64,000 bases of DNA, taken from the NCBI GenBank assembly GCA_947629575.1, contig CANREF010000002.1:124001-188000 (forward strand), read 5' to 3'. Below are positions 1 to 64,000 of the stretch, piece after piece. How positions within the stretch are numbered: position 1 is the first letter of the stretch; every line of letters begins with the position of its first letter. The position numbers were made by a program, and so were the translations under genes. Source of the DNA: an uncultured Clostridia bacterium (GTDB lineage: Bacteria > Bacillota > Clostridia > Christensenellales > Borkfalkiaceae). The notes below the pieces were generated by a model, which saw only the letters and a list, made by a program, of their open reading frames with translations, searched no databases and had not been told where the DNA came from.

Positions 1-1060
1 CGCTCCAGCATTTTATGGTCGTCCCGTCCACGGCGCGCGTGCGGGAGGAGGGAAAGATATAGTCGGGGGAAAACGCCCCGCCGTTCCCCTTTTTCCATTC
101 TTCGAGGTCGGCGGCGGCGGTGATGACTTTGAAGGTCGAACCGGGCTCATAGACGTCGCTCAAAAGATTGTTCCGCGAGAGGGCGTTGAGGGTCGCCATG
201 TCGTCTCGCGGAGGCTCGTTCAGATCGTATGAGGGAAGATTCACCATGGCGAGCACCGAAAAATCGGAGGGATCGAGCACGACGCAGCGCGCCGCCTTTG
301 CCTGCGTGCTCTCCAGCGTCCTTCCCATCACCTCCTCCGCGATCGTCTGGATGCGGTAGTCGAGGGTGAGGCGAAGATCGTAGCCGTCTGTGGCGGGAAG
401 ATAGGCGGCGGCGCTCCCCTCGAGCTCCTTCCCCACGAGGTCGGTCTCATACAGGATCTCCCCCTTCTCCCCCTTGAGAAAATCGTCGTAATAGCGCTCG
501 AGCCCCGTCGTGCCCTCGTTCCCCATCGCGGTAAACCCGAGCACCTGTGACGCGAGAGCGCCGTGCGGATAGAAACGCCTGTTGTCCCGCGCGTAATAGA
601 CGCCCGAGAGCCCGCTCCCCTCGATGCCCTCCGCGAGCGATTTTTCCGCCTGCCTGAGGATGGTCACCTCCGAGCGGGAACGGTCGGTGATGAGCTTCTT
701 TACCTCTTCATAGGGCAGCGCGAGCAGGGCGGAGAGTACAGAAGACGTCTTCTCTACGTCCTGAACGGCGCTTGCGCGGGCATAGACGCTGTAACGGGTC
801 TCGTTGCCCGCGAGCAGTTCCCCGTTGCGGTCGAAGATCTTCCCCCGCTCGGGATTGACGGGGATCTCCCGCGTCCACTGGTCGAGGGCGAGCGGCAGGA
901 GGGTCTGCCGCCAAAAGACCTGCACATAGAGAAATCTTGCCAAAAAAACGCAAAAAAGAAAGGCTATCGCCGCGATCACGGCAAATAACCTCTTTCGTAG
1001 GACAGTCAAAGAAAAGTCCGTATGTTTTATCGTGAGCCTCCTCTTATCCGAGCATCCCAT
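1..1060 (-). CDS. Class B penicillin-binding protein (PBP2/SpoVD-like), partial
   Basis: A peptidoglycan transpeptidase of the division or sporulation septum. The C-terminal part runs off the window, so about 353 residues are visible. After a short basic N-terminus comes one membrane segment (about residues 25-45), then the class B dimerisation motif NPERGKIFDRNGELLAGNE, then the active-site motif EPGSTFK with the acylated Ser near residue 307. The SxN and KTG motifs lie outside the window. It is the last visible gene of an mraZ-rsmH-ftsL-PBP order, which fits FtsI or SpoVD. The start is uncertain. The ATG at 1060 overlaps the end of the upstream gene by 17 bases, while a perfect AGGAGG lies inside that overlap with no normal start codon at the right distance behind it. 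Confidence 0.85.
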   Translation of the reverse strand, partial: MGCSDKRRLTIKHTDFSLTVLRKRLFAVIAAIAFLFCVFLARFLYVQVFWRQTLLPLALDQWTREIPVNPERGKIFDRNGELLAGNETRYSVYARASAVQDVEKTSSVLSALLALPYEEVKKLITDRSRSEVTILRQAEKSLAEGIEGSGLSGVYYARDNRRFYPHGALASQVLGFTAMGNEGTTGLERYYDDFLKGEKGEILYETDLVGKELEGSAAAYLPATDGYDLRLTLDYRIQTIAEEVMGRTLESTQAKAARCVVLDPSDFSVLAMVNLPSYDLNEPPRDDMATLNALSRNNLLSDVYEPGSTFKVITAAADLEEWKKGNGGAFSPDYIFPSSRTRAVDGTTIKCWS

Positions 1061-1847
1061 GGGCTGCTGCCCATGCCTCCACATATTCGGGGGAAGTGAT
1101 CTCACCGAGTTCGCTGTCGATGGTCTCCATCACGCGGGAGAGTTCGGCGAGTTCCGCCTCGTGTTCCGCCACGCCGCGGTCCATGGAATTGATGATCGCA
1201 GTGTTCACGCAGACGACCGCGAGCAGCAGCACGATGACCGCCGTTACCGCCGCCAGAACGAGCTTCGTCTTGAGTGAAAGCGCCGAGAGAAAGTTCCCCT
1301 TCTGCTCCTCCGCCACGTTCCTGTAGAGCATGGTGCGGCGGGTGGGAACGGCGTCCTCGCTCTCCTCCGCGCTCGTCTCGGGAGCCGCGACCGCCTCGGA
1401 GGGCGCTTCGGGCATGGAGGGCGCGGGTTCGACTGCGGGCGCGGCGGGAGCATAGACGCTCGCCTCGATGGTGCTGTCGAGAATGTTCCCGAACAGATTC
1501 TGCTCCATCGGGGGAGCGTAGTCCGTCACGTTCGTATCCAAGTCGCCGAAGCGGCGCATCGGCTGGCCGGGTTTGATGACATAGAAGTCGGCGAGCCGCT
1601 TTGCAGCGCTGGGCGCGTCGGGAGAGTTGGGCACGACGGGAGCGTGATGCTCCTCGGTGTAAGCCCGATAGACGGGGGCTTCCGGCTTGCTGCCGTATTC
1701 CTGTGCGCCCGCCGATGTGTTCGGAAGAATATCTTCGCTGCCTGCAAGCAGAGCGCGCATGCGCTCGGACATCAATCTGCGATGTTCGCGTTCCTCCTCA
1801 CTCATTTCCTGTACAGGCGCTTGCTCCCGTTCCAATACCGAATCCAT
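1044..1847 (-). CDS. FtsL-like bitopic division protein with long N-terminal extension
   Basis: 267 residues with a single membrane segment at about 195-217, followed by a heptad-like stretch (218-250) and a short tail. Position between rsmH and a class B PBP is where ftsL sits in Firmicutes, and topology (cytoplasmic N-terminus, one TM, extracytoplasmic coiled coil) fits FtsL/DivIC. FtsL is usually about 100-130 residues. Here about 190 acidic, Pro/Ala/Glu-rich residues precede the membrane segment and match no domain I know. The ribosome binding site AAGGAGAGAAGG precedes ATG at 1847. The FtsL role is inferred from position and topology, because the sequence itself is not conserved enough to prove it. 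Confidence 0.6.
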   Translation of the reverse strand: MDSVLEREQAPVQEMSEEEREHRRLMSERMRALLAGSEDILPNTSAGAQEYGSKPEAPVYRAYTEEHHAPVVPNSPDAPSAAKRLADFYVIKPGQPMRRFGDLDTNVTDYAPPMEQNLFGNILDSTIEASVYAPAAPAVEPAPSMPEAPSEAVAAPETSAEESEDAVPTRRTMLYRNVAEEQKGNFLSALSLKTKLVLAAVTAVIVLLLAVVCVNTAIINSMDRGVAEHEAELAELSRVMETIDSELGEITSPEYVEAWAAAHGMLG

Positions 1848-1885
1848 TTCCTTCTCTCCTTATACTTATTCGAAAAATGCTGCGT

Positions 1886-2815
1886 TCATGCCGTTTTTTC
1901 GGCGATCCTCAGCTTTGCGCATTTCGAGCGCGGATTTTCATTCACTTCCTCTTCGCTTGCCGTGATCGGCTTTTTGTTGACTGTCTTCAATTCCCGCTTC
2001 TTTCCGCAGACGCAGACGGGAAAATTCTTGGGACACTCACACTCGCTCTCGAGTTCGCGGAATACCTGCTTCACGATCCTGTCTTCAAGAGAATGGAAGG
2101 TGAGCACACACATCCTCCCGCCCGTCTTGAGCCTTCTTGCAAGCCCCGTCACGCACTCCTTCAGTCCCTCGAGTTCGCCGTTGACTTCGATGCGGATCGC
2201 CTGAAAGGTCTGCCGTGCGCAGGCGGCCGAGCGGAACTTCGGCGGGATGCTCTCCTCCACGAGTTCTGCGAGCTCTCCGCAGGTCGAGATCCTTCCCCTC
2301 TTCCGCCGCGCCGCGATATTCCTGACGATAACGGCGGCGAACGGCTCTTCGCCGTACTCCCGCAAGATCTTCAAGAGCTTGTCCTCGGGATATTCGTTGA
2401 CGACATATTCCGCCGTCAAAAGTCCGTCGCGGTCCATTCTCATATCGAGGGGCGCAGACGCCGAGCGGTAAGAAAAGCCTCTTGCCTCATCGTCGATCTG
2501 ATGGGAAGATATGCCCAAGTCCAATAGCACACCGTCGAGCCCGTCTACGCCCGCCCGATACAGAACATCGCGAAAGTTTTTGAAATTGTCTCTATACAAC
2601 TCATATCTGCCCCGAAAGGGAGATAATCTGCGTTCCGCAGCTTCGATCGCCTCACCGTCACGGTCGATCCCCACAAGCCGCACCGTGGGATCTTGGGCAA
2701 GGATGGCAAAGGAATGTCCCCCTCCGCCGACCGTGCAATCGAGATAGACGCCTCCGCCTTTGACCGCAAGTCCTTCGATGACCTCTTCGGGCATGACGGG
2801 AAGATGATATTCCAT
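1886..2815 (-). CDS. rsmH: 16S rRNA (cytosine-1402-N4)-methyltransferase RsmH
   Basis: 309 residues, normal length for RsmH/MraW, which uses SAM to N4-methylate C1402 of 16S rRNA in the decoding centre. The family start HLPVMPEEV is followed by the SAM-binding segment DCTVGGGGHS, then LDLGISSHQID and the C-terminal LTFHSLEDRIVK. The start chosen is ATG at 2815, which shares bases with the stop of mraZ (TGATG), so translation is probably coupled. A Met five codons upstream is less likely because it lies inside mraZ. Second gene of the mraZ cluster. Confidence 0.95.
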   Translation of the reverse strand: MEYHLPVMPEEVIEGLAVKGGGVYLDCTVGGGGHSFAILAQDPTVRLVGIDRDGEAIEAAERRLSPFRGRYELYRDNFKNFRDVLYRAGVDGLDGVLLDLGISSHQIDDEARGFSYRSASAPLDMRMDRDGLLTAEYVVNEYPEDKLLKILREYGEEPFAAVIVRNIAARRKRGRISTCGELAELVEESIPPKFRSAACARQTFQAIRIEVNGELEGLKECVTGLARRLKTGGRMCVLTFHSLEDRIVKQVFRELESECECPKNFPVCVCGKKRELKTVNKKPITASEEEVNENPRSKCAKLRIAEKTA

Positions 2816-3234
2816 CAGATGTCCACGCACTGGAATGCGTCGTCGATGCTCATCGCACCCGAGTACTTCCTGAATGCTTCGAGCGCCCAGATCTCGAGGA
2901 TCTCGCCGTTGCCCACGGTGATGACGTCCTTCGAGATGCGCGCATGAGAACGGAAGTAAGAGGAAAGCACCACTCTGCCCTGCTCGTCCTCGGTGACCTT
3001 TTCCACCGATCCGAGGATCACCCGCTTCGCACGCACCATTTCGGGATCGCCCGAAGTGACCTTGTCCAATTTCGCGACAAGCCTGTCGAGCGCTTCCTGC
3101 GTCAATACGCCGATGCAGCCCTGCGGACGCGCCATGAAGTAATATTCCTTGCCGAGTTCGGAACGATATCTCGCCGGTACACGGATACGGTTCTTCGTAT
3201 CGAGCTGATGCTCAACCTGACCGTAAAAGCTCAT
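2815..3234 (-). CDS. mraZ: Transcriptional regulator MraZ
   Basis: 139 residues with two SpoVT/AbrB-type halves. The N-terminal half holds the family signature DTKNRIRVPARYR and the second holds DEQGRVVLSSYFR. MraZ forms ring-shaped oligomers that bind short direct repeats in front of its own operon (established in Escherichia coli and Mycoplasma). The start is ATG at 3234 with AAGGAGGG in front. A Met 13 codons upstream would lack this site. First gene of the division cluster; the matching operator repeats are visible just upstream of its promoter. Confidence 0.95.
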   Translation of the reverse strand: MSFYGQVEHQLDTKNRIRVPARYRSELGKEYYFMARPQGCIGVLTQEALDRLVAKLDKVTSGDPEMVRAKRVILGSVEKVTEDEQGRVVLSSYFRSHARISKDVITVGNGEILEIWALEAFRKYSGAMSIDDAFQCVDI

Positions 3235-3263
3235 ATCGTTCCCTCCTTGACAAGTGTGCTCCC

Positions 3264-3292
3264 ATTGTACCATAAAAAATCGGGACTGTCAA
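3264..3292 (-). promoter_or_regulatory. mraZ promoter
   Basis: On the minus strand TTGACA (3287-3292), a 17-base spacer and TACAAT (3264-3269) form a near-perfect housekeeping promoter about 30 bases before the mraZ start. Confidence 0.85.
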
Positions 3293-3307
3293 CCACTCGT
3301 AACCACT
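3291..3307 (-). promoter_or_regulatory. Putative MraZ operator repeats
   Basis: Two copies of AGTGGTT, 10 bases apart on the minus strand, touch the -35 box of the mraZ promoter. A third GTGG word lies farther upstream at 3351-3357 (AGGTGGG). Phased GTGG-containing direct repeats in front of mraZ are the known MraZ target type, so autoregulation of the cluster is likely. Confidence 0.6.
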
Positions 3308-3367
3308 TTGTTCTGTAATTTTTGAAAATTTTTTCTGATTTTTTCCGAAACCCACCTCGAAAATATT

Positions 3368-4147
3368 CTATATATCGAATATAAACATTCGTTTGTATAC
3401 TGATTCATTGAAAATGCTGTCATTTCCGACAAAATAAATGTTTTTTTGGGTCATTTTTTGCAAACTTTTGTTCTTGTTAAGAACTTTGCAAATGTGGTTT
3501 TTAATCCCCGCCTCATCGTCGGCGTCCCCTTCCAAAAGGGAAAAAAGCCGACGGGCGACCCCCGCGGCGCTGTCGAAAACGGGCGCAGAATAGAAGGCGG
3601 AGATCTCCTCTTTTAAGAAGGCGTAATGGGTGCAGCCGAGCACGACTGCGCCGTAGTTTCCCGCGGGCAAGTGGTCGGAGAGGGAAAGCGTTCCCCCCCG
3701 CATCCTCTCCTCCACGGCGGCGGCGAGACGGGGAGCGCCGAACACGGTAAAATGGGTATCCGGACAGCGGGAGAGCAGGGAGCAGAGGCGGACGCTCACG
3801 GCGGTGCGCGGAGTGCAGAGCACGAGCACCCTCTGCGCGGCGCGGGCGGCGGGCAGGACCGCGGGCTCTGTGCCGATGACGGGAAAGGAGAATTCCCCTC
3901 TCATCTGCGCGGCGCAGACGGCGGTCGCCGTATTGCAGGCGAGCACGGCGGCGTCTACCCCTTCCTTTCGGAAAAAGGAGAGCGCCTCGCGGGTGAAACT
4001 GACGATCTCGCCTGCGGGACGGCTTCCGTAGGGTGCGCGGCGGTTGTCGCCGAGATAATAAAAGGTCGCACGCGGGAGAAGGCGCACGCATTCGCGAAGA
4101 ACGGTGAGACCGCCGATGCCGCTGTCGAAGACGCCGATACGGAGCAT
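3368..4147 (-). CDS. murI: Glutamate racemase MurI
   Basis: 259 residues. Supplies D-glutamate for peptidoglycan by cofactor-independent racemisation. The N-terminal FDSGIGGLTVL (catalytic Asp 8, Ser 9), the first catalytic cysteine in ACNTAT (Cys 71) and the second in GCTHY (Cys 172) are all present. Start ATG at 4147 follows AAAGGAGGG; an upstream in-frame Met has no such site. The last 45 or so codons are strongly AT-rich and Lys/Asn-rich, unlike the GC-rich body, but the tail still resembles the IYFVGND-type ending of clostridial MurI, so I read it as real coding sequence. Divergent from rpsT. Confidence 0.95.
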   Translation of the reverse strand: MLRIGVFDSGIGGLTVLRECVRLLPRATFYYLGDNRRAPYGSRPAGEIVSFTREALSFFRKEGVDAAVLACNTATAVCAAQMRGEFSFPVIGTEPAVLPAARAAQRVLVLCTPRTAVSVRLCSLLSRCPDTHFTVFGAPRLAAAVEERMRGGTLSLSDHLPAGNYGAVVLGCTHYAFLKEEISAFYSAPVFDSAAGVARRLFSLLEGDADDEAGIKNHICKVLNKNKSLQKMTQKNIYFVGNDSIFNESVYKRMFIFDI

Positions 4148-4205
4148 TTTCTTCCCTCCTTTGGAGAAGTTTTCGGAATTTTTTTGCAATCGCGCCGAAA
4201 AACAG

Positions 4206-4234
4206 TTTACAAGCCATTTATTTTATGCTAAAAT
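4206..4234 (+). promoter_or_regulatory. rpsT promoter
   Basis: TTTACA (4206-4211), 17-base spacer, TAAAAT (4229-4234), about 35 bases before the rpsT start codon. Confidence 0.7.
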
Positions 4235-4268
4235 AACGTAGTATTGTAAATCAAGAAGGAGAAACACC

Positions 4269-4532
4269 GTGCCCAACATCAAATCCGCAAAGAAGCGTGT
4301 GCTTGTCACAGAAAAAAAGACGGCGCAGAACAAGGCGCTGAAATCGGCGCTCAAGACGCAGATCAAGAAGTTCCTTGCCGCGGTCGGCGCGGGAGATAAG
4401 GAGCTCGCCCAAAAGCTCTATCCCGAGACCGTTTCCGCCATCGATTCCGCAGCCGCAAAGGGACTTTTGCACAAGAACAACGCCGCGAATAAGAAGGCAA
4501 AGCTCGCTAAGAAGCTCGCCGCCGTCGCATAA
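4269..4532 (+). CDS. rpsT: 30S ribosomal protein S20
   Basis: 87 residues, very Lys/Ala-rich and almost wholly helical, starting [11 protein letters not shown] as S20 does. Binds 16S rRNA early in 30S assembly. The start codon is GTG at 4269 behind AAGAAGGAG; non-ATG starts are common for rpsT and allow S20 to repress its own translation in Escherichia coli. Single-gene unit with its own promoter and terminator. Confidence 0.97.
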
Positions 4533-4548
4533 CACCATCGATACAGTA

Positions 4549-4575
4549 AAAAGCGCTCGCTCGGAGCGCTTTTTT
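4549..4575 (+). terminator. rpsT terminator
   Basis: Stem AAGCGCTC / GAGCGCTT with loop GCTCG, followed directly by a T run, 16 bases after the rpsT stop. Confidence 0.9.
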
Positions 4576-4652
4576 GCGTGCGGCAAGATCCGCCGCAAAA
4601 CTCCACGATACGCGCAAATCTTTCTTTTTCCGTCAAATTCTATCGTTCCGAG

Positions 4653-4673
4653 GGGCGCCGGGAGCGCCCTTTT
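4653..4673 (+). terminator. Second terminator-like hairpin after rpsT
   Basis: GGGCGC / GCGCCC stem with loop CGGGA and a TTTT tail, about 80 bases behind the first. Between the two terminators (4576-4652) I see no gene. Confidence 0.5.
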
Positions 4674-4713
4674 CCATACAAATTAACAATTTGCATATCC
4701 CCTTATAAATCAG

Positions 4714-4742
4714 TTGACTTTTTCCCCGATATCGTCTATACT
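4714..4742 (+). promoter_or_regulatory. Promoter of the XRE-cupin regulator
   Basis: TTGACT (4714-4719), 17-base spacer, TATACT (4737-4742). Expected transcription start near 4749, about 100 bases ahead of the coding sequence. Confidence 0.75.
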
Positions 4743-4765
4743 TGTCCGCGTCGTGTGTTTATTAT

Positions 4766-4786
4766 AATTAAACTTTTAGTTTAATT
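4766..4786 (+). promoter_or_regulatory. Palindromic operator candidate
   Basis: Perfect inverted repeat AATTAAACT-TTT-AGTTTAATT placed at about +17 to +37 of the transcript. A second related pair, GTTTA / TAAAC, lies at 4818-4834 just before the ribosome binding site. The position suits autorepression by the XRE-family protein encoded immediately downstream. Confidence 0.55.
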
Positions 4787-4848
4787 TTACGAGAGTTCCG
4801 TAAAAACAGACGAAAAGTTTATTTTTACTAAACGCGCAAGGAGAAGGA

Positions 4849-5382
4849 ATGGAACTCGGTACAAAGCTGCGCGATATGCGCCAGCGCAAAAATTTGACAC
4901 AAGAGGAGCTTGCCGACCGCTGCGAGCTGACGAAGGGGTATATATCCCAGCTCGAAAACGACCTCACGAGCCCCTCCATTGCGACGCTCGTGGATCTTCT
5001 CAATGCTCTCGGGAGCAATCTTTCGGAGTTCTTCCGCGAAGAAGCGGAACAGAAGATCGTCTTCACGGAAGAGGAGTACATCGAGAAGGACTCGGGCGAC
5101 ATGCTCTTTTCGTGGCTCATCCCCAATGCGCAGAAGAACATGATGGAACCCGTTCTCGTGGAGCTCGGGCCGAATGCTTCGACGAGCGTGGAATTCCCCC
5201 ATGAGGGTGAGGAATTCGGCTATGTGCTCGAAGGGCGGATCGCCGTCGTTTCAAACGGCAAACCCCACCACGCCAAAAAGGGCGAGAGTTTTTACTTCAC
5301 CGCCGACAAGGAACATTACATTATAAATAAGGGAAAGGGCAAAGCGAAGTTCCTTTGGATCTCCACCCCGCCGAATTTTTGA
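4849..5382 (+). CDS. XRE-family regulator with C-terminal cupin domain
   Basis: 177 residues. Residues 5-60 are a lambda-repressor-type helix-turn-helix (LRDMRQRKNLTQEELADRC then KGYISQLENDLTSPSIATL). Residues about 105-175 form a cupin barrel (HEGEEFGYVLEGRIAV, then KGESFYFTADKEHYI), a small-molecule sensor fold. This architecture, as in PuuR, next to potABCD suggests a polyamine-responsive repressor of uptake; that ligand is inferred from context. RBS AAGGAGAAGG precedes ATG at 4849. It is separated from potA by a 375-base repeat island. Confidence 0.85.
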   Translation: MELGTKLRDMRQRKNLTQEELADRCELTKGYISQLENDLTSPSIATLVDLLNALGSNLSEFFREEAEQKIVFTEEEYIEKDSGDMLFSWLIPNAQKNMMEPVLVELGPNASTSVEFPHEGEEFGYVLEGRIAVVSNGKPHHAKKGESFYFTADKEHYIINKGKGKAKFLWISTPPNF

Positions 5383-5757
5383 GAGGTGAACAGTCGGGAA
5401 CAAAGGACACCACCCCCTACCCCCCCTCCTTGGAGGGGGCTCATGGCTCCTCCTTAGGAGGAGCTGTCACCGTAGGTGACTGAGGTGGTGAACAGCTTTC
5501 CCCAATTCTTTCCGCGAGCAAAATCGCCATTTTGCGCTGCGGGACACAATTTGCCGCCCGCACACATACGGCTTATTGCCCTTTGAAACGAACGAGAGGA
5601 CAAAAAGGTTAAGGCACAGAGGATGGTTTCCTCACGAAATTTCTTTTCGAAGCGACACCCCTTCCGTCACGCGCTTGCACGTGACACCCACCCCTCAAGG
5701 GGTGGGCAAGGGGGTGGAGCGAGCAAAGAAATTTGTGAACTAATTTTGGAGGTTTAT
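5383..5757. repeat. Repeat island R1 (regulator/potA)
   Basis: No gene here. Contains the hairpin CCCCCTCC-TT-GGAGGGGG, the module GGAGCTGTCACCGTAGGTGA, the TTGCGCTGCGGGACACAATT module, the CCTTTGAAACGAACGAGAGG module and an outer inverted pair reading CACGAAATTTCTTT / AAAGAAATTTGTG. The island reaches to about 10 bases from the potA ribosome binding site, and I see no separate potA promoter. Confidence 0.8.
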
Positions 5758-7260
5758 ATGGCCGAACACATCATCGAACTGCAAAATGTCACCAAGGCAT
5801 ACGGAGACAACATTGTCATTGAAGACATGAGTTTCTATGTCAACAAGGGAGAGTTCATCACCTTCCTCGGTCCGTCCGGCTGCGGTAAGACGACGACGCT
5901 GCGCATGATCGCGGGGTTCGACCTTCCCACGAGCGGCAAGATCCTCTTCAAGGGACAGGACATCTCCCAGCTCCCCCCCAACAAGCGCCCGGTGAACACC
6001 GTATTCCAGCGCTATGCCCTGTTCCCCCACTTGAATGTGTTCGAGAACATCGCGTACGGGCTCAGGTGCAAGAAGGTCGTCAACGAATATGAAAACGACA
6101 AGGGCGAGCGGTATTCCCGCAAGGAGAAGCTCACAAAGAAGGAGATCGCCGAAAAGGTGAAAAAAGCGCTTGAGATCGTCGATCTCGAGGGCTTCGAGAA
6201 ACGCTCCGTCGCCACCCTCTCGGGCGGACAGCAGCAGCGCGTCGCCATTGCCCGCGCCATTGTCAACGAGCCCGAGATCCTCCTTCTCGACGAGCCCCTC
6301 GGCGCGCTCGACCTCAAGATGAGAAAGGAGATGCAGATCGAGCTCAAGGCGATGCACAAGCGGCTCGGCATCACCTTCATCTATGTCACCCACGATCAGG
6401 AAGAGGCGCTCACGATGTCCGATACCATCATCGTCATGTCGGACGGCGTTGTCCAGCAGATCGGCACTCCCAAGGGCATCTACGACGAACCCGCAAATAC
6501 CTTCGTCGCCGACTTCATCGGCGAGAGCAATATCATGAGCGGCACGGTGACGGGAGAGAAGAAGGTGAAATTCTGCGGAAAGACCTTCGACTGTCTCGAT
6601 GAATTCGAAAAGAACGAGATCGTGGACGTCGTCGTCCGCCCCGAGGACATCCACATGTGCGCCCCCGAGGAGAGTCAGCTCAAGGGCAAGGTGCTCTCCG
6701 TCGTCTTCAAGGGCATCCACTATGAGATCACCGTGAAGGTGGGAAAATACGAGCTCGTGGTGCAGAGCACCGAGAGCAGGAAAGAGGGCGAGCACATCGG
6801 GCTTAACATCTCCCCCGACGGCATCCACCTCATGAAACCGAAGTACACGACGAACGTCTTCGACGGGGTGATCACCAAGCACAACACGGTGAAGTTCGCG
6901 GACGGCGAATTCGAATGCGACGTCACGCAGCTCTATCCCGGCTCTTACATCGACGAAGAGGAATATCTCGTTTTGCCCTCGGGCGAAAAGCTCGACCTCA
7001 CCGACACCGAGGTCACCGTGGAAGTGGGGCTTGGCGACATTACGATCAGCGACGACGAAGAGGCGGGCGGCACAACGGGACATATCATATCCATTATATA
7101 TAAGGGCGACCATTACCGCCTGATCGTAAGGACGGACGAGAGCGAGGAGGACTTTGTGTTCTCGACCGAAGATCTTTGGAACGAAAACGACTATGTTTCG
7201 GTCATCATTCCCAAGGAGAAGATCAAGCTCGCCCTCAAGGCGGTGGAGGTGAAGAAGTGA
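5758..7260 (+). CDS. potA: Spermidine/putrescine ABC transporter ATPase PotA, with extended C-terminus
   Basis: 500 residues against about 350-380 usual. Walker A GPSGCGKTT (38-46), Q-loop FQRYALFPHLNVFENIAYGL, signature LSGGQQQR (about 153) and Walker B ILLLDEP are intact. A charged insert of roughly 20 residues follows the Q-loop. After the nucleotide-binding domain there are two similar beta-rich regulatory units. One has VVVRPEDIHM then GKVLSVVFKGIHYEI (about 290-360); the other has VTVEVGLGDITI then GHIISIIYKGDHYRL (about 420-495). This looks like a duplicated TOBE-type domain. Start ATG 5758 follows TTTTGGAGG; an upstream Met at 5623 lies in repeat DNA. Overlaps potB. Confidence 0.93.
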   Translation: MAEHIIELQNVTKAYGDNIVIEDMSFYVNKGEFITFLGPSGCGKTTTLRMIAGFDLPTSGKILFKGQDISQLPPNKRPVNTVFQRYALFPHLNVFENIAYGLRCKKVVNEYENDKGERYSRKEKLTKKEIAEKVKKALEIVDLEGFEKRSVATLSGGQQQRVAIARAIVNEPEILLLDEPLGALDLKMRKEMQIELKAMHKRLGITFIYVTHDQEEALTMSDTIIVMSDGVVQQIGTPKGIYDEPANTFVADFIGESNIMSGTVTGEKKVKFCGKTFDCLDEFEKNEIVDVVVRPEDIHMCAPEESQLKGKVLSVVFKGIHYEITVKVGKYELVVQSTESRKEGEHIGLNISPDGIHLMKPKYTTNVFDGVITKHNTVKFADGEFECDVTQLYPGSYIDEEEYLVLPSGEKLDLTDTEVTVEVGLGDITISDDEEAGGTTGHIISIIYKGDHYRLIVRTDESEEDFVFSTEDLWNENDYVSVIIPKEKIKLALKAVEVKK

Positions 7261-8066
7261 AGATCCCCCGCTTCTCGAGGAAGACGCTCTGCATCCCCTA
7301 CGGCGTCTTTTTGCTCTTTTTCGTGATCATTCCCATGCTGTTTATCCTGTTCTATGCCTTTACGGACAAGCAGATGCACTTCTCTTTCTCCAATTTCGTG
7401 CAGTTCTTCTCCGACCCGACGAAGTTCTCCACGATCATCTATTCCCTCGTGATCGCCCTCGTGACGACGGTCGTGACCCTCCTCATTGCCTACCCCGTCG
7501 CCTACATCCTCGCGCGCAGTAAGCTCAAAAAGAAGTTCGTCATTCTCATGCTCTTTGTGCTGCCCATGTGGATCAACTTCGTGCTCCGCATCAACGCGCT
7601 CAGGGAACTGTTCAATCTCATCTCGCAGGCAAAACCGCTCGAAGGGCTTGCGAACGCCAACTATTTCAAGACGGTCTTCGGCATGGTGTACGACTTCCTC
7701 CCCTTCATGATCCTCCCCCTCTACACGACGATGCTCAAGATAGACAACAGTCTGTATGAGGCGAGCGCGGACCTCGGGGCGAACGGATTCACCACCTTCA
7801 CCCGCGTCACCCTTCCCCTCTCGATGCCCGGCATCATGAGCGGCGTGACGATGGTCTTTTTGCCCTCGATGACAAACTACGTCGTCTCGGACATGCTCGG
7901 GAACGCCAAGGTGACGATCATCGGTAAATTCATCTATGAATACTTCGGCACAAACTGGCACATGGGCTCGATGATCGCCCTCGTGCTCCTCATCGTGGTG
8001 TTCCTCTCCACGTGGCTGACGGGCGGATTCAAGGGCGATGAAACGGTAAGGGGGACAAACTTATGA
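7257..8066 (+). CDS. potB: Spermidine/putrescine ABC transporter permease PotB
   Basis: 269 residues, six membrane helices, with the permease EAA-type loop YEASADLGANGFTTFTRVTLP that docks on PotA. The start is GTG at 7257 overlapping the potA stop (GTGA) with GGAGGTGAAGAA in front. Reading from the upstream in-frame Met at 7176 would add hydrophilic residues from inside potA. Second gene of potABCD, translationally coupled on both sides. Confidence 0.93.
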   Translation: MKIPRFSRKTLCIPYGVFLLFFVIIPMLFILFYAFTDKQMHFSFSNFVQFFSDPTKFSTIIYSLVIALVTTVVTLLIAYPVAYILARSKLKKKFVILMLFVLPMWINFVLRINALRELFNLISQAKPLEGLANANYFKTVFGMVYDFLPFMILPLYTTMLKIDNSLYEASADLGANGFTTFTRVTLPLSMPGIMSGVTMVFLPSMTNYVVSDMLGNAKVTIIGKFIYEYFGTNWHMGSMIALVLLIVVFLSTWLTGGFKGDETVRGTNL

Positions 8067-8878
8067 ACAAGCAGACCCTTTTCAAATGTCTCAAAGCGGG
8101 CTTTGTGGGGCTCATTTTGCTCCTGCTCTACGCTCCTATCCTCCTTCTTGCCATATACAGCTTTGACAAGACGAACATGATCGGGCGCTTCCGCGGCTTC
8201 TCTTTCGATCATTATGTAGACCTGTTCACCGATCCCAACGTGCTCGGCATGATCGGGAATACCCTCCTCCTCGCCCTTTCGGCGGCGGTGCTCTCCACCG
8301 TCCTCGGCACGGTGGGCGCGCTCGGCATGTACTACTGCAAGAAGCGGGTGAAGGCTGCCGTGACGGCGATCAACCAGATCCCCGTCATCAACGCCGAGAT
8401 CGTCACCGCCTTGGCGCTCGCCATCACCTTCGTGACGGTCGGGATCTCCAAAGAGACCTACATTCCCCTCATCGTGGGGCACATGGTCATCTGCACCCCC
8501 TTCGTGGTGCTCTCCGTCATTCCCAAATTGAAGCAGATGGACGGTTCTCTCTATGAAGCGGCGCTCGATTTGGGTGCGAGCCCCTTCAAGGCGCTCATGA
8601 CGGTAGTGCTCCCGCAGATCATCCCCGGGGTCGTCTCGGGCTTCATGCTCGCCATCACCCTCTCCCTCGACGACTACATCGTCACGATGTACACCCGTCC
8701 CTCGGGCTTCGAGACGATCTCCACCTACGTCTACAACGCCACGACCAAGGGGAACGCGCACACGGCGGTGACGCTCTCCTCCTTCTGGGCGCTCACGACC
8801 ATCCTCTTCGTCATCATCGTCCTGTTCGTCGTGATCTCCAACCTCACGGGAAGACGGAAAAAGGAGGAAAGCAAATGA
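8063..8878 (+). CDS. potC: Spermidine/putrescine ABC transporter permease PotC
   Basis: 271 residues with six membrane helices, and the coupling loop YEAALDLGASPFKALMTVVLP. Partner of PotB in the membrane channel. Starts on ATGA overlapping the potB stop, and its own stop overlaps the potD start in the same way, so all four pot genes form one coupled unit. Confidence 0.94.
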   Translation: MNKQTLFKCLKAGFVGLILLLLYAPILLLAIYSFDKTNMIGRFRGFSFDHYVDLFTDPNVLGMIGNTLLLALSAAVLSTVLGTVGALGMYYCKKRVKAAVTAINQIPVINAEIVTALALAITFVTVGISKETYIPLIVGHMVICTPFVVLSVIPKLKQMDGSLYEAALDLGASPFKALMTVVLPQIIPGVVSGFMLAITLSLDDYIVTMYTRPSGFETISTYVYNATTKGNAHTAVTLSSFWALTTILFVIIVLFVVISNLTGRRKKEESK

Positions 8879-10500
8879 AATCGAGAAGAATTTTTTCCGT
8901 TTTGCTCGCTTCCGCCCTCCTCGTTCCCGTCCTCGCTTCCCTCTCGGGCTGCGGCGGGGAAAAGGTCACGGTCCTCAAAGTTTATAACTGGGAGGAGTAC
9001 ATCGACGAGGGCGGCGAGGGTTCTTATCTCTATGACCTTGCTCTCGAAGAAGAAACTCCCGAGGACGAGATCGTCGCTCCCCGCATCGTAGAGGACTTCG
9101 AGGCGTGGTACGCAGAGACGTACGGAGAAAAAGTAAAGGTGGAATATTCCACCTTCGGCACGAATGAAGATATGTATAACGAGCTCAAGCTCGGGAACGA
9201 ATACGATCTTTTGTGCCCCTCCGACTACATGATCATGAAGCTCGCCGCCGAGGGGTATCTCACCAAATACGACGAGAGTTTCTTCGATCCCGAGATCGAA
9301 ACGAACTACTATGTCCGCAACGTCTCCCCCTTCATCGCCGAAAAATTTGCGTCCAATGCGGGGCTCGAGCTCTACCCCGACGCAAGCGGCGAGCCCATCC
9401 TCTGGAAGGACTATGCCGCGGGCTATATGTGGGGAACGACCGGGTTCGTATACAACCCCTCCGCGGAAGTTTCAAGCGAAGCGGGCGAGGCCGTTCCGCT
9501 CAGAGACCTGCTCGAAGAGCAGGGCTGGCAGACCTTTGTCGATCCCCGCGTGAAGGGCAAGATCACGGCGAAGGACAACGTACGCGACACCTACTTCGCA
9601 GCGATCGGCGTGACGTTCGAACAAGAACTGCTCGCCCTCGATCCCGCCGCAGACGGCTATATCGAGGCCCTCACCGCCTACTTCAACGCAACGGACGAGG
9701 AGACGATCGCAAGGGTCGAGCCCACGCTCATGGACATCAAAGAGAATATTTACAGCTTCGAGACGGATACGGGCAAGGCGGACATGGTGAGCGAAAAGAT
9801 CTGGCTCAACTATGCCTGGAGCGGCGACGCGGTGTACGCCCTCGACGAAGCCGAGGCGGGCGAGATCGACGAGGAAACGGGCGAGATCGTGGAAGGTTCA
9901 CAGCTCTTCCTCGACTTCTTTGTGCCGAAAGCGGGAACGAATTTGTGGTTCGACGGCTGGGTGATGATGAACTGCGTGGAAGAGCGCGGGACGAAGAAGG
10001 CGGCGCAGGCGTTCGTCAACTATATGTCTATGCCCGAGAGCGCCATGCGCAACAGCTATTACATCGGCTACACCTCGGTCATCGCGGGCGAGAACGCCGA
10101 GATGCTCGACTATGTGGATTGGCTCTACGGCGAAGAGGAGGAAAACGAGGAGGACTTCTACGATCTCTCCTACTTCTTCCCCGCAAGCGAGGACGGCAGT
10201 CCCGTTGGGATCTATGCGGACGAGGAGCAGCGCACCTGCCGCCAGCTCTTCGCGCAATACCCCACCGAGGAGATCATCTCCCGCTGCGCCGTCATGAACT
10301 ACTACCGCGAGGACGCGAGCGATCGGATCAACGAACTTTGGTCTCGCGTGAAGTCCGAAAAGCTCAACTGGTGGGCGTTCGTCGTGATCTGTCTCGTTGT
10401 CGTAGCGATCGCCCTCTTCGTGATATTCGTGAAGTTCGGCAACAAGATCGATTTCTTCCACAGAAAGCCCAAAAAGGGATACCATAAAATAGAGAGTTAG
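8875..10500 (+). CDS. potD: Polyamine-binding lipoprotein PotD with C-terminal membrane anchor
   Basis: 541 residues, well above the usual 340-360. Residues 1-26 are a lipoprotein signal ending in the lipobox LSGC (Cys 26). The binding fold follows: KVYNWEEYID, EYSTFGTNEDMYNELKLG, YDLLCPSDYMIMKLAAEGYL and the late WVMMNC segment. An acidic insert splits the first two motifs. Unusually, residues about 500-521 form a hydrophobic helix (WAFVVICLVVVAIALFVIFV) followed by a basic tail, so the protein would be lipid-anchored at the N-terminus and membrane-spanning at the C-terminus. Captures spermidine/putrescine for PotBC. Confidence 0.9.
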   Translation: MKSRRIFSVLLASALLVPVLASLSGCGGEKVTVLKVYNWEEYIDEGGEGSYLYDLALEEETPEDEIVAPRIVEDFEAWYAETYGEKVKVEYSTFGTNEDMYNELKLGNEYDLLCPSDYMIMKLAAEGYLTKYDESFFDPEIETNYYVRNVSPFIAEKFASNAGLELYPDASGEPILWKDYAAGYMWGTTGFVYNPSAEVSSEAGEAVPLRDLLEEQGWQTFVDPRVKGKITAKDNVRDTYFAAIGVTFEQELLALDPAADGYIEALTAYFNATDEETIARVEPTLMDIKENIYSFETDTGKADMVSEKIWLNYAWSGDAVYALDEAEAGEIDEETGEIVEGSQLFLDFFVPKAGTNLWFDGWVMMNCVEERGTKKAAQAFVNYMSMPESAMRNSYYIGYTSVIAGENAEMLDYVDWLYGEEEENEEDFYDLSYFFPASEDGSPVGIYADEEQRTCRQLFAQYPTEEIISRCAVMNYYREDASDRINELWSRVKSEKLNWWAFVVICLVVVAIALFVIFVKFGNKIDFFHRKPKKGYHKIES

Positions 10501-10846
10501 TTTCGCACATTTCTTTGCTCACTTCCACCCCCCTCACCGCCAAAGGCGGTGAGGGGGGTGTCGTTTCGAAAGAAACGTGCGAGGAAACCTTCCTCCTACA
10601 TCAACCGAGCGTTCCTCTCATTCGCTTGGCTCAAACAACAAGGCAAAAGTAATTGCCAAATTGGGTCCCGCAGCGCAAAAGCGTGGTTTTGCTCGCGGAA
10701 GAGATTTGGAACTCACCCCCACCACCGCCTATCGGCGGAGCCTCCCCCTCAAAGGGGTAGGCCTTAGCCCGACACATCAAAAGGGGTGCTTGGCTCATCC
10801 TTAGTAGGAGCTGTCACGAAGTGACTGAGGTGGTAACAAAACATAA
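10501..10846. repeat. Repeat island R2 (potD/ABC permease)
   Basis: No gene between the convergent potD and the ABC permease. Begins with CGCACATTTCTTT, paired with AAAGAAACGTGCG around a perfect 16-bp hairpin (10526-10560) that may terminate potD transcripts. Then come the CAAAAGTAATTGCCAAATT, CGCAGCGCAAAAGCGTGG, CCCCTCAAAGGGGTAGGCC and CTGTCACGAAGTGACTGAGG modules. Confidence 0.8.
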
Positions 10847-10880
10847 GCCCGCCCCGCGGCTTTGCCGCGGGGCGGGCGTT
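10847..10880. terminator. Strong hairpin terminator
   Basis: Perfect 14-bp stem GCCCGCCCCGCGGC / GCCGCGGGGCGGGC with loop TTT. On the minus strand it follows the ABC permease stop closely and is followed by a T-rich stretch, so it most likely ends the minus-strand ABC operon. Confidence 0.75.
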
Positions 10881-10895
10881 CCTTATATCTCCTAT

Positions 10896-11657
10896 TTATA
10901 CGATCAAATTCACCTTGTGCATCAGAAGATACCGAATGACAAAGAAACTCCCGATGCAAAAACCGTAAGTCACGGCGATCCAGATCCACATGAGCACGTG
11001 TTCGGAAACTTCCCAAACCGTCGCGGCGGGCAGGAGCGTGCCGAACAGCAGCGAAAAGACAAACGCGCACGCCAAACTCAGCCCGATCGTGATCCCCGCC
11101 CTTCCCTTGGAAAAGAGCTGTCCGATGCTCGCCATGAGGAAGAAAAAGAGCAGCGACGCGGGGATCTGCCCCAAGAGGAGCAGCACGCTCTCCACGGCGT
11201 ACAGCGGCTGCGCGGCAAAGTATTCCCCCAAAGAGGAGAGCGAACCGAACGGATAGAGACCGAACAGAACATCCGAGTTCCCCGCGATGAACAGCGCGGC
11301 AGCGAGCACTCCATAGCAGGAAAGCGTCGCCACGAGCGAGGAAAGCAGTTTGGAAAAGAGCAGCTGTGTGGGCGTTACGGGCAGGGAGAACGTCATATAC
11401 CCTTCCCCCGTGAACAGGCTCTGATAAAACCTCTTTACGCAGAGGATCACGCCCGAAATGCTGAGCGCGAATGCCGCAAGGGCAAAGCAGATCCCGATGA
11501 TCTCCCCCACGATAATGGCGGCAGAGGCGGGATATTCTGTGCTGTCCAAGGCTTTTTCCACCCAAATTCCCGCAAGGCGGACGGTCACAGCCAATAAGAG
11601 CACCGTCCCCATGAGCCACAGCAGGGTGCGGTAGAGCGTTCTGAGCTCGTATTTCAT
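10896..11657 (-). CDS. ABC-2-type permease subunit
   Basis: About 253 residues with six predicted hydrophobic segments and no soluble domain: the membrane partner of the ATPase encoded just upstream. The N-terminal MKYELRTLYRTL is typical for ABC-2 permeases of the YtrC/NatB type. ATG at 11657 follows GGTAGGA; a GTG 15 bases upstream, overlapping the stop of the ATPase gene, is the alternative. Substrate cannot be told from sequence; relatives export peptides, lantibiotics or drugs. Confidence 0.8.
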   Translation of the reverse strand: MKYELRTLYRTLLWLMGTVLLLAVTVRLAGIWVEKALDSTEYPASAAIIVGEIIGICFALAAFALSISGVILCVKRFYQSLFTGEGYMTFSLPVTPTQLLFSKLLSSLVATLSCYGVLAAALFIAGNSDVLFGLYPFGSLSSLGEYFAAQPLYAVESVLLLLGQIPASLLFFFLMASIGQLFSKGRAGITIGLSLACAFVFSLLFGTLLPAATVWEVSEHVLMWIWIAVTYGFCIGSFFVIRYLLMHKVNLIV

Positions 11658-11665
11658 GAGTTTTC

Positions 11666-12382
11666 CTACCACCGAAACACCTCCCGAAAGAGATCGTTGA
11701 GGCTCTTCCCCTCTCTTTGGCGCAGTTCGTCCGCCCTGCCGCTCATGACGACCTTGCCGCGGTCGAGAAAGACGGCGTGGGTGAGTGTTTCCTCAATATC
11801 ACTGATGAGGTGGGTGCACAAAAAAATGGTGGAATCCTCGGGCTTGTTCGACAGGATCGTGTCGAGAATGAAGTCCCGCGCGGCTGGATCAACCCCCGCG
11901 ATCGGCTCGTCGAGGACAAACAGTTTCGCCCGACGCGACATCGTGAGCACGAGCCCGAGCTTCTCTTTGTTCCCCTTTGAGAGGGCGCGGATGCGCTGCT
12001 TGGAGGAAATGCCCAGCCGCGAGAGCATCCCCGCGGCCCTGTCGCGGTCGAAGTCCTTGAAAAAATCGACAAAGTAGTCGAGCTGCTGAGCGACGGTCAT
12101 GTACTCGCAGAGGTAGTTCGCATCGGGAAGATAGGCGGTCTCCGCCCGCGTTTCGGGACAGGGAGACTTTCCGTCGATAAGGACTTCCCCCTGCGACGGC
12201 TGAAGCATTCCCATGATGAGTTTGATGAGCGTCGTCTTGCCGCTGCCGTTTGGGCCTAAGAGCCCCACAATGCCGCCCGCCTCCACTTTGAGGTCCACCC
12301 CCAAGAGGGACGGCTCCTTCCCATAGGCATGATACAGCCCTCGGCACTCCAAGATCGGCTCCCGCTGCTGTAAAATAGTCAT
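11666..12382 (-). CDS. ABC transporter ATPase (YtrB/CcmA-like)
   Basis: 238 residues. Walker A GPNGSGKTT, signature LSKGNKEKL (a degenerate LSGGQ typical of ABC-2 exporters), Walker B LFVLDEP and switch His in LCTHLISDIEE. Forms an exporter with the six-helix protein downstream. ATG at 12382 behind GCAGGAG. A TATAAT lies directly upstream, next to one copy of the short palindromic repeat (12401-12426), but without a good -35 box. Confidence 0.88.
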   Translation of the reverse strand: MTILQQREPILECRGLYHAYGKEPSLLGVDLKVEAGGIVGLLGPNGSGKTTLIKLIMGMLQPSQGEVLIDGKSPCPETRAETAYLPDANYLCEYMTVAQQLDYFVDFFKDFDRDRAAGMLSRLGISSKQRIRALSKGNKEKLGLVLTMSRRAKLFVLDEPIAGVDPAARDFILDTILSNKPEDSTIFLCTHLISDIEETLTHAVFLDRGKVVMSGRADELRQREGKSLNDLFREVFRW

Positions 12383-12574
12383 ATTTTCTCCTGCTTTATT
12401 ATAATTATGTCACGCATAGTACTATGCAAAATCCCTCTCAACGCCTTGCCCACCCCTTTAGGGGTGGGTGGCACGAGCAAAGCGAGTGACGGGAGGGGTG
12501 TTTCGAAAAACACCCCCTCAGTCACCTGCGGTGACAGCTCCCCCTCAAGGGGGAGCCAAAGGGCTACGTCCGCT
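12383..12574. repeat. Repeat island R3 (between the two ABC systems)
   Basis: Holds a copy of the short palindromic repeat, then CACCCCTTTAGGGGTG, the GTGACGGGAGGGGTGTTTCG module and an inverted copy of the TCAGTCACCTGCGGTGACAG module. Separates the two ABC exporter gene pairs. Confidence 0.75.
12401..12426. repeat. Short palindromic repeat, copy 1
   Basis: Left arm ATAATTATG, spacer TCACG, right arm CATAGTACTATG. Intergenic, about 20 bases ahead of an ABC ATPase start codon. The left arm is shortened or decayed compared with the fullest copy at 60895. Confidence 0.8.
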
Positions 12575-13693
12575 TTACTTTCCGAACATGATGCGCTCGC
12601 TTGAAAACATCTTGGAGATAAGAAAGACGAGCAGGGCGGTGTAGAGCAGGTTTGCCCCCACCGAGACGAGGGATTGCCAGATGGCGAGTTCGCCGCCGAG
12701 CACCTTCCCCATCGAGATGACCGCGTTCAGAACGGGCACGGCGACGTACCAATTCCCGAGCGAAGACAGGAAGATCGACAGGATCGAGACGACCATGACA
12801 AGGATCATGATCACGCTCGTATAGGCGGACGCCTCTTTCACCGAGCGGGAGAGCGTCGAAACGCAGGCGATCGCGCTCACGATGAGGGGCACGATGCTCA
12901 GAATGAGCAGGAAGAGCAGGGCATAGTGCCCGAAAGCGTACCCGCCGAGAACTCCGAAGCCCGTTCCCACGAGTTTGGGCAGGGACAGGGCGACCCCCAA
13001 AAAGCTCGAAGCTGCCCCGAGGGCGGAGATACAGCTCAGCGGCAAGATCTTTCCGAGAGCGATCTCATGGCGCTTTGCACTGGTCGCAAGAATGGTGGCG
13101 AGCGTCCCCCGCTCCTTTTCCCCCGCTACCGATTCGAGAGTCACGGACATGCATGCCGAGAAGATGAAGATCGCGACGAGGAAGGGAAGGAGTCCCGCAA
13201 AGACCGTCTTGCCGAGATTTTCCGTAGTCTCGAAGTTGTGCCCGACGACGGCAAAGCGCATCGCGCTCGCCTGCAGAACGGCGGAAGCGATCCCATAGAA
13301 GGAGGAACTTGCATCCCGCGCGCCGTCGTAGTAGATCTCCACAGAACCGCCCGCAGCTTCGCCGAAGTTTTCCGAAAAGACGAGACAGGCGTCTGCCTCC
13401 CCCTTTTCGACGGCTGCCTTCCCCTCCTCCGCCGTGGAGACGGTAAATTCCACTTTTGAATCGCTCTCCTTCACCGCCTCGCCCACGAGCGCGGTAAACG
13501 CGCCGCTTGTTGCAGAAGTCCCCGCTACGCAGACCTTGTAGTCGTAATTGACGGGCTCTGTTTCGTTCATGAAAGCGCCTATTACATTATAGATCAGGAA
13601 AATGATGATGCCCGGCAGCAGAATGGTGACGATGAGCTTGGGGTCGTGGAAAAAACGGTAAAATTCCTTTTTGATGAGAGCAAGCAATTTCAT
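12575..13693 (-). CDS. ABC-2-type permease (NatB-like)
   Basis: 372 residues. One N-terminal membrane helix (about 20-40), a large extracytoplasmic region (45-170), then five hydrophobic segments, the NatB/YhaP layout. The N-terminus MKLLALIKKEFYRFFHDPKL and the AGEKERGTLATILAT segment are typical of these exporters. Starts on ATGA overlapping the ATPase stop. Probably pumps Na+ or a drug/peptide outward; the substrate is inferred only from the family. Confidence 0.82.
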   Translation of the reverse strand: MKLLALIKKEFYRFFHDPKLIVTILLPGIIIFLIYNVIGAFMNETEPVNYDYKVCVAGTSATSGAFTALVGEAVKESDSKVEFTVSTAEEGKAAVEKGEADACLVFSENFGEAAGGSVEIYYDGARDASSSFYGIASAVLQASAMRFAVVGHNFETTENLGKTVFAGLLPFLVAIFIFSACMSVTLESVAGEKERGTLATILATSAKRHEIALGKILPLSCISALGAASSFLGVALSLPKLVGTGFGVLGGYAFGHYALLFLLILSIVPLIVSAIACVSTLSRSVKEASAYTSVIMILVMVVSILSIFLSSLGNWYVAVPVLNAVISMGKVLGGELAIWQSLVSVGANLLYTALLVFLISKMFSSERIMFGK

Positions 13694-14481
13694 ACGATCT
13701 CCCCCTTTAAGCTGTGATAGATCTCGAAGAACCTCTCTTCGAGGGACTTCTCCCCGCAGAGCGCTTGGAGCGAACCCTCCTGAGCCATCTTCCCGTCGAT
13801 GATGACGCCCACGCGGTCGCAGAGCTTTTCCACAAGGGAGAAGATGTGCGTGGACAAAATAATGCTCTTGCCCATGCCCTTGAGCTCCGCCAAAAAGTCG
13901 GTGACGACCTTCGCCGTGAGCACGTCCAGTCCGTTGGTGGGCTCGTCGAAGATGAGCACATCGGGATCGTGCACGATCGAAATGACGAGCGAGACCTTCT
14001 GTTTCATGCCCGTGGACAAATCCCCCACCTTCACCTGTGCGAAGCGGTCGATGCCGAAGCGGGAGAAGAGTTCCTTTTTGCGCGAGGCGAGCGTGTCCTT
14101 GTCCACGCCGTGCATCGCACCGAAGAAATCAAAGAGATAGTCGGGAGTGAAAAATGCCTCGAGCTTCAATTCGCTCGTCAAAAAGCCGACGCAGTCGCGC
14201 ACCATGGCGGGCTCTTTCAGAATGGAGTGCCCGAGGATGTAGGCGTCCCCGCCGTCCGGCTTGATGAGGGTGGAGAGCATTCTGAGCGTCGTCGTCTTGC
14301 CTGCGCCGTTCGGTCCGAGAAGGCCGTAGATCTCCCCGCGGTAGGCGGAAAAGGACAGTCCGTCCACCGCCACCTTGCGCGTGAGCCCCGTCTTCTCGAT
14401 CTTTTGCTGTTTCCGCGAGAGGGTGAAGACCTTCTTCAGCCCCTCCGCACGGACGATCTCATCTTGAAAAATATCGTCCAT
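13690..14481 (-). CDS. ABC transporter ATPase (NatA-like)
   Basis: 263 residues. Walker A GPNGAGKTT, signature LSTGMKQKV, Walker B VLIFDEP and switch His in LSTHIFSLVEKLCD. The LSTGMKQK signature and the extra N-terminal 30 residues are typical of NatA-type ATPases. ATG at 14481 behind ATGGAGGATAT. Coupled by a 4-base overlap to the NatB-like permease. Lies 40 bases behind the PLP-enzyme gene and may be read through from the mutS-mutL-miaA unit. Confidence 0.87.
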   Translation of the reverse strand: MDDIFQDEIVRAEGLKKVFTLSRKQQKIEKTGLTRKVAVDGLSFSAYRGEIYGLLGPNGAGKTTTLRMLSTLIKPDGGDAYILGHSILKEPAMVRDCVGFLTSELKLEAFFTPDYLFDFFGAMHGVDKDTLASRKKELFSRFGIDRFAQVKVGDLSTGMKQKVSLVISIVHDPDVLIFDEPTNGLDVLTAKVVTDFLAELKGMGKSIILSTHIFSLVEKLCDRVGVIIDGKMAQEGSLQALCGEKSLEERFFEIYHSLKGEIV

Positions 14482-14521
14482 ATATCCTCCATATTATGAA
14501 TATACACGCATAATTTGTGCC

Positions 14522-15745
14522 CTAATCGCAGGTGAGTTTCTTTAAGATCTCGCGGCAGGCGAGCTTGCAGTGCTCATAGGTGAGCCCGCCCTGAAAATAG
14601 GCGGTGTATGGCTTGCGGATGGGCGCGTCGGCGCTCAGTTCGATGCTCGCCCCGCCCACAAACGTTCCCGCCGCCATGATGACCTTGCAGTCGTACCCCG
14701 GCATGTCCCACGCCTCGAGCTTCACAAAGGAATCGACGGGCGAGACTTCCTGTACCGATTGGATAAAGGCGGTGAGCTGCTTTTCGGTGTCGAAGCGGAT
14801 GGCGCGGGTGATGTCGCCGAGCGGCGCGCCGAGGGCGGGAAAATTCTCGAAGCCGAGCGATTCCATGCACCCGCCGATGAGCAGGCTGCCCTTGAGCGCC
14901 TGCGAAACAACGTGCGGCGCAAGGAAAAATCCCTGAAAATAGGGCTGGTAGCCGTAGGCATAGGAGCCGATCTCCCCGCCCACGGAGGGCGCGGTGAGGC
15001 GGTTCTCGCACAGTTTTACGTACTTTTCCCCTCCCGCGATGTAGCCGCCTGTCGGCGCGAGCCCGCCTCCGGGGTTCTTGATGAGAGACCCCACAATAAG
15101 GTCCGCCCCCACCTCGGTGGGCTCTTCCCGTTCCACAAATTCCCCATAGCAGTTGTCCACGAAGATACAACCGCCGAAGACGAGACGAAGCTCCATGCAC
15201 ATCTCTTCGATCTGGGCGACCGTAAAGGCGTTGCGCAGCTCATAGCCGCGCGAGCGCTGGATATAGACCATTCTATATTCGCGGGAAGAAAGCAGCTCTT
15301 TGGCGCGCTTGAAGTCCACCGTCCCCATGGGGGTGAGCTCCACCACGTCCGCCTCTATCCCGAAATCCTTGAGAGAGCCGTTCCCCTCCCCCCAAACGAC
15401 GCCGCGCAGGGTATCGTAAGGAGTTCCCGTGAGGAAGAGCACCCTGTCCTTGGGGCGAAGAATTCCGAAGAGGGCGACGGTGAGGGCGTGAGTGCCCGAA
15501 AGGAGGGCGGGAGAGACAATGGCGCGCTCCGCGCCGAATGCACGGGCATATACCCTCCCGAGCGTTTCCCTGCCCTCGTCCCCGTAGCCGTAGCCCGTGG
15601 AAGGGTTGAAATGCCGAAGGGCGATGCGCTCTTCACGGAAGGCGGAGAGCACCTTCTCCTGATTGTACAGTGCGATCTCGTCGATCTCTTTGAAGCGCCC
15701 GCTAAGTTCCTCCTCCACGCGCGCGATCCTCTCATTTACCGTCAT
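14522..15745 (-). CDS. Methionine gamma-lyase-family PLP enzyme (aluminium resistance protein family)
   Basis: About 407 residues of the Met_gamma_lyase / COG4100 family, fold-type I PLP enzymes of unsettled substrate. Motifs: NPSTGYGYGDEGRETL near the N-terminus, the cofactor-binding SGTHALTVALFG, and the probable Schiff-base lysine in GSLIKNPGGGLAPTGGY. In Firmicutes this gene commonly follows miaA and hfq, as here follows miaA. ATG at 15745 overlaps the end of miaA; a TTG nine bases upstream is closer to the AGGAGG and is the alternative start. Confidence 0.88.
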   Translation of the reverse strand: MTVNERIARVEEELSGRFKEIDEIALYNQEKVLSAFREERIALRHFNPSTGYGYGDEGRETLGRVYARAFGAERAIVSPALLSGTHALTVALFGILRPKDRVLFLTGTPYDTLRGVVWGEGNGSLKDFGIEADVVELTPMGTVDFKRAKELLSSREYRMVYIQRSRGYELRNAFTVAQIEEMCMELRLVFGGCIFVDNCYGEFVEREEPTEVGADLIVGSLIKNPGGGLAPTGGYIAGGEKYVKLCENRLTAPSVGGEIGSYAYGYQPYFQGFFLAPHVVSQALKGSLLIGGCMESLGFENFPALGAPLGDITRAIRFDTEKQLTAFIQSVQEVSPVDSFVKLEAWDMPGYDCKVIMAAGTFVGGASIELSADAPIRKPYTAYFQGGLTYEHCKLACREILKKLTCD

Positions 15746-16640
15746 AGATCTCAATGACCTCCTGCGCCGCCTGCTCTGTCGGCTTCGGCGCGATCCAATG
15801 CAAATTTTCCATTTTTTTGAAAAAAGTCAACTGCCGCTTTGCATAATTGCGGGTATTTTGCTTTATTATGTCTGACATAGTACTCTGCAAACTGCCGTTT
15901 TTCAAGCAATCGACAACTTCTTTGTAGCCGATGCCCTGCATACACTGCGCCGTTTCGGGAACGCCTCGGGCAAGCAGGCCTTCCACTTCCCTCACGAGCC
16001 CCCTTTTGAACATCTCATCCACCCGCGCCCCGATGCGAGCATAGAGCTCCTCGCGCGGATAGGCAAAGGCGAACGCCTCGAAGGGATAGCGGGGAATTTT
16101 TCCGTCGTGCTGGTCCGATTTCTTCTTTCCCGTGAGCTCGTATATCTCGAGGGCGCGGATGACCCGCTTCACATCGTTCGGGTGCAGAAGGCGCGCGCTC
16201 TCGGGGTCTACGGCAAAAAGGCGGCTGTGGAGCGCTTCCTTCCCCTCTTCGCGGGCGATCCTTTCGTACTTTGCGCGCACTCCTTCGTCTGCGGGGGTGT
16301 GCCCGAGCCCGCTCTCGTAGAGCAGGGCATTCATGTAAAATCCCGTACCGCCGCACAGCACGGGGAGCTTTCCGCGGGCAAGGATGTCCTCCACGACGGG
16401 AAGGGCATGCGCGCAAAAATCGCTCACCGAAAAGGACGCGGTGGGCTCGGCAATGTCGATGAGGTGGTGCACGATCCCCTTTTTCTCCTCGCCCGTTGGC
16501 TTGGCAGTCCCGATATTCAGCCCTTTATAGACGAGAAGAGCGTCGCAGGAAACGACCTCGCCGCCGAGCAGTCTTGCGCATTCAACGGCAAGCGCGGTCT
16601 TTCCCGACGCCGTAGGCCCGCAAACGACGAGCAGTTTCAT
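15732..16640 (-). CDS. miaA: tRNA dimethylallyltransferase MiaA
   Basis: 302 residues. Transfers dimethylallyl to N6 of A37 in tRNAs reading UNN codons; the MiaB protein encoded upstream then thiomethylates it. P-loop GPTASGKT (8-15), DALLVYKGLNIGTAKPT, and the late KQNTRNYAKRQLTFF motif. Start ATG 16640 overlaps the mutL stop (ATGA). Immediately before the KQNTRNYAKRQ motif the reading frame contains a copy of the short palindromic repeat (15862-15887), which encodes SLQSTMSDII. The gene stays open through it, so the insertion is tolerated. Confidence 0.95.
   Translation of the reverse strand: MKLLVVCGPTASGKTALAVECARLLGGEVVSCDALLVYKGLNIGTAKPTGEEKKGIVHHLIDIAEPTASFSVSDFCAHALPVVEDILARGKLPVLCGGTGFYMNALLYESGLGHTPADEGVRAKYERIAREEGKEALHSRLFAVDPESARLLHPNDVKRVIRALEIYELTGKKKSDQHDGKIPRYPFEAFAFAYPREELYARIGARVDEMFKRGLVREVEGLLARGVPETAQCMQGIGYKEVVDCLKNGSLQSTMSDIIKQNTRNYAKRQLTFFKKMENLHWIAPKPTEQAAQEVIEIYDGK
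15862..15887. repeat. Short palindromic repeat, copy 2, inside miaA
   Basis: TTTATTATG, spacer TCTGA, CATAGTACTCTG. Lies wholly within the miaA reading frame. On the coding strand it reads QSTMSDI. Confidence 0.85.
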
Positions 16641-18535
16641 ACGATCCTCTTGAAGAGTTTTTCGAGCTCCGACTTCTTCATGCGCACGCAGGCAGGCCGC
16701 CCGTGAGGGCACTTTATCCCCATATCCCCATCCATTTCGTTCAATAAACTACGAACTTCTTCCTGCGTGAGCGCTTCGCCGCCCTTCACCGCCGCCTTGC
16801 AAGCCATGGTCGCGAGCCTGTCTTTGAGGATGTCGGCAAGTTTGATGGCGCGCAGCGTTTCCATAGAGGAGAGCACCTCGCGGAAAAAGGCCTCAAGGTC
16901 CATGCCGAAGAGGTCGATGGGCACGGCGGAGACCTTGAAACTGCCGCTGCCGAAATCCTCGATCTCGAATCCGAAGGAGCGCAGAAGGTCCAGCCGTTCA
17001 TCGAGGAAGACGTGTTCCTGCGGGGTCACGGAGAGCACAAAGGGCAGAAGCATGGGTTGGGAAAGGGGCGTCCGCTCCTCGCACTTCTTCCGCAGGCGGT
17101 CGTAGAGGATCCGCTCGTGTGCGGCGTGCTGGTCTACAAAATATGCCGAATCGCCCAATTCGTAGATGAGATAGGTGCGGAAGAGCTCGCCCTTGTAGAC
17201 GAGGGCGTCCGCATCGAGCTTCTCCTGCTTTGCCTTCGCCTCCTCTTCGAGCAGCTGACGCTTGTTCTCCTCGAATGCGTCCGTCTGCCCCTCCACGGAG
17301 GCGTTCACCCGAAATCCCCCCTTGAGCGGTTTGCGGTATGGGATCACGGGAGGTTTCGGCGGAATGGAGACGTCGAATTGAAGTTCCTTTTTGGCTTCGG
17401 AATAGGTCATTCCGATAGCGGGGGCGACCCCTTCCGCAGAAGACGGGGAAACCGTTCCCCCTTCCGCAGGGGAAAGGTCTTGCGCGGAAGTTTCGCCCTG
17501 CCCGCCCGATAGCGCCGCCTTGGGAAGGCTGTCCTTTGCGAGATATTCGAGAGCGCGGGAATTCCCGTCGAGCACCGCGGAGAGCACCGAATAGACGCTC
17601 CCGTATACGACCTGATTGTCCGCAAAGCGGACGTCCGTCTTGTTGGGGTGCACGTTGACGTCCACGATCTCGGGCGGGAGCTCCAAAAAGAGGACGTAGA
17701 AGGGATATTGCCGCTTCATGAGATAGTTGCGGTAAGCCCCCGAGACCGCCGCCGAGACCGTTTGGTTGATGACATACCTGCCGTTCACGAACAAGCTCTG
17801 ATAGCTGCGGTTGGGCTTGGAAAAGTTCCTGTCGCCGACAAAGCCGTGTACGCGGATGCCGTGCTTATCGGCGTCGATCTCATAGCAGTGTGCGAGGATC
17901 TCCGTTCCGTAGACGACCGCGAGCGCGCTCTTGAGCCCGTCCCCAAAGGAGCGGTAGCGCACCTTGCCGTTCACGAGATACAGAAAGGATATTTCGGGGC
18001 GGGAGAGGATGAAGCGCGCCACCATGTTCGTGACATCCCCCTCCTCCTGCGCGTCGCTCTTGAGGAATTTGAGGCGGGCGGGGGTATTGAAGAAGAGATT
18101 TTCCACCTTGACTTCGGTGCCGTTCGCGCCCGCCGCGGGAAGGATCTGCCCTAAAACGCCTCCCTTGGCAGTGAGGCTCGAACACTCCCCTTCCGCCGTC
18201 TTGGAGGTGATCGTCATCTCGGAGACTGCCGCAATGGAGGCGATCGCCTCGCCGCGAAAACCGAGCGTGGAGACCGAATACAGGTCTTCCACCTTCTCCA
18301 ACTTGCTCGTAGCATGGGGCATAAAGGCGTTTGAAAGGTCTTCGCGCGGAATGCCGCAGCCGTTATCCGTCACGCGGATCGACCGCTTTCCCCCCTGCGC
18401 GATCTCCACCGTGATGCGGGTCGCCCCCGCGTCAACGGCATTTTCCACGAGCTCTTTGACGACCGAATAGGGTCTGTCCACGACTTCGCCCGCCGCGATA
18501 TGGTTGTAGATGTCCGGCGTCAGAATACGGATCAT
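16637..18535 (-). CDS. mutL: DNA mismatch repair protein MutL
   Basis: 632 residues. N-terminal GHKL ATPase: AAGEVVDRPYSVVKELVENA, DNGCGIP and STLGFRGEA. C-terminal dimerisation/endonuclease domain with DQHAAHERILYD, ACKAAVKGGEAL and CPHGRP. The first reads DQHA-x2-E-x4-D, where nicking MutL proteins have Glu at the last position, so activity may be altered or Asp may substitute. Start ATG 18535 overlaps the mutS stop. Works with MutS to direct repair to the new strand. Confidence 0.96.
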   Translation of the reverse strand: MIRILTPDIYNHIAAGEVVDRPYSVVKELVENAVDAGATRITVEIAQGGKRSIRVTDNGCGIPREDLSNAFMPHATSKLEKVEDLYSVSTLGFRGEAIASIAAVSEMTITSKTAEGECSSLTAKGGVLGQILPAAGANGTEVKVENLFFNTPARLKFLKSDAQEEGDVTNMVARFILSRPEISFLYLVNGKVRYRSFGDGLKSALAVVYGTEILAHCYEIDADKHGIRVHGFVGDRNFSKPNRSYQSLFVNGRYVINQTVSAAVSGAYRNYLMKRQYPFYVLFLELPPEIVDVNVHPNKTDVRFADNQVVYGSVYSVLSAVLDGNSRALEYLAKDSLPKAALSGGQGETSAQDLSPAEGGTVSPSSAEGVAPAIGMTYSEAKKELQFDVSIPPKPPVIPYRKPLKGGFRVNASVEGQTDAFEENKRQLLEEEAKAKQEKLDADALVYKGELFRTYLIYELGDSAYFVDQHAAHERILYDRLRKKCEERTPLSQPMLLPFVLSVTPQEHVFLDERLDLLRSFGFEIEDFGSGSFKVSAVPIDLFGMDLEAFFREVLSSMETLRAIKLADILKDRLATMACKAAVKGGEALTQEEVRSLLNEMDGDMGIKCPHGRPACVRMKKSELEKLFKRIV

Positions 18536-21087
18536 TTTATCTTCTCCTTCCACTCCGCAAGAATGGAGAGCGCCTGCATCGGGGTAAGAAGGTCGAGCTC
18601 GAGCTCCTTCAGATCGCGCACGAGAGAAATTTCCTCGGGCGGCTGTTCCTCCTCTTCCTCATGGAAGTCCCTGCCTGCAAGGTCGTTTTTTTCGAGTTTT
18701 TTGAGAATTTTTTTGGCGCGGGAAGTGACTTCTTCGGGCACTCCCGCAAGGGAAGCGACTTCCACGCCGAAGGAGCGGGACGCCCCGCCCCGCACGATCT
18801 TGCGCAAAAAGACGATGCTCCCGTTCACTTCGCGGACGGTGATCTTGTAGTTCTTCACCCCCTCGAGCTTGCCCTCGAGCTCGGTGAGCTCATGGTAGTG
18901 GGTCGCGAACAGCGTCTTTGCGCGGACCTTTTCGTTGAGATATTCGATGACCGACCACGCGATGGAAAGCCCGTCATAGGTGCTCGTTCCCCTGCCGACC
19001 TCATCGAGGATGAGCAAGCTCCGCGCGGTCGCCCCGCGCAGGATTCCCGCGATCTCGGTCATTTCCACCATGAAGGTGCTGCGGTCGAGGATGAGATTGT
19101 CGCTCGCGCCGATGCGGGTGAAGATGCGATCCACGAGGGGGATGCTCGCCCGCTTTGCGGGGACGAAGCAGCCCACATGCGCCATGAGCACGATGAGCGC
19201 CGTCTGGCGGAGATAGGTGCTCTTGCCCGCCATGTTCGGCCCTGTGATGATGAGCGTGCGGCTCTCCCCGCCGTCTAGATGACAGTCGTTGGGAACGAAG
19301 CGTTCCCGCGAGATCGCCTCCACCACGGGATGTCTCCCCTCTTCGATGTCGATCGCCCCCTCCAAAGTGATCTCGGGACGGCAGTACTTGTTTTCCTTGG
19401 CGACCGTCGCAAAGGAGTTGAGACAGTCGAGACGGGCAACGGCGTCGGAGAGCTGCTGTAACAGTTTGATATTCCGTCTGAGCACTTCATAGATCTCTTC
19501 GAACAGGCTCTCTTCGAGGCGCGCCGCCTTCTCGTCGCTGCCGAGGATCTTTTCTTCCAGCTCCTTGAGTTCATCCGTGACGAACCTCTCGCAGCCCGCG
19601 AGGGTCTGGCGGCGGGTATACACATAGGGAACATACTCGAGGAAGGACTTGCTCACCTCGATGTAATAGCCGAACACGCGGTTGAAGCCCACCTTGAGGT
19701 TGCGGATGCCCGTCCTCTCCCGCTCGCGCGCTTCGAGTTCGGCGAGCATGGTCTTACTGTCTTCCTTGATGTGGTGGAGCTTGTCGAGCTCGCTGTTGTA
19801 GCCCTCGCGGATATATCCGCCGTCCCGCAGCATTCCCGCGTCGGGGGAAAACGCCCTGTCGAGAAGGGAGCAGAGTTCCTTGGTATCGATGAGCTCGTCC
19901 GCGATTTGGTGCAGGAGCGACGAAGTAAAGCCCGAGAGCTGGAATTTGAGGTTGGGAACGACGGCAAGGGAGCGGGAGAGGGCAACGCAGTCTTTCGGCT
20001 GCAAATTCCCGTTGGAAATGCGCCCCGCGAGCCGCTCGATGTCGCACACTTCGGAGAGCATATCCGAAATCCCCATCCGGATGACGGTCGCGCGGAAGAG
20101 CTCGTCCACCGCGTCGAGACGGGCGTCGATCTCCCCCTTGTCGAGCAGGGGCGTGAGGAGCATGGAGGAGAGCTTGCGCGCCCCCATGCCCGTCTTGGTC
20201 TTATCGAGCAGCCACAGAAGAGAGCCGTACCGCTTCCCCTCCGCATTGTTTTTCAGAAGTTCGAGGTTGCGCACCGCGATGGGGTCGAGGTCTAAATGAA
20301 ACCCCGCCGTGAGTACTTTGCAGCGGTTGATGTTGCAGAGCGCCCGCTTCTGCGTCTCGGAAAGGTAGCAAAGGAGAGCGCCGGCGGCGAGCACCGAGAG
20401 CTCGTCCGTGAGCCCGAGCGCGTCCATGGAGGCCACCGAAAATTGGGTCTTGAGCTGCTTTTCCGCCTGCGGACGCTGAAACGCCCACGGCAGATAGCAG
20501 GAAAAGGAGGGCAAGATCCCCCGCTCGATCTCGGGGCGGTCCTTCACGCAGAACAGCAGTTCCTCGTTGCAGATGACTTCCGCAACGGAGAGATTGATGA
20601 GCGCGGAGAGCAATTTTTCGTCGCTTTCGAGGGCGGTGACGCAGAATTCCCCCGTGGTGATGTCGGCATAGGCGAGCGCGAACTTTTCCCCCGCCTTGAC
20701 CCCGCAGGCGATGAAGTTGTTCTTTCGGGAATCGAGAAGCCCCTCTTCGATGACCGTGCCCGCCGAGACGACGCGGATGACGTCCCTGTCCACCATGCCC
20801 TTGCTCTCCTTGGGGTCGGACAGCTGTTCGCAGATGGCGACGCGCTCCCCCGCTTCCACGAGCTTGGCGATGTAGGGGTCGGCGGCATGATACGGGATCC
20901 CGCACATGGGCGCTCGCTCTTCAAGCCCGCAGTCCCGTCCCGTGAGGGTGAGATCGAGGATCTTGGAAGCCTTAACGGCGTCTTCGAAGAACATCTCATA
21001 GAAATCTCCCAGACGGAAGAAAATGATGCAGTCGGGATATTTCCGCTTGACCTGCTTCCAATATTCCATCATCGGTGAAAGTGGCAT
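18532..21087 (-). CDS. mutS: DNA mismatch repair protein MutS
   Basis: 851 residues, normal for MutS1. Mismatch-binding GDFYEMF near residue 30 (Phe-x-Glu), clamp and lever domains, Walker A TGPNMAGKST near 613, and LLILDEVGRGTSTYDG. ATG at 21087 follows AAAGGAG; earlier in-frame Met codons lie in repeat DNA. First gene of mutS-mutL-miaA. No promoter is visible in the 490-base repeat island separating it from miaB, so it may depend on read-through from miaB. Confidence 0.97.
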   Translation of the reverse strand: MPLSPMMEYWKQVKRKYPDCIIFFRLGDFYEMFFEDAVKASKILDLTLTGRDCGLEERAPMCGIPYHAADPYIAKLVEAGERVAICEQLSDPKESKGMVDRDVIRVVSAGTVIEEGLLDSRKNNFIACGVKAGEKFALAYADITTGEFCVTALESDEKLLSALINLSVAEVICNEELLFCVKDRPEIERGILPSFSCYLPWAFQRPQAEKQLKTQFSVASMDALGLTDELSVLAAGALLCYLSETQKRALCNINRCKVLTAGFHLDLDPIAVRNLELLKNNAEGKRYGSLLWLLDKTKTGMGARKLSSMLLTPLLDKGEIDARLDAVDELFRATVIRMGISDMLSEVCDIERLAGRISNGNLQPKDCVALSRSLAVVPNLKFQLSGFTSSLLHQIADELIDTKELCSLLDRAFSPDAGMLRDGGYIREGYNSELDKLHHIKEDSKTMLAELEARERERTGIRNLKVGFNRVFGYYIEVSKSFLEYVPYVYTRRQTLAGCERFVTDELKELEEKILGSDEKAARLEESLFEEIYEVLRRNIKLLQQLSDAVARLDCLNSFATVAKENKYCRPEITLEGAIDIEEGRHPVVEAISRERFVPNDCHLDGGESRTLIITGPNMAGKSTYLRQTALIVLMAHVGCFVPAKRASIPLVDRIFTRIGASDNLILDRSTFMVEMTEIAGILRGATARSLLILDEVGRGTSTYDGLSIAWSVIEYLNEKVRAKTLFATHYHELTELEGKLEGVKNYKITVREVNGSIVFLRKIVRGGASRSFGVEVASLAGVPEEVTSRAKKILKKLEKNDLAGRDFHEEEEEQPPEEISLVRDLKELELDLLTPMQALSILAEWKEKIK

Positions 21088-21579
21088 AAAAAACTCCTTT
21101 AATGGTTCACAAAATTTGTCTTGCGACAAATTTTCGTGAGGAAATTTACTCTTCTGTTTTAACTTGCTTAGTCCTCTTATTCGTTTCAAAGGACAATAAG
21201 CGCGAGGTGTCGCGCAAATGTTGTCCCGCAGCGCAAAAGCGTGGTTTTGCTCGCGGAGGAATTTTGGGACTCGCCCCACCCCCCTACCCCCCTCCCACGG
21301 AGGGGGTAGAGGGTCGCTTACCCCACCACGGAGGAGGTGGAGGGTCGCTTACCCCCTCCATTGGAGGGGGATCAAGGGGGTGGGCCTAACCCCCTACAGG
21401 AGGCCTGTCACGAAGTGACTGAGGTGGTGTCGTTCTCCCCCGCGTCATTCTGCCCCGCCCGCATTCTTTCGTGTCCAAGGGCGGCACGAGCGCGAAGCGC
21501 GAAGTAGGTGACCAAGTAACATGAAAACCGAGAGCTGTCCTCGAAGAATCTCGCGGGGACACGCGTCATTCTGCTCCGC
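21088..21579. repeat. Repeat island R4 (miaB/mutS)
   Basis: No gene. Contains inverted arms CACAAAATTTGTC / GACAAATTTTCGTG, an inverted CGTTTCAAAGGACAATAAG module, CGCAGCGCAAAAGCGTGG, several copies of a C-rich/G-rich word (CCCCTCC...GGAGGGG), CTGTCACGAAGTGACTGAGG, and a CATGAAAACCGAGAG plus ATCTCGCGGGGA module next to the miaB stop. Confidence 0.8.
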
Positions 21580-22890
21580 CTACACGAGCTTGCCGTACAG
21601 AGAAATGCCGTTGGCGCGCTCTACTTTCAAATTGACGAACTCGCCGATGACGTTCCTCTCGCTCTCGAAATATCCCATCCGCCCCCCTTCGTTGCGCCCG
21701 AGATATAATCCCTTCTTTTCATCGAAGTCCTCGCACAGGATCTCCGTCGTCTTGCCGACGAAGGTCGCCGAGAGAGCCCGCGTATTCTCGTTCACCTGCT
21801 CCACAAGGCGCATGATCCTTTCTTTGCTCACGTCCTCGGAGATCTGCCCTTCCATGGCTGCCGCCTTCGTCCCCGTCCGCGGGGAATATACAAAGGTGAA
21901 CGCCGAGGCAAACTTCGCTTCCCTCACAAGGGAAAGGGTGTCTTCGAACTCCTCCTCCGTCTCGGTGGGAAAGCCCACGATGAGATCGGTCGTCACGGGG
22001 CAGTCGGGAATATATCCGCGCAGCATGGCGATCTCCGCAAGATATTTCTCCCGCGTATACCGTCTGTTCATGAGGGAGAGGATGCGGTCGTTCCCCGACT
22101 GCGCGGGCAGATGAAGCAAATTGCACACGTTCTCTCTCGCCTTCATCACGCGGGCGAGCTCCTCCGAAAAGTCCTTGGGGTGGGAAGTCATGAACCGCAC
22201 GCGGTACTTTCCCCCCATGCCCGCCACCGCGTCCAAGAGCTCGGGAAAGCTCATTCCCCCCTGCCCGTCGCTGTTATAGGAATTGACGTTCTGCCCCAAG
22301 AGGGTGATCTCCTTATACCCCTCTTCAAGAAGAGTACGCACTTCGCGCAGGATGTCCTCCGCCCGCCGCGAGCGCTCCCTTCCCCGAACATAGGGCACGA
22401 TGCAGTAGGAACAGAAATTATTACACCCATAGGTGATGTTCACCCAAGCGTTCGGATAGCTCCTTCGCACGGGCTCGATATGATCCTCCGTCTCCCCGCG
22501 CTCGGGCAGAAGGGAGACGACCGCCTTCCTGCGGGCGCGCTTCCTCTCGATGAGCTCGCCGAACTCACAGAGATTATGAGTGCCGAACACGATGTCGATA
22601 AAGGGAAATTTTTTGCGCAAAAGCTCCGCTTTCCCCTCTTCCTGCGCCATGCAGCCGCCCACCGCGATGATGAGGTTCTTTTTTTCGCGTTTTAATTTTT
22701 TGAGCGCGCCGATATTCCCGAACGCATGGTTCTCGGCGTTTTCGCGGATACAGCAGGTGTTGAACACGATGATATCCGCCTCTTCGAGCGGGCTCTCCCG
22801 CTCATATCCCTTTTCCTTGAGAATGCCCGCGATCTTCTCCGATTCGTGGACATTCATCTGACATCCATAGGTGATTATAGAATAATTCAT
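21580..22890 (-). CDS. miaB: tRNA-2-methylthio-N6-dimethylallyladenosine synthase MiaB
   Basis: 436 residues. Radical-SAM methylthiotransferase acting on i6A37 made by MiaA. N-terminal UPF0004 domain with cluster cysteines in TYGCQMN, NTCCIREN and VGGCMAQ; radical-SAM cluster motif CNNFCSYC; C-terminal TRAM domain. ATG at 22890 has no recognisable ribosome binding site and sits only a few bases behind a repeat hairpin; no other start fits the family N-terminus. Upstream of mutS-mutL-miaA in the classic clostridial order. Confidence 0.96.
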   Translation of the reverse strand: MNYSIITYGCQMNVHESEKIAGILKEKGYERESPLEEADIIVFNTCCIRENAENHAFGNIGALKKLKREKKNLIIAVGGCMAQEEGKAELLRKKFPFIDIVFGTHNLCEFGELIERKRARRKAVVSLLPERGETEDHIEPVRRSYPNAWVNITYGCNNFCSYCIVPYVRGRERSRRAEDILREVRTLLEEGYKEITLLGQNVNSYNSDGQGGMSFPELLDAVAGMGGKYRVRFMTSHPKDFSEELARVMKARENVCNLLHLPAQSGNDRILSLMNRRYTREKYLAEIAMLRGYIPDCPVTTDLIVGFPTETEEEFEDTLSLVREAKFASAFTFVYSPRTGTKAAAMEGQISEDVSKERIMRLVEQVNENTRALSATFVGKTTEILCEDFDEKKGLYLGRNEGGRMGYFESERNVIGEFVNLKVERANGISLYGKLV

Positions 22891-22895
22891 AAACG

Positions 22896-23145
22896 TGTAG
22901 TGTTCACGAAAAATCTTTTGCTTCGCAAAATCTTTTTCCGTGAGGAAACCTTCCTCTCCGTTCTAACTTTCTTGTCCTCTCATTCGTTTCAAAGGACAAT
23001 AAGGCAAAAGTAATTGCCAAATTGGGTCGCCTACGGCGGAAGTCAATTCCGCCTAAGGCAAGTGATTTTTTCACCCCCACTCGTCATGGCTGCGCCATGC
23101 CACCCTCCCCCTCAAAGGGGTCGGGCCTCTGGCAGCTCCCGAACT
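22896..23145. repeat. Repeat island R5 (cobB/miaB)
   Basis: Starts with the inverted arms CACGAAAAATCTTTTGC / GCAAAATCTTTTTCCGTG, then an inverted CGTTTCAAAGGACAATAAG module, CAAAAGTAATTGCCAAATT, a CGGCGGAAGTCAATTCCGCC hairpin and CCCCTCAAAGGGGTCGGG, ending at the sirtuin stop codon. Confidence 0.8.
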
Positions 23146-23847
23146 TCACAGTCCGCCCAAGACTTCGCCGACCTTTTCGTGCAGAACAAGGTCGCATCTG
23201 CCGTCGAGCGGGGTCGGGTCGCGGTTGATAAGGACGAGATATTTCCCGTTGAAGTACTCCACAAAGCCCGCCGCGGGATAGACCGTAAGGGAAGTCCCCG
23301 CCACGATGAGCATGTCCGCCTCCGAGATCGCCCTGACCGCGCCCTGCACCGTCTCCCCGTCGAGCGGCTCGCCGTACAGTACGACGTCGGGCTTGATGAG
23401 CCCCCCGCACTCGCACCGCGGAATGCCTTCCGAGCGGGCGATATATTCCGCAGAATATTTTTTGCCGCACTTGAGGCAGGTGTTCCGATGCACGCTCCCG
23501 TGCAATTCATACACCCTCTTGCTCCCCGCGGCCTGATGAAGCCCGTCGATGTTCTGCGTGACGACGGCGAGCAGCTTTCCCTCCCTCTCCCACTCGGCAA
23601 GTTTCTTGTGCGCCGCATTGGGCTTTGCCCAAAGGGGGAGCATCTTGTCGCGGTAGAAGCGGTAGAAATCCTCCGTGTGAGAATAAAAATAACCGTCCGA
23701 GAGCATGGTCTCGGGGGAGACGTCGTACTTTTGGCGATAGAGCCCGTCCTCGGAGCGGAAATCGGGAATTCCGCTCTCCGTGGATACCCCCGCCCCGCCG
23801 AAAAAGACGATCCGTTTACACTGTGAAATCATTTCCTTGAGGGTCAT
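23146..23847 (-). CDS. cobB: NAD-dependent protein deacylase, sirtuin family
   Basis: 233 residues. NAD-binding GAGVSTESGIPDFRS, catalytic TQNIDGLHQAAG and ELHGSV with the active-site His, and a zinc ribbon of CLKCGKKY and CECGG. Removes acyl groups from lysines using NAD+. Start ATG 23847 with AGGAAG upstream. Has its own promoter and is divergent from the class A PBP gene. Confidence 0.93.
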   Translation of the reverse strand: MTLKEMISQCKRIVFFGGAGVSTESGIPDFRSEDGLYRQKYDVSPETMLSDGYFYSHTEDFYRFYRDKMLPLWAKPNAAHKKLAEWEREGKLLAVVTQNIDGLHQAAGSKRVYELHGSVHRNTCLKCGKKYSAEYIARSEGIPRCECGGLIKPDVVLYGEPLDGETVQGAVRAISEADMLIVAGTSLTVYPAAGFVEYFNGKYLVLINRDPTPLDGRCDLVLHEKVGEVLGGL

Positions 23848-23868
23848 AAGCGCACTTCCTTTTTCCAC

Positions 23869-23897
23869 ATTATAACATACCCGCGGAAAAATTTCAA
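23869..23897 (-). promoter_or_regulatory. cobB promoter
   Basis: TTGAAA (23892-23897), 17-base spacer, TATAAT (23869-23874) on the minus strand. Confidence 0.8.
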
Positions 23898-23913
23898 CAA
23901 GGTGCGGCGGGAT

Positions 23914-23943
23914 TTGCAAAAATTTATCGAGATTACGAATACT
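23914..23943 (+). promoter_or_regulatory. Possible promoter of the class A PBP gene
   Basis: TTGCAA (23914-23919), 18-base spacer, AATACT (23938-23943). The start codon lies only seven bases behind the -10 box, so the message would be nearly leaderless. Weaker match than the others in the window. Confidence 0.4.
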
Positions 23944-23950
23944 GTAACCG

Positions 23951-26113
23951 ATGAAAACCTCGCTCAAGATCGCATTGGGAGTGCTCGGCGCCGTGGGAGT
24001 GCTCCTGCTCGCGCTCATTACCTATTTCTTCACGGCGACGGCGGGCGTGAAACTCGACCCCGAAAAGCTCACGCTCACCCAAAATTGCATTAAAATATTT
24101 GACGGAAAGGGAGAAGAGCTTGAGACGGCGGCGCGGGAGAACATTCTCCTTTCCGACCTTCCCGCCCATGTGCCAAACGCCTTTGTCGCCGTGGAGGACA
24201 AACGCTTCTACTCCCACAGCGGGCTCGATCTCAAGCGCATCGCAAAGGCGGCGATGAAGAATCTCGCCTCCCTCTCCTTCCGCGAGGGCGCTTCCACGAT
24301 CTCCCAACAGCTCATCAAAAACACCCACCTCTCGGGGGAAAAGACCCTCTCGCGCAAACTCAAGGAGTTCCGCCTTACCCGCGCTCTCGAAAAGCGGTAC
24401 ACGAAGGAAGAGATCTTGGAGCTCTACCTCAACTCCATCTACTTCGGGCACAGCGCTTTCGGGGTGGAAAATGCGGCAAAATTCTATTTCGGAAGATCTG
24501 CTTCCACCCTCTCGCCCGCCGAAGGGGCGATGCTCGCCGCCCTCGTCAAATCCCCCAACCGCTATTCCCCCTTCCGCGACGCCGAAAAGTGCTTTTCAAG
24601 GAGGAATTTCGTCCTCTCCCTCATGGAAGAACAGGGCTACCTCACCCACGAAGAGGCGGAGACGGCAAAGCAAACTCCCCTGCCCGCTTCCCCCTGTGTG
24701 AGCAAGAAGAGCGCCTATCTCGACCTCGTTTTCGACGAACTCGCCGAACTTCTTCCCGACGCGGAGGGAAACCTTAAAGTATATACCTACCTCGACGGCG
24801 GTCTGCAGTCCGCCCTCGAAGAGACGGACACGGGCACGGACGTGTGCCTTCTCGTGAGAGACAATCCGACGGGCGGGATCAAGGCGTTCCATTCCACCTG
24901 CGGAAGGATCGCACGCCTTCCCGCCTCCACGATCAAGCCGATCGGCGTATACGCCCCCGCCATCGAGGAAAATCTCATCTCCCCCGCCACTCCCGTTTTG
25001 GACGAAAAGACCGACTTCGGCGGTTATTCCCCCTCCGATCACGGCGGAAAATACGGCGGATATATGAGCGTCCGCTACGCGCTCGCCCACAGCGTGAACG
25101 TTCCCGCCGTAAAAATACTCAATTCGTTAGGAGTGGAGAAGGCCGCGGGCTACCTTGAGAAGTTGGGGATGCCCGTTCCCGAAGAGGACCGCACGCTCGC
25201 GCTCGCCCTCGGCGGCATGAGCAAGGGCTATCCGCTCGGGGCGCTGGCGGACGGCTACGCCTGCCTCGCAAACGGCGGCGTCTACTCCCCCGCTTCCGCC
25301 ATAAAACAGGTGGAGGACGGTGCGGGAAAGACGCTCTATCGGCACGACCCCGCGCCAAAGAGAGTGTTCTCGGCGGACACGGCGACCCTCGTGAATGACA
25401 TGCTCCGCACCGCCGTCAAGGAGGGCACGGCAAAAAAACTGTGCGGCCTTCCCTACGAGATCTCGGCAAAGACGGGAACAGGCGGCGGCGCAAAGGGAAA
25501 TTCGGACGCCTACACGATCGCCTATACGAGCGCGGACACGATCGCGGCTTGGATGGGGAATGCCGACGGCAGCCCGATCGAAGCGATGGGCGGCGGAATG
25601 CCGGCGAACCTTGTGCTCGGCGTCTGCAATCGGCTCTATAAGGAAGCACCGCCCGCCCCCCTTGCGCGCAGCGAGGAGGCGGTGACCGCCGCGATCGATC
25701 GGGAGGAATACGAGAACAATCACCGCCTGCTGCTCGCCGACCCCCTCGCGCCCGACACCCTCTCTTTGCGCGAGCTCTTCCGCAGCTGCGCGCTGCCCGA
25801 GGGAAAGAGCGAGCGGTTTTCCCATCCGACCATTCAAATGCCCCAAATTTCCGTCGTGAATGGGTCTGTTAAGATAGTACTATGTCAGGCAGAGTACTAT
25901 GATTACGAGGTAAAAAGGCAGTGTGGGGACAATGTTTCCACCCTATATAAAGGAAAATACCGCAGGGAGTTGTATGACAACTCCGTCTGCGGCGGGGAAA
26001 ATTATGTATATTCCGTGACCCCCTATTTCCGCGGGGTGGCGGGAGAGACGGTCACCCTCCCCTCGGTGCACATCGAGGCAAAGGGCGAAATCCCCGACGA
26101 TTGGTGGGAGTGA
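23951..26113 (+). CDS. Class A penicillin-binding protein (PBP1 type)
   Basis: 720 residues. Membrane anchor at 6-28, GT51 glycosyltransferase (catalytic AVEDKRFYSHSGLD near 80, EGASTISQQL, KRYTKEEILELYLN), then transpeptidase with PASTIKP (Ser near 325), HSVN and AKTGT (about 505). Polymerises and cross-links peptidoglycan outside the membrane. No ribosome binding site is visible before ATG 23951. Near the C-terminus the frame runs through a palindromic repeat (25873-25901, read KIVLCQAEYYDYEV). It ends 2 bases from the convergent thiI stop. Confidence 0.93.
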   Translation: MKTSLKIALGVLGAVGVLLLALITYFFTATAGVKLDPEKLTLTQNCIKIFDGKGEELETAARENILLSDLPAHVPNAFVAVEDKRFYSHSGLDLKRIAKAAMKNLASLSFREGASTISQQLIKNTHLSGEKTLSRKLKEFRLTRALEKRYTKEEILELYLNSIYFGHSAFGVENAAKFYFGRSASTLSPAEGAMLAALVKSPNRYSPFRDAEKCFSRRNFVLSLMEEQGYLTHEEAETAKQTPLPASPCVSKKSAYLDLVFDELAELLPDAEGNLKVYTYLDGGLQSALEETDTGTDVCLLVRDNPTGGIKAFHSTCGRIARLPASTIKPIGVYAPAIEENLISPATPVLDEKTDFGGYSPSDHGGKYGGYMSVRYALAHSVNVPAVKILNSLGVEKAAGYLEKLGMPVPEEDRTLALALGGMSKGYPLGALADGYACLANGGVYSPASAIKQVEDGAGKTLYRHDPAPKRVFSADTATLVNDMLRTAVKEGTAKKLCGLPYEISAKTGTGGGAKGNSDAYTIAYTSADTIAAWMGNADGSPIEAMGGGMPANLVLGVCNRLYKEAPPAPLARSEEAVTAAIDREEYENNHRLLLADPLAPDTLSLRELFRSCALPEGKSERFSHPTIQMPQISVVNGSVKIVLCQAEYYDYEVKRQCGDNVSTLYKGKYRRELYDNSVCGGENYVYSVTPYFRGVAGETVTLPSVHIEAKGEIPDDWWE
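25873..25901. repeat. Short palindromic repeat, copy 3, inside the PBP gene
   Basis: GATAGTACTATG, spacer TCAGG, CAGAGTACTATG. Both arms nearly complete, in frame within the PBP C-terminal region. Confidence 0.85.
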
Positions 26114-26115
26114 GT

Positions 26116-27267
26116 TTACAGTTCGTAAACCTCTTTTGTCCCGAGCGCCTCGCTCAAAAGCCTTTCGACGTCGAGCTTCCCCTCTTCCTCCTCGATAAAG
26201 GAGAGCTTCGGACGGGTGGCGGGGAATTCGGGCAGGAACACCGTACAGCAGTCTTCGAAGGGCAGAACGGACGTTTCAAAAGTGCCGATCTTTTTGGCGA
26301 GAGCGATGATCTCGTCCTTGTCAAAGCCGATGAGCGGACGCAGAACGGGAAGGGAGACGACCGCGTTGGACGAGGTGATGCCCTCGATGGTCTGGCTGGC
26401 GACCTGACCCAAGCTCTCGCCCGTGATGAGGCATTTGTCGTCGTAGCGCTTTGCGAGCCGCTCGGCAAGGCGGAACATGAATCTTCTCAAAAGTGTGACA
26501 TTGAGTTCGGCGGCGCACTTTGCGTGGATCTCCTCCTGTATGTGGGCGACGTTCAGCGTGACGAGCTTGCCCGTGCAAGTATAGCGGGAAAGGAGCTGTG
26601 AAAGCTCTTTGACCTTTTCCTTTGCGCCGTCGTTGGTGTAGGGATAGCTGTGGAAGTGCAAAAATTCCACGCTCATCCCCCGTTTTGCCATCATGTAGCC
26701 CGCGACGGGGGAATCGATGCCCCCCGAGATGAGGAGCAGTCCCTTTCCCGAAGTGCCCACGGGCATACCGCCCGCGCCCGCCTCGAAAGTGCCGAACACG
26801 AGCGCCGTGCCGTTCTCGCGGACGTCGAGGCAGACGGTGTGTTGCGGCTGATGAACATCCACCGAGAGGGCGGGGAATTCGTCCAAAAGCCTTCCTCCGA
26901 TGCGGGCGCTCAGTTCCATGCTCGTTAAGGGATATTTCTTGTCGGCGCGGTGCGAGGCGACCTTGAAAGTCCCCTCCTTGGGACAGACCTCCCGCGCGGC
27001 GCGGTAGATGCTGTCTTCATCGTAGGGAACGCACAGCCCCACGGAGTAGGAATGAACGCCGAACACGCGGGAAATGCGGCCGCAAAGCTCTTCGAGGCGG
27101 GTTTCGTCGAAGGCGGAGATGAGGTATCTTCCGCTCGTGCGGTGCAGTTCGTGGCGCAAGCCCTTCATGGCGCGCTCCAAGTTGACGAGCAGCACCCGCT
27201 CGAAATAGCCGCGGTTCTTGCCCTTTAAGTGAATTTCCGAATATCGGATGATGATGACTTTTTCCAT
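26116..27267 (-). CDS. thiI: tRNA 4-thiouridine synthase ThiI
   Basis: 383 residues. N-terminal ferredoxin-like and THUMP domains (1-165), then the PP-loop ATPase LLLISGGIDSPVAGYMM. Catalytic cysteine region PFEDCCTVFLP. No C-terminal rhodanese domain, as normal for Firmicutes, where a dedicated cysteine desulfurase hands over sulfur. That desulfurase is encoded one base upstream, so the pair should work together in s4U8 formation in tRNA, possibly also thiamine. Confidence 0.95.
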   Translation of the reverse strand: MEKVIIIRYSEIHLKGKNRGYFERVLLVNLERAMKGLRHELHRTSGRYLISAFDETRLEELCGRISRVFGVHSYSVGLCVPYDEDSIYRAAREVCPKEGTFKVASHRADKKYPLTSMELSARIGGRLLDEFPALSVDVHQPQHTVCLDVRENGTALVFGTFEAGAGGMPVGTSGKGLLLISGGIDSPVAGYMMAKRGMSVEFLHFHSYPYTNDGAKEKVKELSQLLSRYTCTGKLVTLNVAHIQEEIHAKCAAELNVTLLRRFMFRLAERLAKRYDDKCLITGESLGQVASQTIEGITSSNAVVSLPVLRPLIGFDKDEIIALAKKIGTFETSVLPFEDCCTVFLPEFPATRPKLSFIEEEEGKLDVERLLSEALGTKEVYEL

Positions 27268-27268
27268 A

Positions 27269-28390
27269 TTACCCTATCCTTGCTTTCAGTTCTCTTGCGG
27301 CGCAGTTGAGAGCCGCGGCGGCAGTTCCGATCTCCTCCTCCGTCGTCTGCGGGGAAAAACTCAGGCGCAGAACGCCGCCCAAAATTTCCTTCCCGTAGCC
27401 GCACGCCTCGATGACGCGGCTGTACGGCTTTTTGGAGGAACAGGCGCTCCCCGTGCCGACGATGACCCCTTTCTCTTCGCAAAGCCGCTGTAAGATCTCC
27501 CCGCGTAGCCCCTTCGCCGCAACGGTGAGGATGTAGGGCGAACCGCCCGAGGGCGAGATCCGCACGAAAAGTTCCCCGTCGAGCAAACTCCAAAGCCGCT
27601 CGCGGTATTCGGCAAGGCGGCGCAGATCCTCTTCCAAAGCGGAAAATTTCCTCTCTGCGGCATAGGCAAAGTCGAGGATGCCGAGCACGTTCTCCGTGCC
27701 GCTCCGAAGGTTTCCCTCCTGACCGCCGCCGAAGAGGAGCGGCCGCAGGGAGAGCCCCTTCCGCTTGAACAGCCCGCCCGTGCCCTTCAGCCCGCCGATC
27801 TTATGCGCGCTCACGCTGTACAGATCGACGTCCTTGGTGAGGCGGAACGGAAGTTTCCCGAACGCCTGCACGCCGTCGCTGTGGAAAAGACAGCGCGGAT
27901 TTTTCTCCTTCACCGCCCTTGCGAGCGCAAAGATGTCGTTCACCGCGCCCGTCTCGTTGTTGACATGCACGACGGAGACGAGGCTCGTTTTTTCATCTAC
28001 AAGGGACAGAAGCGCCGCTCCGTCCACACTGCCGTCCCCGTTTACGGGGGCGAAGCGGGGCTCGACGCCCCTGTTTTTCAGTTCGGTAAAGGCGGAAAAC
28101 ACCGCCGCGTGTTCCCCCGCCGTCGTAACGGCGTTCCCACGTTTTGCACACGAGAAGACAGCATGATCGTCCGCCTCCGTGCCGCAGGAAGTGAAGAGAA
28201 GTTCAAATGCCGAGGGATTGGCGATTGATTTTAGAATGCTCTCCCGCGCCCCGTTGAGCGCGTTCCTCACCGAGAGCCCCCCGCCATAGAGCGCCGACGG
28301 GTTGAAATATTCCCTTCGGGCAAATTCCTGCGCACGGGAAAAGGCCTCTCCGTCCGGACAGGTCGTCGCGGCATTGTCGAGATAGATCAT
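27269..28390 (-). CDS. Cysteine desulfurase, NifS/IscS family
   Basis: 373 residues. Starts MIYLDNAATT as the family does. PLP-binding lysine in SAHKIGG, HVNNETGAV, RSGTENV, and the sulfur-accepting cysteine in GTGSACSSKK. Frees sulfur from L-cysteine as enzyme persulfide. The gene sits next to thiI, as for the Bacillus subtilis NifZ-ThiI pair, so tRNA thiolation is the likely destination. ATG at 28390 overlaps the upstream stop (ATGA). Confidence 0.93.
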   Translation of the reverse strand: MIYLDNAATTCPDGEAFSRAQEFARREYFNPSALYGGGLSVRNALNGARESILKSIANPSAFELLFTSCGTEADDHAVFSCAKRGNAVTTAGEHAAVFSAFTELKNRGVEPRFAPVNGDGSVDGAALLSLVDEKTSLVSVVHVNNETGAVNDIFALARAVKEKNPRCLFHSDGVQAFGKLPFRLTKDVDLYSVSAHKIGGLKGTGGLFKRKGLSLRPLLFGGGQEGNLRSGTENVLGILDFAYAAERKFSALEEDLRRLAEYRERLWSLLDGELFVRISPSGGSPYILTVAAKGLRGEILQRLCEEKGVIVGTGSACSSKKPYSRVIEACGYGKEILGGVLRLSFSPQTTEEEIGTAAAALNCAARELKARIG

Positions 28391-29007
28391 CTGCTCTCCC
28401 ATTTGTTTCTGCCCGCCGCGCGCACAATGTATTCGATGAGCTGCGTCTTACATTCGAGGATATACACCGATTTCTCTGTGGTGGAGGAATAGAGCATATA
28501 GAAGAATTCCTTTCCCTCGGCGGGCTCGCGGTTGGAGGTTAGATAGATGATCTGCTTCTTCCCCATGCCCGCCGTGACCTGATGAAAGCTGTCGTTGGCG
28601 CACTTGCCCATTTTGAGGATCATGTCGGCGTTGAAGCGCTTATAGAACTTCCGCCGCACGCCGTTGAACACCCTTGAAACACGCAGTTCGTCCTCCACAA
28701 AGATATAGTCGTAGCTCACATTATAGCGGTTTTTGAACTTCCAAAAGAGCGCTCCCGTCCCCGCCATCAGGGCGACAAAGACGAAGTAAGCCGCGATATA
28801 GAAGACGCGCGCCGCGGTATAGACCTGACCCGTTTCTTCATCCACCGTTCCCGCCAAAACAATGGGAACGTAATTGAACGCAAAGGCGACCATGAGCGCC
28901 GCCACCACAAAGGCGATGATCGCGATCACGCGGAACGCCGTGTACCACTTTGCCTCGGTAACGCCGCGCGCAGGCGTCGCGCTCTCCTCATACAATCCCT
29001 CTCTCAA
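28387..29007 (-). CDS. Two-pass membrane protein of unknown function
   Basis: 206 residues. Two hydrophobic helices (about 24-46 and 68-92), then a soluble C-terminal half (YDYIFVEDELRVSRVF, then FYMLYSSTTEKSVYI) that looks like a small beta-rich PH-like or DUF6106-like domain; I cannot name it firmly. The start codon is TTG at 29007, sharing bases with the carB-dapF-like stop, with GGGGAGG inside the end of that gene, so translation is coupled to the fusion protein. Its context between CarB and the desulfurase gives no clear role. Confidence 0.6.
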   Translation of the reverse strand: MREGLYEESATPARGVTEAKWYTAFRVIAIIAFVVAALMVAFAFNYVPIVLAGTVDEETGQVYTAARVFYIAAYFVFVALMAGTGALFWKFKNRYNVSYDYIFVEDELRVSRVFNGVRRKFYKRFNADMILKMGKCANDSFHQVTAGMGKKQIIYLTSNREPAEGKEFFYMLYSSTTEKSVYILECKTQLIEYIVRAAGRNKWESR

Positions 29008-32000
29008 AATTCGATCCTCCCCGTATAAACCTTTTTGACGCCCCCCGTGAGGGTGATCGTCCCGTCCTTTTTACAGCGCACGATGAGGTCTCCCCCCTTC
29101 GCCTTCACCGTGACGTCGGTATCCGCCTCGCACAGTCCCCGCTTCACGCAGGCATAGACGGCCGCAGCCGCACCCGTGCCGCTGGCGTATGTTTCGCCGT
29201 TCCCCTGCTCGAAGGCACGCATCTTCACCGTGACGCGGTTGACGGGCCTGACGACTTCGAGGTCGGGCTTTATGGGAAGCGCCCCGTCGCCGAGAACGCG
29301 CAATTCGTCCTCTTTTAGGTCGCGCGCGTCCACCTGCTCGTCGAAGATAACGCAGTGCCTTCCCTCGAGCTTGACGAAGGAATGATCCTTCCCGCTCTCC
29401 CGAAGGTAGCGGGCAAAGGAGGAGTCCGTCACGTGGGAATCGTCCGCCGCGCCGAGCTCCACGCTCGCCGAGGAGACGCCCCCGCCGAAGGAATAGGCGG
29501 TCACCTTGCGCACGCCGTCTATGGTCTCCACCGTCATGTGTTCGCCCGCGAGTTTCCCGTCGCACAGATATTTCGCCACACAGCGGATGGCGTTGGAGGC
29601 GTTCAGCCCCTCGCTGCCGTCCTGATTGAATACCCTGAGCTTATAGTCGGCGATCTCGGAGCGCTCCACGAGCACGATGCCCACCCCGCCGATGCCGTAG
29701 TGCCGCGACACAAAGTTGATCGCGAGCGATTCGGGACAGGTGATCTCCCCGTCCATATTGTCGAACAGGATATAGTCGTTCCCGCACGACTGCATCTTGA
29801 CGAACCCGAGCGAGAGCTTGTGCTTGCGCAGATGATTGATGTCCACGAGTTCGGTGTTGTATTCGGTGAATTTGCTCGCGATGATGTCGCACAGGGCGTT
29901 CGCCGTATCGAGGGAAGTGAGCACGGTAACGCCGAGCAGTACCGCATGATGATGAAGTTCGATGTAGTCGTTGATGGAATCGACGTCCGTCTTTCCCGTA
30001 TAGATGATATAATCTATCTTACCTTCGTCCATAAGCCCCGAGACCTGCTTGGTCGCCTTGAGCCGCTCGACGACGGTGACGTCGATCCCGAGCGCTTCGA
30101 TCACCTTCGCAGTCCCCGCCGTCGCATAGAGGCGGCAGCCGAGGTCGGCAAACTTTTTGGCGATGGAGACGATCTCGGGCTTGTCCTGATCGTTGATGGT
30201 AAAGTACACCCCGACGGGCTTTTCCTTTGTGGGATGACACATCTTGAACCCCGCCGAGACGAGCCCCTTGAAGAGGGCCTCCTCTATGGTCTTGCCGATG
30301 CCGAGCACCTCTCCCGTGGACTTCATCTCCGGTCCGAGCTGGGAGTTGACGTCGTTGAGTTTTTCAAAGGAAAATACGGGAACTTTGACCGCCACATAGG
30401 GAGAATCGGGGTAAAGTCCCCTTCCATAGCCCAGTTTTTTGAGCTTTGCGCCCGCCATGATGCGGGTCGCGAGTTCCACCATCGGCACGCCCGTCACCTT
30501 GGAGATGTAGGGAACGGTGCGGCTCGCGCGGGGGTTCACCTCAATGACATAGAGCTTCTCCTCATGGATGAGATATTGAATGTTAATGAGCCCCTTCGTC
30601 TTGAGTTCGAGGGCAAGGCGGGTGGAAACTTCCACGATGCGCGCCTTCATCGCGTCCGAGAGATGATAGGGCGGATAAACCGCAATGGAATCCCCCGAGT
30701 GCACGCCCGCGCGCTCCACGTGCTGCATGATGCCGGGGATGAGCACGTCCGCGCCGTCCGAAATGGCGTCCACCTCGAGCTCGCTCCCCATGAGATATTT
30801 GTCGCACAAAACAGGATTTTCTATCTTCTGCGCAAGAATAACGTCCATATAGCGGGAGATGTCGTTTTCGGTGAAGGCTATGGTCATATTCTGCCCGCCG
30901 ATGACATAGCTCGGGCGGAGCAGCACGGGAAAGCCGAGCTGCTGTGCGGCGCTCAGCGCCTCCTCCTTGGTCATGACGGTAAGCCCCTTGGGGCGGGCGA
31001 TCCCGATGCGTTCGAGGAGCTCGTCGAAGCGTTCCCGATCCTCCGCGACGTCCACGCTGTCCGCGCTCGTCCCGAGGATCTTCACTCCCCTCTTCGCAAG
31101 ATAGCCGCACAGCTTGATCGCCGTCTGCCCGCCGAAGGTGACGACGACGCCGTAGGGCCTTTCCACGTCGATGACGTTCTGCACGTCCTCGGGGGTGAGA
31201 GATTCAAAATAGAGCCTGTCCGCCGTGTCGAAATCGGTCGAGACCGTCTCGGGATTATTGTTGATGATGATCACTTCGAAGCCGAGCTCTTTGAGCGTCC
31301 ACACGCAGTGCACGGAGGAATAGTCGAACTCGATCCCCTGCCCGATGCGGATAGGTCCAGAGCCGATGACGATCACCCGCTTTTTACCGTTCTTCTTGCT
31401 CTCCTCCACGAACGGAACTGCCTCGTCGTGCAAAATTTCGTCATACGTAGAGTAAAAATATGGCGTTTGCGCCGAAAACTCCGCGGCACAGGTATCCACC
31501 ATTTTGAACACCGCTCTGCGGTGAGGAACTCTGTTTTTGCTCAAAATTTCGAGCGTTGCATCGGTGAAGCCGAGCTTCTTGCCCGTGAGATATTCCCTTG
31601 CGGTGAGCTTTCTGCCCGCGATGTGTTCCTCATATTCCGCAAGGTTTCCGAGCTTGCACAGAAACCAGCGGTCGATGCCCGTGACGGAGAAAATTTCGTC
31701 GGGCGTGACGCCCGCCTTCAGGGCGGCGTACACGACAAAGAGCCGCTCATCCGTCGTCTTGTGCAGTTCCAAGAGCAGTTCTTCCCTGTTCATGTGGGAG
31801 AACTTGGGCGCGTTGAGGGTGGAAAGCCCGATCTCCGCGCCGCGGACCGCCTTCATGATCGCCTGCTCGAAGGAAGCGCCGATCGCCATGACCTCCCCCG
31901 TCGCCTTCATGCGAGAGCCCAAGCCCCGCTTGGCATACAAAAATTTATCGAAGGGCCACTTGGGGAGCTTGACGACTACATAGTCGAGCGCGGGCTCGAA

Positions 32001-33035
32001 GCAGGCATAGGTCTTGCCTGTGACGTCGTTTTTGATCTCGTCGAGAGTATAGCCGAGGGCGATCTTGGTCGCCACCTTTGCAATGGGATAGCCCGTCGCC
32101 TTGCTCGCGAGGGCGGAGGAGCGCGAAACGCGGGGGTTGACTTCGATGACCGCGTATTCGAAACTCGTGGGGTGCAGGGCGAATTGGCAGTTACAGCCCC
32201 CCTCAATGCCGAGCTCGCTGATGATGTCGAGAGAGGCGGTGCGGAGCATCTGATATTCCTTGTCGGAAAGGGTGACCGCGGGCGCGATGACAATGGAATC
32301 CCCCGTGTGCACGCCAACGGGGTCGAAGTTCTCCATGGAACAGACGGTGATGACGTTCCCCTTCCCGTCGCGCAAGACTTCAAACTCGATCTCCTTCCAG
32401 CCGCCGATGTATTTTTCGATGAGCACCTGTTTGATGGGCGAGAGCATGAGCCCGTTATGGGAGATGAGGCGAAGTTCCTCTTCGGTATATGCAACGCCGC
32501 CGCCCGCGCCGCCGAGGGTGAACGCGGGACGCACGATGACGGGATAGGCGAGCTTTTCGGCGATCGAAACGCATTCCTCCACCGTGTAGGCGATATCCGA
32601 AGGGACGACGGGCTGACCGATCTTCTGCATGGTCTCTTTGAAGAGTTCCCGATCTTCGGAGCGGTCGATAGCGTCGAGCTTTGTGCCGATGAGCTTGACC
32701 CCCCATTCGTCGAGGAAGCCGTCTTTGGCGAGCTTACAGCCCATGGTGAGCCCCGTCTGTCCCCCCAAAGAGGCGAGGAGAGAGTCGGGACGTTCCTTGA
32801 TGATGATGCGCTTTAAGCTGTCCTCGGTGAGAGGCTCGAGATAGATCTCGTCGGCGAGCATCCTGTCCGTCATAATGGTGGCGGGATTGGAATTGCACAA
32901 AACGACGTTGACGCCCGCATCCTTGAGGACGCGGCACGCCTGCGCGCCCGCATAGTCGAATTCCGCCGCCTGCCCGATGACGATGGGTCCCGAGCCGATA
33001 ACGAGAACTTTTTTGATGTCATTACGCTTTGGCAT
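29004..33035 (-). CDS. carB: Carbamoyl-phosphate synthase large subunit fused to a DapF-like domain
   Basis: 1343 residues; CarB is normally about 1060-1080. Residues 1 to about 1065 are a full CarB: LVIGSGPIVIGQAAEFDYAG, two ATP-grasp halves (MKATGEVMAIG in the first, MKSTGEVLGIG in the second), and a C-terminal MGS-type allosteric domain (FTINDQDKPEIVSIAKKF). After the linker VDINHLRKHKLS, residues about 1076-1343 match diaminopimelate epimerase (FVKMQSCGNDYILFDN, NQDGSEG, ETYASGTGA). DapF's catalytic cysteines are absent: CGNG is ASNA (1146-1149) and ACGTGA is ASGTGA (Ser 1285). ERGxGET also reads EQGNGET. A non-racemising partner or regulatory domain is likely. Start ATG 33035 behind GAGGAAG. 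Confidence 0.92.
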   Translation of the reverse strand: MPKRNDIKKVLVIGSGPIVIGQAAEFDYAGAQACRVLKDAGVNVVLCNSNPATIMTDRMLADEIYLEPLTEDSLKRIIIKERPDSLLASLGGQTGLTMGCKLAKDGFLDEWGVKLIGTKLDAIDRSEDRELFKETMQKIGQPVVPSDIAYTVEECVSIAEKLAYPVIVRPAFTLGGAGGGVAYTEEELRLISHNGLMLSPIKQVLIEKYIGGWKEIEFEVLRDGKGNVITVCSMENFDPVGVHTGDSIVIAPAVTLSDKEYQMLRTASLDIISELGIEGGCNCQFALHPTSFEYAVIEVNPRVSRSSALASKATGYPIAKVATKIALGYTLDEIKNDVTGKTYACFEPALDYVVVKLPKWPFDKFLYAKRGLGSRMKATGEVMAIGASFEQAIMKAVRGAEIGLSTLNAPKFSHMNREELLLELHKTTDERLFVVYAALKAGVTPDEIFSVTGIDRWFLCKLGNLAEYEEHIAGRKLTAREYLTGKKLGFTDATLEILSKNRVPHRRAVFKMVDTCAAEFSAQTPYFYSTYDEILHDEAVPFVEESKKNGKKRVIVIGSGPIRIGQGIEFDYSSVHCVWTLKELGFEVIIINNNPETVSTDFDTADRLYFESLTPEDVQNVIDVERPYGVVVTFGGQTAIKLCGYLAKRGVKILGTSADSVDVAEDRERFDELLERIGIARPKGLTVMTKEEALSAAQQLGFPVLLRPSYVIGGQNMTIAFTENDISRYMDVILAQKIENPVLCDKYLMGSELEVDAISDGADVLIPGIMQHVERAGVHSGDSIAVYPPYHLSDAMKARIVEVSTRLALELKTKGLINIQYLIHEEKLYVIEVNPRASRTVPYISKVTGVPMVELATRIMAGAKLKKLGYGRGLYPDSPYVAVKVPVFSFEKLNDVNSQLGPEMKSTGEVLGIGKTIEEALFKGLVSAGFKMCHPTKEKPVGVYFTINDQDKPEIVSIAKKFADLGCRLYATAGTAKVIEALGIDVTVVERLKATKQVSGLMDEGKIDYIIYTGKTDVDSINDYIELHHHAVLLGVTVLTSLDTANALCDIIASKFTEYNTELVDINHLRKHKLSLGFVKMQSCGNDYILFDNMDGEITCPESLAINFVSRHYGIGGVGIVLVERSEIADYKLRVFNQDGSEGLNASNAIRCVAKYLCDGKLAGEHMTVETIDGVRKVTAYSFGGGVSSASVELGAADDSHVTDSSFARYLRESGKDHSFVKLEGRHCVIFDEQVDARDLKEDELRVLGDGALPIKPDLEVVRPVNRVTVKMRAFEQGNGETYASGTGAAAAVYACVKRGLCEADTDVTVKAKGGDLIVRCKKDGTITLTGGVKKVYTGRIEF

Positions 33036-33244
33036 AGATCTTCCTCGTGATTTTGGTTGGAGAGATTGATTTACTCTCGGCGCCATCGCACACCCATGCG
33101 TCATGCTGAGGTGAGGAGTTGGTACGCAGTCCGACAACGCTCTCCCCGAAGCATCTGATGTTCCCGCGAGATTCTTCGGAGACAGCTCTCGGTTTTCATG
33201 TCACTTGGTCACCTCAGAATGACGCGGGGGGGTGAAAGCGGTTG
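33036..33244. repeat. Repeat island R6 (carA/carB)
   Basis: Inverted version of the module with GAGATTCTTCGGAGAC, CTCTCGGTTTTCATG and CTCAGAATGACGCGG, also seen in R4, R7 and R9. Interrupts the expected carA-carB operon; no promoter for carB seen here. Confidence 0.75.
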
Positions 33245-34309
33245 TTATTGCCCTGCGCTCTTCCCTATTCTTTTCAAAAAATCCGCAAAGAGAAATGCGG
33301 CGTCGCGCGGACCGCTGCATGCCTCGGGATGAAATTGCACCGTTGTGGCGTTCAGTTCGGGATAGTCTATCCCTTCGCAAGTGCCGTCGTTGGCGTTGAT
33401 GTAGGAGAGCGTTCCCGTCTTCAGAGAACTTGAAACGACCTCATAACCGTGGTTTTGGCTCGTGATGAACACCCTCCCCGTCTTGAGATCCTTCACGGGT
33501 TGATTGCTTCCGCGGTGTCCGTACTTCATCTTGCGCGTCTCCCCGCCCATTGCAAGGGCAAAGAGCTGGTGTCCCAAACAGATGCCGAAGATCGGCACTT
33601 TGCCCGCAAGCTCTCTGATATTTTGAATAATCTCCACGTTCTCGGCAGGGTCTCCCGGGCCGTTCGCGAGCATCACCCCGTCGGGATGAAGGGCGAGCAC
33701 ATCCCCCGCCGCCGTAAAGGCGGGCACTACCGTCACGCGGCAGCCCCGCTTCACGAGCTCCCGCTCGATGTTCATCTTTGCGCCGAAGTCATACAAAACG
33801 ACGTGCACCTTCCCCTCTCCATAGACCTCTATCCTGTCCGAAGAGACGGAGCGGACGGCGTCGCGCACGCGGTAGCGCTTCAATGCGTCGAAGTCATGGA
33901 AGGGCTTGAAGGAGACCGCCGCGTTCATCACCCCCGCCTCCCGCACCGTGCGGGTGAGTTCGCGGGTATCCACGCCGTACACAGCGGGAATGTTCTGCTG
34001 TTTCAGATAGAGTTCGAGCGCGCCCTCCGAACGGAAATTGGACGGGTCGTCGCACTTCTCCCGCACGATATAGGCGGTGACATGGCTCTTCTTGCTCTCA
34101 AAGTCGGGCGGGATCACACCGTAATTGCCGATGAGCGGGAACGTCTGGGTGACGATCTGTCCGTAGTAGCTCGGGTCGGTGAGGGTCTCGAGATACCCCG
34201 TCATGCCCGTGGTGAATACGAGCTCTCCGACCGTCTCCCGCTCTGCGCCGAAGGAATATCCCTCGAACACTCTTCCGTTTTCCAGTGTGATATAAGCGCG
34301 TTTTTCCAT
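33245..34309 (-). CDS. carA: Carbamoyl-phosphate synthase small subunit
   Basis: 354 residues. N-terminal CPSase_sm domain (ETVGELVFTTGMTGYLETL, DPSYYGQIVTQTFPLIGNYG) and C-terminal class I glutaminase with nucleophile in FGICLGHQ and the His-Glu pair in QFHPEA. Supplies ammonia from glutamine to CarB for arginine and pyrimidine synthesis. ATG at 34309 follows AGGAGAAAG. Lies nine bases behind an acyl-ACP thioesterase, an unusual neighbour. Confidence 0.96.
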   Translation of the reverse strand: MEKRAYITLENGRVFEGYSFGAERETVGELVFTTGMTGYLETLTDPSYYGQIVTQTFPLIGNYGVIPPDFESKKSHVTAYIVREKCDDPSNFRSEGALELYLKQQNIPAVYGVDTRELTRTVREAGVMNAAVSFKPFHDFDALKRYRVRDAVRSVSSDRIEVYGEGKVHVVLYDFGAKMNIERELVKRGCRVTVVPAFTAAGDVLALHPDGVMLANGPGDPAENVEIIQNIRELAGKVPIFGICLGHQLFALAMGGETRKMKYGHRGSNQPVKDLKTGRVFITSQNHGYEVVSSSLKTGTLSYINANDGTCEGIDYPELNATTVQFHPEACSGPRDAAFLFADFLKRIGKSAGQ

Positions 34310-34318
34310 TGCTTTCTC

Positions 34319-35047
34319 CTAACGGGCGAAGGTGAGCCCGCATGAGGCGACGGGGCTGTCCCCTTCCCGCATCTCCAAAACTGCGCCGTCCTCCGTGTCC
34401 CTGCGGACAAGGGTCAGCTCCGCCCCCTCCTTCGCCTGCCTTTGATAGGCGATGCGGAAGCGGGAGAGCGCGGGAAATTCCTCCATTCCGAAACAGTCGA
34501 GGAACAGATCGGCATATTCGGTGTTATTGGCGTGGAGGTAGTGGTCGCAGAGGGACTGTCTCACCGCCGTGCGGTAAACTTCTCTTCCGCCCTCCGCTCT
34601 TTCGATCTTCCACTTGGGCTCGAAGAGCTTTTCGGAATTGTAGGGACAGCGGTCGTTCACCGCGCCGAGGGCAGTCGGGGGGAGCATGACAAAACGGGGC
34701 AAATCAATGAGACACCAGCGTGAAGCCAGCAGCGCAATGATTTCCCCCATTTGGTTCGAAATGCGATAGTCCCGCTCAAAGATGACGTGCCGCGGCGGGA
34801 GCGGCCAAGTCTCCACCGTGAGCGTATCCCCGAGCTTTGCAGGGCTCAAAAGGATGCAGTCTGTATTCACGGTGATGAATCCGTAATTTTTTTGCTTGAG
34901 CGCTTCATAGCCGAATCCGAGTTCGTCCGCGCTCGACGCCGCCGATTCCTGCGCCAAAGACAGGAGCGTGGAGATCTTCAGCCTGTCGCGGAAGTCAAAG
35001 TCGGTATAGCGGAGCGGGAAGCTCCTTTTGTGGCAGTAAGCACCCAT
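34319..35047 (-). CDS. Acyl-ACP thioesterase
   Basis: 242 residues of two hot-dog repeats: first with RYTDFDFRDRLKISTLLSLA, second with SLCDHYLHANNTEYADLFLD (catalytic Asn/His region). Releases free fatty acids from acyl carrier protein. The start is taken as ATG 35047, which has no ribosome binding site and lies nine bases behind a perfect -10 box, so its own message would be leaderless. Upstream in-frame Met codons fall within cwlD. First gene of the thioesterase-carA unit. Confidence 0.88.
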   Translation of the reverse strand: MGAYCHKRSFPLRYTDFDFRDRLKISTLLSLAQESAASSADELGFGYEALKQKNYGFITVNTDCILLSPAKLGDTLTVETWPLPPRHVIFERDYRISNQMGEIIALLASRWCLIDLPRFVMLPPTALGAVNDRCPYNSEKLFEPKWKIERAEGGREVYRTAVRQSLCDHYLHANNTEYADLFLDCFGMEEFPALSRFRIAYQRQAKEGAELTLVRRDTEDGAVLEMREGDSPVASCGLTFAR

Positions 35048-35056
35048 ATCTTCGGT

Positions 35057-35085
35057 ATTATACCACGTCCCGAAGAAGAAGTCAA
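35057..35085 (-). promoter_or_regulatory. Promoter of thioesterase-carA, leaderless geometry
   Basis: TTGACT (35080-35085, overlapping the cwlD stop codon), 17-base spacer, TATAAT (35057-35062). The next start codon is at about +4. Confidence 0.75.
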
Positions 35086-35798
35086 CCGAATTGCCCGAGG
35101 TTTGCCGAAGAAGAAAGAAAGGAGAGCGCACCCGAGAGAACGGCGTCGGTGAGTTTTTCGCGATAGTCCTGCGAGAGGAGCAGGGCCTCGTCCTGCGCGT
35201 TGGACAAAAATCCGCATTCCACGATGACGGCGGGATAGGACGAGCAGTTGAGGATGAAATAGTCCCCCTTGAGCGCGGCCGTCTGCTTCACGCACTCGGG
35301 CATCGCGTTGAGCGAGGTTTGGATGCTCCCTGCAAGGGCGACGGAGCGGGGGTCGTCTTCCCTGAAAAAGACCTGCGCCCCGCGGCGGGTGGACAGCGAA
35401 AAGAAATTCTGGTGGATGGAGAGCACGAGCGCGGGATGACTTCCGTTGATGATCTCGGCGCGTTTTTTCATGTCCCGCTTCTTGTAGCCCGAAGTCGCCG
35501 CGCCGTAGAGCCCCGCCTCCGTCTTGCGGGTGAGCACCACATAGAAGCCCGCTTCCTCGAACTTTCTCTGCAATATATAGGTGATGTCGAGATTGATATC
35601 GCTCTCCTTCGTTCCCGACTGCACTCCCACGACGCCGCCGTCCACCCCGCCGTGTCCCGCGTCGAGCACGACCGTGAGACGGTGATATTCCGCCGCCGAG
35701 GAAGAGAGCGCGCCGAGACAGACGCAGAAGGTGACGGCGACCGCGAGCGCAAGCGAACAAAAGCCCAAGAGGACTCTGTGCCGATACAAAAATTTCAT
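35082..35798 (-). CDS. cwlD: N-acetylmuramoyl-L-alanine amidase CwlD
   Basis: 238 residues. Signal or anchor helix at 8-32, then Amidase_3: VVLDAGHGGVDGG (zinc His), ESDINLDITYILQRKF, VLSIHQN (second His) and VIVECGFLSN (catalytic Glu). Length, single domain and sequence fit CwlD, which prepares muramic-delta-lactam in spore cortex, so the organism or its recent ancestors probably sporulate. RBS AGGGATAGAG before ATG 35798. Confidence 0.9.
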   Translation of the reverse strand: MKFLYRHRVLLGFCSLALAVAVTFCVCLGALSSSAAEYHRLTVVLDAGHGGVDGGVVGVQSGTKESDINLDITYILQRKFEEAGFYVVLTRKTEAGLYGAATSGYKKRDMKKRAEIINGSHPALVLSIHQNFFSLSTRRGAQVFFREDDPRSVALAGSIQTSLNAMPECVKQTAALKGDYFILNCSSYPAVIVECGFLSNAQDEALLLSQDYREKLTDAVLSGALSFLSSSANLGQFG

Positions 35799-36064
35799 AC
35801 TCTATCCCTATGCGGACAGGCAAACTTTTAGAAGCGGCTCTTCCGTGACAAAAGGGCGCGCCGCAGAGCAGCGCGCCACCCGCGTCATCCTGCCCCGCCC
35901 GCATTCTTTCATGCCCAAGGGCGGCACGAGCACGAAGTGCGAAGTAGCCGAATGGTTTCATGAAAACCGAGAGTACTCCCCGAAGGATCTCGCGGGGAAA
36001 CAGATGCTTCGGGGAAAACGCTTTCGGACTACGTAAATTCCTACTGCCTCAGCATGACGCAATG
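35799..36064. repeat. Repeat island R7 (nfnB/cwlD)
   Basis: From about 35860 it carries the GCCCAAGGGCGGCACGAGC module, CATGAAAACCGAGAG and AAGGATCTCGCGGGGA, the same order as at 21460-21570. No gene seen. Confidence 0.75.
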
Positions 36065-37435
36065 TCAAATTTCCCTTAACTCTCTGTCGATCGCTTCGGC
36101 GGCGCGCTTGCCCGCCCCCATTGCAAGGATCACCGTCGCAGAGCCCGTCACCGCGTCTCCGCCCGCATAGACCTTGTCCAAAGACGTCTTACCGTCGCCG
36201 TCGGCAACGATCTCACCGTGCGCCCCCGTTGCGAGCCCCTCGGTCGTCCGCTTCAAGAGAGGATTCGGAGACGTTCCCAATGCGAAGATGACCATATCGG
36301 CCTGAACGGTATGATCGCTCCCCTCAACTTCCGTGGGGCGGCATCTGCCCGAAGCGTCGGGAGCGCCGAGTTCCATGCGGACGCACAGCACGCCCGTCAC
36401 ATTCTCCTCCGCGTCCGTCAAGATCTCCTTCGGCGCGGTGAGCCAGCGGAAGGCGACCCCCTCCTCTTTGGCGTGAGCGATCTCTTCCTTCCTTGCGGGA
36501 AGCTCCGCCTCCGAGCGGCGGTAAAGCACGGTCACATCCCCGCCGAGCCGCCGAGCCGTTCTTGCGGCGTCCATGGCGACGTTCCCGCCGCCCACGACCG
36601 CCACCTGTTTTCCGCGGAAGACGGGGGTCTCGCTGTTCTCCTCATACGCCTTCATGAGATTGACGCGGGTGAGATATTCGTTCGCCGAGAAGACCCCCTT
36701 CGCATTCTCGCCCTTGATCCCCGGGAATATGGGAAGCCCCGCTCCCGTGCCCAAAAACACGGCGTCGAAGTCCTCTTTAAGTTCGGAGACGGTGTAAGTC
36801 CTGCCGATCACGGCGTCGGTGACAAATTCGACGCCGAGGGCGCGAAGTTCTTCGATCTCCCGCGCCACGATGTCCTTGGGCAGGCGGAATGCGGGAATTC
36901 CATAGACGAGCACTCCGCCAAGGGCATGCAGCGCCTCGAACACCGTCACTTTGTATCCCATACGGGCGAGCGTGCCCGCGCAGGACAGTCCCGCAGGGCC
37001 CGAGCCCACCACGGAAACCTTGTGCCCGTTCGTTGCGGGCGCGGGCGAAGAGCCCCTTCCCGCATGGGCGTCGGCGACAAAGCGTTCGAGCCTGCCGATC
37101 GCGACCGGCTCGCCCTTGCCGCCGCGGACGCAGAATTTTTCGCATTGGCTCTCCTGCGGACACACCCTTCCGCACACGGCGGGAAGAGAGGTGGAAGCGG
37201 AGAGGACGTCGTATGCACCCCCGAAGTCCCTCTCCCTGACGCGGGAGATAAAGGCGGGAATGGAGACGGAAACGGGGCAGCCCTCGGTGCAGGGATGATT
37301 TTTACAGTTGAGACAGCGCTGCGCTTCCGAGACCGCCTCCTCGGGGGAATAGCCGAGAGCGACTTCGGAAAAATTGCGGCAACGCGCTTCGGGCGTCTGC
37401 ATCGCCATGGGCGTCTTTTTCGGTGAATTGTTCAT
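36065..37435 (-). CDS. nfnB: NADPH-dependent transhydrogenase large subunit NfnB / GltD-like
   Basis: 456 residues. N-terminal cysteines for two 4Fe-4S clusters (CLNCKNHPCTEGCP, CGRVCPQESQCEKFC), FAD-binding GSGPAGLSCAGTLARMGY, and NAD(P)-binding VVGGGNVAMDAARTARRLG, as in the small subunit of glutamate synthase. The neighbour is an FNR-like subunit and not a large GltA, which points to NfnAB (electron-bifurcating ferredoxin:NADP transhydrogenase) or sulfide dehydrogenase. GAGGTT before ATG 37435 is a modest ribosome binding site. Confidence 0.85.
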   Translation of the reverse strand: MNNSPKKTPMAMQTPEARCRNFSEVALGYSPEEAVSEAQRCLNCKNHPCTEGCPVSVSIPAFISRVRERDFGGAYDVLSASTSLPAVCGRVCPQESQCEKFCVRGGKGEPVAIGRLERFVADAHAGRGSSPAPATNGHKVSVVGSGPAGLSCAGTLARMGYKVTVFEALHALGGVLVYGIPAFRLPKDIVAREIEELRALGVEFVTDAVIGRTYTVSELKEDFDAVFLGTGAGLPIFPGIKGENAKGVFSANEYLTRVNLMKAYEENSETPVFRGKQVAVVGGGNVAMDAARTARRLGGDVTVLYRRSEAELPARKEEIAHAKEEGVAFRWLTAPKEILTDAEENVTGVLCVRMELGAPDASGRCRPTEVEGSDHTVQADMVIFALGTSPNPLLKRTTEGLATGAHGEIVADGDGKTSLDKVYAGGDAVTGSATVILAMGAGKRAAEAIDRELREI

Positions 37436-37554
37436 GGTTTGAAACCTCTACTATGTTTTGCCTTGGAGGGAGAACACCACACCCGCTCCGCGGGAGCCTC
37501 CCCCTCAAAGGGGTAGGCCTTAGCCCCCTCCCAAGGAGGGGGGCAGGGGGGTGG
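37436..37554. repeat. Repeat island R8 (nfnA/nfnB)
   Basis: CCCCTCAAAGGGGTAGGCC and a CCTCCCAAGGAGG hairpin, placed between the two subunit genes of one enzyme. Confidence 0.75.
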
Positions 37555-38382
37555 TCACCGCAGCAGGCGGCAATGTTCTTCGCGCTTGCGCGCCTCGAAA
37601 TCGGTATAGATCCGCGAGCGGCGGATGGCTTCGTCAAAATCGACAAGATGAGCGTCGAACTCGGGCCCGTCCACGCAGGCAAATTTCGTCTTTCCGCCCA
37701 CGGTGAGACGGCAGCAGCCGCACATACCCGTGCCGTCGATCATGATCGGGTCCATGCTCGCAACCGTCTTCACACCGTAAGGCCTCGTCGTCTCGGCGAC
37801 ATATTTCATCATCACGAGCGGACCGATCGCGATCACCTCGTCAAACGTTTCTTCCTCCAAAAGTCTCTTCAAGGGGATGCACACGTTCCCCTTTTCCCCC
37901 GCGCTCCCGTCGTCGGTGGCGAGGAGAAAGCGGGAAGAACAGGCGCGAAGATCCTCTTCGAGAATGACGAGCGCGCGGGAACGGAATCCCGCAATGACCG
38001 TCACGTCCGCGCCGCGGCGGAAGAGTTCCTTCGCGACGGGCAGAGCGATGGCGCACCCCGCGCCCCCGCCCACTACGGCGACCTTTTTGAGCCCGTCCAA
38101 TACCGTGGGATTGCCCAAAGGGCCTGCAAGATCGGCGATGCTCTCCCCCTCATTCTTTGCGCCGAGCTGCATGGTAGTGCCGCCGACGGTCTGAAAGATG
38201 ACGTCCACCGTCCCCCGTTCGCGGTCGAAGCCCGCGACGGTGAGCGGGATGCGCTCGCCGCTCTCGTCGACGCGGAGGATCACGAACTGCCCCGCCTGCG
38301 CATGGCGGGCGATCGGGGGAGCAAGAAAGGTCATCCGCACGACTGTTTCGTTCAAGTTTTGTCTTTTCAGAATGGAAACCAT
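37555..38382 (-). CDS. nfnA: NfnA-type ferredoxin-NADP reductase subunit
   Basis: 275 residues. FNR-like beta barrel (flavin part AGQFVILRVDESGERIPLTV), NAD(P)-binding VVGGGAGCAIALPVAKEL, and a C-terminal 2Fe-2S motif (GTGMCGCCRL and FACVDGPEF). Small subunit of the NADH-dependent reduced ferredoxin:NADP oxidoreductase; partner encoded downstream across a repeat island. ATG 38382 is exactly seven bases behind TATAAT, so the predicted transcript starts on the A of ATG and has no leader. Confidence 0.88.
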   Translation of the reverse strand: MVSILKRQNLNETVVRMTFLAPPIARHAQAGQFVILRVDESGERIPLTVAGFDRERGTVDVIFQTVGGTTMQLGAKNEGESIADLAGPLGNPTVLDGLKKVAVVGGGAGCAIALPVAKELFRRGADVTVIAGFRSRALVILEEDLRACSSRFLLATDDGSAGEKGNVCIPLKRLLEEETFDEVIAIGPLVMMKYVAETTRPYGVKTVASMDPIMIDGTGMCGCCRLTVGGKTKFACVDGPEFDAHLVDFDEAIRRSRIYTDFEARKREEHCRLLR

Positions 38383-38388
38383 AACATT

Positions 38389-38417
38389 ATTATAATATAA
38401 GGGGAAAAACAAGTCAA
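38389..38417 (-). promoter_or_regulatory. nfnA promoter, leaderless geometry
   Basis: TTGACT (38412-38417), 17-base spacer, TATAAT (38389-38394), then six bases to the ATG. Divergent from the degV promoter. Confidence 0.8.
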
Positions 38418-38455
38418 CTCTTGCCGAAAAATTTTCGGAATCAACGATGATTTTC

Positions 38456-38484
38456 TTGACCTTTCCCGATTTCTTTGGTATAAT
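38456..38484 (+). promoter_or_regulatory. degV promoter
   Basis: TTGACC (38456-38461), 17-base spacer, TATAAT (38479-38484). Confidence 0.85.
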
Positions 38485-38531
38485 TTTTTTGCTTCATAAA
38501 CGAAGTGAACAATTAAATGGAGAGTATAAGT

Positions 38532-39401
38532 ATGGCAAAGATCGGGATCGTCACCGACTCGAACAGCGGCATCACCCAAGCGGAGGCGGAAAAACTGGGA
38601 ATTTCCGTCCTCCCGATGCCCTTTCTGATCGACGGTGAACAGCATTTTGAAGATATTGACCTTTCCCAAGCGGAATTTTATGAACATCTGAAGGGCGAGG
38701 CGCAGGTCTCCACCTCCCAGCCCTCCCCCGAAGCGGTGAAAGAGCTGTGGGACAGTCTGCTCGGGAAATACGACGAACTCGTACACATCCCCATGTCGAG
38801 CGGGCTTTCCGAATCCTGCCACACCGCCATGGGGCTCGCGAAGGAGTACGGCGGCAAGGTTCACGTCGTGGACAACCAACGCATCTCCATCACCCAGCGG
38901 CAGAGCGTGGAGGACGCGCTCACCCTTGCCGGGCAGGGAAAGAGCGGAGAAGAAATCGCCCGTATCCTCACGGAAACCAAGTTCGACAGCAGCATCTATA
39001 TCTCCCTCGACACCCTCAAATATCTCAAGAAGGGCGGGCGGCTCACCCCCGCGGCGGCGCTCATCGGCACGATCCTCAAGATCAAGCCCGTGCTGCAGAT
39101 CCAGGGGGAAAAGCTTGACGCCTTCAAGAAGGTGAGCACCCTCAAGAAGGCGAAGTCCGTGATGATCGACGCGATCAAGAATGACCTTAAAACCCGCTTC
39201 AAGGAACTTGTACAGAGGGGCGAGATGATGATCGCCGTCGCGCACACGGCAAATTACGAGGAAGCGGAGCGGTTCAAACAAGAACTTTCGGACTGCTTCC
39301 CCGCCGTGCCCCTCAAATATGTAGATCCCCTCTCGCTGTCGGTATCCTGTCATATCGGTCCGGGCGCGCTCGCCGTCGCCTGCGCAAGAGTGATCCGTTA
39401 A
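38532..39401 (+). CDS. DegV family fatty-acid-binding protein
   Basis: 289 residues. N-terminal IVTDSNSGITQAEAEKLGI, then VSTSQPSPEAVKELW, HIPMSSGLSESCHTA and KGGRLTPAAALIG, the fatty-acid-binding DegV fold (FakB-like). FakB proteins present fatty acids to the FakA kinase; no fakA is visible here. ATG 38532 follows GGAGAG at seven bases; the Met five codons earlier overlaps that site. Confidence 0.92.
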   Translation: MAKIGIVTDSNSGITQAEAEKLGISVLPMPFLIDGEQHFEDIDLSQAEFYEHLKGEAQVSTSQPSPEAVKELWDSLLGKYDELVHIPMSSGLSESCHTAMGLAKEYGGKVHVVDNQRISITQRQSVEDALTLAGQGKSGEEIARILTETKFDSSIYISLDTLKYLKKGGRLTPAAALIGTILKIKPVLQIQGEKLDAFKKVSTLKKAKSVMIDAIKNDLKTRFKELVQRGEMMIAVAHTANYEEAERFKQELSDCFPAVPLKYVDPLSLSVSCHIGPGALAVACARVIR

Positions 39402-39470
39402 GTTCCCGCTCCCATTGGGGGCATTTTGATGAACGGACAAAAGGGGGATTTTTTCAGATCCCCCTCCGCA

Positions 39471-39503
39471 AGGCGCTCTCTCCCTTGGAGGAGCGCCTTT
39501 TAT
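39471..39503 (+). terminator. Terminator after degV
   Basis: AGGCGCTC / GAGCGCCT stem with an inner CTCC / GGAG pair, followed by TTTATTT. Another hairpin GGGGGAT / ATCCCCC lies just before it (39443-39464). Confidence 0.7.
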
Positions 39504-39527
39504 TTACCAAAAAGGAGCTAAGCGCCC

Positions 39528-40472
39528 ATGATCTTCAACTTCAGCGCCCGCACGGATATCGTCAACCATTACGGAGATTGGCTCATGGAGCGTTTCCGCG
39601 AAGGATTCGTCTATACGCGCAATCCCGTCTTCCCCAACAGAGTGACGCGATACGAACTCTCCCCCGAAAAGGCAGACGCGCTCCTCTTTTGTTCCAAGAA
39701 CTATGCCCCCTTCCTCGGGCATCTCTCCGTCCTCGCGCGCGACTATCGCCTCTATTGCCAATATACGATCACGGCATACGGCGCCGACCTCGAGCCCAAC
39801 GTGCCCGACCTTGAAACGAGCGTAAAAACCCTTCTCGAAGTGGAGAAGATCGTGGGCAGAAGCCGCCTTGTGTGGCGGTACGATCCCGTCCTGTGCACGG
39901 AGGTCTACACTGCAAAGCGGCATCTCGAGACCTTTGAACGGCTGTGTGCGGCGCTTCAGGGACATGTGGACCGCTGCATCTTCAACTTTGTGGAGATGTA
40001 TCTCAAACTGCGGAGCAACATGCCCTCGCTCCTTCCCCTGCGGGAGGAAGAACGGCTGCTGCTCGCGGAGGGCATGGCGAAAATCGCAAAAAAATACCGC
40101 ATCCCCCTGCAGAACTGCGGGGCGAGCGGTGACTTCAAAAAATTCGGGATCTCCGATTCCGCCTGCGTCACCCTCCCGAGGCTCGGACAGGTCAACCATT
40201 GCACCTTCCGCACGGTGAAGCACCGCGGGAACAGAATGGGCTGCCGCTGTATCGAGAGCCGCGATGTGGGCGCATACGATTCCTGCCCGAACGGCTGCCG
40301 CTATTGTTTCTCCAATACCGACACGAAAAAGATAAGGGAAAACATCGCCCGCCACGATGTCCATTCCCCCCTTCTCATCGGCGGGCTCGGTGCGGACGAC
40401 ATTCTCACCGAGGGCTGCCAGCCCTCCCTGCTCAAGGGGGACGGGAAACAGCTCTCCCTCTTCGATTTTTAA
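39528..40472 (+). CDS. DUF1848 family protein
   Basis: 314 residues. Starts like the family (FSARTDIVNHYGDWLMERF) and ends with a cysteine cluster, CRCIESRDVGAYDSCPNGCRYC split over two stretches, with the CPNGCRYC part able to hold an iron-sulfur cluster. Function not known; the TIM-barrel-like fold and cysteines recall radical-SAM relatives. RBS AAAGGAG, 13 bases before ATG 39528. Possibly partly read through the degV terminator. Confidence 0.82.
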   Translation: MIFNFSARTDIVNHYGDWLMERFREGFVYTRNPVFPNRVTRYELSPEKADALLFCSKNYAPFLGHLSVLARDYRLYCQYTITAYGADLEPNVPDLETSVKTLLEVEKIVGRSRLVWRYDPVLCTEVYTAKRHLETFERLCAALQGHVDRCIFNFVEMYLKLRSNMPSLLPLREEERLLLAEGMAKIAKKYRIPLQNCGASGDFKKFGISDSACVTLPRLGQVNHCTFRTVKHRGNRMGCRCIESRDVGAYDSCPNGCRYCFSNTDTKKIRENIARHDVHSPLLIGGLGADDILTEGCQPSLLKGDGKQLSLFDF

Positions 40473-40475
40473 GGG

Positions 40476-41366
40476 CTATTCCTTCTTGAGCTTGGCGACA
40501 AAAAATCCTTCGAACAGCCCGTCGGGGCAGACGGTGAGGGTGTTTTCCATGCCCTTCAAAAGGGGAAGTCCCCGCATGAGCTCCTCGGGCAGGGGCAGTA
40601 GGCGCACCCCACTCCCCAATACGGACGAGATCGCCTCTTCGTTCTCCTCTTTGAGCACCGAGCAGGTGGAATAGACGAGCTCTCCCCCCTTCTTGAGCAA
40701 GGAGATCCCCTTCTTGAGCAGGCGGCGCTGGGTGCGGATGCAGTTTCGGAGCAGAGCTTCCCCTATCTTTCCCCGCCCGTCCGCAAGGAAAGTGCCGCTG
40801 CCGCTGCAGGGCGCGTCGAGCAGGATCTTGTCGAAGCGGAGGAAGGGGTCGAGCTTTTCCGCGTCCGCATGGAGGGCGGACACCCGCTCCGCTCCCTGCC
40901 GCGCAAGGTTGAACTTCATCCGCTCGAAGCGTATCCCGTCCTTCTCGCAGGCGGTAATGAGCGCCTTTCCCCCGGAGAGAGCGAACATCTGCGTCGTCTT
41001 TCCCCCGGGCGCCGCCGTCATATCGAGGATCTGCTCGCCCGCACGCGGACGGAGCGCGAGAGGCGGGAGCATGGATGAAAGGCTCTGCAAATAGATCTTG
41101 CCGCTCAGATAGAGCTCGCTCCCCTCGAGCGTCTCCTTTTGCGCCTCGCGCAGGATGAAGGCGTCCTCCTTCCAACGCTCAAACATGATCCCCATGCCGC
41201 AAAGCGCCGAAGCGATCTCTTCCCCGTCCGCCTTCAGCGTGTTCACCCGCAGCGTCACGGGGCGGCGCATTTGATAGCCCGCAAAGATGCGCTCCGCCTC
41301 GCCGCCGTATTCTTTTTGTAAAAGTTCCCGCAAAAATGCGGGAATTTTTTCTATTATGTCTGACAT
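40476..41366 (-). CDS. RsmB/NOP-family rRNA (cytosine-C5)-methyltransferase
   Basis: 296 residues, shorter than RsmB or RsmF (430-480), lacking NusB-like and PUA extensions. SAM-binding LDMTAAPGGKTTQM, catalytic cysteines in DAPCSGSGTF and YSTCSV. Methylates C5 of a cytosine in RNA, target unknown. The start codon ATG 41366 is inside a copy of the short palindromic repeat, so the first residues MSDII are repeat-encoded, and there is no ribosome binding site. The next in-frame Met is about 30 codons in and would cut into the fold. Confidence 0.88.
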   Translation of the reverse strand: MSDIIEKIPAFLRELLQKEYGGEAERIFAGYQMRRPVTLRVNTLKADGEEIASALCGMGIMFERWKEDAFILREAQKETLEGSELYLSGKIYLQSLSSMLPPLALRPRAGEQILDMTAAPGGKTTQMFALSGGKALITACEKDGIRFERMKFNLARQGAERVSALHADAEKLDPFLRFDKILLDAPCSGSGTFLADGRGKIGEALLRNCIRTQRRLLKKGISLLKKGGELVYSTCSVLKEENEEAISSVLGSGVRLLPLPEELMRGLPLLKGMENTLTVCPDGLFEGFFVAKLKKE

Positions 41367-41375
41367 AATACTATG
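41351..41375. repeat. Short palindromic repeat, copy 4, at a start codon
   Basis: CTATTATG, spacer TCTGA, CATAATACTATG. Supplies the ATG of the methyltransferase gene on the minus strand. Confidence 0.85.
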
Positions 41376-41433
41376 CTATTTTTGCAAATTTGAGAAAACG
41401 AAGGGAAAATTCCCTTCCGCGCGCGCTTTGGGC

Positions 41434-42090
41434 TCACAGTTTGATCTTGCGGTCCATCCGCTTGATCGCCGACTGCGTGCCGAACACCGTGACAAGGTCG
41501 CCCGGTTCAAAGCGGTCGTTCCTGTCGGGAACGATCTCCTGCCCTCCCCGCAGGATGAGCAGGACATTGAGCGCATATTTTCCGCGCATGTCCATTTCCT
41601 CGAGGGTGCGCGAAGGTTCTTTGCCCGCATAGCGGAGGGTGGCGACGCTGTGCCGCGCGGTGAGTTCCACATACTGCGTGACGGAAGTGCTCATGAGCCG
41701 ATATGTGAGGTTGCCCACGGCGAGGGCGCGGGTATCGAGGACCTCTTCCACGCCGAGGTGATCGAGGACGCGCTGCACGCTCTCGTCCTCCGCGCAGACG
41801 AGGATGTGCTTTACCCCCAATTCTTTGAGCAATATAATGGTAAGCACGACCGACTCGAGGTGGTCCCCGATGGCGACGATGACCTTTTCCGCCTCACTGA
41901 GCTTGAGCTGTTCGAGCGCGCTCTTTTTGGTGCTGTCGCAGCAATAGGCGAAAGTCACGAAGTCCGCCACGGCATTCACCCGCTCCATGTCGATGTCGAT
42001 GCCGACAACTTCGGCGCCCAACTCGGAGAGCTCGCGGCAGAGCTGCATTCCGAAAGCGCCCAATCCGATGATCGCAAAATCTTTTTTCAT
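41434..42090 (-). CDS. ktrA: K+ uptake regulatory subunit (KtrA/TrkA type)
   Basis: 218 residues. RCK_N domain with FAIIGLGAFGMQLCREL (Rossmann glycines) and DIDMERV, then RCK_C domain. Cytoplasmic ring that gates the KtrB channel upon nucleotide binding. AGGAAAAACC before ATG 42090. Lies 32 bases behind ktrB. Confidence 0.92.
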   Translation of the reverse strand: MKKDFAIIGLGAFGMQLCRELSELGAEVVGIDIDMERVNAVADFVTFAYCCDSTKKSALEQLKLSEAEKVIVAIGDHLESVVLTIILLKELGVKHILVCAEDESVQRVLDHLGVEEVLDTRALAVGNLTYRLMSTSVTQYVELTARHSVATLRYAGKEPSRTLEEMDMRGKYALNVLLILRGGQEIVPDRNDRFEPGDLVTVFGTQSAIKRMDRKIKL

Positions 42091-42122
42091 GGTTTTTCCT
42101 TATGATATTGAATTAAAATAAC

Positions 42123-43415
42123 TCAGCCGATGATGATATCCGCATAGACATAGCGGATGCTGTCGTCCTCGGTGCGGTTCCAACGCCGTTTGAAGACCAA
42201 TAGCGCGGTCATGAAACCGATCCTGCCGAAGAACATCGCAAAGGTCAGAACGATCTTGCTCGCCGTGCCGATCTGCGCCGTGATCCCCGTGGACAGACCC
42301 ACGTTGGCGAGCGCGGAGACCGCCTCGGTCACTACGCCCACAAAGGGCAGTTGCGGATCGAACGCGCAGACCAATGTGGCGACCACAAAGGCGTAGATCA
42401 CCCCGATCACGACGACGAACATCGCATGGGTGAGCGTCTCGCGGGAGATCTTTCTGTGGAAGACGATAGTCGGTTTCCCCTTCAGAAGCCCGAGAAGTCC
42501 CGCAAAAAACACGAAGAAGGTGGTGCACTTGATCCCGCCGCCCGTGGAGAGCGGTCCCGCCCCGATGAACATCAGAAGGTTGAGGATGCACAGGGAAGCA
42601 TTGTTCCACTGCCCGACATCCTGCGTTGCGAAGCCGCAGGTCCGCGCCATCGCGCTCATGAAAAAGGCGTTGAGAAGATCGAACTCCCCTCCTTCGCTCC
42701 ACCAAAGGAGAAGCGTTCCCGAGGTCAGAAGAATGGCGGTGACGATCAGCACGACCTTGGTGTGGACGCCGAGCTTTTTCCCGCGACGCCAGAAGAGAAG
42801 GTCGATGAGCACCACGAATCCCAGCCCGCCGATGATCGCCAGAAAGGCGGTGTTAAGAATGAGGAGCACGTTCCCCGAGAAGGAGAGCATCCCCTCGCCG
42901 AAGAGGTCGAGCCCGGCATTGTTGAACGCCGAAACCGCATGGAAGAGGGAGAGCCAGACGAGCTTTCCGCCCGAATAGTCGCCATGCAGTGCGATGAGGT
43001 TGACGCAAAATCCCACCGTCTCGAGGATGAGGGTGATGAGGACGGCAAAGCGGAGGAATCTGCGGTAGTCGAGCTTTCCGCTCGAACCGAGGGTCTCCTG
43101 CACGAGCCGTCTGCCCGTGAGCCCGGTGCGCATACCGAGCATGGAGAGAATGGTCATGCCGATGGTGACAAAGCCCAATCCGCCGATCTGGATGAGCAGG
43201 CAGATGACGGCCTGACCGAAGCCCGTGAAAGTTTCCGCAACGGGGACGGTGGAAAGCCCCGTGATGCAGACCGAACTCGCCGCGACAAAGAGAGCGTCGG
43301 GATAGGAGATCCTTCCCCTCGTAGAGATGGGCAGAACGAGCAAGGCGCTTCCCAGCAGGATGAGCATGAAAAATCCGATCAGGATCACAAAATAGGGAGA
43401 AAACCTGCGATGCAT
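42123..43415 (-). CDS. ktrB: K+ transporter membrane subunit (KtrB/TrkH type)
   Basis: About 430 residues with the repeated M1-P-M2 pattern. The first P-loop reads ASSVCITGLSTV and later ones include FNNAGLDLF, TCGFATQDV and LANVGLSTG. Partner of the RCK protein encoded downstream. ATG 43415 lies one base behind the stop of the COG0523 gene with no near ribosome binding site, so translation is probably coupled; a GTG at 43454 inside that gene is an alternative. Confidence 0.9.
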   Translation of the reverse strand: MHRRFSPYFVILIGFFMLILLGSALLVLPISTRGRISYPDALFVAASSVCITGLSTVPVAETFTGFGQAVICLLIQIGGLGFVTIGMTILSMLGMRTGLTGRRLVQETLGSSGKLDYRRFLRFAVLITLILETVGFCVNLIALHGDYSGGKLVWLSLFHAVSAFNNAGLDLFGEGMLSFSGNVLLILNTAFLAIIGGLGFVVLIDLLFWRRGKKLGVHTKVVLIVTAILLTSGTLLLWWSEGGEFDLLNAFFMSAMARTCGFATQDVGQWNNASLCILNLLMFIGAGPLSTGGGIKCTTFFVFFAGLLGLLKGKPTIVFHRKISRETLTHAMFVVVIGVIYAFVVATLVCAFDPQLPFVGVVTEAVSALANVGLSTGITAQIGTASKIVLTFAMFFGRIGFMTALLVFKRRWNRTEDDSIRYVYADIIIG

Positions 43416-43416
43416 A

Positions 43417-44364
43417 TCAATAGAAAGTGGCGAGCTCCTCCTCGAGCGGTTCACAGAATTCTATCGAGGTCGCCCTGAGCACAGGGCCAACGCCGCGATA
43501 GATCTTGTCGTATGTGATGTCGACGCGGGCGGTGAGCTTCACCCATCCGCCCGTTTCAAAGGGAAGGCTGCTTGCATGTTTGACGACGAGCCCGCAGTAA
43601 CGGATATCCGCGGCGCAGCAGGTCATGACGTGCCGCCCGACGACGATGGTATCGCTCTTCATCTTCTTTTCCATGGCGACCATCCCCTTGAAGGAGACGA
43701 CCTTCCCGTCGTACTTTTCCATATCCTCGGTGAGGTCGCGGTAGAAAAAGGCATAGTCGCGATCGGAGATCTCCACGACGTCCGCGTCGATATCGAAGGG
43801 AAGCGGGTCCTCGATCTCATCGTAAACGACCTTTCCGTCCTTATACTCATACGCGATCGCGGCGCGGCGGGTCACCCCGCGCACCGTCTTGTGGAATTCC
43901 TCCTGCGACAGATCGTCCGAAAAGCGGTTGAACACCGCCATGTCCGTGTACTGCAGTTTATCGAAGACGAGCTGGCGGATATTCTTATTGTAGGCAAGGA
44001 AGGTCGGCGCTTCAAAGAAGGTCATCACCTGCGCGATCGTCCAGCCGTCGGGCATTGCGTCGAGGAACTTTTCGAGCGGAAGCATCCCGTTCCATTCCAC
44101 CACTACCCTATCGGTATCGTGCTCCCGCGCGAGCTTGGAAAGGTAGTCGGCGCTGAGCCATTTCTCTTCCACGTATTCCACCGCAAAATCCTTTACGGCA
44201 AAGCGGGAGGGATCGTATTCCTTCTCCCCCTCTTCGGTCACGAGCAAGAGCGTCCGCTCTCCCGAATCGAAGCGCGGATCTTCCATTGTCTCCTGTATGA
44301 ATGTCGTCTTCCCCGCTTCCAAAAATCCCATAAAGAGATAGACGGTCACTTCCTTTGTCGCCAT
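43417..44364 (-). CDS. COG0523-like GTPase with YcgQ-like C-terminal domain
   Basis: 315 residues. N-terminal P-loop GFLEAGKTT, as in CobW/COG0523 metal chaperones, but the CxCC metal motif is missing and the guanine-specificity motif is degenerate (NRFSDD for NKxD). C-terminal third (KVVSFKGMVAMEKKM, VVGRHVMTCCAADIRYCGL) resembles the extracytoplasmic-type domain of YcgQ-family proteins, partners in metal (zinc) handling in Bacillus. Shares one base with the His-rich GTPase gene upstream (TAATG), so the two are coupled. A metal-related role is inferred. Confidence 0.7.
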   Translation of the reverse strand: MATKEVTVYLFMGFLEAGKTTFIQETMEDPRFDSGERTLLLVTEEGEKEYDPSRFAVKDFAVEYVEEKWLSADYLSKLAREHDTDRVVVEWNGMLPLEKFLDAMPDGWTIAQVMTFFEAPTFLAYNKNIRQLVFDKLQYTDMAVFNRFSDDLSQEEFHKTVRGVTRRAAIAYEYKDGKVVYDEIEDPLPFDIDADVVEISDRDYAFFYRDLTEDMEKYDGKVVSFKGMVAMEKKMKSDTIVVGRHVMTCCAADIRYCGLVVKHASSLPFETGGWVKLTARVDITYDKIYRGVGPVLRATSIEFCEPLEEELATFY

Positions 44365-45506
44365 TATCCCAAAAACAACTCCTTGAGTTTTTCTTCCTGT
44401 AATTTACAGCCGATCACGCACAGCCGCCCCGTTGCCGCAGGCGCGCCGATGCGGACGTCCGTCTCCCCGGGAACATAGTCGAAGTACAGCCAATTCTCGC
44501 CGCCGTCTACGATCCCCTTCGCCCGCAGGACCTGTCCGTATTCGCCGCCGTCGAGCGCGCCGAGCGCCTTTTTGAGCGCTTCCGCATCGAATTTCTTCGC
44601 CGTCTCCGTCCCCCAGCTCGTAAAGATCTCGTCTGCATGGTGGTGATGATGGTGATGCTCGTGCTCGTCTTCGTCGTCATGGTGATGGTGGTGATGGCAG
44701 CACTCATGCTCATCTTCATCATTGTCATCATGATGGTGGTGATGACAGCATTCGTGCTCATCATCATCGTCGTCATGATGGTGGTGATGATGACATTCGT
44801 GCTCGTCTTCGTCATCGTCATGATGGTGGTGATGATGACATTCGTGCTCGTCTTCGTCATCGTCATCGTGGTGATGGTGCTCCGTTTCTGCGGCGAGGCG
44901 CTCGAGTTCGGCCTTCAGGGTATCCTTCCTCTCCATGACGGCGAGGATGTCCTTGCCCTGCAGCTTGTCCCAATCGGTCGTGATGACGGATGCGGCGGTG
45001 TGTTCCTTGAGAAGGGCGAGCGCCTCTTCCGTCTTTTGGGGATCGGAGGTATGGGAGAGCAGGATGCAGCCCGCGTTTTCCACCTGATCGAGGAAGAACT
45101 CGCCGAAATTCTTGAGATACATTTTGCATTTCTTGGCGTCAACGACGGTGCAGAAGGCGTTCAGGCAAGAATTCTCTACGTTCGCGCGCTGAACGGCGCG
45201 GATGACGTCGGAAAGTTTGCCCACGCCCGAGGGCTCGATGACGATGCGGTCGGGGGAGAACTTCGCGGCGACCTCGCAAAGCGCCTTGGCGAAGTCGCCC
45301 ACGAGGGAACAGCAGATACAGCCGGAATTCATCTCGGTGATCTCGATCCCCGCCTCTTTGAGGAATCCGCCGTCCACGCCGATCTCGCCGAATTCGTTTT
45401 CGATGAGGACGACCTTCTCCCCGCAGTATGCCTCTTTCAGCAGTTTTTTGATGAGCGTAGTCTTCCCCGCGCCCAAAAATCCCGAAAAAATATCGATCTT
45501 TATCAT
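44364..45506 (-). CDS. COG0523 GTPase (metallochaperone type) with His/Asp repeat tract
   Basis: 380 residues. P-loop GFLGAGKTT, metal motif GCICCS, VIEPSGVG, then between residues about 205 and 290 five tandem units of the pattern HECHHHHHHDDDEDE with Cys variants, followed by the CobW C-terminal domain (VLRAKGIVDGGENWLYFDYV). Such histidine loops store or hand over zinc, nickel or cobalt in CobW/YjiA/HypB-type proteins. ATG 45506 follows TAGGAG. First gene of a run continuing with a second GTPase and ktrB-ktrA. Confidence 0.88.
   Translation of the reverse strand: MIKIDIFSGFLGAGKTTLIKKLLKEAYCGEKVVLIENEFGEIGVDGGFLKEAGIEITEMNSGCICCSLVGDFAKALCEVAAKFSPDRIVIEPSGVGKLSDVIRAVQRANVENSCLNAFCTVVDAKKCKMYLKNFGEFFLDQVENAGCILLSHTSDPQKTEEALALLKEHTAASVITTDWDKLQGKDILAVMERKDTLKAELERLAAETEHHHHDDDDEDEHECHHHHHHDDDEDEHECHHHHHHDDDDDEHECCHHHHHDDNDEDEHECCHHHHHHDDEDEHEHHHHHHHADEIFTSWGTETAKKFDAEALKKALGALDGGEYGQVLRAKGIVDGGENWLYFDYVPGETDVRIGAPAATGRLCVIGCKLQEEKLKELFLG
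44635..44885 (-). repeat. In-gene tandem repeat (His/Asp tract)
   Basis: About five near-identical 45-50-base units of CAT/CAC and GAT/GAC codons inside the COG0523 gene; prone to copy-number change by slippage. Confidence 0.85.
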
Positions 45507-45957
45507 AATCAACTCCTAATATTTTGAATAATACGAGCCCTTGCTTTTGACTTTTGCATTTCAATGTCCCCGCGAGATCCTTCGAGGAGAACTCTTGGTT
45601 TTCATGGAACAAACGACCTCAGGATGCGCTTTATGCCCCCTCCGTGGGAGGGGGTGGCACGAACGCAGTGAGTGACGGGGGTGGGGCGAATTCCCAAATC
45701 ACCGCGAGCAAAACCACGCTTTTGCGCTGCGGGACACAATTTGCCGCACACTTACGGCTTTCCGTTTTTACGGAGCAGTTATCGGGCGGGCAGATTGCTT
45801 TTACGGAGCAGACCACCTAACCCCTCGCACATTTCTTTTCGAACGACACCCCGTAGTTTGCTCATAGGACGAGATCCCTCGACTTCGCTTCGCTACGCTC
45901 GGGATGACGTGTCGGTGGACAGGGTGGAGTGAGCAAAGAAATGTGCGAAAACTACTC
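45507..45957. repeat. Repeat island R9 (aminopeptidase/COG0523)
   Basis: From about 45560: GCGAGATCCTTCGAGGAG and TTTTCATGGAAC module, CTCCGTGGGAGG hairpin, CGAGCAAAACCACGCTTTTG, then arms CGCACATTTCTTT / AAAGAAATGTGCG enclosing a CCTCGACTTCGC...CGCTCGGGATGAC module. No gene seen and no convincing promoter for the COG0523 gene. Confidence 0.8.
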
Positions 45958-47184
45958 TCAAAATGCCCAATTTCCATTCTTGAAGATCTGCACGCGGTCG
46001 CCGTTCTTGGTGACGCCCACGACTTCGAGATCGGGACTGCCGATCATAAAATCGACATGGATCATGCTGTCGTTGATCCCCTTTGCGTGGATCTCTTCGT
46101 TCGTCATCTCCTCAAACCCCTTCACGCACTCGTTGAAGCCCCGCCCGAGCGCCAAATGGCAGCTCGCGTTCTCGTCGAACAGGGTATTGTAGAAGAGGAT
46201 CCCCGAATTGTTGATGGGCGAATCGTAGGCGATGAGGGCGCATTCGCCGAGCATCTTCGCCCCTTCGTCCATCGAGATCATCTTCTCGAGCAGGTGCTGG
46301 TTCTTCTTTGCCTTGACTTCGACGACCTTGCCGCCTTCGAAGCGCACCGAGAAGTCCTCGATGAGTTCCCCCTGATAGGAGAGCGGCTTTGTGGAATAGA
46401 CGATCCCCTCCGCTACTCCCGCCATGGGCGAGATGAAAATCTCCTCGGAAGGAATGTTGGGGTTGAAGTATGCCCCCTCGATGGTCTCTTCGCCGCCCCC
46501 TTTGAAGGAAGAATCGGGAATGAGCCCCACTTTGAAATCCGTTCCGTTCGAGCTCTTGTACTCGAGGGAAACGAGCTTGAGGCGGTTGAGATGATCGCAG
46601 CGCTGGGCAAGTTCGTCGTTATGGCGCGCCCACTCGCGCACGGGGTCTGCCCCGTCCGCACGGGAAGCGGTCAGGATCGCGTCCCACAATTTCTCGACGG
46701 CGGTATTCACCATGAGGTCGGGGAACACCTTTTTCGCCCATGCCTTGGAGGGGACTGCCGCGATGCACCACTGGTACTTGTTCTCCATCGCGTCGCGATA
46801 GGGCTTCACGACCTTTGTGCGGGACATGCGCACCGAGGTGAATTTCTCCTGATCCACACCCGCAAGCCCGTCGGGATCTTCCGATTCGATGTAGAGCATG
46901 GCGGGAAGTTCGTTTTTGCGGAGCTCGAGTTTTTCCAGCTCCCACTTTTCGAACTTCTTGAGCGCGTCCTCCTTCATGTACTTATAGTGCAATTTGGTGA
47001 GCGGTTGGTGCGACCACTCCACGGTCACCTTCCCCGCGCCCGCACGGTAGAGTTCCTCCACCACCATCTCCACGAATTCGGGTTGGTCGAGCTCGGCTGT
47101 CACCATCACCCACTGCCCCTTCTTCACATTGACGCCCGTCTTGGCGAGGAGCTTTGCATATCTTCTCAATTGGATCTTGTTCAT
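45958..47184 (-). CDS. M29-family aminopeptidase (AmpS/PepS)
   Basis: 408 residues of the thermophilic aminopeptidase family. Metal-binding segments include EIFISPMAGVAEGIVYSTK, GECALIAYDSPINNSG, HLALGRGF and DSMIHVDFMIGS. Intracellular metal-dependent aminopeptidase for peptide turnover. AGGAGAAAG before ATG 47184 and its own strong promoter. Confidence 0.93.
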   Translation of the reverse strand: MNKIQLRRYAKLLAKTGVNVKKGQWVMVTAELDQPEFVEMVVEELYRAGAGKVTVEWSHQPLTKLHYKYMKEDALKKFEKWELEKLELRKNELPAMLYIESEDPDGLAGVDQEKFTSVRMSRTKVVKPYRDAMENKYQWCIAAVPSKAWAKKVFPDLMVNTAVEKLWDAILTASRADGADPVREWARHNDELAQRCDHLNRLKLVSLEYKSSNGTDFKVGLIPDSSFKGGGEETIEGAYFNPNIPSEEIFISPMAGVAEGIVYSTKPLSYQGELIEDFSVRFEGGKVVEVKAKKNQHLLEKMISMDEGAKMLGECALIAYDSPINNSGILFYNTLFDENASCHLALGRGFNECVKGFEEMTNEEIHAKGINDSMIHVDFMIGSPDLEVVGVTKNGDRVQIFKNGNWAF

Positions 47185-47216
47185 GAACTTTCTCCTTATG
47201 ATTTTTTTCTTTCCCT

Positions 47217-47245
47217 ATTATAAACTTATTCCGCCCTTTCGTCAA
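47217..47245 (-). promoter_or_regulatory. Aminopeptidase promoter
   Basis: TTGACG (47240-47245), 17-base spacer, TATAAT (47217-47222). Confidence 0.85.
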
Positions 47246-47274
47246 ACAAAAACGCGGCTTTGCCGCGCTTTTTG
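47246..47274 (-). terminator. nrdG terminator
   Basis: CGCGGC / GCCGCG stem with three-base loop, flanked by A run and T run; sits directly against the aminopeptidase promoter. Confidence 0.85.
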
Positions 47275-47284
47275 CCCATATTTT

Positions 47285-47311
47285 GAATACTATGTCAGAC
47301 GTAGTACTATG
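47285..47311. repeat. Short palindromic repeat, copy 5, at the nrdG stop
   Basis: GAATACTATG, spacer TCAGA, CGTAGTACTATG. Encodes the last residues NIVLRLT and the TAG stop of nrdG on the minus strand. Confidence 0.85.
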
Positions 47312-47814
47312 TTCCCGCTTGAAATGCTCTTCTTGACGTCGATGACGCGCTGGTTGGAAGAGCCGCGGAATTTGAGGCGGATGTCCTTGAGTTCTTCCTG
47401 AAAGCGCCCGTCCACAAGAACGTCTAAAAGGGAGATGAGTGGGCGGGTGCATTCGGTCTGCACTTCCGATTCTTGGATCCCCCCATCCGCGGTAAAGATA
47501 TATCCCGTAAAGCACCAGATATCCTTTTGGGGGAAGGTCTCCCTTACCCTTTTGACGAAGGGCAAGAGGGCGCGTTGGTTTTCGGGCTCGAAGGGGTCGC
47601 CGCCGAGGAGAGTGAGCCCTGCGATATAGTTTGGGGCGAGCAGACCGAGGATGTATGCCTGCGCCGCCTCGTCGAAGGGTTTGCCGTAGGAAAAGTCCCA
47701 TGCGACGGCGTTGAAACAGCCCTTACAGTGACGGCGGCAACCCGAAACAAAGAGGGAGATACGAACTCCCTCTCCGTTTGCAATATCGCAATTTTTGATC
47801 TCGGCATAATTCAT
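47290..47814 (-). CDS. nrdG: Anaerobic ribonucleotide reductase activating protein NrdG
   Basis: 174 residues. Radical-SAM cluster motif CRRHCKGC, plus LTLLGGDPFEPEN and DVLVDGRF as in NrdG. Generates the glycyl radical on NrdD. The final seven residues and the stop codon are encoded by a palindromic repeat. GAGGGG 8 bases before ATG 47814 may serve as ribosome binding site and lies at the repeat edge. Confidence 0.95.
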   Translation of the reverse strand: MNYAEIKNCDIANGEGVRISLFVSGCRRHCKGCFNAVAWDFSYGKPFDEAAQAYILGLLAPNYIAGLTLLGGDPFEPENQRALLPFVKRVRETFPQKDIWCFTGYIFTADGGIQESEVQTECTRPLISLLDVLVDGRFQEELKDIRLKFRGSSNQRVIDVKKSISSGNIVLRLT

Positions 47815-48191
47815 GTTTGTGACCCCTCAACGGAGGGGGTAGTCGGTCGGACTTCGTTCTTCGGGATTCTTCACATTCGTTCAGGATGACGCGGATGTGG
47901 GGCGAGTTCTAAATTACTTGCCTTAGGCGGAATTGACTTCCGCCGTGGGCGACTCAATTTGGCAATTACTTTTGCCTTATTGCCCTTTGAAACGAACGAG
48001 AGGATAAATAGGTTAAGGCGGAGAGGAAGGTTTCCTCGCACATTTCTTTTCGAACGACACCCCTTCCGTCACGCGCTTTGCGCGTGACACCCACCCCTCA
48101 AGGGGTGGGCAAGGGTGGAGCGAGCAAAGAAATGTGCGACCCCTCCTCACGGAAAAAGATTTTGCGCCAGCAAAAGATTTTTCGTGAACAC
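47815..48191. repeat. Repeat island R10 (nrdD/nrdG)
   Basis: Inverted CGGAATTGACTTCCGCC and AATTTGGCAATTACTTTTG modules, CCTTTGAAACGAACGAGAGG, arms CGCACATTTCTTT / AAAGAAATGTGCG around CACCCCTCAAGGGGTG, and a further hairpin GATTTTGCGCCAGCAAAAGATT that ends at the nrdD stop codon. No gene. Confidence 0.8.
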
Positions 48192-50360
48192 TTACAGGTG
48201 CAGCACTCTATCCTTGATCTCCTGCGTTCTGCCCTGATTCCAGTACTGCGTGCCGATATATCCGCAAGTGCGGCGGGCGACGTTCATCTTGGACTGGTCG
48301 CGGTTATGGCAGTACGGGCACTCCCACAGAAGTTTCCCATCCTCCTCTACAATGGCGATCTCCCCATCGTAGCCGCACACCTGACAGTAGTCGCTCTTGG
48401 TATTGAGCTCGGCATACATGATATTGTCATAGATATACTGCATCACGGAGAGCACGGCGGGGATATTGTCCTGCATATTGGGCACTTCCACATAGGAAAT
48501 TGCGCCGCCGGGCGAAAGACGCTGGAATTCGCTCTCGAATTTGAGCTTGGTGAATGCGTCGATCTGCTCGGTCACATGCACGTGATAGCTGTTTGTGATA
48601 TAATTTTTGTCCGTAACGCCCGGGATGATGCCGAAGCGCCGCTGGAGCGCCTTTGCGAATTTATAGGTCGTGCTCTCGAGGGGAGTGCCGTAGAGGGAGA
48701 AGTCGATATTGTGGATCGTCTTCCACTCCTTGCACTTGTCGTTCATATGCTGCATCACCGAGAGCGCGAAGGGTTTCGCCTCCTCGTCGGTGTGGGACTT
48801 GCCCGTCATATATTTCACGCACTCATAGAGCCCCGCATAGCCGAGGGAAATGGTGGAATACCCGCCGTAGAGGAGCTTATCGATGGGCTCTCCCTTCTTG
48901 AGACGGGCGAGAGCGCCGTATTGCCAAAGAATGGGCGCAGCGTCGGAGAGCGTTCCTTTCAGACGGTTATGCCTCTCCATGAGGGCGCGGTGACAGAGCT
49001 CGAGCCTCTCATCGAAGATCTTCCAGAACTCCCCCATGTCTCCGCCCGAGGAGAGCGCCACATCGGGAAGATTGATGGTGACGACCCCTTGGTTGAATCT
49101 GCCGTAGTACTTGGGTTTGCCGTTTTCGTCCACAAAGGGTGTGAGGAAGGAACGGCAGCCCATACAGGTATAGCAGTGCCCCTCACCGTTCTTGTCCACC
49201 TTATATTCGAGCATCTTCTTCTCGGAGATATAGTCGGGAACCATGCGCTTTGCGGTGCACCTTGCCGCGAGCTCGGTGAGATACCAATATTTCGTCCCTT
49301 CCCGCACGTTGTCCTCTTCGAGGACATAGATGAGCTTGGGGAAGGCGGGAGTGACCCACACGCCCGATTCGTTCTTTACCCCCTGAATGCGTTGGTTGAG
49401 GGTCTCCTCGATGATCATGGCAAGGTCGGCACGCTCCGATTCGCTGCGCGCTTCCCCCAAATACATGAACACGGTGACGAAGGGAGCTTGTCCGTTGGTG
49501 GTGAGCAAGGTCACCACTTGATATTGAATGGTCTGAATTCCCTTCTTGATCTCTTCGCGAAGGCGTTTTTCGGCGATCCTGTTGATCGTGTCCTCCATCA
49601 CGCCCACATCGGCAAGCTCTTCCCGCACCTCGGCGCGGATCTTTTGGCGGCTGATGTCCACAAAGGGCGCCAAGTGGGTGAGAGAAATGGATTGCCCGCC
49701 GTACTGGTTGGAGGCGACCTGCGCGATGATCTGCGTGGCGATGTTGCACGCCGTGGAGAAGGAGTGCGGTTTTTCGATGAAAGTGCCCGAAATGACCGTG
49801 CCGTTCTGAAGCATGTCCTCGAGATTGACAAGATCGCAGTTGTGCATGTGCTGGGCAAAGTAGTCGGCGTCGTGGAAGTGGATGATGCCCTCGTCGTGCG
49901 CTTCGACGATCTCGCGCGGAAGAAGGATACGGCGGGTGATGTCCTTGCTGACTTCCCCTGCCATATAGTCCCGCTGGACGGAATTGACGGTCGGATTCTT
50001 GTTGGAATTCTCCTGCTTGGCTTCCTCGTTGTTGCACTCGATGAGAGTGAGGATCTGCGCGTCGGTGGTGTTCGACTTGCGGATGAGCGCACGGGTATAG
50101 CGGTAGGTGATATACTTGCGCGCCACCGCGAACGCCTTCTGATCCATGATCTGGTTCTCAACGAAGTCCTGTATCTCCTCCACGCCCACGGCACGGTTCA
50201 AGTCGTTCGCAAGAGCCTCCACTTTATGGGCGATCTCCATGATCTGCCCCTCGCTCAGACGGTTGTCCTCGCTCACCTCGTCGTTCGCCTTGCGCACCGC
50301 GCCGATGACCTTTTCAATGTCGAAACAAACTTCCGCACCGTTCCGCTTGATGATCTTCAT
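48192..50360 (-). CDS. nrdD: Anaerobic ribonucleoside-triphosphate reductase NrdD
   Basis: 722 residues. N-terminal ATP-cone (KIIKRNGAEVCFDIEKVIGAVRKA), ten-stranded barrel core, C-terminal zinc site CQVCGYDG and CPYCHNRD, and the glycyl-radical motif RRTCGYIG (Gly about 700). Makes deoxynucleotides without oxygen; activated by NrdG. ATG 50360 follows GGGAGG; the longer frame upstream is promoter DNA. Controlled by a strong promoter with a NrdR-type box. Confidence 0.97.
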   Translation of the reverse strand: MKIIKRNGAEVCFDIEKVIGAVRKANDEVSEDNRLSEGQIMEIAHKVEALANDLNRAVGVEEIQDFVENQIMDQKAFAVARKYITYRYTRALIRKSNTTDAQILTLIECNNEEAKQENSNKNPTVNSVQRDYMAGEVSKDITRRILLPREIVEAHDEGIIHFHDADYFAQHMHNCDLVNLEDMLQNGTVISGTFIEKPHSFSTACNIATQIIAQVASNQYGGQSISLTHLAPFVDISRQKIRAEVREELADVGVMEDTINRIAEKRLREEIKKGIQTIQYQVVTLLTTNGQAPFVTVFMYLGEARSESERADLAMIIEETLNQRIQGVKNESGVWVTPAFPKLIYVLEEDNVREGTKYWYLTELAARCTAKRMVPDYISEKKMLEYKVDKNGEGHCYTCMGCRSFLTPFVDENGKPKYYGRFNQGVVTINLPDVALSSGGDMGEFWKIFDERLELCHRALMERHNRLKGTLSDAAPILWQYGALARLKKGEPIDKLLYGGYSTISLGYAGLYECVKYMTGKSHTDEEAKPFALSVMQHMNDKCKEWKTIHNIDFSLYGTPLESTTYKFAKALQRRFGIIPGVTDKNYITNSYHVHVTEQIDAFTKLKFESEFQRLSPGGAISYVEVPNMQDNIPAVLSVMQYIYDNIMYAELNTKSDYCQVCGYDGEIAIVEEDGKLLWECPYCHNRDQSKMNVARRTCGYIGTQYWNQGRTQEIKDRVLHL

Positions 50361-50390
50361 CTTCTCTCTGCCTCCCCTCTTTCGCTGAAA

Positions 50391-50412
50391 AACGTTCCCC
50401 AAAGGGAACGTT
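50391..50412 (-). promoter_or_regulatory. Inverted repeat at the nrdD transcription start
   Basis: AACGTTCCC-CAAA-GGGAACGTT, directly behind the -10 box, so it spans +1. On the RNA it is a hairpin followed by U5. It could be an operator or a 5-prime attenuating or stabilising hairpin. Confidence 0.55.
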
Positions 50413-50415
50413 CCT

Positions 50416-50444
50416 ATCATACAACTTTTCAATTGTTTTGTCAA
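50416..50444 (-). promoter_or_regulatory. nrdD promoter
   Basis: TTGACA (50439-50444), 17-base spacer, TATGAT (50416-50421). Confidence 0.85.
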
Positions 50445-50483
50445 GGGTTTGAGCACAAGATTTTGGAAAAATTTTCTTGCGAA

Positions 50484-50530
50484 ACACTATATCTTGTGGT
50501 TAAAGTGAACGATTTCAATATCCTTAATGT
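50484..50530 (-). promoter_or_regulatory. NrdR box pair
   Basis: ACACTATATCTTGTGG (50484-50499, plus strand) closely matches the NrdR box, and a weaker partner TCAATATCCTTAATGT begins 31 bases away, the usual spacing for paired NrdR sites. Lies upstream of the nrdD -35 box. Confidence 0.65.
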
Positions 50531-50573
50531 GAAACGGATGCGCCTGTTTTTTCACAGAAAAGGGGTCGCCCGT

Positions 50574-51497
50574 TCAAAGTTTTGTGACGCTCAGGCTACG
50601 GTAGATCTCCTCGTATTTGCTCTTCGTGAAGGAGATCGTGCCGAAGGTAGTGACGGTAGCTGTCCCCGCGGCGACGCCCTCACGCAGCAGTTCGCAGAGC
50701 TCCGCGCCGTCCTTCATTCCGACTGCGGCGGCGGCGACCATTCCGTCTCCCGCGCCGACGGTGGAATTCACCGCCACGTTGATGCTCTTACAATAGTAAT
50801 CGTTGTGTCCGTCGGTAATGACTGCGCCGTGCCTGCCGAGAGACAGGAGCACCGCCTTCGCGCCGCGGTCCAAAAGTTCATAGCAGCCCGCGAGCATATC
50901 CTCCTTGTCGAGGAACTGTCTTCCGAGCGTCTCCTCGAGCTCCTCGAGGTTGGGCTTCACGAGGTCCACGCCCGCTTCCAGCGCGGAGAACAGCCGTCCC
51001 CCCTCGGTATCCACGATCTTCTTGGAACGGGGATCTACCGCACGGAAGAGTTCACGGTAGTAACTCGCGTCCACGCCGCGGGGAAGTCCGCCTGAGATGA
51101 CGGTGACCTCCGCCCTCTCCGAGAGCCCGCGGATCATCTGCAAGAGCTCGATGAGCTTTTCGCTCGCGACCTGCCCGCCGACGTCGTTGATCTCGGTGAG
51201 CATGCTCTTCTTGTCGATACATTTATAGTTCTCGCGCACCCTGCCGTTGTTCCAGACGAAGGAGAAGGGAACTCCCTCGATGTCGAGCGCGTGCTCGAAC
51301 ATGGCGCGGTTCTCATTGTACATAAAGCCGGTGGTGAACGCTTCCGCGCCCAACCTCGCAACGCCGATGGCGACGTTGATCGCCTTGCCGGTAAAGGAAA
51401 GCGTTTTGCTTTTGACGATGTTCACCTTCCCTACGTTGAGAGAATCGAGCTCGATGGTGACGTCGATGCTCGGGCTCAGGCAGACAGTTAAGATCAT
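50574..51497 (-). CDS. PfkB-family sugar-phosphate kinase (1-phosphofructokinase-like)
   Basis: 307 residues. Starts MILTVCLSPSIDVTIEL as FruK/LacC kinases do; substrate lid, GGLPRGVDASYYREL, VKPNLEELEE and the catalytic NSTVGAGDGMVAAA. Phosphorylates fructose-1-phosphate or tagatose-6-phosphate; which one cannot be told, and no PTS genes are near. ATG 51497 behind GGAGGGTAGGA. Confidence 0.87.
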   Translation of the reverse strand: MILTVCLSPSIDVTIELDSLNVGKVNIVKSKTLSFTGKAINVAIGVARLGAEAFTTGFMYNENRAMFEHALDIEGVPFSFVWNNGRVRENYKCIDKKSMLTEINDVGGQVASEKLIELLQMIRGLSERAEVTVISGGLPRGVDASYYRELFRAVDPRSKKIVDTEGGRLFSALEAGVDLVKPNLEELEETLGRQFLDKEDMLAGCYELLDRGAKAVLLSLGRHGAVITDGHNDYYCKSINVAVNSTVGAGDGMVAAAAVGMKDGAELCELLREGVAAGTATVTTFGTISFTKSKYEEIYRSLSVTKL

Positions 51498-51562
51498 TCC
51501 TACCCTCCGCGCCGCGGGGACATAGCGCACCCCGCTCGCGCTGACTTTTTTTATCCTTTCAC

Positions 51563-51591
51563 ATTATAATACATTTCCACGCCGATTTCAA
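51563..51591 (-). promoter_or_regulatory. pfkB-family kinase promoter
   Basis: TTGAAA (51586-51591), 17-base spacer, TATAAT (51563-51568). Confidence 0.8.
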
Positions 51592-51647
51592 TAGCCTTTT
51601 GGAAATTTCTCTGCTTTTTTCCGAAAAACTTCGGATTGCCTCACCGC

Positions 51648-51679
51648 AAAAAAAGAGAGCCTGAGGCGGGCTCTCTTTC
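51648..51679 (-). terminator. pfkA terminator
   Basis: AAAGAGAGCC / GGCTCTCTTT stem followed by a T run on the minus strand, just behind the pfkA stop. Confidence 0.9.
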
Positions 51680-51686
51680 CTGTACG

Positions 51687-52649
51687 TTACATAGAGATCA
51701 TCTGCAGGGTCTCATACAGTTCGAGGTTGAACTTCTTTTCCATCGAGACCGCCTCGATGATGTCCATATCGATGATCTCGTTCTTATGGATGCCGACGAC
51801 GCGGTTGCCGATGCCGTCTTTGAGCAGGCGCACCGCCTTATTGCCGAACTGCGCCGCGAGCATTCTGTCCGCCATGGATGGAGAGCCGCCGCGCTGGATG
51901 TGCCCGATCGTGGTGGCGCGTACGGAGTGCGGCGTCACCTGCTGGAGCATCTCGGCAAAGGAATCGGCGCTCATGACCCCTTCCGCGATGACGATGATAT
52001 TGGAGTGCTTGCCGTTGGCGCGGGAGCGGTTGATACGCATTACGATGTCGTCCATGTCATAGGGGATCTCGGGCACGACGATGATCTCCGCGCCCGAAGT
52101 TATGCCCGTATAGAGGGCGATGTCGCCGCAGTGCCTGCCCATGACTTCCACCACCGAAATGCGCTCATGCGAGGTCATCGTGTCGCGCAGTTTGTTGATG
52201 ATGTCGTTGCAGGTATTCACCGCCGTATCGAACCCGAGGGTGTAGTCGGTATATTGCAAGTCGTTGTCGATCGTGCCGGGGATTCCGATCGTGGGGATGC
52301 CGTACTTCTCGGTGAGGCACTTCGCCCCGCGGAAAGAACCGTCCCCGCCGATGACGACGAGCCCTTCGATCCCCCGCCTGTCGAGGGTGGCGACCGCCCG
52401 TTTCTGCCCCTCTTCGGTGAGCATTTCGAGACACCGCGCCGTTCTGAGCTTTGTCCCGCCCCGCTGAACGATGTCCGAGACGGAGCGCATCTCCATCGGC
52501 ATCATCGTGTCGTCGATGAGGCCCGCATAGCCGCGTTCGATGCCGTAGACCTCCATGCCGAAATAGATCGCCGTCCGCACGACCGCGCGGATCGCCGCAT
52601 TCATGCCGGGGCTGTCCCCGCCGCTTGTCAAAAGTCCGATCCTTCTCAT
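51687..52649 (-). CDS. pfkA: ATP-dependent 6-phosphofructokinase
   Basis: 320 residues, exactly the bacterial PfkA length. LLTSGGDSPGMNAAIRAVVR, GGDGSFRGA, IPGTIDNDL (catalytic Asp) and EVMGRHCGDIA. Commits glucose to glycolysis. ATG 52649 follows AAGGAGAATAAC. Downstream of dnaE as in many Firmicutes, but separated by a 572-base repeat island. A possible weak promoter (TTGGCT 52699-52704, 18 bases, TATAAA 52675-52680) precedes it. Confidence 0.97.
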   Translation of the reverse strand: MRRIGLLTSGGDSPGMNAAIRAVVRTAIYFGMEVYGIERGYAGLIDDTMMPMEMRSVSDIVQRGGTKLRTARCLEMLTEEGQKRAVATLDRRGIEGLVVIGGDGSFRGAKCLTEKYGIPTIGIPGTIDNDLQYTDYTLGFDTAVNTCNDIINKLRDTMTSHERISVVEVMGRHCGDIALYTGITSGAEIIVVPEIPYDMDDIVMRINRSRANGKHSNIIVIAEGVMSADSFAEMLQQVTPHSVRATTIGHIQRGGSPSMADRMLAAQFGNKAVRLLKDGIGNRVVGIHKNEIIDMDIIEAVSMEKKFNLELYETLQMISM

Positions 52650-53221
52650 CCTGTTATTCTCCTTACCTTTGTTGTTTATAAGCAATTCTGCATAGCCGAG
52701 CCAAAATGTCATTCCGAGCGTAGTCGAGGAATCTCTACCTTTTTATGAAGTGAGATTTCTCCACTCCGTTCGCTACGCTCACTTCGGTCGAAATGACAAT
52801 GAGAGCATGTCGCGCCTTAGACCTACCCCCACTTTGTGGGGGGCGGGTGGCATGGCGTAGCCATGCCAGGTGAGGGCGCTTCCCCAAATTACTTGCCTTA
52901 GGCGGAATTCACTTCCGCCGTGGGCGACACAATTTGCGCGACACCTCGCGCTTTTTGTTTTTAAGAAGCGATTTTGAGAATCACTCTGTTAATGTCAAAG
53001 CACTTTTCCTCGCACGATTTTTTACGTAGCGAGCCCACGCTCATTGGAGCATTTCCCCCCACCACCCGCTACCGCGGGAGCCTCCCCCCAGAGGGGGTAG
53101 GCCTTAGGGCGAGCGGAGCAAATAATCGTGCGAAACTAACGTGTGAACCTAAATTTCCGCCAATCATTATAGCAGAATCTCTCCGAAATGCAAGTATTTT
53201 TTTGCAAAAAAGTAATTTCGG
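52650..53221. repeat. Repeat island R11 (dnaE/pfkA)
   Basis: No gene. ATTCCGAGCGTAGTCGAGG ... CACTTCGGTCGAAATGAC module (52710-52798), a CCCCACTTTGTGGGGGG hairpin, inverted CGGAATTCACTTCCGCC module, arms CGCACGATTTTTT / AATAATCGTGCG and a CCTCCCCCCAGAGGGGG hairpin. Confidence 0.8.
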
Positions 53222-56200
53222 TCATAAAAGTTTCACGCAGTCCGCGGGGAGGAAAGTCCTCAACTCCGCGAGGAACGCCCGCGAGGTGTTCACGGAGAAT
53301 TCGTACCTCTTCCCGCCGTGCAGGATCTTGGAGAGGGTGGGCCCCGCATAGCCCTGCATCATCTCGATGAGTTCGGAAAAGTCTTCCTCGCTGAGTTCCC
53401 TCGCGTCCAGCCAAAGCACCTGCCTGTCCTCTTCGGGGGGCGCTTCCTCCGCCGCCCGTTCCTTGCCCGCGGTGTCGAATTCCACAATGCTGTCGAGCAC
53501 GATGACGGGCGCTTTGTCGGGATCGAGGCTCAGTTTCCCCGAGACCTTTACCACGGCGTCCTGCCTCAAAAAGGTACGCGCGCGCTCGTAGATCTTGGGG
53601 AAGGCGAGGCAGTCGATACTGCCGTAGAGATCCTCCACCGTGACGAACGCCATGAGCGCTCCCCCCTTGGTGTTGATCCGCTTGATCCCCGAAATGAGCC
53701 CCCCCATCGTGGCGGGCTGTCCGTTCTTGAGCCTGTGATAGGTCTTTTCCCCCGTCTCCTCGTCCTCTTCAAAATCGGCGAGCATCCCGCAGTGGAAGGA
53801 GCAATCCGCAAAATACCGCGCGAAGGGCTGGAAGGGATGACCGCTGACATACACGCCGAGCACCGCCTTTTCGTTGGCGAGAAGATCGGAGGAGATCCAC
53901 TCGGGAATGGCGGGATAGTCCGCCTCGGGCGCTTTCTCCTCGATGATGTCTCCGAACAGCGACATCTGCGCCCCGCTCTTCTGTTTGTCCATGCCCGCGA
54001 TGCGCTTCATGAGGTCTTCATAGACGGCGTTGTACTGGGAACGGTGCTTGCCGAAGCTGTCGAACGCTCCGCCCCAAATGAGCGCTTCCACCATGCGCTT
54101 ATTGACAAACTTGGTGCATCTCATGAGGAAGTCGGGGAAATCTTTGAATTTTCCCCCGCTCTCCCGTTCCTTGATGACGCTCTCGATTGCGCCGATCCCC
54201 ACGCCGCGCAGCGCGGAGAGCCCGAACCGCACGCCGCCGCCCTGCACCGAGAAGTACGCCTTGGACGCATTGACGTCGGGCGGATAGACGGGGATGTTCT
54301 TTTCCTTCATATAGACGATGTACTTGGCGATCTCGTCGATCTTGGTGATGCGGTTGTTGAGAACGCCCGCGAGGAACTCCTTGGGGTAGTATCTTTTGAG
54401 GTATGCCGTCTGATAGGTGACGACGGCGTAAGCCGCCGCGTGGGATTTGTTGAATGCGTAGGAGGCAAAGCTCTCCATCTGCGCAAAGAGTTTTTCGGAG
54501 ATCTCGGGCGGGATGCCGTGCGCCTCGCAGCCCGTGATATTCCCCCCCTGCGCGATATTGCCGTGGATGAAGATGTCCTTCTGCGCCATGAGCTCGGAGC
54601 GGTGCTTCTTCGCCATCGCGCGCCGCACGAGATCTGCCTGTCCCAAAGAATAGCCCGCAAGATTCTGGAAGATCTGCATGACCTGTTCCTGATAGATGAT
54701 GACGCCGTAGGTCTTTTCGAGAATGGGCCGCAGGAGTGGGGTAAGATAATGGATGCCCGCGGGGTTGGACTTGTTTTTGAGATAGTCGGGAATGAAGTCC
54801 ATGGGCCCGGGACGGTAGAGAGAGATCCCCGCGATGAGGTCTTCGAGACAGGTGGGCTGGAGCTGTTTCATGAACCGCTTCATCCCCCCTTGCTCGAGCT
54901 GGAACACGGCGTCCGTATCCCCCTCGGCGATGAGCGCGTACGCCCCCGCGTCGTCGCAGTTCTGGTCGAACTCGATATGCTTGCCGTAGTCCTCATAGAT
55001 ATAGTCGAGGGTCTTCTTGATGTCGGTGAGGGTGGTGAGGGCGAGGAAGTCCATCTTGAGCATTCCGATGGACTCTACCTCCTTCATGTCGAACTGGGTG
55101 GTGATGTCCTCGTCGTTGCGGGAGAGGGGCACGTTGTCTGCGATCTTCTTGCGGCAAATGACGACCCCCGCCGCGTGCATGGAAGTGTTGCGGGGCATTC
55201 CCTCGAGCTTGAGCCCCATATCGATGACCCGCTTCAACGTATCGTCGTTTTGATAGAGCTCGATGATCTCGGGATTGCGCTTCCCCTCCTGATCGGCGAG
55301 CTTCTTCACCGCCTCGTCGTGCTTGTCGGGATCGTCCTTACAGTCCTCCACCTTCTTTCTGCACTTCTCGATATCCAGCCCGAGCAGTTCGCGGATAGTC
55401 GATTTCCCGTCCATGAGCTTGGTAACGCGGTCGGTCTCCGAATAGGGAACGCGCATCACCCGCCCCACGTCCTTGATGACGGCGCGGGAGGCGAGCGTTC
55501 CGAAGGTGACGATCTGCGCCACGTTCTCGGGATGATAGCGGCGGCGGACGTACTCGATGGTCTCCCCTCTGCGCTCGGTGCAGAAGTCGACGTCGAAGTC
55601 GGGCATCGAAACGCGGTCGGGATTCAAAAACCGCTCGAAGAGCAGATCATAGCGGAGCGGGTCTACGTTGGTGATGCCGATAGAGTAGGCGACGATGCTT
55701 CCCACGCCCGAACCGCGCCCCGGACCGACGGGGATGTCGTGCTCGCGCGACCAATTTATATAGTCCCACACGATGAGGAAGTAATCGGCAAACCCCATCT
55801 TGATGATGACGGAGAGTTCGTACTCGACCCGCTGTCTGATCTCGTCGGTGATGACGGGATAGCGTTTGGGAAGCCGTTCCCAAGTGAGGCGGGTCAAAAA
55901 TTCGGGCGAAGGCGTGCCGTCGTCCGCCGTATACAGCGGGATGAGGCTCTTGTCGTACACGGGCGAGCCGTTGTCCTTGAGGTTGAAGGGAGTATCCGTG
56001 TCCGAGATCTTGTTCGCGATGACGCGGGTGTTGGAGATCGCCTGCGGCAGGGTGGGAAAGAGCGCCGCCATCTCGTCGCCCGATTTCATATAGAACTCAT
56101 GCGTCTCCATCTTCATGCGGGCGGGGTCGTCGAGGGTCTTCTTCATCTGGATGCACATGAGGACGTCCTGCATCTCCCAGTCCTCTTTGTGCAGGTAGTG

Positions 56201-56806
56201 AACGTCGTTGGTGGCGACGAGTTCCACGCCGCACTCCTTGGAGAGCTTCACCATATCGGGCAGGATCTGTTTCTGTTCGGGAATGCCGTGATCCTGTATC
56301 TCGATGTAGAAGTCCTCGCCGTAGATCTCCTTCATCCCGAGGACGAACTTTTTCGCGCCCTCGTAATCTCCAGCCATGAGCAGACGGGAGAGCCTTCCCG
56401 CAAGACAGGCGGTAAGGCAGATGACCCCCTCGGAGTGCTCTTTGAGCATCTTGTAGTCGATGCGGGGGCGATAATAGAATCCGTCCACGAAGGCGGCGGA
56501 ATCGAGCTGCACGAGATTGACATAGCCCGCTTTGTTCTTGGCGAGCAGAATGAGGTGGTCGGCGTGCTGGCTGTCCTTCACCTTCATGTCGTCAACGACA
56601 TAGAATTCACAGCCGATGATGTATTTGATCCCCCGCTTTTTGCATTCCTCGGCAAAGTAGAGGGAGGAATACATGTTGCCGTGATCGGTCACCGCCACCG
56701 CGTCTATCCCCTGCTGTTTGCAGTGCTCGACGAGCTCGTCTACCTTGACCGCGCCGTCGAGAAGGCTGTACTCCGTATGCAGATGTAAATGAACAAAATC
56801 AGTCAT
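53222..56806 (-). CDS. dnaE: DNA polymerase III alpha subunit DnaE
   Basis: 1194 residues. N-terminal PHP domain (FVHLHLHTEYSLLDGAV), catalytic palm with GRGSGVGSIVAYS and MPDFDVDFC (two catalytic Asp near 400), fingers, helix-hairpin-helix, then an OB fold and C-terminal region. DnaE-type, not PolC-type (no internal proofreading exonuclease). GAGGAGAAT before ATG 56806. Lies between whiA and pfkA, each across a repeat island. Confidence 0.97.
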   Translation of the reverse strand: MTDFVHLHLHTEYSLLDGAVKVDELVEHCKQQGIDAVAVTDHGNMYSSLYFAEECKKRGIKYIIGCEFYVVDDMKVKDSQHADHLILLAKNKAGYVNLVQLDSAAFVDGFYYRPRIDYKMLKEHSEGVICLTACLAGRLSRLLMAGDYEGAKKFVLGMKEIYGEDFYIEIQDHGIPEQKQILPDMVKLSKECGVELVATNDVHYLHKEDWEMQDVLMCIQMKKTLDDPARMKMETHEFYMKSGDEMAALFPTLPQAISNTRVIANKISDTDTPFNLKDNGSPVYDKSLIPLYTADDGTPSPEFLTRLTWERLPKRYPVITDEIRQRVEYELSVIIKMGFADYFLIVWDYINWSREHDIPVGPGRGSGVGSIVAYSIGITNVDPLRYDLLFERFLNPDRVSMPDFDVDFCTERRGETIEYVRRRYHPENVAQIVTFGTLASRAVIKDVGRVMRVPYSETDRVTKLMDGKSTIRELLGLDIEKCRKKVEDCKDDPDKHDEAVKKLADQEGKRNPEIIELYQNDDTLKRVIDMGLKLEGMPRNTSMHAAGVVICRKKIADNVPLSRNDEDITTQFDMKEVESIGMLKMDFLALTTLTDIKKTLDYIYEDYGKHIEFDQNCDDAGAYALIAEGDTDAVFQLEQGGMKRFMKQLQPTCLEDLIAGISLYRPGPMDFIPDYLKNKSNPAGIHYLTPLLRPILEKTYGVIIYQEQVMQIFQNLAGYSLGQADLVRRAMAKKHRSELMAQKDIFIHGNIAQGGNITGCEAHGIPPEISEKLFAQMESFASYAFNKSHAAAYAVVTYQTAYLKRYYPKEFLAGVLNNRITKIDEIAKYIVYMKEKNIPVYPPDVNASKAYFSVQGGGVRFGLSALRGVGIGAIESVIKERESGGKFKDFPDFLMRCTKFVNKRMVEALIWGGAFDSFGKHRSQYNAVYEDLMKRIAGMDKQKSGAQMSLFGDIIEEKAPEADYPAIPEWISSDLLANEKAVLGVYVSGHPFQPFARYFADCSFHCGMLADFEEDEETGEKTYHRLKNGQPATMGGLISGIKRINTKGGALMAFVTVEDLYGSIDCLAFPKIYERARTFLRQDAVVKVSGKLSLDPDKAPVIVLDSIVEFDTAGKERAAEEAPPEEDRQVLWLDARELSEEDFSELIEMMQGYAGPTLSKILHGGKRYEFSVNTSRAFLAELRTFLPADCVKLL

Positions 56807-57267
56807 ATATTCTCCTCACACGAGTTTCGCACATTTCTTTGCTCCGCTCGCCCTAGGCCTACCCCCTATGGGGGGAGGCTCCCGCGGTAGCGGGTGGTGG
56901 GGGGGATTGCTCCAACGAGCATGGGCTCGCTCCGAAAAGAAATGTGCGAGGAAACGTGCTCATCGCCTTAACCTACTTGTCCTCTCTTTCGTTTCATCGA
57001 ATACTAAGCCGTAAGAATGCGGCAAATTGTGTGCGCTACCGCAGGGAAACCCTGCTTCGCGCAGTAATTGGAGAGACCCCACCCCCTTAGTCCCCCTCCA
57101 ATGGAGGGGGCAAGCGACCAACCACCCCCTCCTCGGGAGGGGGAAGGCGCCTCCTTAGGAGGAGCTGTCACCGTAGGTGACTGAGGTGGTGAAATATCAA
57201 AAGCAAAAGACACCACCCCCTTAGTCCCCCTCCTGAGGAGGGGGCGTTTGCTTCTCGCGAAGCGGAA
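56807..57267. repeat. Repeat island R12 (whiA/dnaE)
   Basis: No gene. Arms CGCACATTTCTTT / AAAGAAATGTGCG enclose CTACCCCCTATGGGGGGAGG; then an inverted TCCTCTCTTTCGTTTCATCG module, two copies of CACCCCCTTAGTCCCCCTCC, and GGAGCTGTCACCGTAGGTGA. Confidence 0.8.
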
Positions 57268-58134
57268 TCACTCCTCCTCTTCTTTCTTTGCGAGCTGTAT
57301 GAGGCGGGTGAGGCGGTGGCTCAGACAGGATTTCGTCAGTCCCAAAAGGGACGCGAGTTCGAAGAGCGAGAGCTCGGGATGTTCGAGCCGCGCAGCCGCT
57401 GTGTCTTGCAATTCCTCGCTCAGAAGCGCCAGCTTCCCCCGCTCGCGCAGAGCTTCGATCTTTCTCACCTGCTCCACGCTCGCGATCGCCGCCCTGTCCG
57501 CATTGCTGCCGAGACAGTTGTTCACACGGTTCTCCGCGTTACTCGCCTCCCGCTCCGCAGATACTTCGTCCAATTTTTCGAGCGCCCCGAGCGCCCCCGT
57601 CACGGACAGGAAGTCGGAGATCGCCTCGCGGCTCTTGACGTACACGACGTCATGCCCGCCCCTCTTTACGAGGTTGGAGACGAATCCCAGCCCCTCGAAG
57701 ATCTCCGAGAAGCGTTCCGCACCCTCTCCGCCCGAAAACCCGAACTCGAGGTGGTAGCCCGTCTTCTTCCCCGCGCGGGGAAGGGTACAGCTCCCGCCGC
57801 CGAGGAACGCCCCCGTCACATAGGCGAGAGCGCATGCTTCCCCCTCTTCGGCGGAAAAGGGCATCGGCACGCCCGTGAGGAAAAAAGTGAGCTTGTCCTT
57901 CCCCTGCTTGGGGTCGTACACCGCTTCGGTGAGGGTCATCTGCACCCCGCCGAGCCCTTCCGCAAGGGAGAGAAGGTACTGAGCCGTGCTTTCGCTCTCG
58001 CTCGTAAAGGCAAAACCGCCTTCAAAAGGACGCCCGCCCGCGTCGAGCAGACCGCCGAAGAGCGCTAGCCGCTCCTCCGCGGAGGGCGGCGCTTTTTTGA
58101 TGAGTTCCCTCTTGATCTCCTGCGTAAAGTTCAT
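57268..58134 (-). CDS. whiA: DNA-binding protein WhiA
   Basis: 288 residues. N-terminal homing-endonuclease-like fold (RLALFGGLLDAGG, TGAFLGGGSCTLP) without catalytic acids as expected, and C-terminal helix-turn-helix SLFELASLLGLTKSCLSHRL. In Gram-positives WhiA influences cell division and chromosome segregation. Eight bases behind the PHP gene. In many Firmicutes rapZ and yvcK lie just upstream; both are missing here. Confidence 0.94.
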   Translation of the reverse strand: MNFTQEIKRELIKKAPPSAEERLALFGGLLDAGGRPFEGGFAFTSESESTAQYLLSLAEGLGGVQMTLTEAVYDPKQGKDKLTFFLTGVPMPFSAEEGEACALAYVTGAFLGGGSCTLPRAGKKTGYHLEFGFSGGEGAERFSEIFEGLGFVSNLVKRGGHDVVYVKSREAISDFLSVTGALGALEKLDEVSAEREASNAENRVNNCLGSNADRAAIASVEQVRKIEALRERGKLALLSEELQDTAAARLEHPELSLFELASLLGLTKSCLSHRLTRLIQLAKKEEEE

Positions 58135-58142
58135 GATCGGCT

Positions 58143-58919
58143 CTACAGATTCCTCTTTTTATACTCCGCAAATCGGAAGGCGGGAAGTCTTCCGTCGATG
58201 TTGTCGATGCGCCGTAGGGGCACTCCCACCCGCGCGATCTGCGCCTCGGCGAGGGAGACGTCTCCCAACCTTTCCGGTCTGTGCGCGTCCGAATCGAGCA
58301 CGAACCGCACCTCGGTATGGTTGACGATCGCGTCGAGTTCCCCGTCGCTCAGATGATTCTTTCTGCCGCTGAGTTCGAGATAAGTCCCGAAGTCCGCACA
58401 GCACTTGGCGACCTCCACCGCGTCCGAAAAACAGCGGTAATTGAGGTGGGTGAGAATGTCCACGGGGTGTTTTCTCACCGTTTGGATGTAACACTTCGTC
58501 TGGTCGGCAACGAGCCCCTTCCCCCCGCGAAGCCGCAAATACCTCTCCGCGAACGCCAACCAGCCGTTTGTAAAGTCCTTGAAACGCTCGTGGCGGCTCA
58601 TGACGTGACAGCCGACGAGCAAAATATCGAGCTTTGAAAGCTCCTCCTCGCTCAGAGCGAGACTTCCCTCCCGCCCGAGGACGTTCTCCTCGATGCCGAC
58701 GAGCGCGGTCACGCCGTACTTCTTCCCCGCCGCAACGATGCGTTCGCAGTAAGCGCCGAAATGCTTTTTGCGCAGCCCCGCAAGGCGGTGGGTAAAGCCG
58801 TGATCGGTGAGCGCGAGCGCCCGAAGTCCCAATTCACGGGCACGGGCGAACTGCTCTTCCACTTCGCAATGCCCGTCCGAAAAATTGCTGTGAGAATGAA
58901 AATCTGCCGTAAGTTGCAT
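58143..58919 (-). CDS. PHP-domain phosphoesterase
   Basis: 258 residues. Metal motifs ADFHSHSNFSDGH, LTDHGFTH, VGIEENVL, GCHVMSRHE and DSDAHRPERLGD, the full PHP set as in histidinol-phosphatase/YcdX-like enzymes. Substrate unknown; no his genes nearby. ATG 58919 follows GAGGGGAACAGGA. Between murB and whiA, an arrangement seen in other Clostridia. Confidence 0.88.
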   Translation of the reverse strand: MQLTADFHSHSNFSDGHCEVEEQFARARELGLRALALTDHGFTHRLAGLRKKHFGAYCERIVAAGKKYGVTALVGIEENVLGREGSLALSEEELSKLDILLVGCHVMSRHERFKDFTNGWLAFAERYLRLRGGKGLVADQTKCYIQTVRKHPVDILTHLNYRCFSDAVEVAKCCADFGTYLELSGRKNHLSDGELDAIVNHTEVRFVLDSDAHRPERLGDVSLAEAQIARVGVPLRRIDNIDGRLPAFRFAEYKKRNL

Positions 58920-58930
58920 TCCTGTTCCCC

Positions 58931-59812
58931 TCAGGGCAGGCGGCAGATCTCCTCGCGCAGAGTGATCCCGGTCTGCCGGAAAACCTCTTGTTCGACATAT
59001 CCGATGAGCGCGGAGACGTCCTGTGCGCTTCCGCCCTCGTTGAGAATAAAGTTGGCGTGAACGGGAGAGACGACCGCGCCGCCCCGTCCGACCCCCTTGA
59101 GCCCGCACCGCTCGATGAGCCGACCCGCCGTTTCCCCCGCGGGATTGACGAACACACAGCCCATGCTCCTGCCTGCGGGCAGGTGTCTCCGCCTCTTGCG
59201 GAATTCCTCCCTGCGCTCTGCGATCTCCTCGGCGGACGTCCTTCTGCACTGCAGATAGACCCCCGTCACGGCGATGCCGCTCTGGAAGACGCTCCTCTTT
59301 TCGGAAAAGGCGCAGTCCCGCAGTTCAAAGGTGCGGATCTTTCCGCGCTCGATCCCGACGACCCGAAGAACGCTGTCCGAGAGATGTCCTTCCTTCACGC
59401 CCGCGTTCATCACAACGCCCCCGCCCACCGTCATGGGAATGCCCGTGAGCGGCTCGAGCCCGCCGAGGCGGGAGGCTTCCGCAAAGCGCAGGAGTGCGCC
59501 CCCCGTGACGCCCGCGCCCGCATAGAGCGTTTCCCCGTCCGCAAAGAGGGTCTTCAGCCCCGAAAAGCGCACCACGACCCCCTCGAAGGGTTCGCCCGAG
59601 GGAAGAGAATTCGCGCCCGCGCCCAAAAAGCAGTACGGGATCGCTTTGCGCGAGAGGTAGCATAAGAGCTCCGCCGCGTCCTCCGTGCAGAGGGGGGAGA
59701 CGGCGAGCCGCGCCGTTCCGCCGCAGCCGATAGTCGTGTGCCGCGCAAGGGAAAAATCCCGCTCCCAGCGCATATGCGGAAAACGTGCGGGAAGCTCTTC
59801 CGATATATCCAT
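58931..59812 (-). CDS. murB: UDP-N-acetylenolpyruvoylglucosamine reductase MurB
   Basis: 293 residues. FAD-binding TTIGCGGTARLAV, LGAGANSLPS, GIPMTVGGGVVMNAGVKEG, catalytic AGRSMGCVFVNP (Ser) and the C-terminal HANFILNEGGSAQDV. Reduces UDP-enolpyruvyl-GlcNAc to UDP-MurNAc. AAGGAGAGAAAG before ATG 59812. Own promoter; leads PHP and whiA. Confidence 0.95.
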   Translation of the reverse strand: MDISEELPARFPHMRWERDFSLARHTTIGCGGTARLAVSPLCTEDAAELLCYLSRKAIPYCFLGAGANSLPSGEPFEGVVVRFSGLKTLFADGETLYAGAGVTGGALLRFAEASRLGGLEPLTGIPMTVGGGVVMNAGVKEGHLSDSVLRVVGIERGKIRTFELRDCAFSEKRSVFQSGIAVTGVYLQCRRTSAEEIAERREEFRKRRRHLPAGRSMGCVFVNPAGETAGRLIERCGLKGVGRGGAVVSPVHANFILNEGGSAQDVSALIGYVEQEVFRQTGITLREEICRLP

Positions 59813-59826
59813 TCTTTCTCTCCTTT

Positions 59827-59855
59827 ATTCTACCATATATTGGCGATGAATTCAA
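59827..59855 (-). promoter_or_regulatory. murB promoter
   Basis: TTGAAT (59850-59855), 17-base spacer, TAGAAT (59827-59832). Confidence 0.8.
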
Positions 59856-59889
59856 ACGGTTTTCAAATATTTTTCAAGATTTTTTGCCG

Positions 59890-60058
59890 TTCGCTCCATT
59901 CTATGAAGGGAGCGGAAGAAAGATGTGACACGCCGAAGACATGCTTAATGGGGGCAGCCCGAAGGCTTCCCCCATGCGCTTCTGCACGGCTTTTCGCCAA
60001 GGCAGAAGCTCTATCTGAAAGCGGTTCCCCGCTCCAGATACTTTGCGCAGTCCGCAAA
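59890..60058 (-). ncRNA. Candidate structured RNA, five hairpins
   Basis: Five stem-loops follow one another: TTTGCG/CGCAAA (60042-60058), TATCTG/CAGATA with inner GCGG/CCGC (60012-60040), GCTTCTGC/GCAGAAGC (59978-60009), ATGGGGG/CCCCCAT with inner AGCC/GGCT (59948-59975) and CGCTCC/GGAGCG (59892-59914). Read on the minus strand, the loops include a UUCG tetraloop closed by C-G and a GGAA (GNRA) tetraloop, so the RNA most likely comes from that strand. TATAAT at 60061-60066 (minus) with TTTCCA 18 bases upstream could start it. No U-rich end is seen and I cannot match it to SRP, 6S, tmRNA or RNase P RNA. It could also be the 3-prime tail of the DUF1540 message. Confidence 0.45.
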
Positions 60059-60071
60059 AAATTATACGAAA

Positions 60072-60227
60072 TTATCTGCGCTTCTGGAAACTGTCACAGC
60101 AGGTGCAGTGCTCGCAGTCACAGGTATTGCCCACATGGATCCTGTCGAGTTCGCACTGCATCCCGTCGCGGTTGAAGCGGCATTCGGTGACGCCGCAGGA
60201 CACACCGCTGTTTAACCGGTCTTCCAT
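60072..60227 (-). CDS. DUF1540 small cysteine-rich protein
   Basis: 51 residues, eight cysteines in the DUF1540 pattern (VSCGVTECRFNRDGMQC, then CDCEHCTCC), likely a metal-binding knuckle. Function unknown; common in spore-forming Clostridia. AGGAGGGG before ATG 60227; a longer frame upstream is intergenic. Confidence 0.85.
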   Translation of the reverse strand: MEDRLNSGVSCGVTECRFNRDGMQCELDRIHVGNTCDCEHCTCCDSFQKRR

Positions 60228-60284
60228 AAATTCCCCTCCTTCCCCCTTATTATGTGCAGTGTGCAAAAAAAATATGGGAAAGGG

Positions 60285-60313
60285 TTGACAAACCCCCTCC
60301 CGTTTGTTACAAT
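60285..60313 (+). promoter_or_regulatory. rplI promoter
   Basis: TTGACA (60285-60290), 17-base spacer, TACAAT (60308-60313). Confidence 0.9.
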
Positions 60314-60333
60314 ATCCAAAAGGAGAAAAAGCT

Positions 60334-60777
60334 ATGAAGGTCATTCTCAAAACAGATGTAAAAGGCAGCGGCAAGAAGGGAGACATCATCGAGGTCTCCG
60401 ACGGTTATGCAAAGAATTTCCTGCTCAAAAAGGGCTTGGCGCAACCCGCCACCGCCACGGGGATCAACGACGTCGAACAGCGCAAGAATGCCGACGCCTT
60501 CCACAAGGCGGAGAGCGTGAAGGCGCAAAAGGAACTCAGGGAAAAGATCGACGGGCTCACCGTTCCCGTCTCCATCCGCGCGGGCGAAAACGGCAAGGTG
60601 TTCGGCTCGGTCACCACAGACAAGATCGCCTCCGCCCTCGCAGAGCTCGGGTTTGAAGTGGATAAAAAGCGCATCTCCACGAAAGAGCCCATCAAAAACG
60701 TGGGCGAGTACGAGGCGGAAGTGCGCCTCATGGAGGGCGTCGTTGCCAAGATCAAAGTCGTCGTCTCCCCCCTGTAA
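60334..60777 (+). CDS. rplI: 50S ribosomal protein L9
   Basis: 147 residues, standard length. N-terminal MKVILKTDVKGSGKKGDIIEV and DGYAKNFLLKKGLA, long connecting helix, C-terminal domain with GKVFGSVTTDKIASAL. Binds 23S rRNA near the L1 side. ATG 60334 after AAAGGAG. Alone here, without rpsF, ssb, rpsR or dnaB that often accompany it. Confidence 0.97.
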   Translation: MKVILKTDVKGSGKKGDIIEVSDGYAKNFLLKKGLAQPATATGINDVEQRKNADAFHKAESVKAQKELREKIDGLTVPVSIRAGENGKVFGSVTTDKIASALAELGFEVDKKRISTKEPIKNVGEYEAEVRLMEGVVAKIKVVVSPL

Positions 60778-60793
60778 AATCTCAAAAACTTCT

Positions 60794-60820
60794 GCCATCG
60801 GCATTGCCGATGGCTTTTTT
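60794..60820 (+). terminator. rplI terminator
   Basis: Perfect 9-bp stem GCCATCGGC / GCCGATGGC, loop ATT, then T6. Confidence 0.95.
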
Positions 60821-60894
60821 GTTTGCCCTCTTTCTCCGCACGTCATGTTGAGCGCAGCCGAAACATGGCGTCATTCCCGCCACTTTCTGTCTCT

Positions 60895-60929
60895 TATCAT
60901 AGTATTATGTCACACATAGTACTATGATA
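60895..60929. repeat. Short palindromic repeat, copy 6 (fullest)
   Basis: Arms TTATCATAGTATTATG and CATAGTACTATGATAA around spacer TCACA: 16-base arms with one mismatch. Each inner half, such as CATAGTACTATG, is itself a palindrome. Used here as the reference copy. Confidence 0.85.
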
Positions 60930-60984
60930 ACACGCCTATATTGGGAGACTGAGACAAGTTTGGGGGCGAAAAAGGCGCAATAAA

Positions 60985-61016
60985 AGGAAAAGCGGCGGAA
61001 TAAATATTCCGCCGCT
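60985..61016 (-). terminator. adhE terminator
   Basis: AGCGGCGGAATA / TATTCCGCCGCT inverted repeat, followed on the minus strand by TTTTCCTTTTATT. Confidence 0.8.
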
Positions 61017-61095
61017 CTCCCCTTTGCTCCGCAAACTTGGCACTGAAAAACGGAGCTGCAAGGAAGCTGAAATTCCGTACTCGAAAGACCTTACG

Positions 61096-63711
61096 TCATT
61101 TCCGCGTAATTCCGTAATAGGAATTGAGATACATTTGTTTGATCTCGGCGATGAGCGGATAGCGCGGATTCGCGCCCGTGCACTGGTCGTCGAACGCCGC
61201 CTCCGACATTTCGTCGAGCTTAGAGAGGAATTGCTCCTCGGTATATTTGTCTTTGAGGGCTTCCCGAATGGTCGCGGGCTGGCCGATGGCGCGCTGCAAC
61301 TCACAGAGCTTTTCGATCAGCGCCTCGACGAGTTCCTCATCGCTCTCCCCTTTCAGCCCGAGATAGCGCGCGGCGTCCGCATAGCGCGCCCGCGCCTGAG
61401 GATAGGCGTACTGCGGGAACGTACCCATTTTGGCGGGCGCTTCGCTGCTGTTGAAGCGGATGACTTCCACGAGCAAAAGGCTGTTCGCCATGCCGTGCGG
61501 CAGGTGGAAATAAGAGCCGAGCTTATGCGCCATGGAATGGCAGACGCCCAAAAAGGCGTTGGCGAACGCCATTCCCGCCATGGTCGCGGCGATGGCGACC
61601 TTCTCCCGCGCGAGCGCGTCCTGCGCGCCCTTCTCATAGGCGGAAGGGAGATAGCGGAAGAGCAGCCCGAGCGCTTCCTTGGCGATCCCGTTCGTAAGGT
61701 CGGTCGCCATGACGGAGGCGAGCGCTTCGAGCGCATGGCTCACAGCGTCGATGCCCGAACAGGAAGTGAGCCCCTTGGGGATATCCATCATGAGGTCGGC
61801 GTCTACTATCGCCATGTCGGGCAGAAGGGCGTAATCGGCGAGCGGGTACTTCGTGCCCGTCTCCCCATCGGTGATGACGGCAAAAGGCGTGACTTCGCTC
61901 CCCGTGCCCGCCGTGGTGGGAACGGCGACGAGCATCGCCTTCTCTCCCATCGGGGGGAATTCGTACACCCGCTTGCGGATATCCATGAACCGCATCGCCA
62001 TGTCCTCAAACCTGACTTCGGGGTGTTCATAGAGCACCCACATGATCTTGGCGGCGTCCATGGGCGAGCCGCCGCCCACGGCGATGATGACGTCGGGACG
62101 GAAGAGCTTCATCTGCTCCACTCCCTCCTTCGCGCAGGCGAGGGTGGGATCGGGCGAGACGTGGAAAAAGGTCGCAAAGGAGATGTTCTGCTCGGTCAAA
62201 GAGCGCTCGATCTGCTTTGTGAAGCCGCTCTCATAGAGGAAGGAGTCGGTGACGATGAACGCCCGTTTCCTGTGATAGACCTCCGAGAGTTCCCTGAGGG
62301 CGGGAAAGAGGCAGCCGCGATTGAAATAAACTTTTTGAGGGGCTCTGAACCAGAGCATATTTTCTCTCCTTTCGGCGACCGTCTTGATATTGAGAAGGTG
62401 TTTGACGCCGACATTCTCCGAGACGGAATTTCCGCCCCAGCTTCCGCAGCCGAGGGTGAGCGACGGCGGGAAGCGGAAATTGTACAGATCTCCGATCCCC
62501 CCGTGCGACGAGGGCGTATTGACGACGATGCGGCAGGTGCGCATCCTCTCGCGGAAACGGGTCAGTTTGTCCTTTTCCGTTTCGGCATTGAGATATATCG
62601 AGGAAGTGTGCCCCAAGCCGCCGTCGCGGACGAGGCGGTCCGCTTTTTCGATCGCGTCCTCAAAGTCTTCGGCGCGGTACATCGCGAGCACGGGCGAGAG
62701 TTTTTCGTGGGCGAATGCCTCGCTCTGATCCACGCTCTCCACTTCGCCGATCAAAACTTTAGTCCCCTCCGGGGCTTCGAAGCCCGAAAGCTGAGCGATC
62801 TTGCGCGCGGACTGCCCGACGATGCGGGCGTTCAGTGCGCCGTTGATGATGATCGTATTTCTGACTTTCTCGGTCTCCTCGGGGGTGAGGATATAGCCGC
62901 CTCGATAGCGAAGTTCCTCCTTGAAGGCGTCATAGATGTTTTTATGGACGATGACCGACTGCTCGGAAGCGCAGATCATGCCGTTGTCGAAGGTCTTGGA
63001 ATGCAGGATCGAGGAAACGGCGAGTTTGATATCGGCGGTCTCGTCTATAACGGCGGGAGTGTTGCCCGCGCCCACGCCGAGGGCGGGCTTTCCCGAGGAA
63101 TACGCCGCCTGCACCATGCCCGGTCCGCCCGTTGCAAGGATGAGGTCGGCTTCCCGCATGAGCATCCCCGAGAGCGGAACGGTGGGAAAGTCTATCCAGC
63201 CGATGATGTCCTCGGGCGCGCCTGCCGCCACTGCCGCCTCGAGCACGATCCGCGCCGCCTCAATGGTGCTCTTCTTCGCCCGCGGGTGCGGGGAGATGAT
63301 GAGCCCGTTGCGGGTCTTCAGGCACAGGAGGCACTTGAAAATGGCGGTGGAAGTGGGATTGGTGGTGGGAATAACCGCTGCGATCACACCGATAGGCTCG
63401 GCGATGCGGGTGTAGCCCGCGCTCTCGTCCCGCTCGATGACCCCGCAGGTCCTCTCGTTCTTGTAGGCGTTGTAGATATATTCGGAGGCGTAGTGGTTCT
63501 TGATCACCTTGTCCTCCACGACCCCCATGCCCGTCTCCTCGACGGCGAGCTTGGCGAGCGGGATGCGCGCCTTGTTCGCGGCGATCGCGGCGGCACGAAA
63601 GATCTCGTCCACCTGTTCCTGCGAATAGGAGGAATATTTTTGCTGGGCGGCTCTCACCCGCGCCAGCCCTTTTTTGAGCGATTCCTCGTCGTTGACAATG
63701 AACTCTTTCAT
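61096..63711 (-). CDS. adhE: Bifunctional acetaldehyde-CoA/alcohol dehydrogenase AdhE
   Basis: 871 residues, normal AdhE length. N-terminal CoA-acylating aldehyde dehydrogenase (IPTTNPTSTAIFKCLLCLKT; catalytic Cys in NGMICASEQSV near 250), linker, then Fe-type alcohol dehydrogenase (VGGGSPMDAAKIMWVLYEHP, AVSHALEA, CHSMAHKLGSYFHLPHG with iron ligands). Turns acetyl-CoA into ethanol, regenerating two NAD+ in fermentation; forms spirosomes. ATG 63711 with GGAG 14 bases upstream. Own promoter. Confidence 0.97.
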   Translation of the reverse strand: MKEFIVNDEESLKKGLARVRAAQQKYSSYSQEQVDEIFRAAAIAANKARIPLAKLAVEETGMGVVEDKVIKNHYASEYIYNAYKNERTCGVIERDESAGYTRIAEPIGVIAAVIPTTNPTSTAIFKCLLCLKTRNGLIISPHPRAKKSTIEAARIVLEAAVAAGAPEDIIGWIDFPTVPLSGMLMREADLILATGGPGMVQAAYSSGKPALGVGAGNTPAVIDETADIKLAVSSILHSKTFDNGMICASEQSVIVHKNIYDAFKEELRYRGGYILTPEETEKVRNTIIINGALNARIVGQSARKIAQLSGFEAPEGTKVLIGEVESVDQSEAFAHEKLSPVLAMYRAEDFEDAIEKADRLVRDGGLGHTSSIYLNAETEKDKLTRFRERMRTCRIVVNTPSSHGGIGDLYNFRFPPSLTLGCGSWGGNSVSENVGVKHLLNIKTVAERRENMLWFRAPQKVYFNRGCLFPALRELSEVYHRKRAFIVTDSFLYESGFTKQIERSLTEQNISFATFFHVSPDPTLACAKEGVEQMKLFRPDVIIAVGGGSPMDAAKIMWVLYEHPEVRFEDMAMRFMDIRKRVYEFPPMGEKAMLVAVPTTAGTGSEVTPFAVITDGETGTKYPLADYALLPDMAIVDADLMMDIPKGLTSCSGIDAVSHALEALASVMATDLTNGIAKEALGLLFRYLPSAYEKGAQDALAREKVAIAATMAGMAFANAFLGVCHSMAHKLGSYFHLPHGMANSLLLVEVIRFNSSEAPAKMGTFPQYAYPQARARYADAARYLGLKGESDEELVEALIEKLCELQRAIGQPATIREALKDKYTEEQFLSKLDEMSEAAFDDQCTGANPRYPLIAEIKQMYLNSYYGITRK

Positions 63712-63734
63712 GGCATTTACACTGCTCCATTTAC

Positions 63735-63763
63735 AGTTTATACCAAAAAGGTCATTTTGTCAA
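63735..63763 (-). promoter_or_regulatory. adhE promoter
   Basis: TTGACA (63758-63763), 17-base spacer, TAAACT (63735-63740). No obvious Rex site (TTGTGAAnnnnTTCACAA type) nearby. Confidence 0.75.
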
Positions 63764-63787
63764 TTGTTTGGGAAAAAATCGGCGCAC

Positions 63788-63823
63788 AAAAAAACCGCCC
63801 TTCCCCCGCGGAGAAAGAGCGGT
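63788..63823 (-). terminator. Terminator of the SGNH hydrolase gene
   Basis: ACCGC / GCGGT outer stem with a partly paired inner CTTTCTCC / GGGGAAG part and T7 behind it on the minus strand. Confidence 0.65.
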
Positions 63824-63833
63824 CTTTGCAAAC

Positions 63834-64000
63834 TCAAATATGTTCGATGTAATCCTCGCCGAAGAGGGTATAAACGATGGTCTGCGCGTACAGCCGCGAC
63901 ATGAAGTCGTTGGGGTGGTTGATGTTGTTCCCCGTCCAATCGCGGAAGCGCTTTCCCGCCTTGTTCAGGCTGTCCACGCTGCTGTACACCGTGGCAACGC
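63834..64000 (-). CDS. SGNH/GDSL-type hydrolase, C-terminal fragment
   Basis: Only the last 55 residues are in the window (RFRDWTGNNINHPNDFMSRL then YAQTIVYTLFGEDYIEHI). The NHPNDF block, with its His, is the end-of-domain motif of SGNH hydrolases, so an esterase or acetylxylan-type enzyme is likely. The gene enters from beyond 64000. Confidence 0.6.
   Translation of the reverse strand, partial: VATVYSSVDSLNKAGKRFRDWTGNNINHPNDFMSRLYAQTIVYTLFGEDYIEHI

Follow-up and report, generated by a model that had tools for sequence, protein, structure and literature searches.

A pseudo-epimerase tail on the large subunit of carbamoyl-phosphate synthase in Clostridia

The fused gene and its parts

The window analysed here, a stretch of 64,000 nucleotides from an uncultured Clostridia bacterium of the Borkfalkiaceae, carries on its minus strand a gene in which a complete large subunit of carbamoyl-phosphate synthase (CPSase), CarB, runs on into a domain related to diaminopimelate epimerase, DapF. 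The features of the locus, each with its evidence, are as follows.

33245..34309, minus strand: carA, glutaminase subunit, directly upstream of the fused gene (translation)
29004..33035, minus strand: fused carB-dapF gene, 1343 amino acids, ATG to TGA (open frame and profile matches)
29835..33035, minus strand: CarB part, residues 1-1067 (NCBIfam and Pfam matches, alignment with E. coli CarB)
29916..30176, minus strand: allosteric MGS-like domain within CarB, residues 954-1040, PF02142 (Pfam)
29808..29855, minus strand: junction TELVDINHLRKHKLSL, residues 1061-1076 (comparison with unfused CarBs)
29013..29804, minus strand: DapF-like pseudo-epimerase domain, TIGR00652, residues 1078-1341 (NCBIfam, PDB sequence matches, AlphaFold2)
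29598-29600, minus strand: Ala1146, where E. coli DapF has the first catalytic Cys, Cys73 (alignment and codons)
29361-29363, minus strand: Gly1225, replacing the substrate Asn of GNPH (alignment and codons)
29262-29264, minus strand: Asp1258, replacing the substrate Asn of NTEF (alignment and codons)
29205-29207, minus strand: Gln1277, replacing the substrate Arg of ERGxGET (alignment and codons)
29181-29183, minus strand: Ser1285 in place of the second catalytic Cys, Cys217 (alignment and codons)

The frame starts with an ATG at 33033-33035, ends with a TGA at 29004-29006 and contains neither an inner stop nor an N, and NCBIfam and Pfam agree on its composition; the single open frame described in an earlier note on this DNA, leading from a complete CarB into a DapF-like domain, was thus recovered over all of its 1343 residues. 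In the NCBIfam search, the CarB profile NF003671 matched residues 1-1055 at 1440.7 bits and the DapF profile TIGR00652 matched residues 1078-1341 at 154.8 bits (cut-off 114.65), and the Pfam search gave the same two assignments. The fused protein and E. coli CarB align from the first residue of each, and the domain order of CPSase large subunits, comprising both ATP-grasp halves, the oligomerisation domain and the MGS domain, was found by profiles and alignment. The genome search detected the fused protein as the sole CarB of the window's genome, two other matches of at most 25.2 bits being rejected as a second one. The upstream gene is presumably carA, a name given from a motif in its translation. 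An open frame of 1153 residues antisense to carB (window 29355-32816, plus strand) is probably a shadow of the codon use of carB, and a search of the window against Rfam at gathering thresholds returned no match.

Homology of the C-terminal domain to DapF, which the earlier note had read from framework motifs, is borne out by the profile score above the curated cut-off, and the domain, when excised, scores 160.1 bits. Of its 17 matches among PDB sequences, 16 bear the name DapF and one is an O-ureido-serine racemase; the bifunctional DapF/glutamate racemase profile NF038284 was rejected at 59.4 bits (cut-off 350). We numbered the catalytic cysteines after E. coli DapF, as in the pertinent passages of PMC4227774, and matched the diaminopimelate (DAP) contacts by motif to those given for the C. 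glutamicum enzyme in passages of PMC5296763. When the codons were read again, both cysteines proved to be gone, A-S-N-A standing at the first catalytic site (29589-29600) and Ser1285 at the second, and the exchange of the substrate Arg for Gln was likewise confirmed. For the tested contacts we use the numbers N11, N64, N157, N190, E208, R209 and T219, which we take to be those of H. influenzae DapF; five of the eight contacts tested are kept in the window's domain and the equivalents of N157, N190 and R209 are replaced.

With both cysteines replaced, the window's copy was rejected as an active two-thiol epimerase, and the claim that it could not racemise by the known two-cysteine mechanism stands on the residues read. 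We are confident that the domain is a DapF homologue that would be unable to use this mechanism. TIGR00652 passes its cut-off on the dead domain, which automatic annotation would call DapF, and pathway reconstructions relying on this profile can therefore be wrong. A separate canonical dapF, for which the earlier note had advised a search, is present in the window's genome (open frame 291, in which both cysteines and all the contacts tested are in place), and no match to Ddh, another route to meso-DAP, was found there.

An AlphaFold2 model of residues 930-1343 reached a mean pLDDT of 87.3, and 90 or more was attained in 18 of the 28 blocks of ten residues into which the DapF part was divided; the domain is thus predicted to be folded. 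Its placement against CarB has low confidence in the model: the two linker blocks stand at 64 and 65 and the pTM is 0.70, so that no fixed interface is shown.

Distribution and origin of the fusion

The fusion extends well beyond this assembly. It was found in 47 of the 61 genomes of the window's genus (the window's own included), some copies being fragments at contig ends; 13 of the remaining 14 have no CarB above 36 bits, and in one (G035) CarB is cut by a contig end. With the window's genome counted in each, it occurs in 14 of the 79 genomes of a class sample and in 20 of the 398 of a phylum sample, the latter by junction-spanning matches in frames of 1314-1398 residues, and its named carriers include Ruminococcus albus (L145), Oscillibacter valericigenes (L115), O. 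ruminantium (L117) and Gemmiger sp. An120 (L102). Loss of the first cysteine also recurs in other assemblies, and the recurrence of both features excludes chance or misassembly. Accordingly, an assembly error or a misread stop codon, which the earlier note had named as a possible undoing of the fusion, has a vanishingly small probability, given the frames that span the junction across the phylum and the fused genomes of the genus. The other objection raised there, that relatives might carry separate carB and intact dapF genes at this place, finds no support in the genus: none of the 61 genomes, many of them incomplete, yielded a complete CarB without the DapF domain.

One candidate (L180 in G270) turned out to be a DapF with open sequence upstream and was removed before the counts. 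In the genome of L079 (G101:C92:2464-3267), DapF matches lie in two very long frames, of 1427 and 1097 residues, in addition to a separate one of 365, perhaps representing two fused copies.

Phylogenetic analysis shows a single origin of the fusion. The CarB tree unites the 116 fused rows in a single clade, set off from 27 unfused rows (one change, support 100), and a CarB core tree from which the MGS and DapF parts were removed likewise has its fused rows in one clade; in the DapF tree, the fused domains group together save for one separate gene inside (two changes). The two nearest unfused CarBs (L254, L255) end in VDITKI and a stop, and the fused ones continue VDIN..R into DapF, which places the loss of the stop very close to where the gene would normally end. 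L295 (G428:C4, junction near 1800-1860, minus strand) is a CarB of the fused clade with the stop back at the junction; no DapF was matched in the G428 genome, which has Ddh. This is one secondary loss of the DapF domain, and the domain is therefore not strictly bound to CarB.

Because relatives such as R. albus have a complete active site, mostly as the sole DapF, the ancestral fusion protein was most probably bifunctional. Intact and dead states are scattered on the trees, with 10 to 13 changes (11 on the CarB tree, 10 on the CarB core tree and 13 on later trees), and parsimony on these states cannot separate gain from loss; regain of the cysteine together with a full pocket seems unlikely to us. 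On this pattern the first cysteine was lost repeatedly, and one of the losses lies at the root of a group of 67 sampled CarBs that includes the window's (support 100 in the CarB tree; a 38-row subset has support 100 in the CarB core tree), referred to below as the large dead clade. The first reading of the window had contained neither the repeated loss of the first cysteine nor the intact-epimerase fusions of R. albus and others, nor the losses at Gly1225 and Asp1258.

Catalytic state, other routes to meso-DAP and the ligand pocket

We classed 165 fused domains by their residues; they are distinct by string only, and some near-duplicates may be left among them. Both cysteines and all tested contacts are present in 37, Cys73 is lost but Cys217 retained in 110, both are lost in 16 (the window's among them) and Cys217 alone is lost in two; all 77 separate DapFs examined have both. 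A domain without Cys73 could conceivably use Cys217 to run another reaction, such as an elimination or a one-way epimerisation. Cys217 is indeed retained in 110 of the 126 fused domains without Cys73, and a Cys to Thr exchange in an Asp/Glu racemase is described, in passages of PMC8142540, as yielding a one-way enzyme. The replacements of Cys73 in the 110 domains are, however, mostly Ala (92), followed by Gly (11), Ser (4) and Phe, Thr and Leu (one each), which speaks of a thiol lost rather than of a new base chosen, and such chemistry is inapplicable to the window's copy, where Cys217 is also gone; we consider it highly improbable.

Other routes to meso-DAP were counted in 97 distinct genomes, representing 50 sampled genomes, drawn at a minimum completeness of 95 (G000 itself is at 94.2%), and 50 of 80 loci; 24 of 74 genome-contig loci, which the dapF search did not cover, were left out, and the separate-dapF counts were tallied by hand. 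Another DapF was absent from 25 of the 28 genomes with an intact fused copy, and a separate DapF was present in 55 of the 69 with a dead one. A later phylum sample added 18 fused genomes: six with an intact copy (one as sole DapF, five with another) and 12 with a dead copy, all 12 with a match to a second DapF. Combined, the intact copy is the sole DapF in 26 of 34 genomes and the dead copy is accompanied by a separate DapF in 67 of 81 (Fisher p 2.4e-9, kinship disregarded). Strong Ddh matches were found in 11 of the 14 dead-copy genomes without a separate DapF and neither route in three, so that 78 of the 81 have another route to meso-DAP, be it a separate dapF or Ddh. Those three are G106, G250 and G306, whose assemblies may be incomplete. 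Five phylogenetically independent pairs lay on supported branches, of which on average 2.4 went the same way, 0.0 the opposite way and 2.5 showed no difference, which is not significant.

What can safely be stated holds in one direction: a dead copy is accompanied by another route to meso-DAP. A strict rule that the intact fused copy is the sole DapF was discarded, being broken by eight of the 34 intact copies, five of them among the six of the later phylum sample, and Ddh was discarded as the sole cause of cysteine loss, strong matches to it being present also in 10 of 16 genomes in which the intact copy is the sole DapF.

The frequent company of a separate DapF admits another explanation, in which the dead domain pairs with that active enzyme and holds it on the CPSase, the partner being DapF and no metabolite. 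DapFs are homodimers with a conserved interface, according to passages of PMC5296763, and the 67 dead copies with a separate DapF would have such a partner at hand; yet 11 genomes with a dead fusion have Ddh and no detected separate DapF, and the separate DapFs stem from several distant clades. We judge this arrangement improbable.

After the loss of Cys73, the pocket and Cys217 mostly stay together in the aligned residues. All eight tested DAP contacts are kept in 55 of the 67 rows of the large dead clade, each of the 55 with Cys217, and eight of the 12 rows that have lost contacts have lost Cys217 as well; 10 of the 12 scattered dead rows have all contacts, eight of these with Cys217. The exceptions (L043, L200 and L277-L279) have lost both cysteines and keep only the contacts. 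Among columns near-invariant in working DapFs, nine ligand columns are kept at 0.94 on average in the class that lost Cys73, compared with 0.92 for 37 other columns, whereas in the class that lost both cysteines the values are 0.72 and 0.80. Retention of the pocket and Cys217 without Cys73 fits selection for ligand binding without epimerisation.

The median ratio of DapF to CarB distances, after removal of rows known to be the same gene, is 1.82 for intact domains, 3.13 for those without Cys73 and 6.75 for those without both, indicating that constraint falls stepwise. In a control of eight genomes of the window's genus (28 pairs), the median was 6.06 for the fused domain versus 4.63 for the working separate DapF. 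The domain is under purifying selection in the window's twig: among the pairs listed, which are the 12 of lowest dS per group, dN/dS is 0.06-0.20 between the window's close kin (L006-L010), and two listed pairs with the window itself gave 0.26 and 0.44.

These values bear on the possibility that, once Cys73 was lost, the domain became a structural passenger with no role for a ligand, on which the folding, solubility or oligomer state of CarB depends. Such a role would agree with the low dN/dS among the window's close kin, whose pocket is gone, and with the shedding of the domain at the junction in G428, which has Ddh; it agrees poorly with the 55 CarBs of the large dead clade that keep the eight contacts and Cys217, as mere folding would need fewer. 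For the family as a whole we deem it rather unlikely, albeit deserving of serious consideration.

The nucleotide-effector site of CarB and the proposed role of the domain

According to passages of PMC6245113, UMP inhibits E. coli CPSase and both IMP and ornithine activate it; Thr977 and Lys993 are important for UMP and Thr1042 for ornithine. With the E. coli MGS numbering set on the PDB sequence alignment, the window's CarB has R991, Y1012 and H1028 at K993, N1015 and R1030, respectively, and lacks the nucleotide-effector signature of the MGS domain, which is not universal in CPSases. Arg1030 is kept in all 27 unfused, all 37 fused intact and all 12 scattered dead proteins and in one of the 67 of the large dead clade; the corresponding fractions are 20/27, 37/37, 12/12 and 16/67 for Lys993 and 26/27, 37/37, 11/12 and 20/67 for Lys954. 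In 12 further dead copies from the later phylum sample, the Arg1030-Arg1031 loop is kept. The scattered dead lineages have thus retained the signature, which counts against the effector reading. The change of the signature and the loss of Cys73 fall, once, on the same stem branch of the large dead clade, which would suggest a hand-over of effector control; being a single event, the joint change could be a coincidence. Thr974 and Thr977 are each kept in 66 of the 67 proteins of this clade and, as seen above, Lys993 is not constant even in unfused CarBs, so that loss of nucleotide binding is not proven.

We give somewhat better than even chances to a history in which a CarB with a pseudo-epimerase tail was once bifunctional and then turned into an effector module in the large dead clade and a structural element in the window's twig. 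The carB and dapF genes became one frame once, and the first product would have combined CPSase with a working epimerase. The Cys73 thiol was then repeatedly lost and the domain retained, presumably because a separate DapF or a meso-DAP dehydrogenase could supply meso-DAP. In the large dead clade, the DAP contacts and Cys217 mostly persisted, and the nucleotide-effector signature of CarB disappeared. DapF closes on its ligand, as described in passages of PMC5296763, and a ligand-driven open/closed movement of the domain could be passed to the CPSase through the short junction, whereby the supply of carbamoyl phosphate would be tied to the diaminopimelate pool. We infer regulation of CPSase by the fused domain and, for the large dead clade, favour a DAP-responsive, non-catalytic effector.

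In the window's twig, by contrast, the pocket would have decayed, and the domain would persist chiefly for its part in structure or oligomerisation. The earlier note had suggested a sensor or a scaffold; a DAP sensor is plausible in the wider clade, where the pocket is kept without Cys73, and unlikely for the window's copy, whose pocket lacks three further DAP contacts and for which a scaffold is likelier. More specifically, and only as a tentative proposal that we think possible but doubtful, allosteric control of CPSase in a large clade of Clostridia (Oscillibacter, Gemmiger and kin) may have passed from the UMP/IMP-binding MGS domain to a fused dead DapF reading the DAP pool, and the supply of nucleotides and arginine would thereby be linked with cell-wall synthesis. 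If true, the effector reading would provide a direct link of peptidoglycan and lysine precursors to pyrimidine and arginine supply. The fused DapF domains form, within one protein family, a natural series from a complete active site, through single-residue dead copies with the pocket kept, to dead copies with the pocket gone, and cultured species bring it within reach of assay.

No description of this fusion was among the matches listed in open-access literature for CarB-DapF fusions or DapF pseudoenzymes (titles and starts of abstracts, with subscription papers mostly and preprints entirely outside), and the passages of PMC9026213 matching fused, DapF or CarB do not mention the fusion. Compared with known families, the window's CarB resembles other CarBs (TIGR01369/NF003671) in being full-length, high-scoring, the sole one in its genome and placed beside carA, but differs in its DapF tail of ~270 residues and, in the large dead clade as a whole, in the changed nucleotide signature of the MGS domain. 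Similarly, the fused domain shares with DapF (TIGR00652, PF01678) its length, framework motifs and a score above the curated cut-off, but is fused, has neither cysteine and lacks three DAP contacts, and the same genome has a canonical dapF at another locus.

Among the retrieved loci, seven genomes (L257, L258, L260, L264, L265, L208 and L220) have an unfused carB directly followed by dapF, the gap between the two open frames being about -28 to +51 nt. Here, too, CarB and DapF are physically linked, but as separate genes, belonging to another CarB clade and another DapF clade and with both cysteines present, which means that carB and dapF came to be linked on a second occasion; this hints at a functional tie, although it could be chance. 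The nearest parallel for a regulatory role is E. coli DapF, which, with both cysteines replaced, still binds and activates RppH (PMC4227774, in the passages on this pair). Whereas a free, catalytically able DapF acts there on a Nudix hydrolase, and the control that we propose would be exerted by a fused, naturally dead one on a CPSase, in both cases a DapF fold would control another enzyme with no need for epimerase activity.
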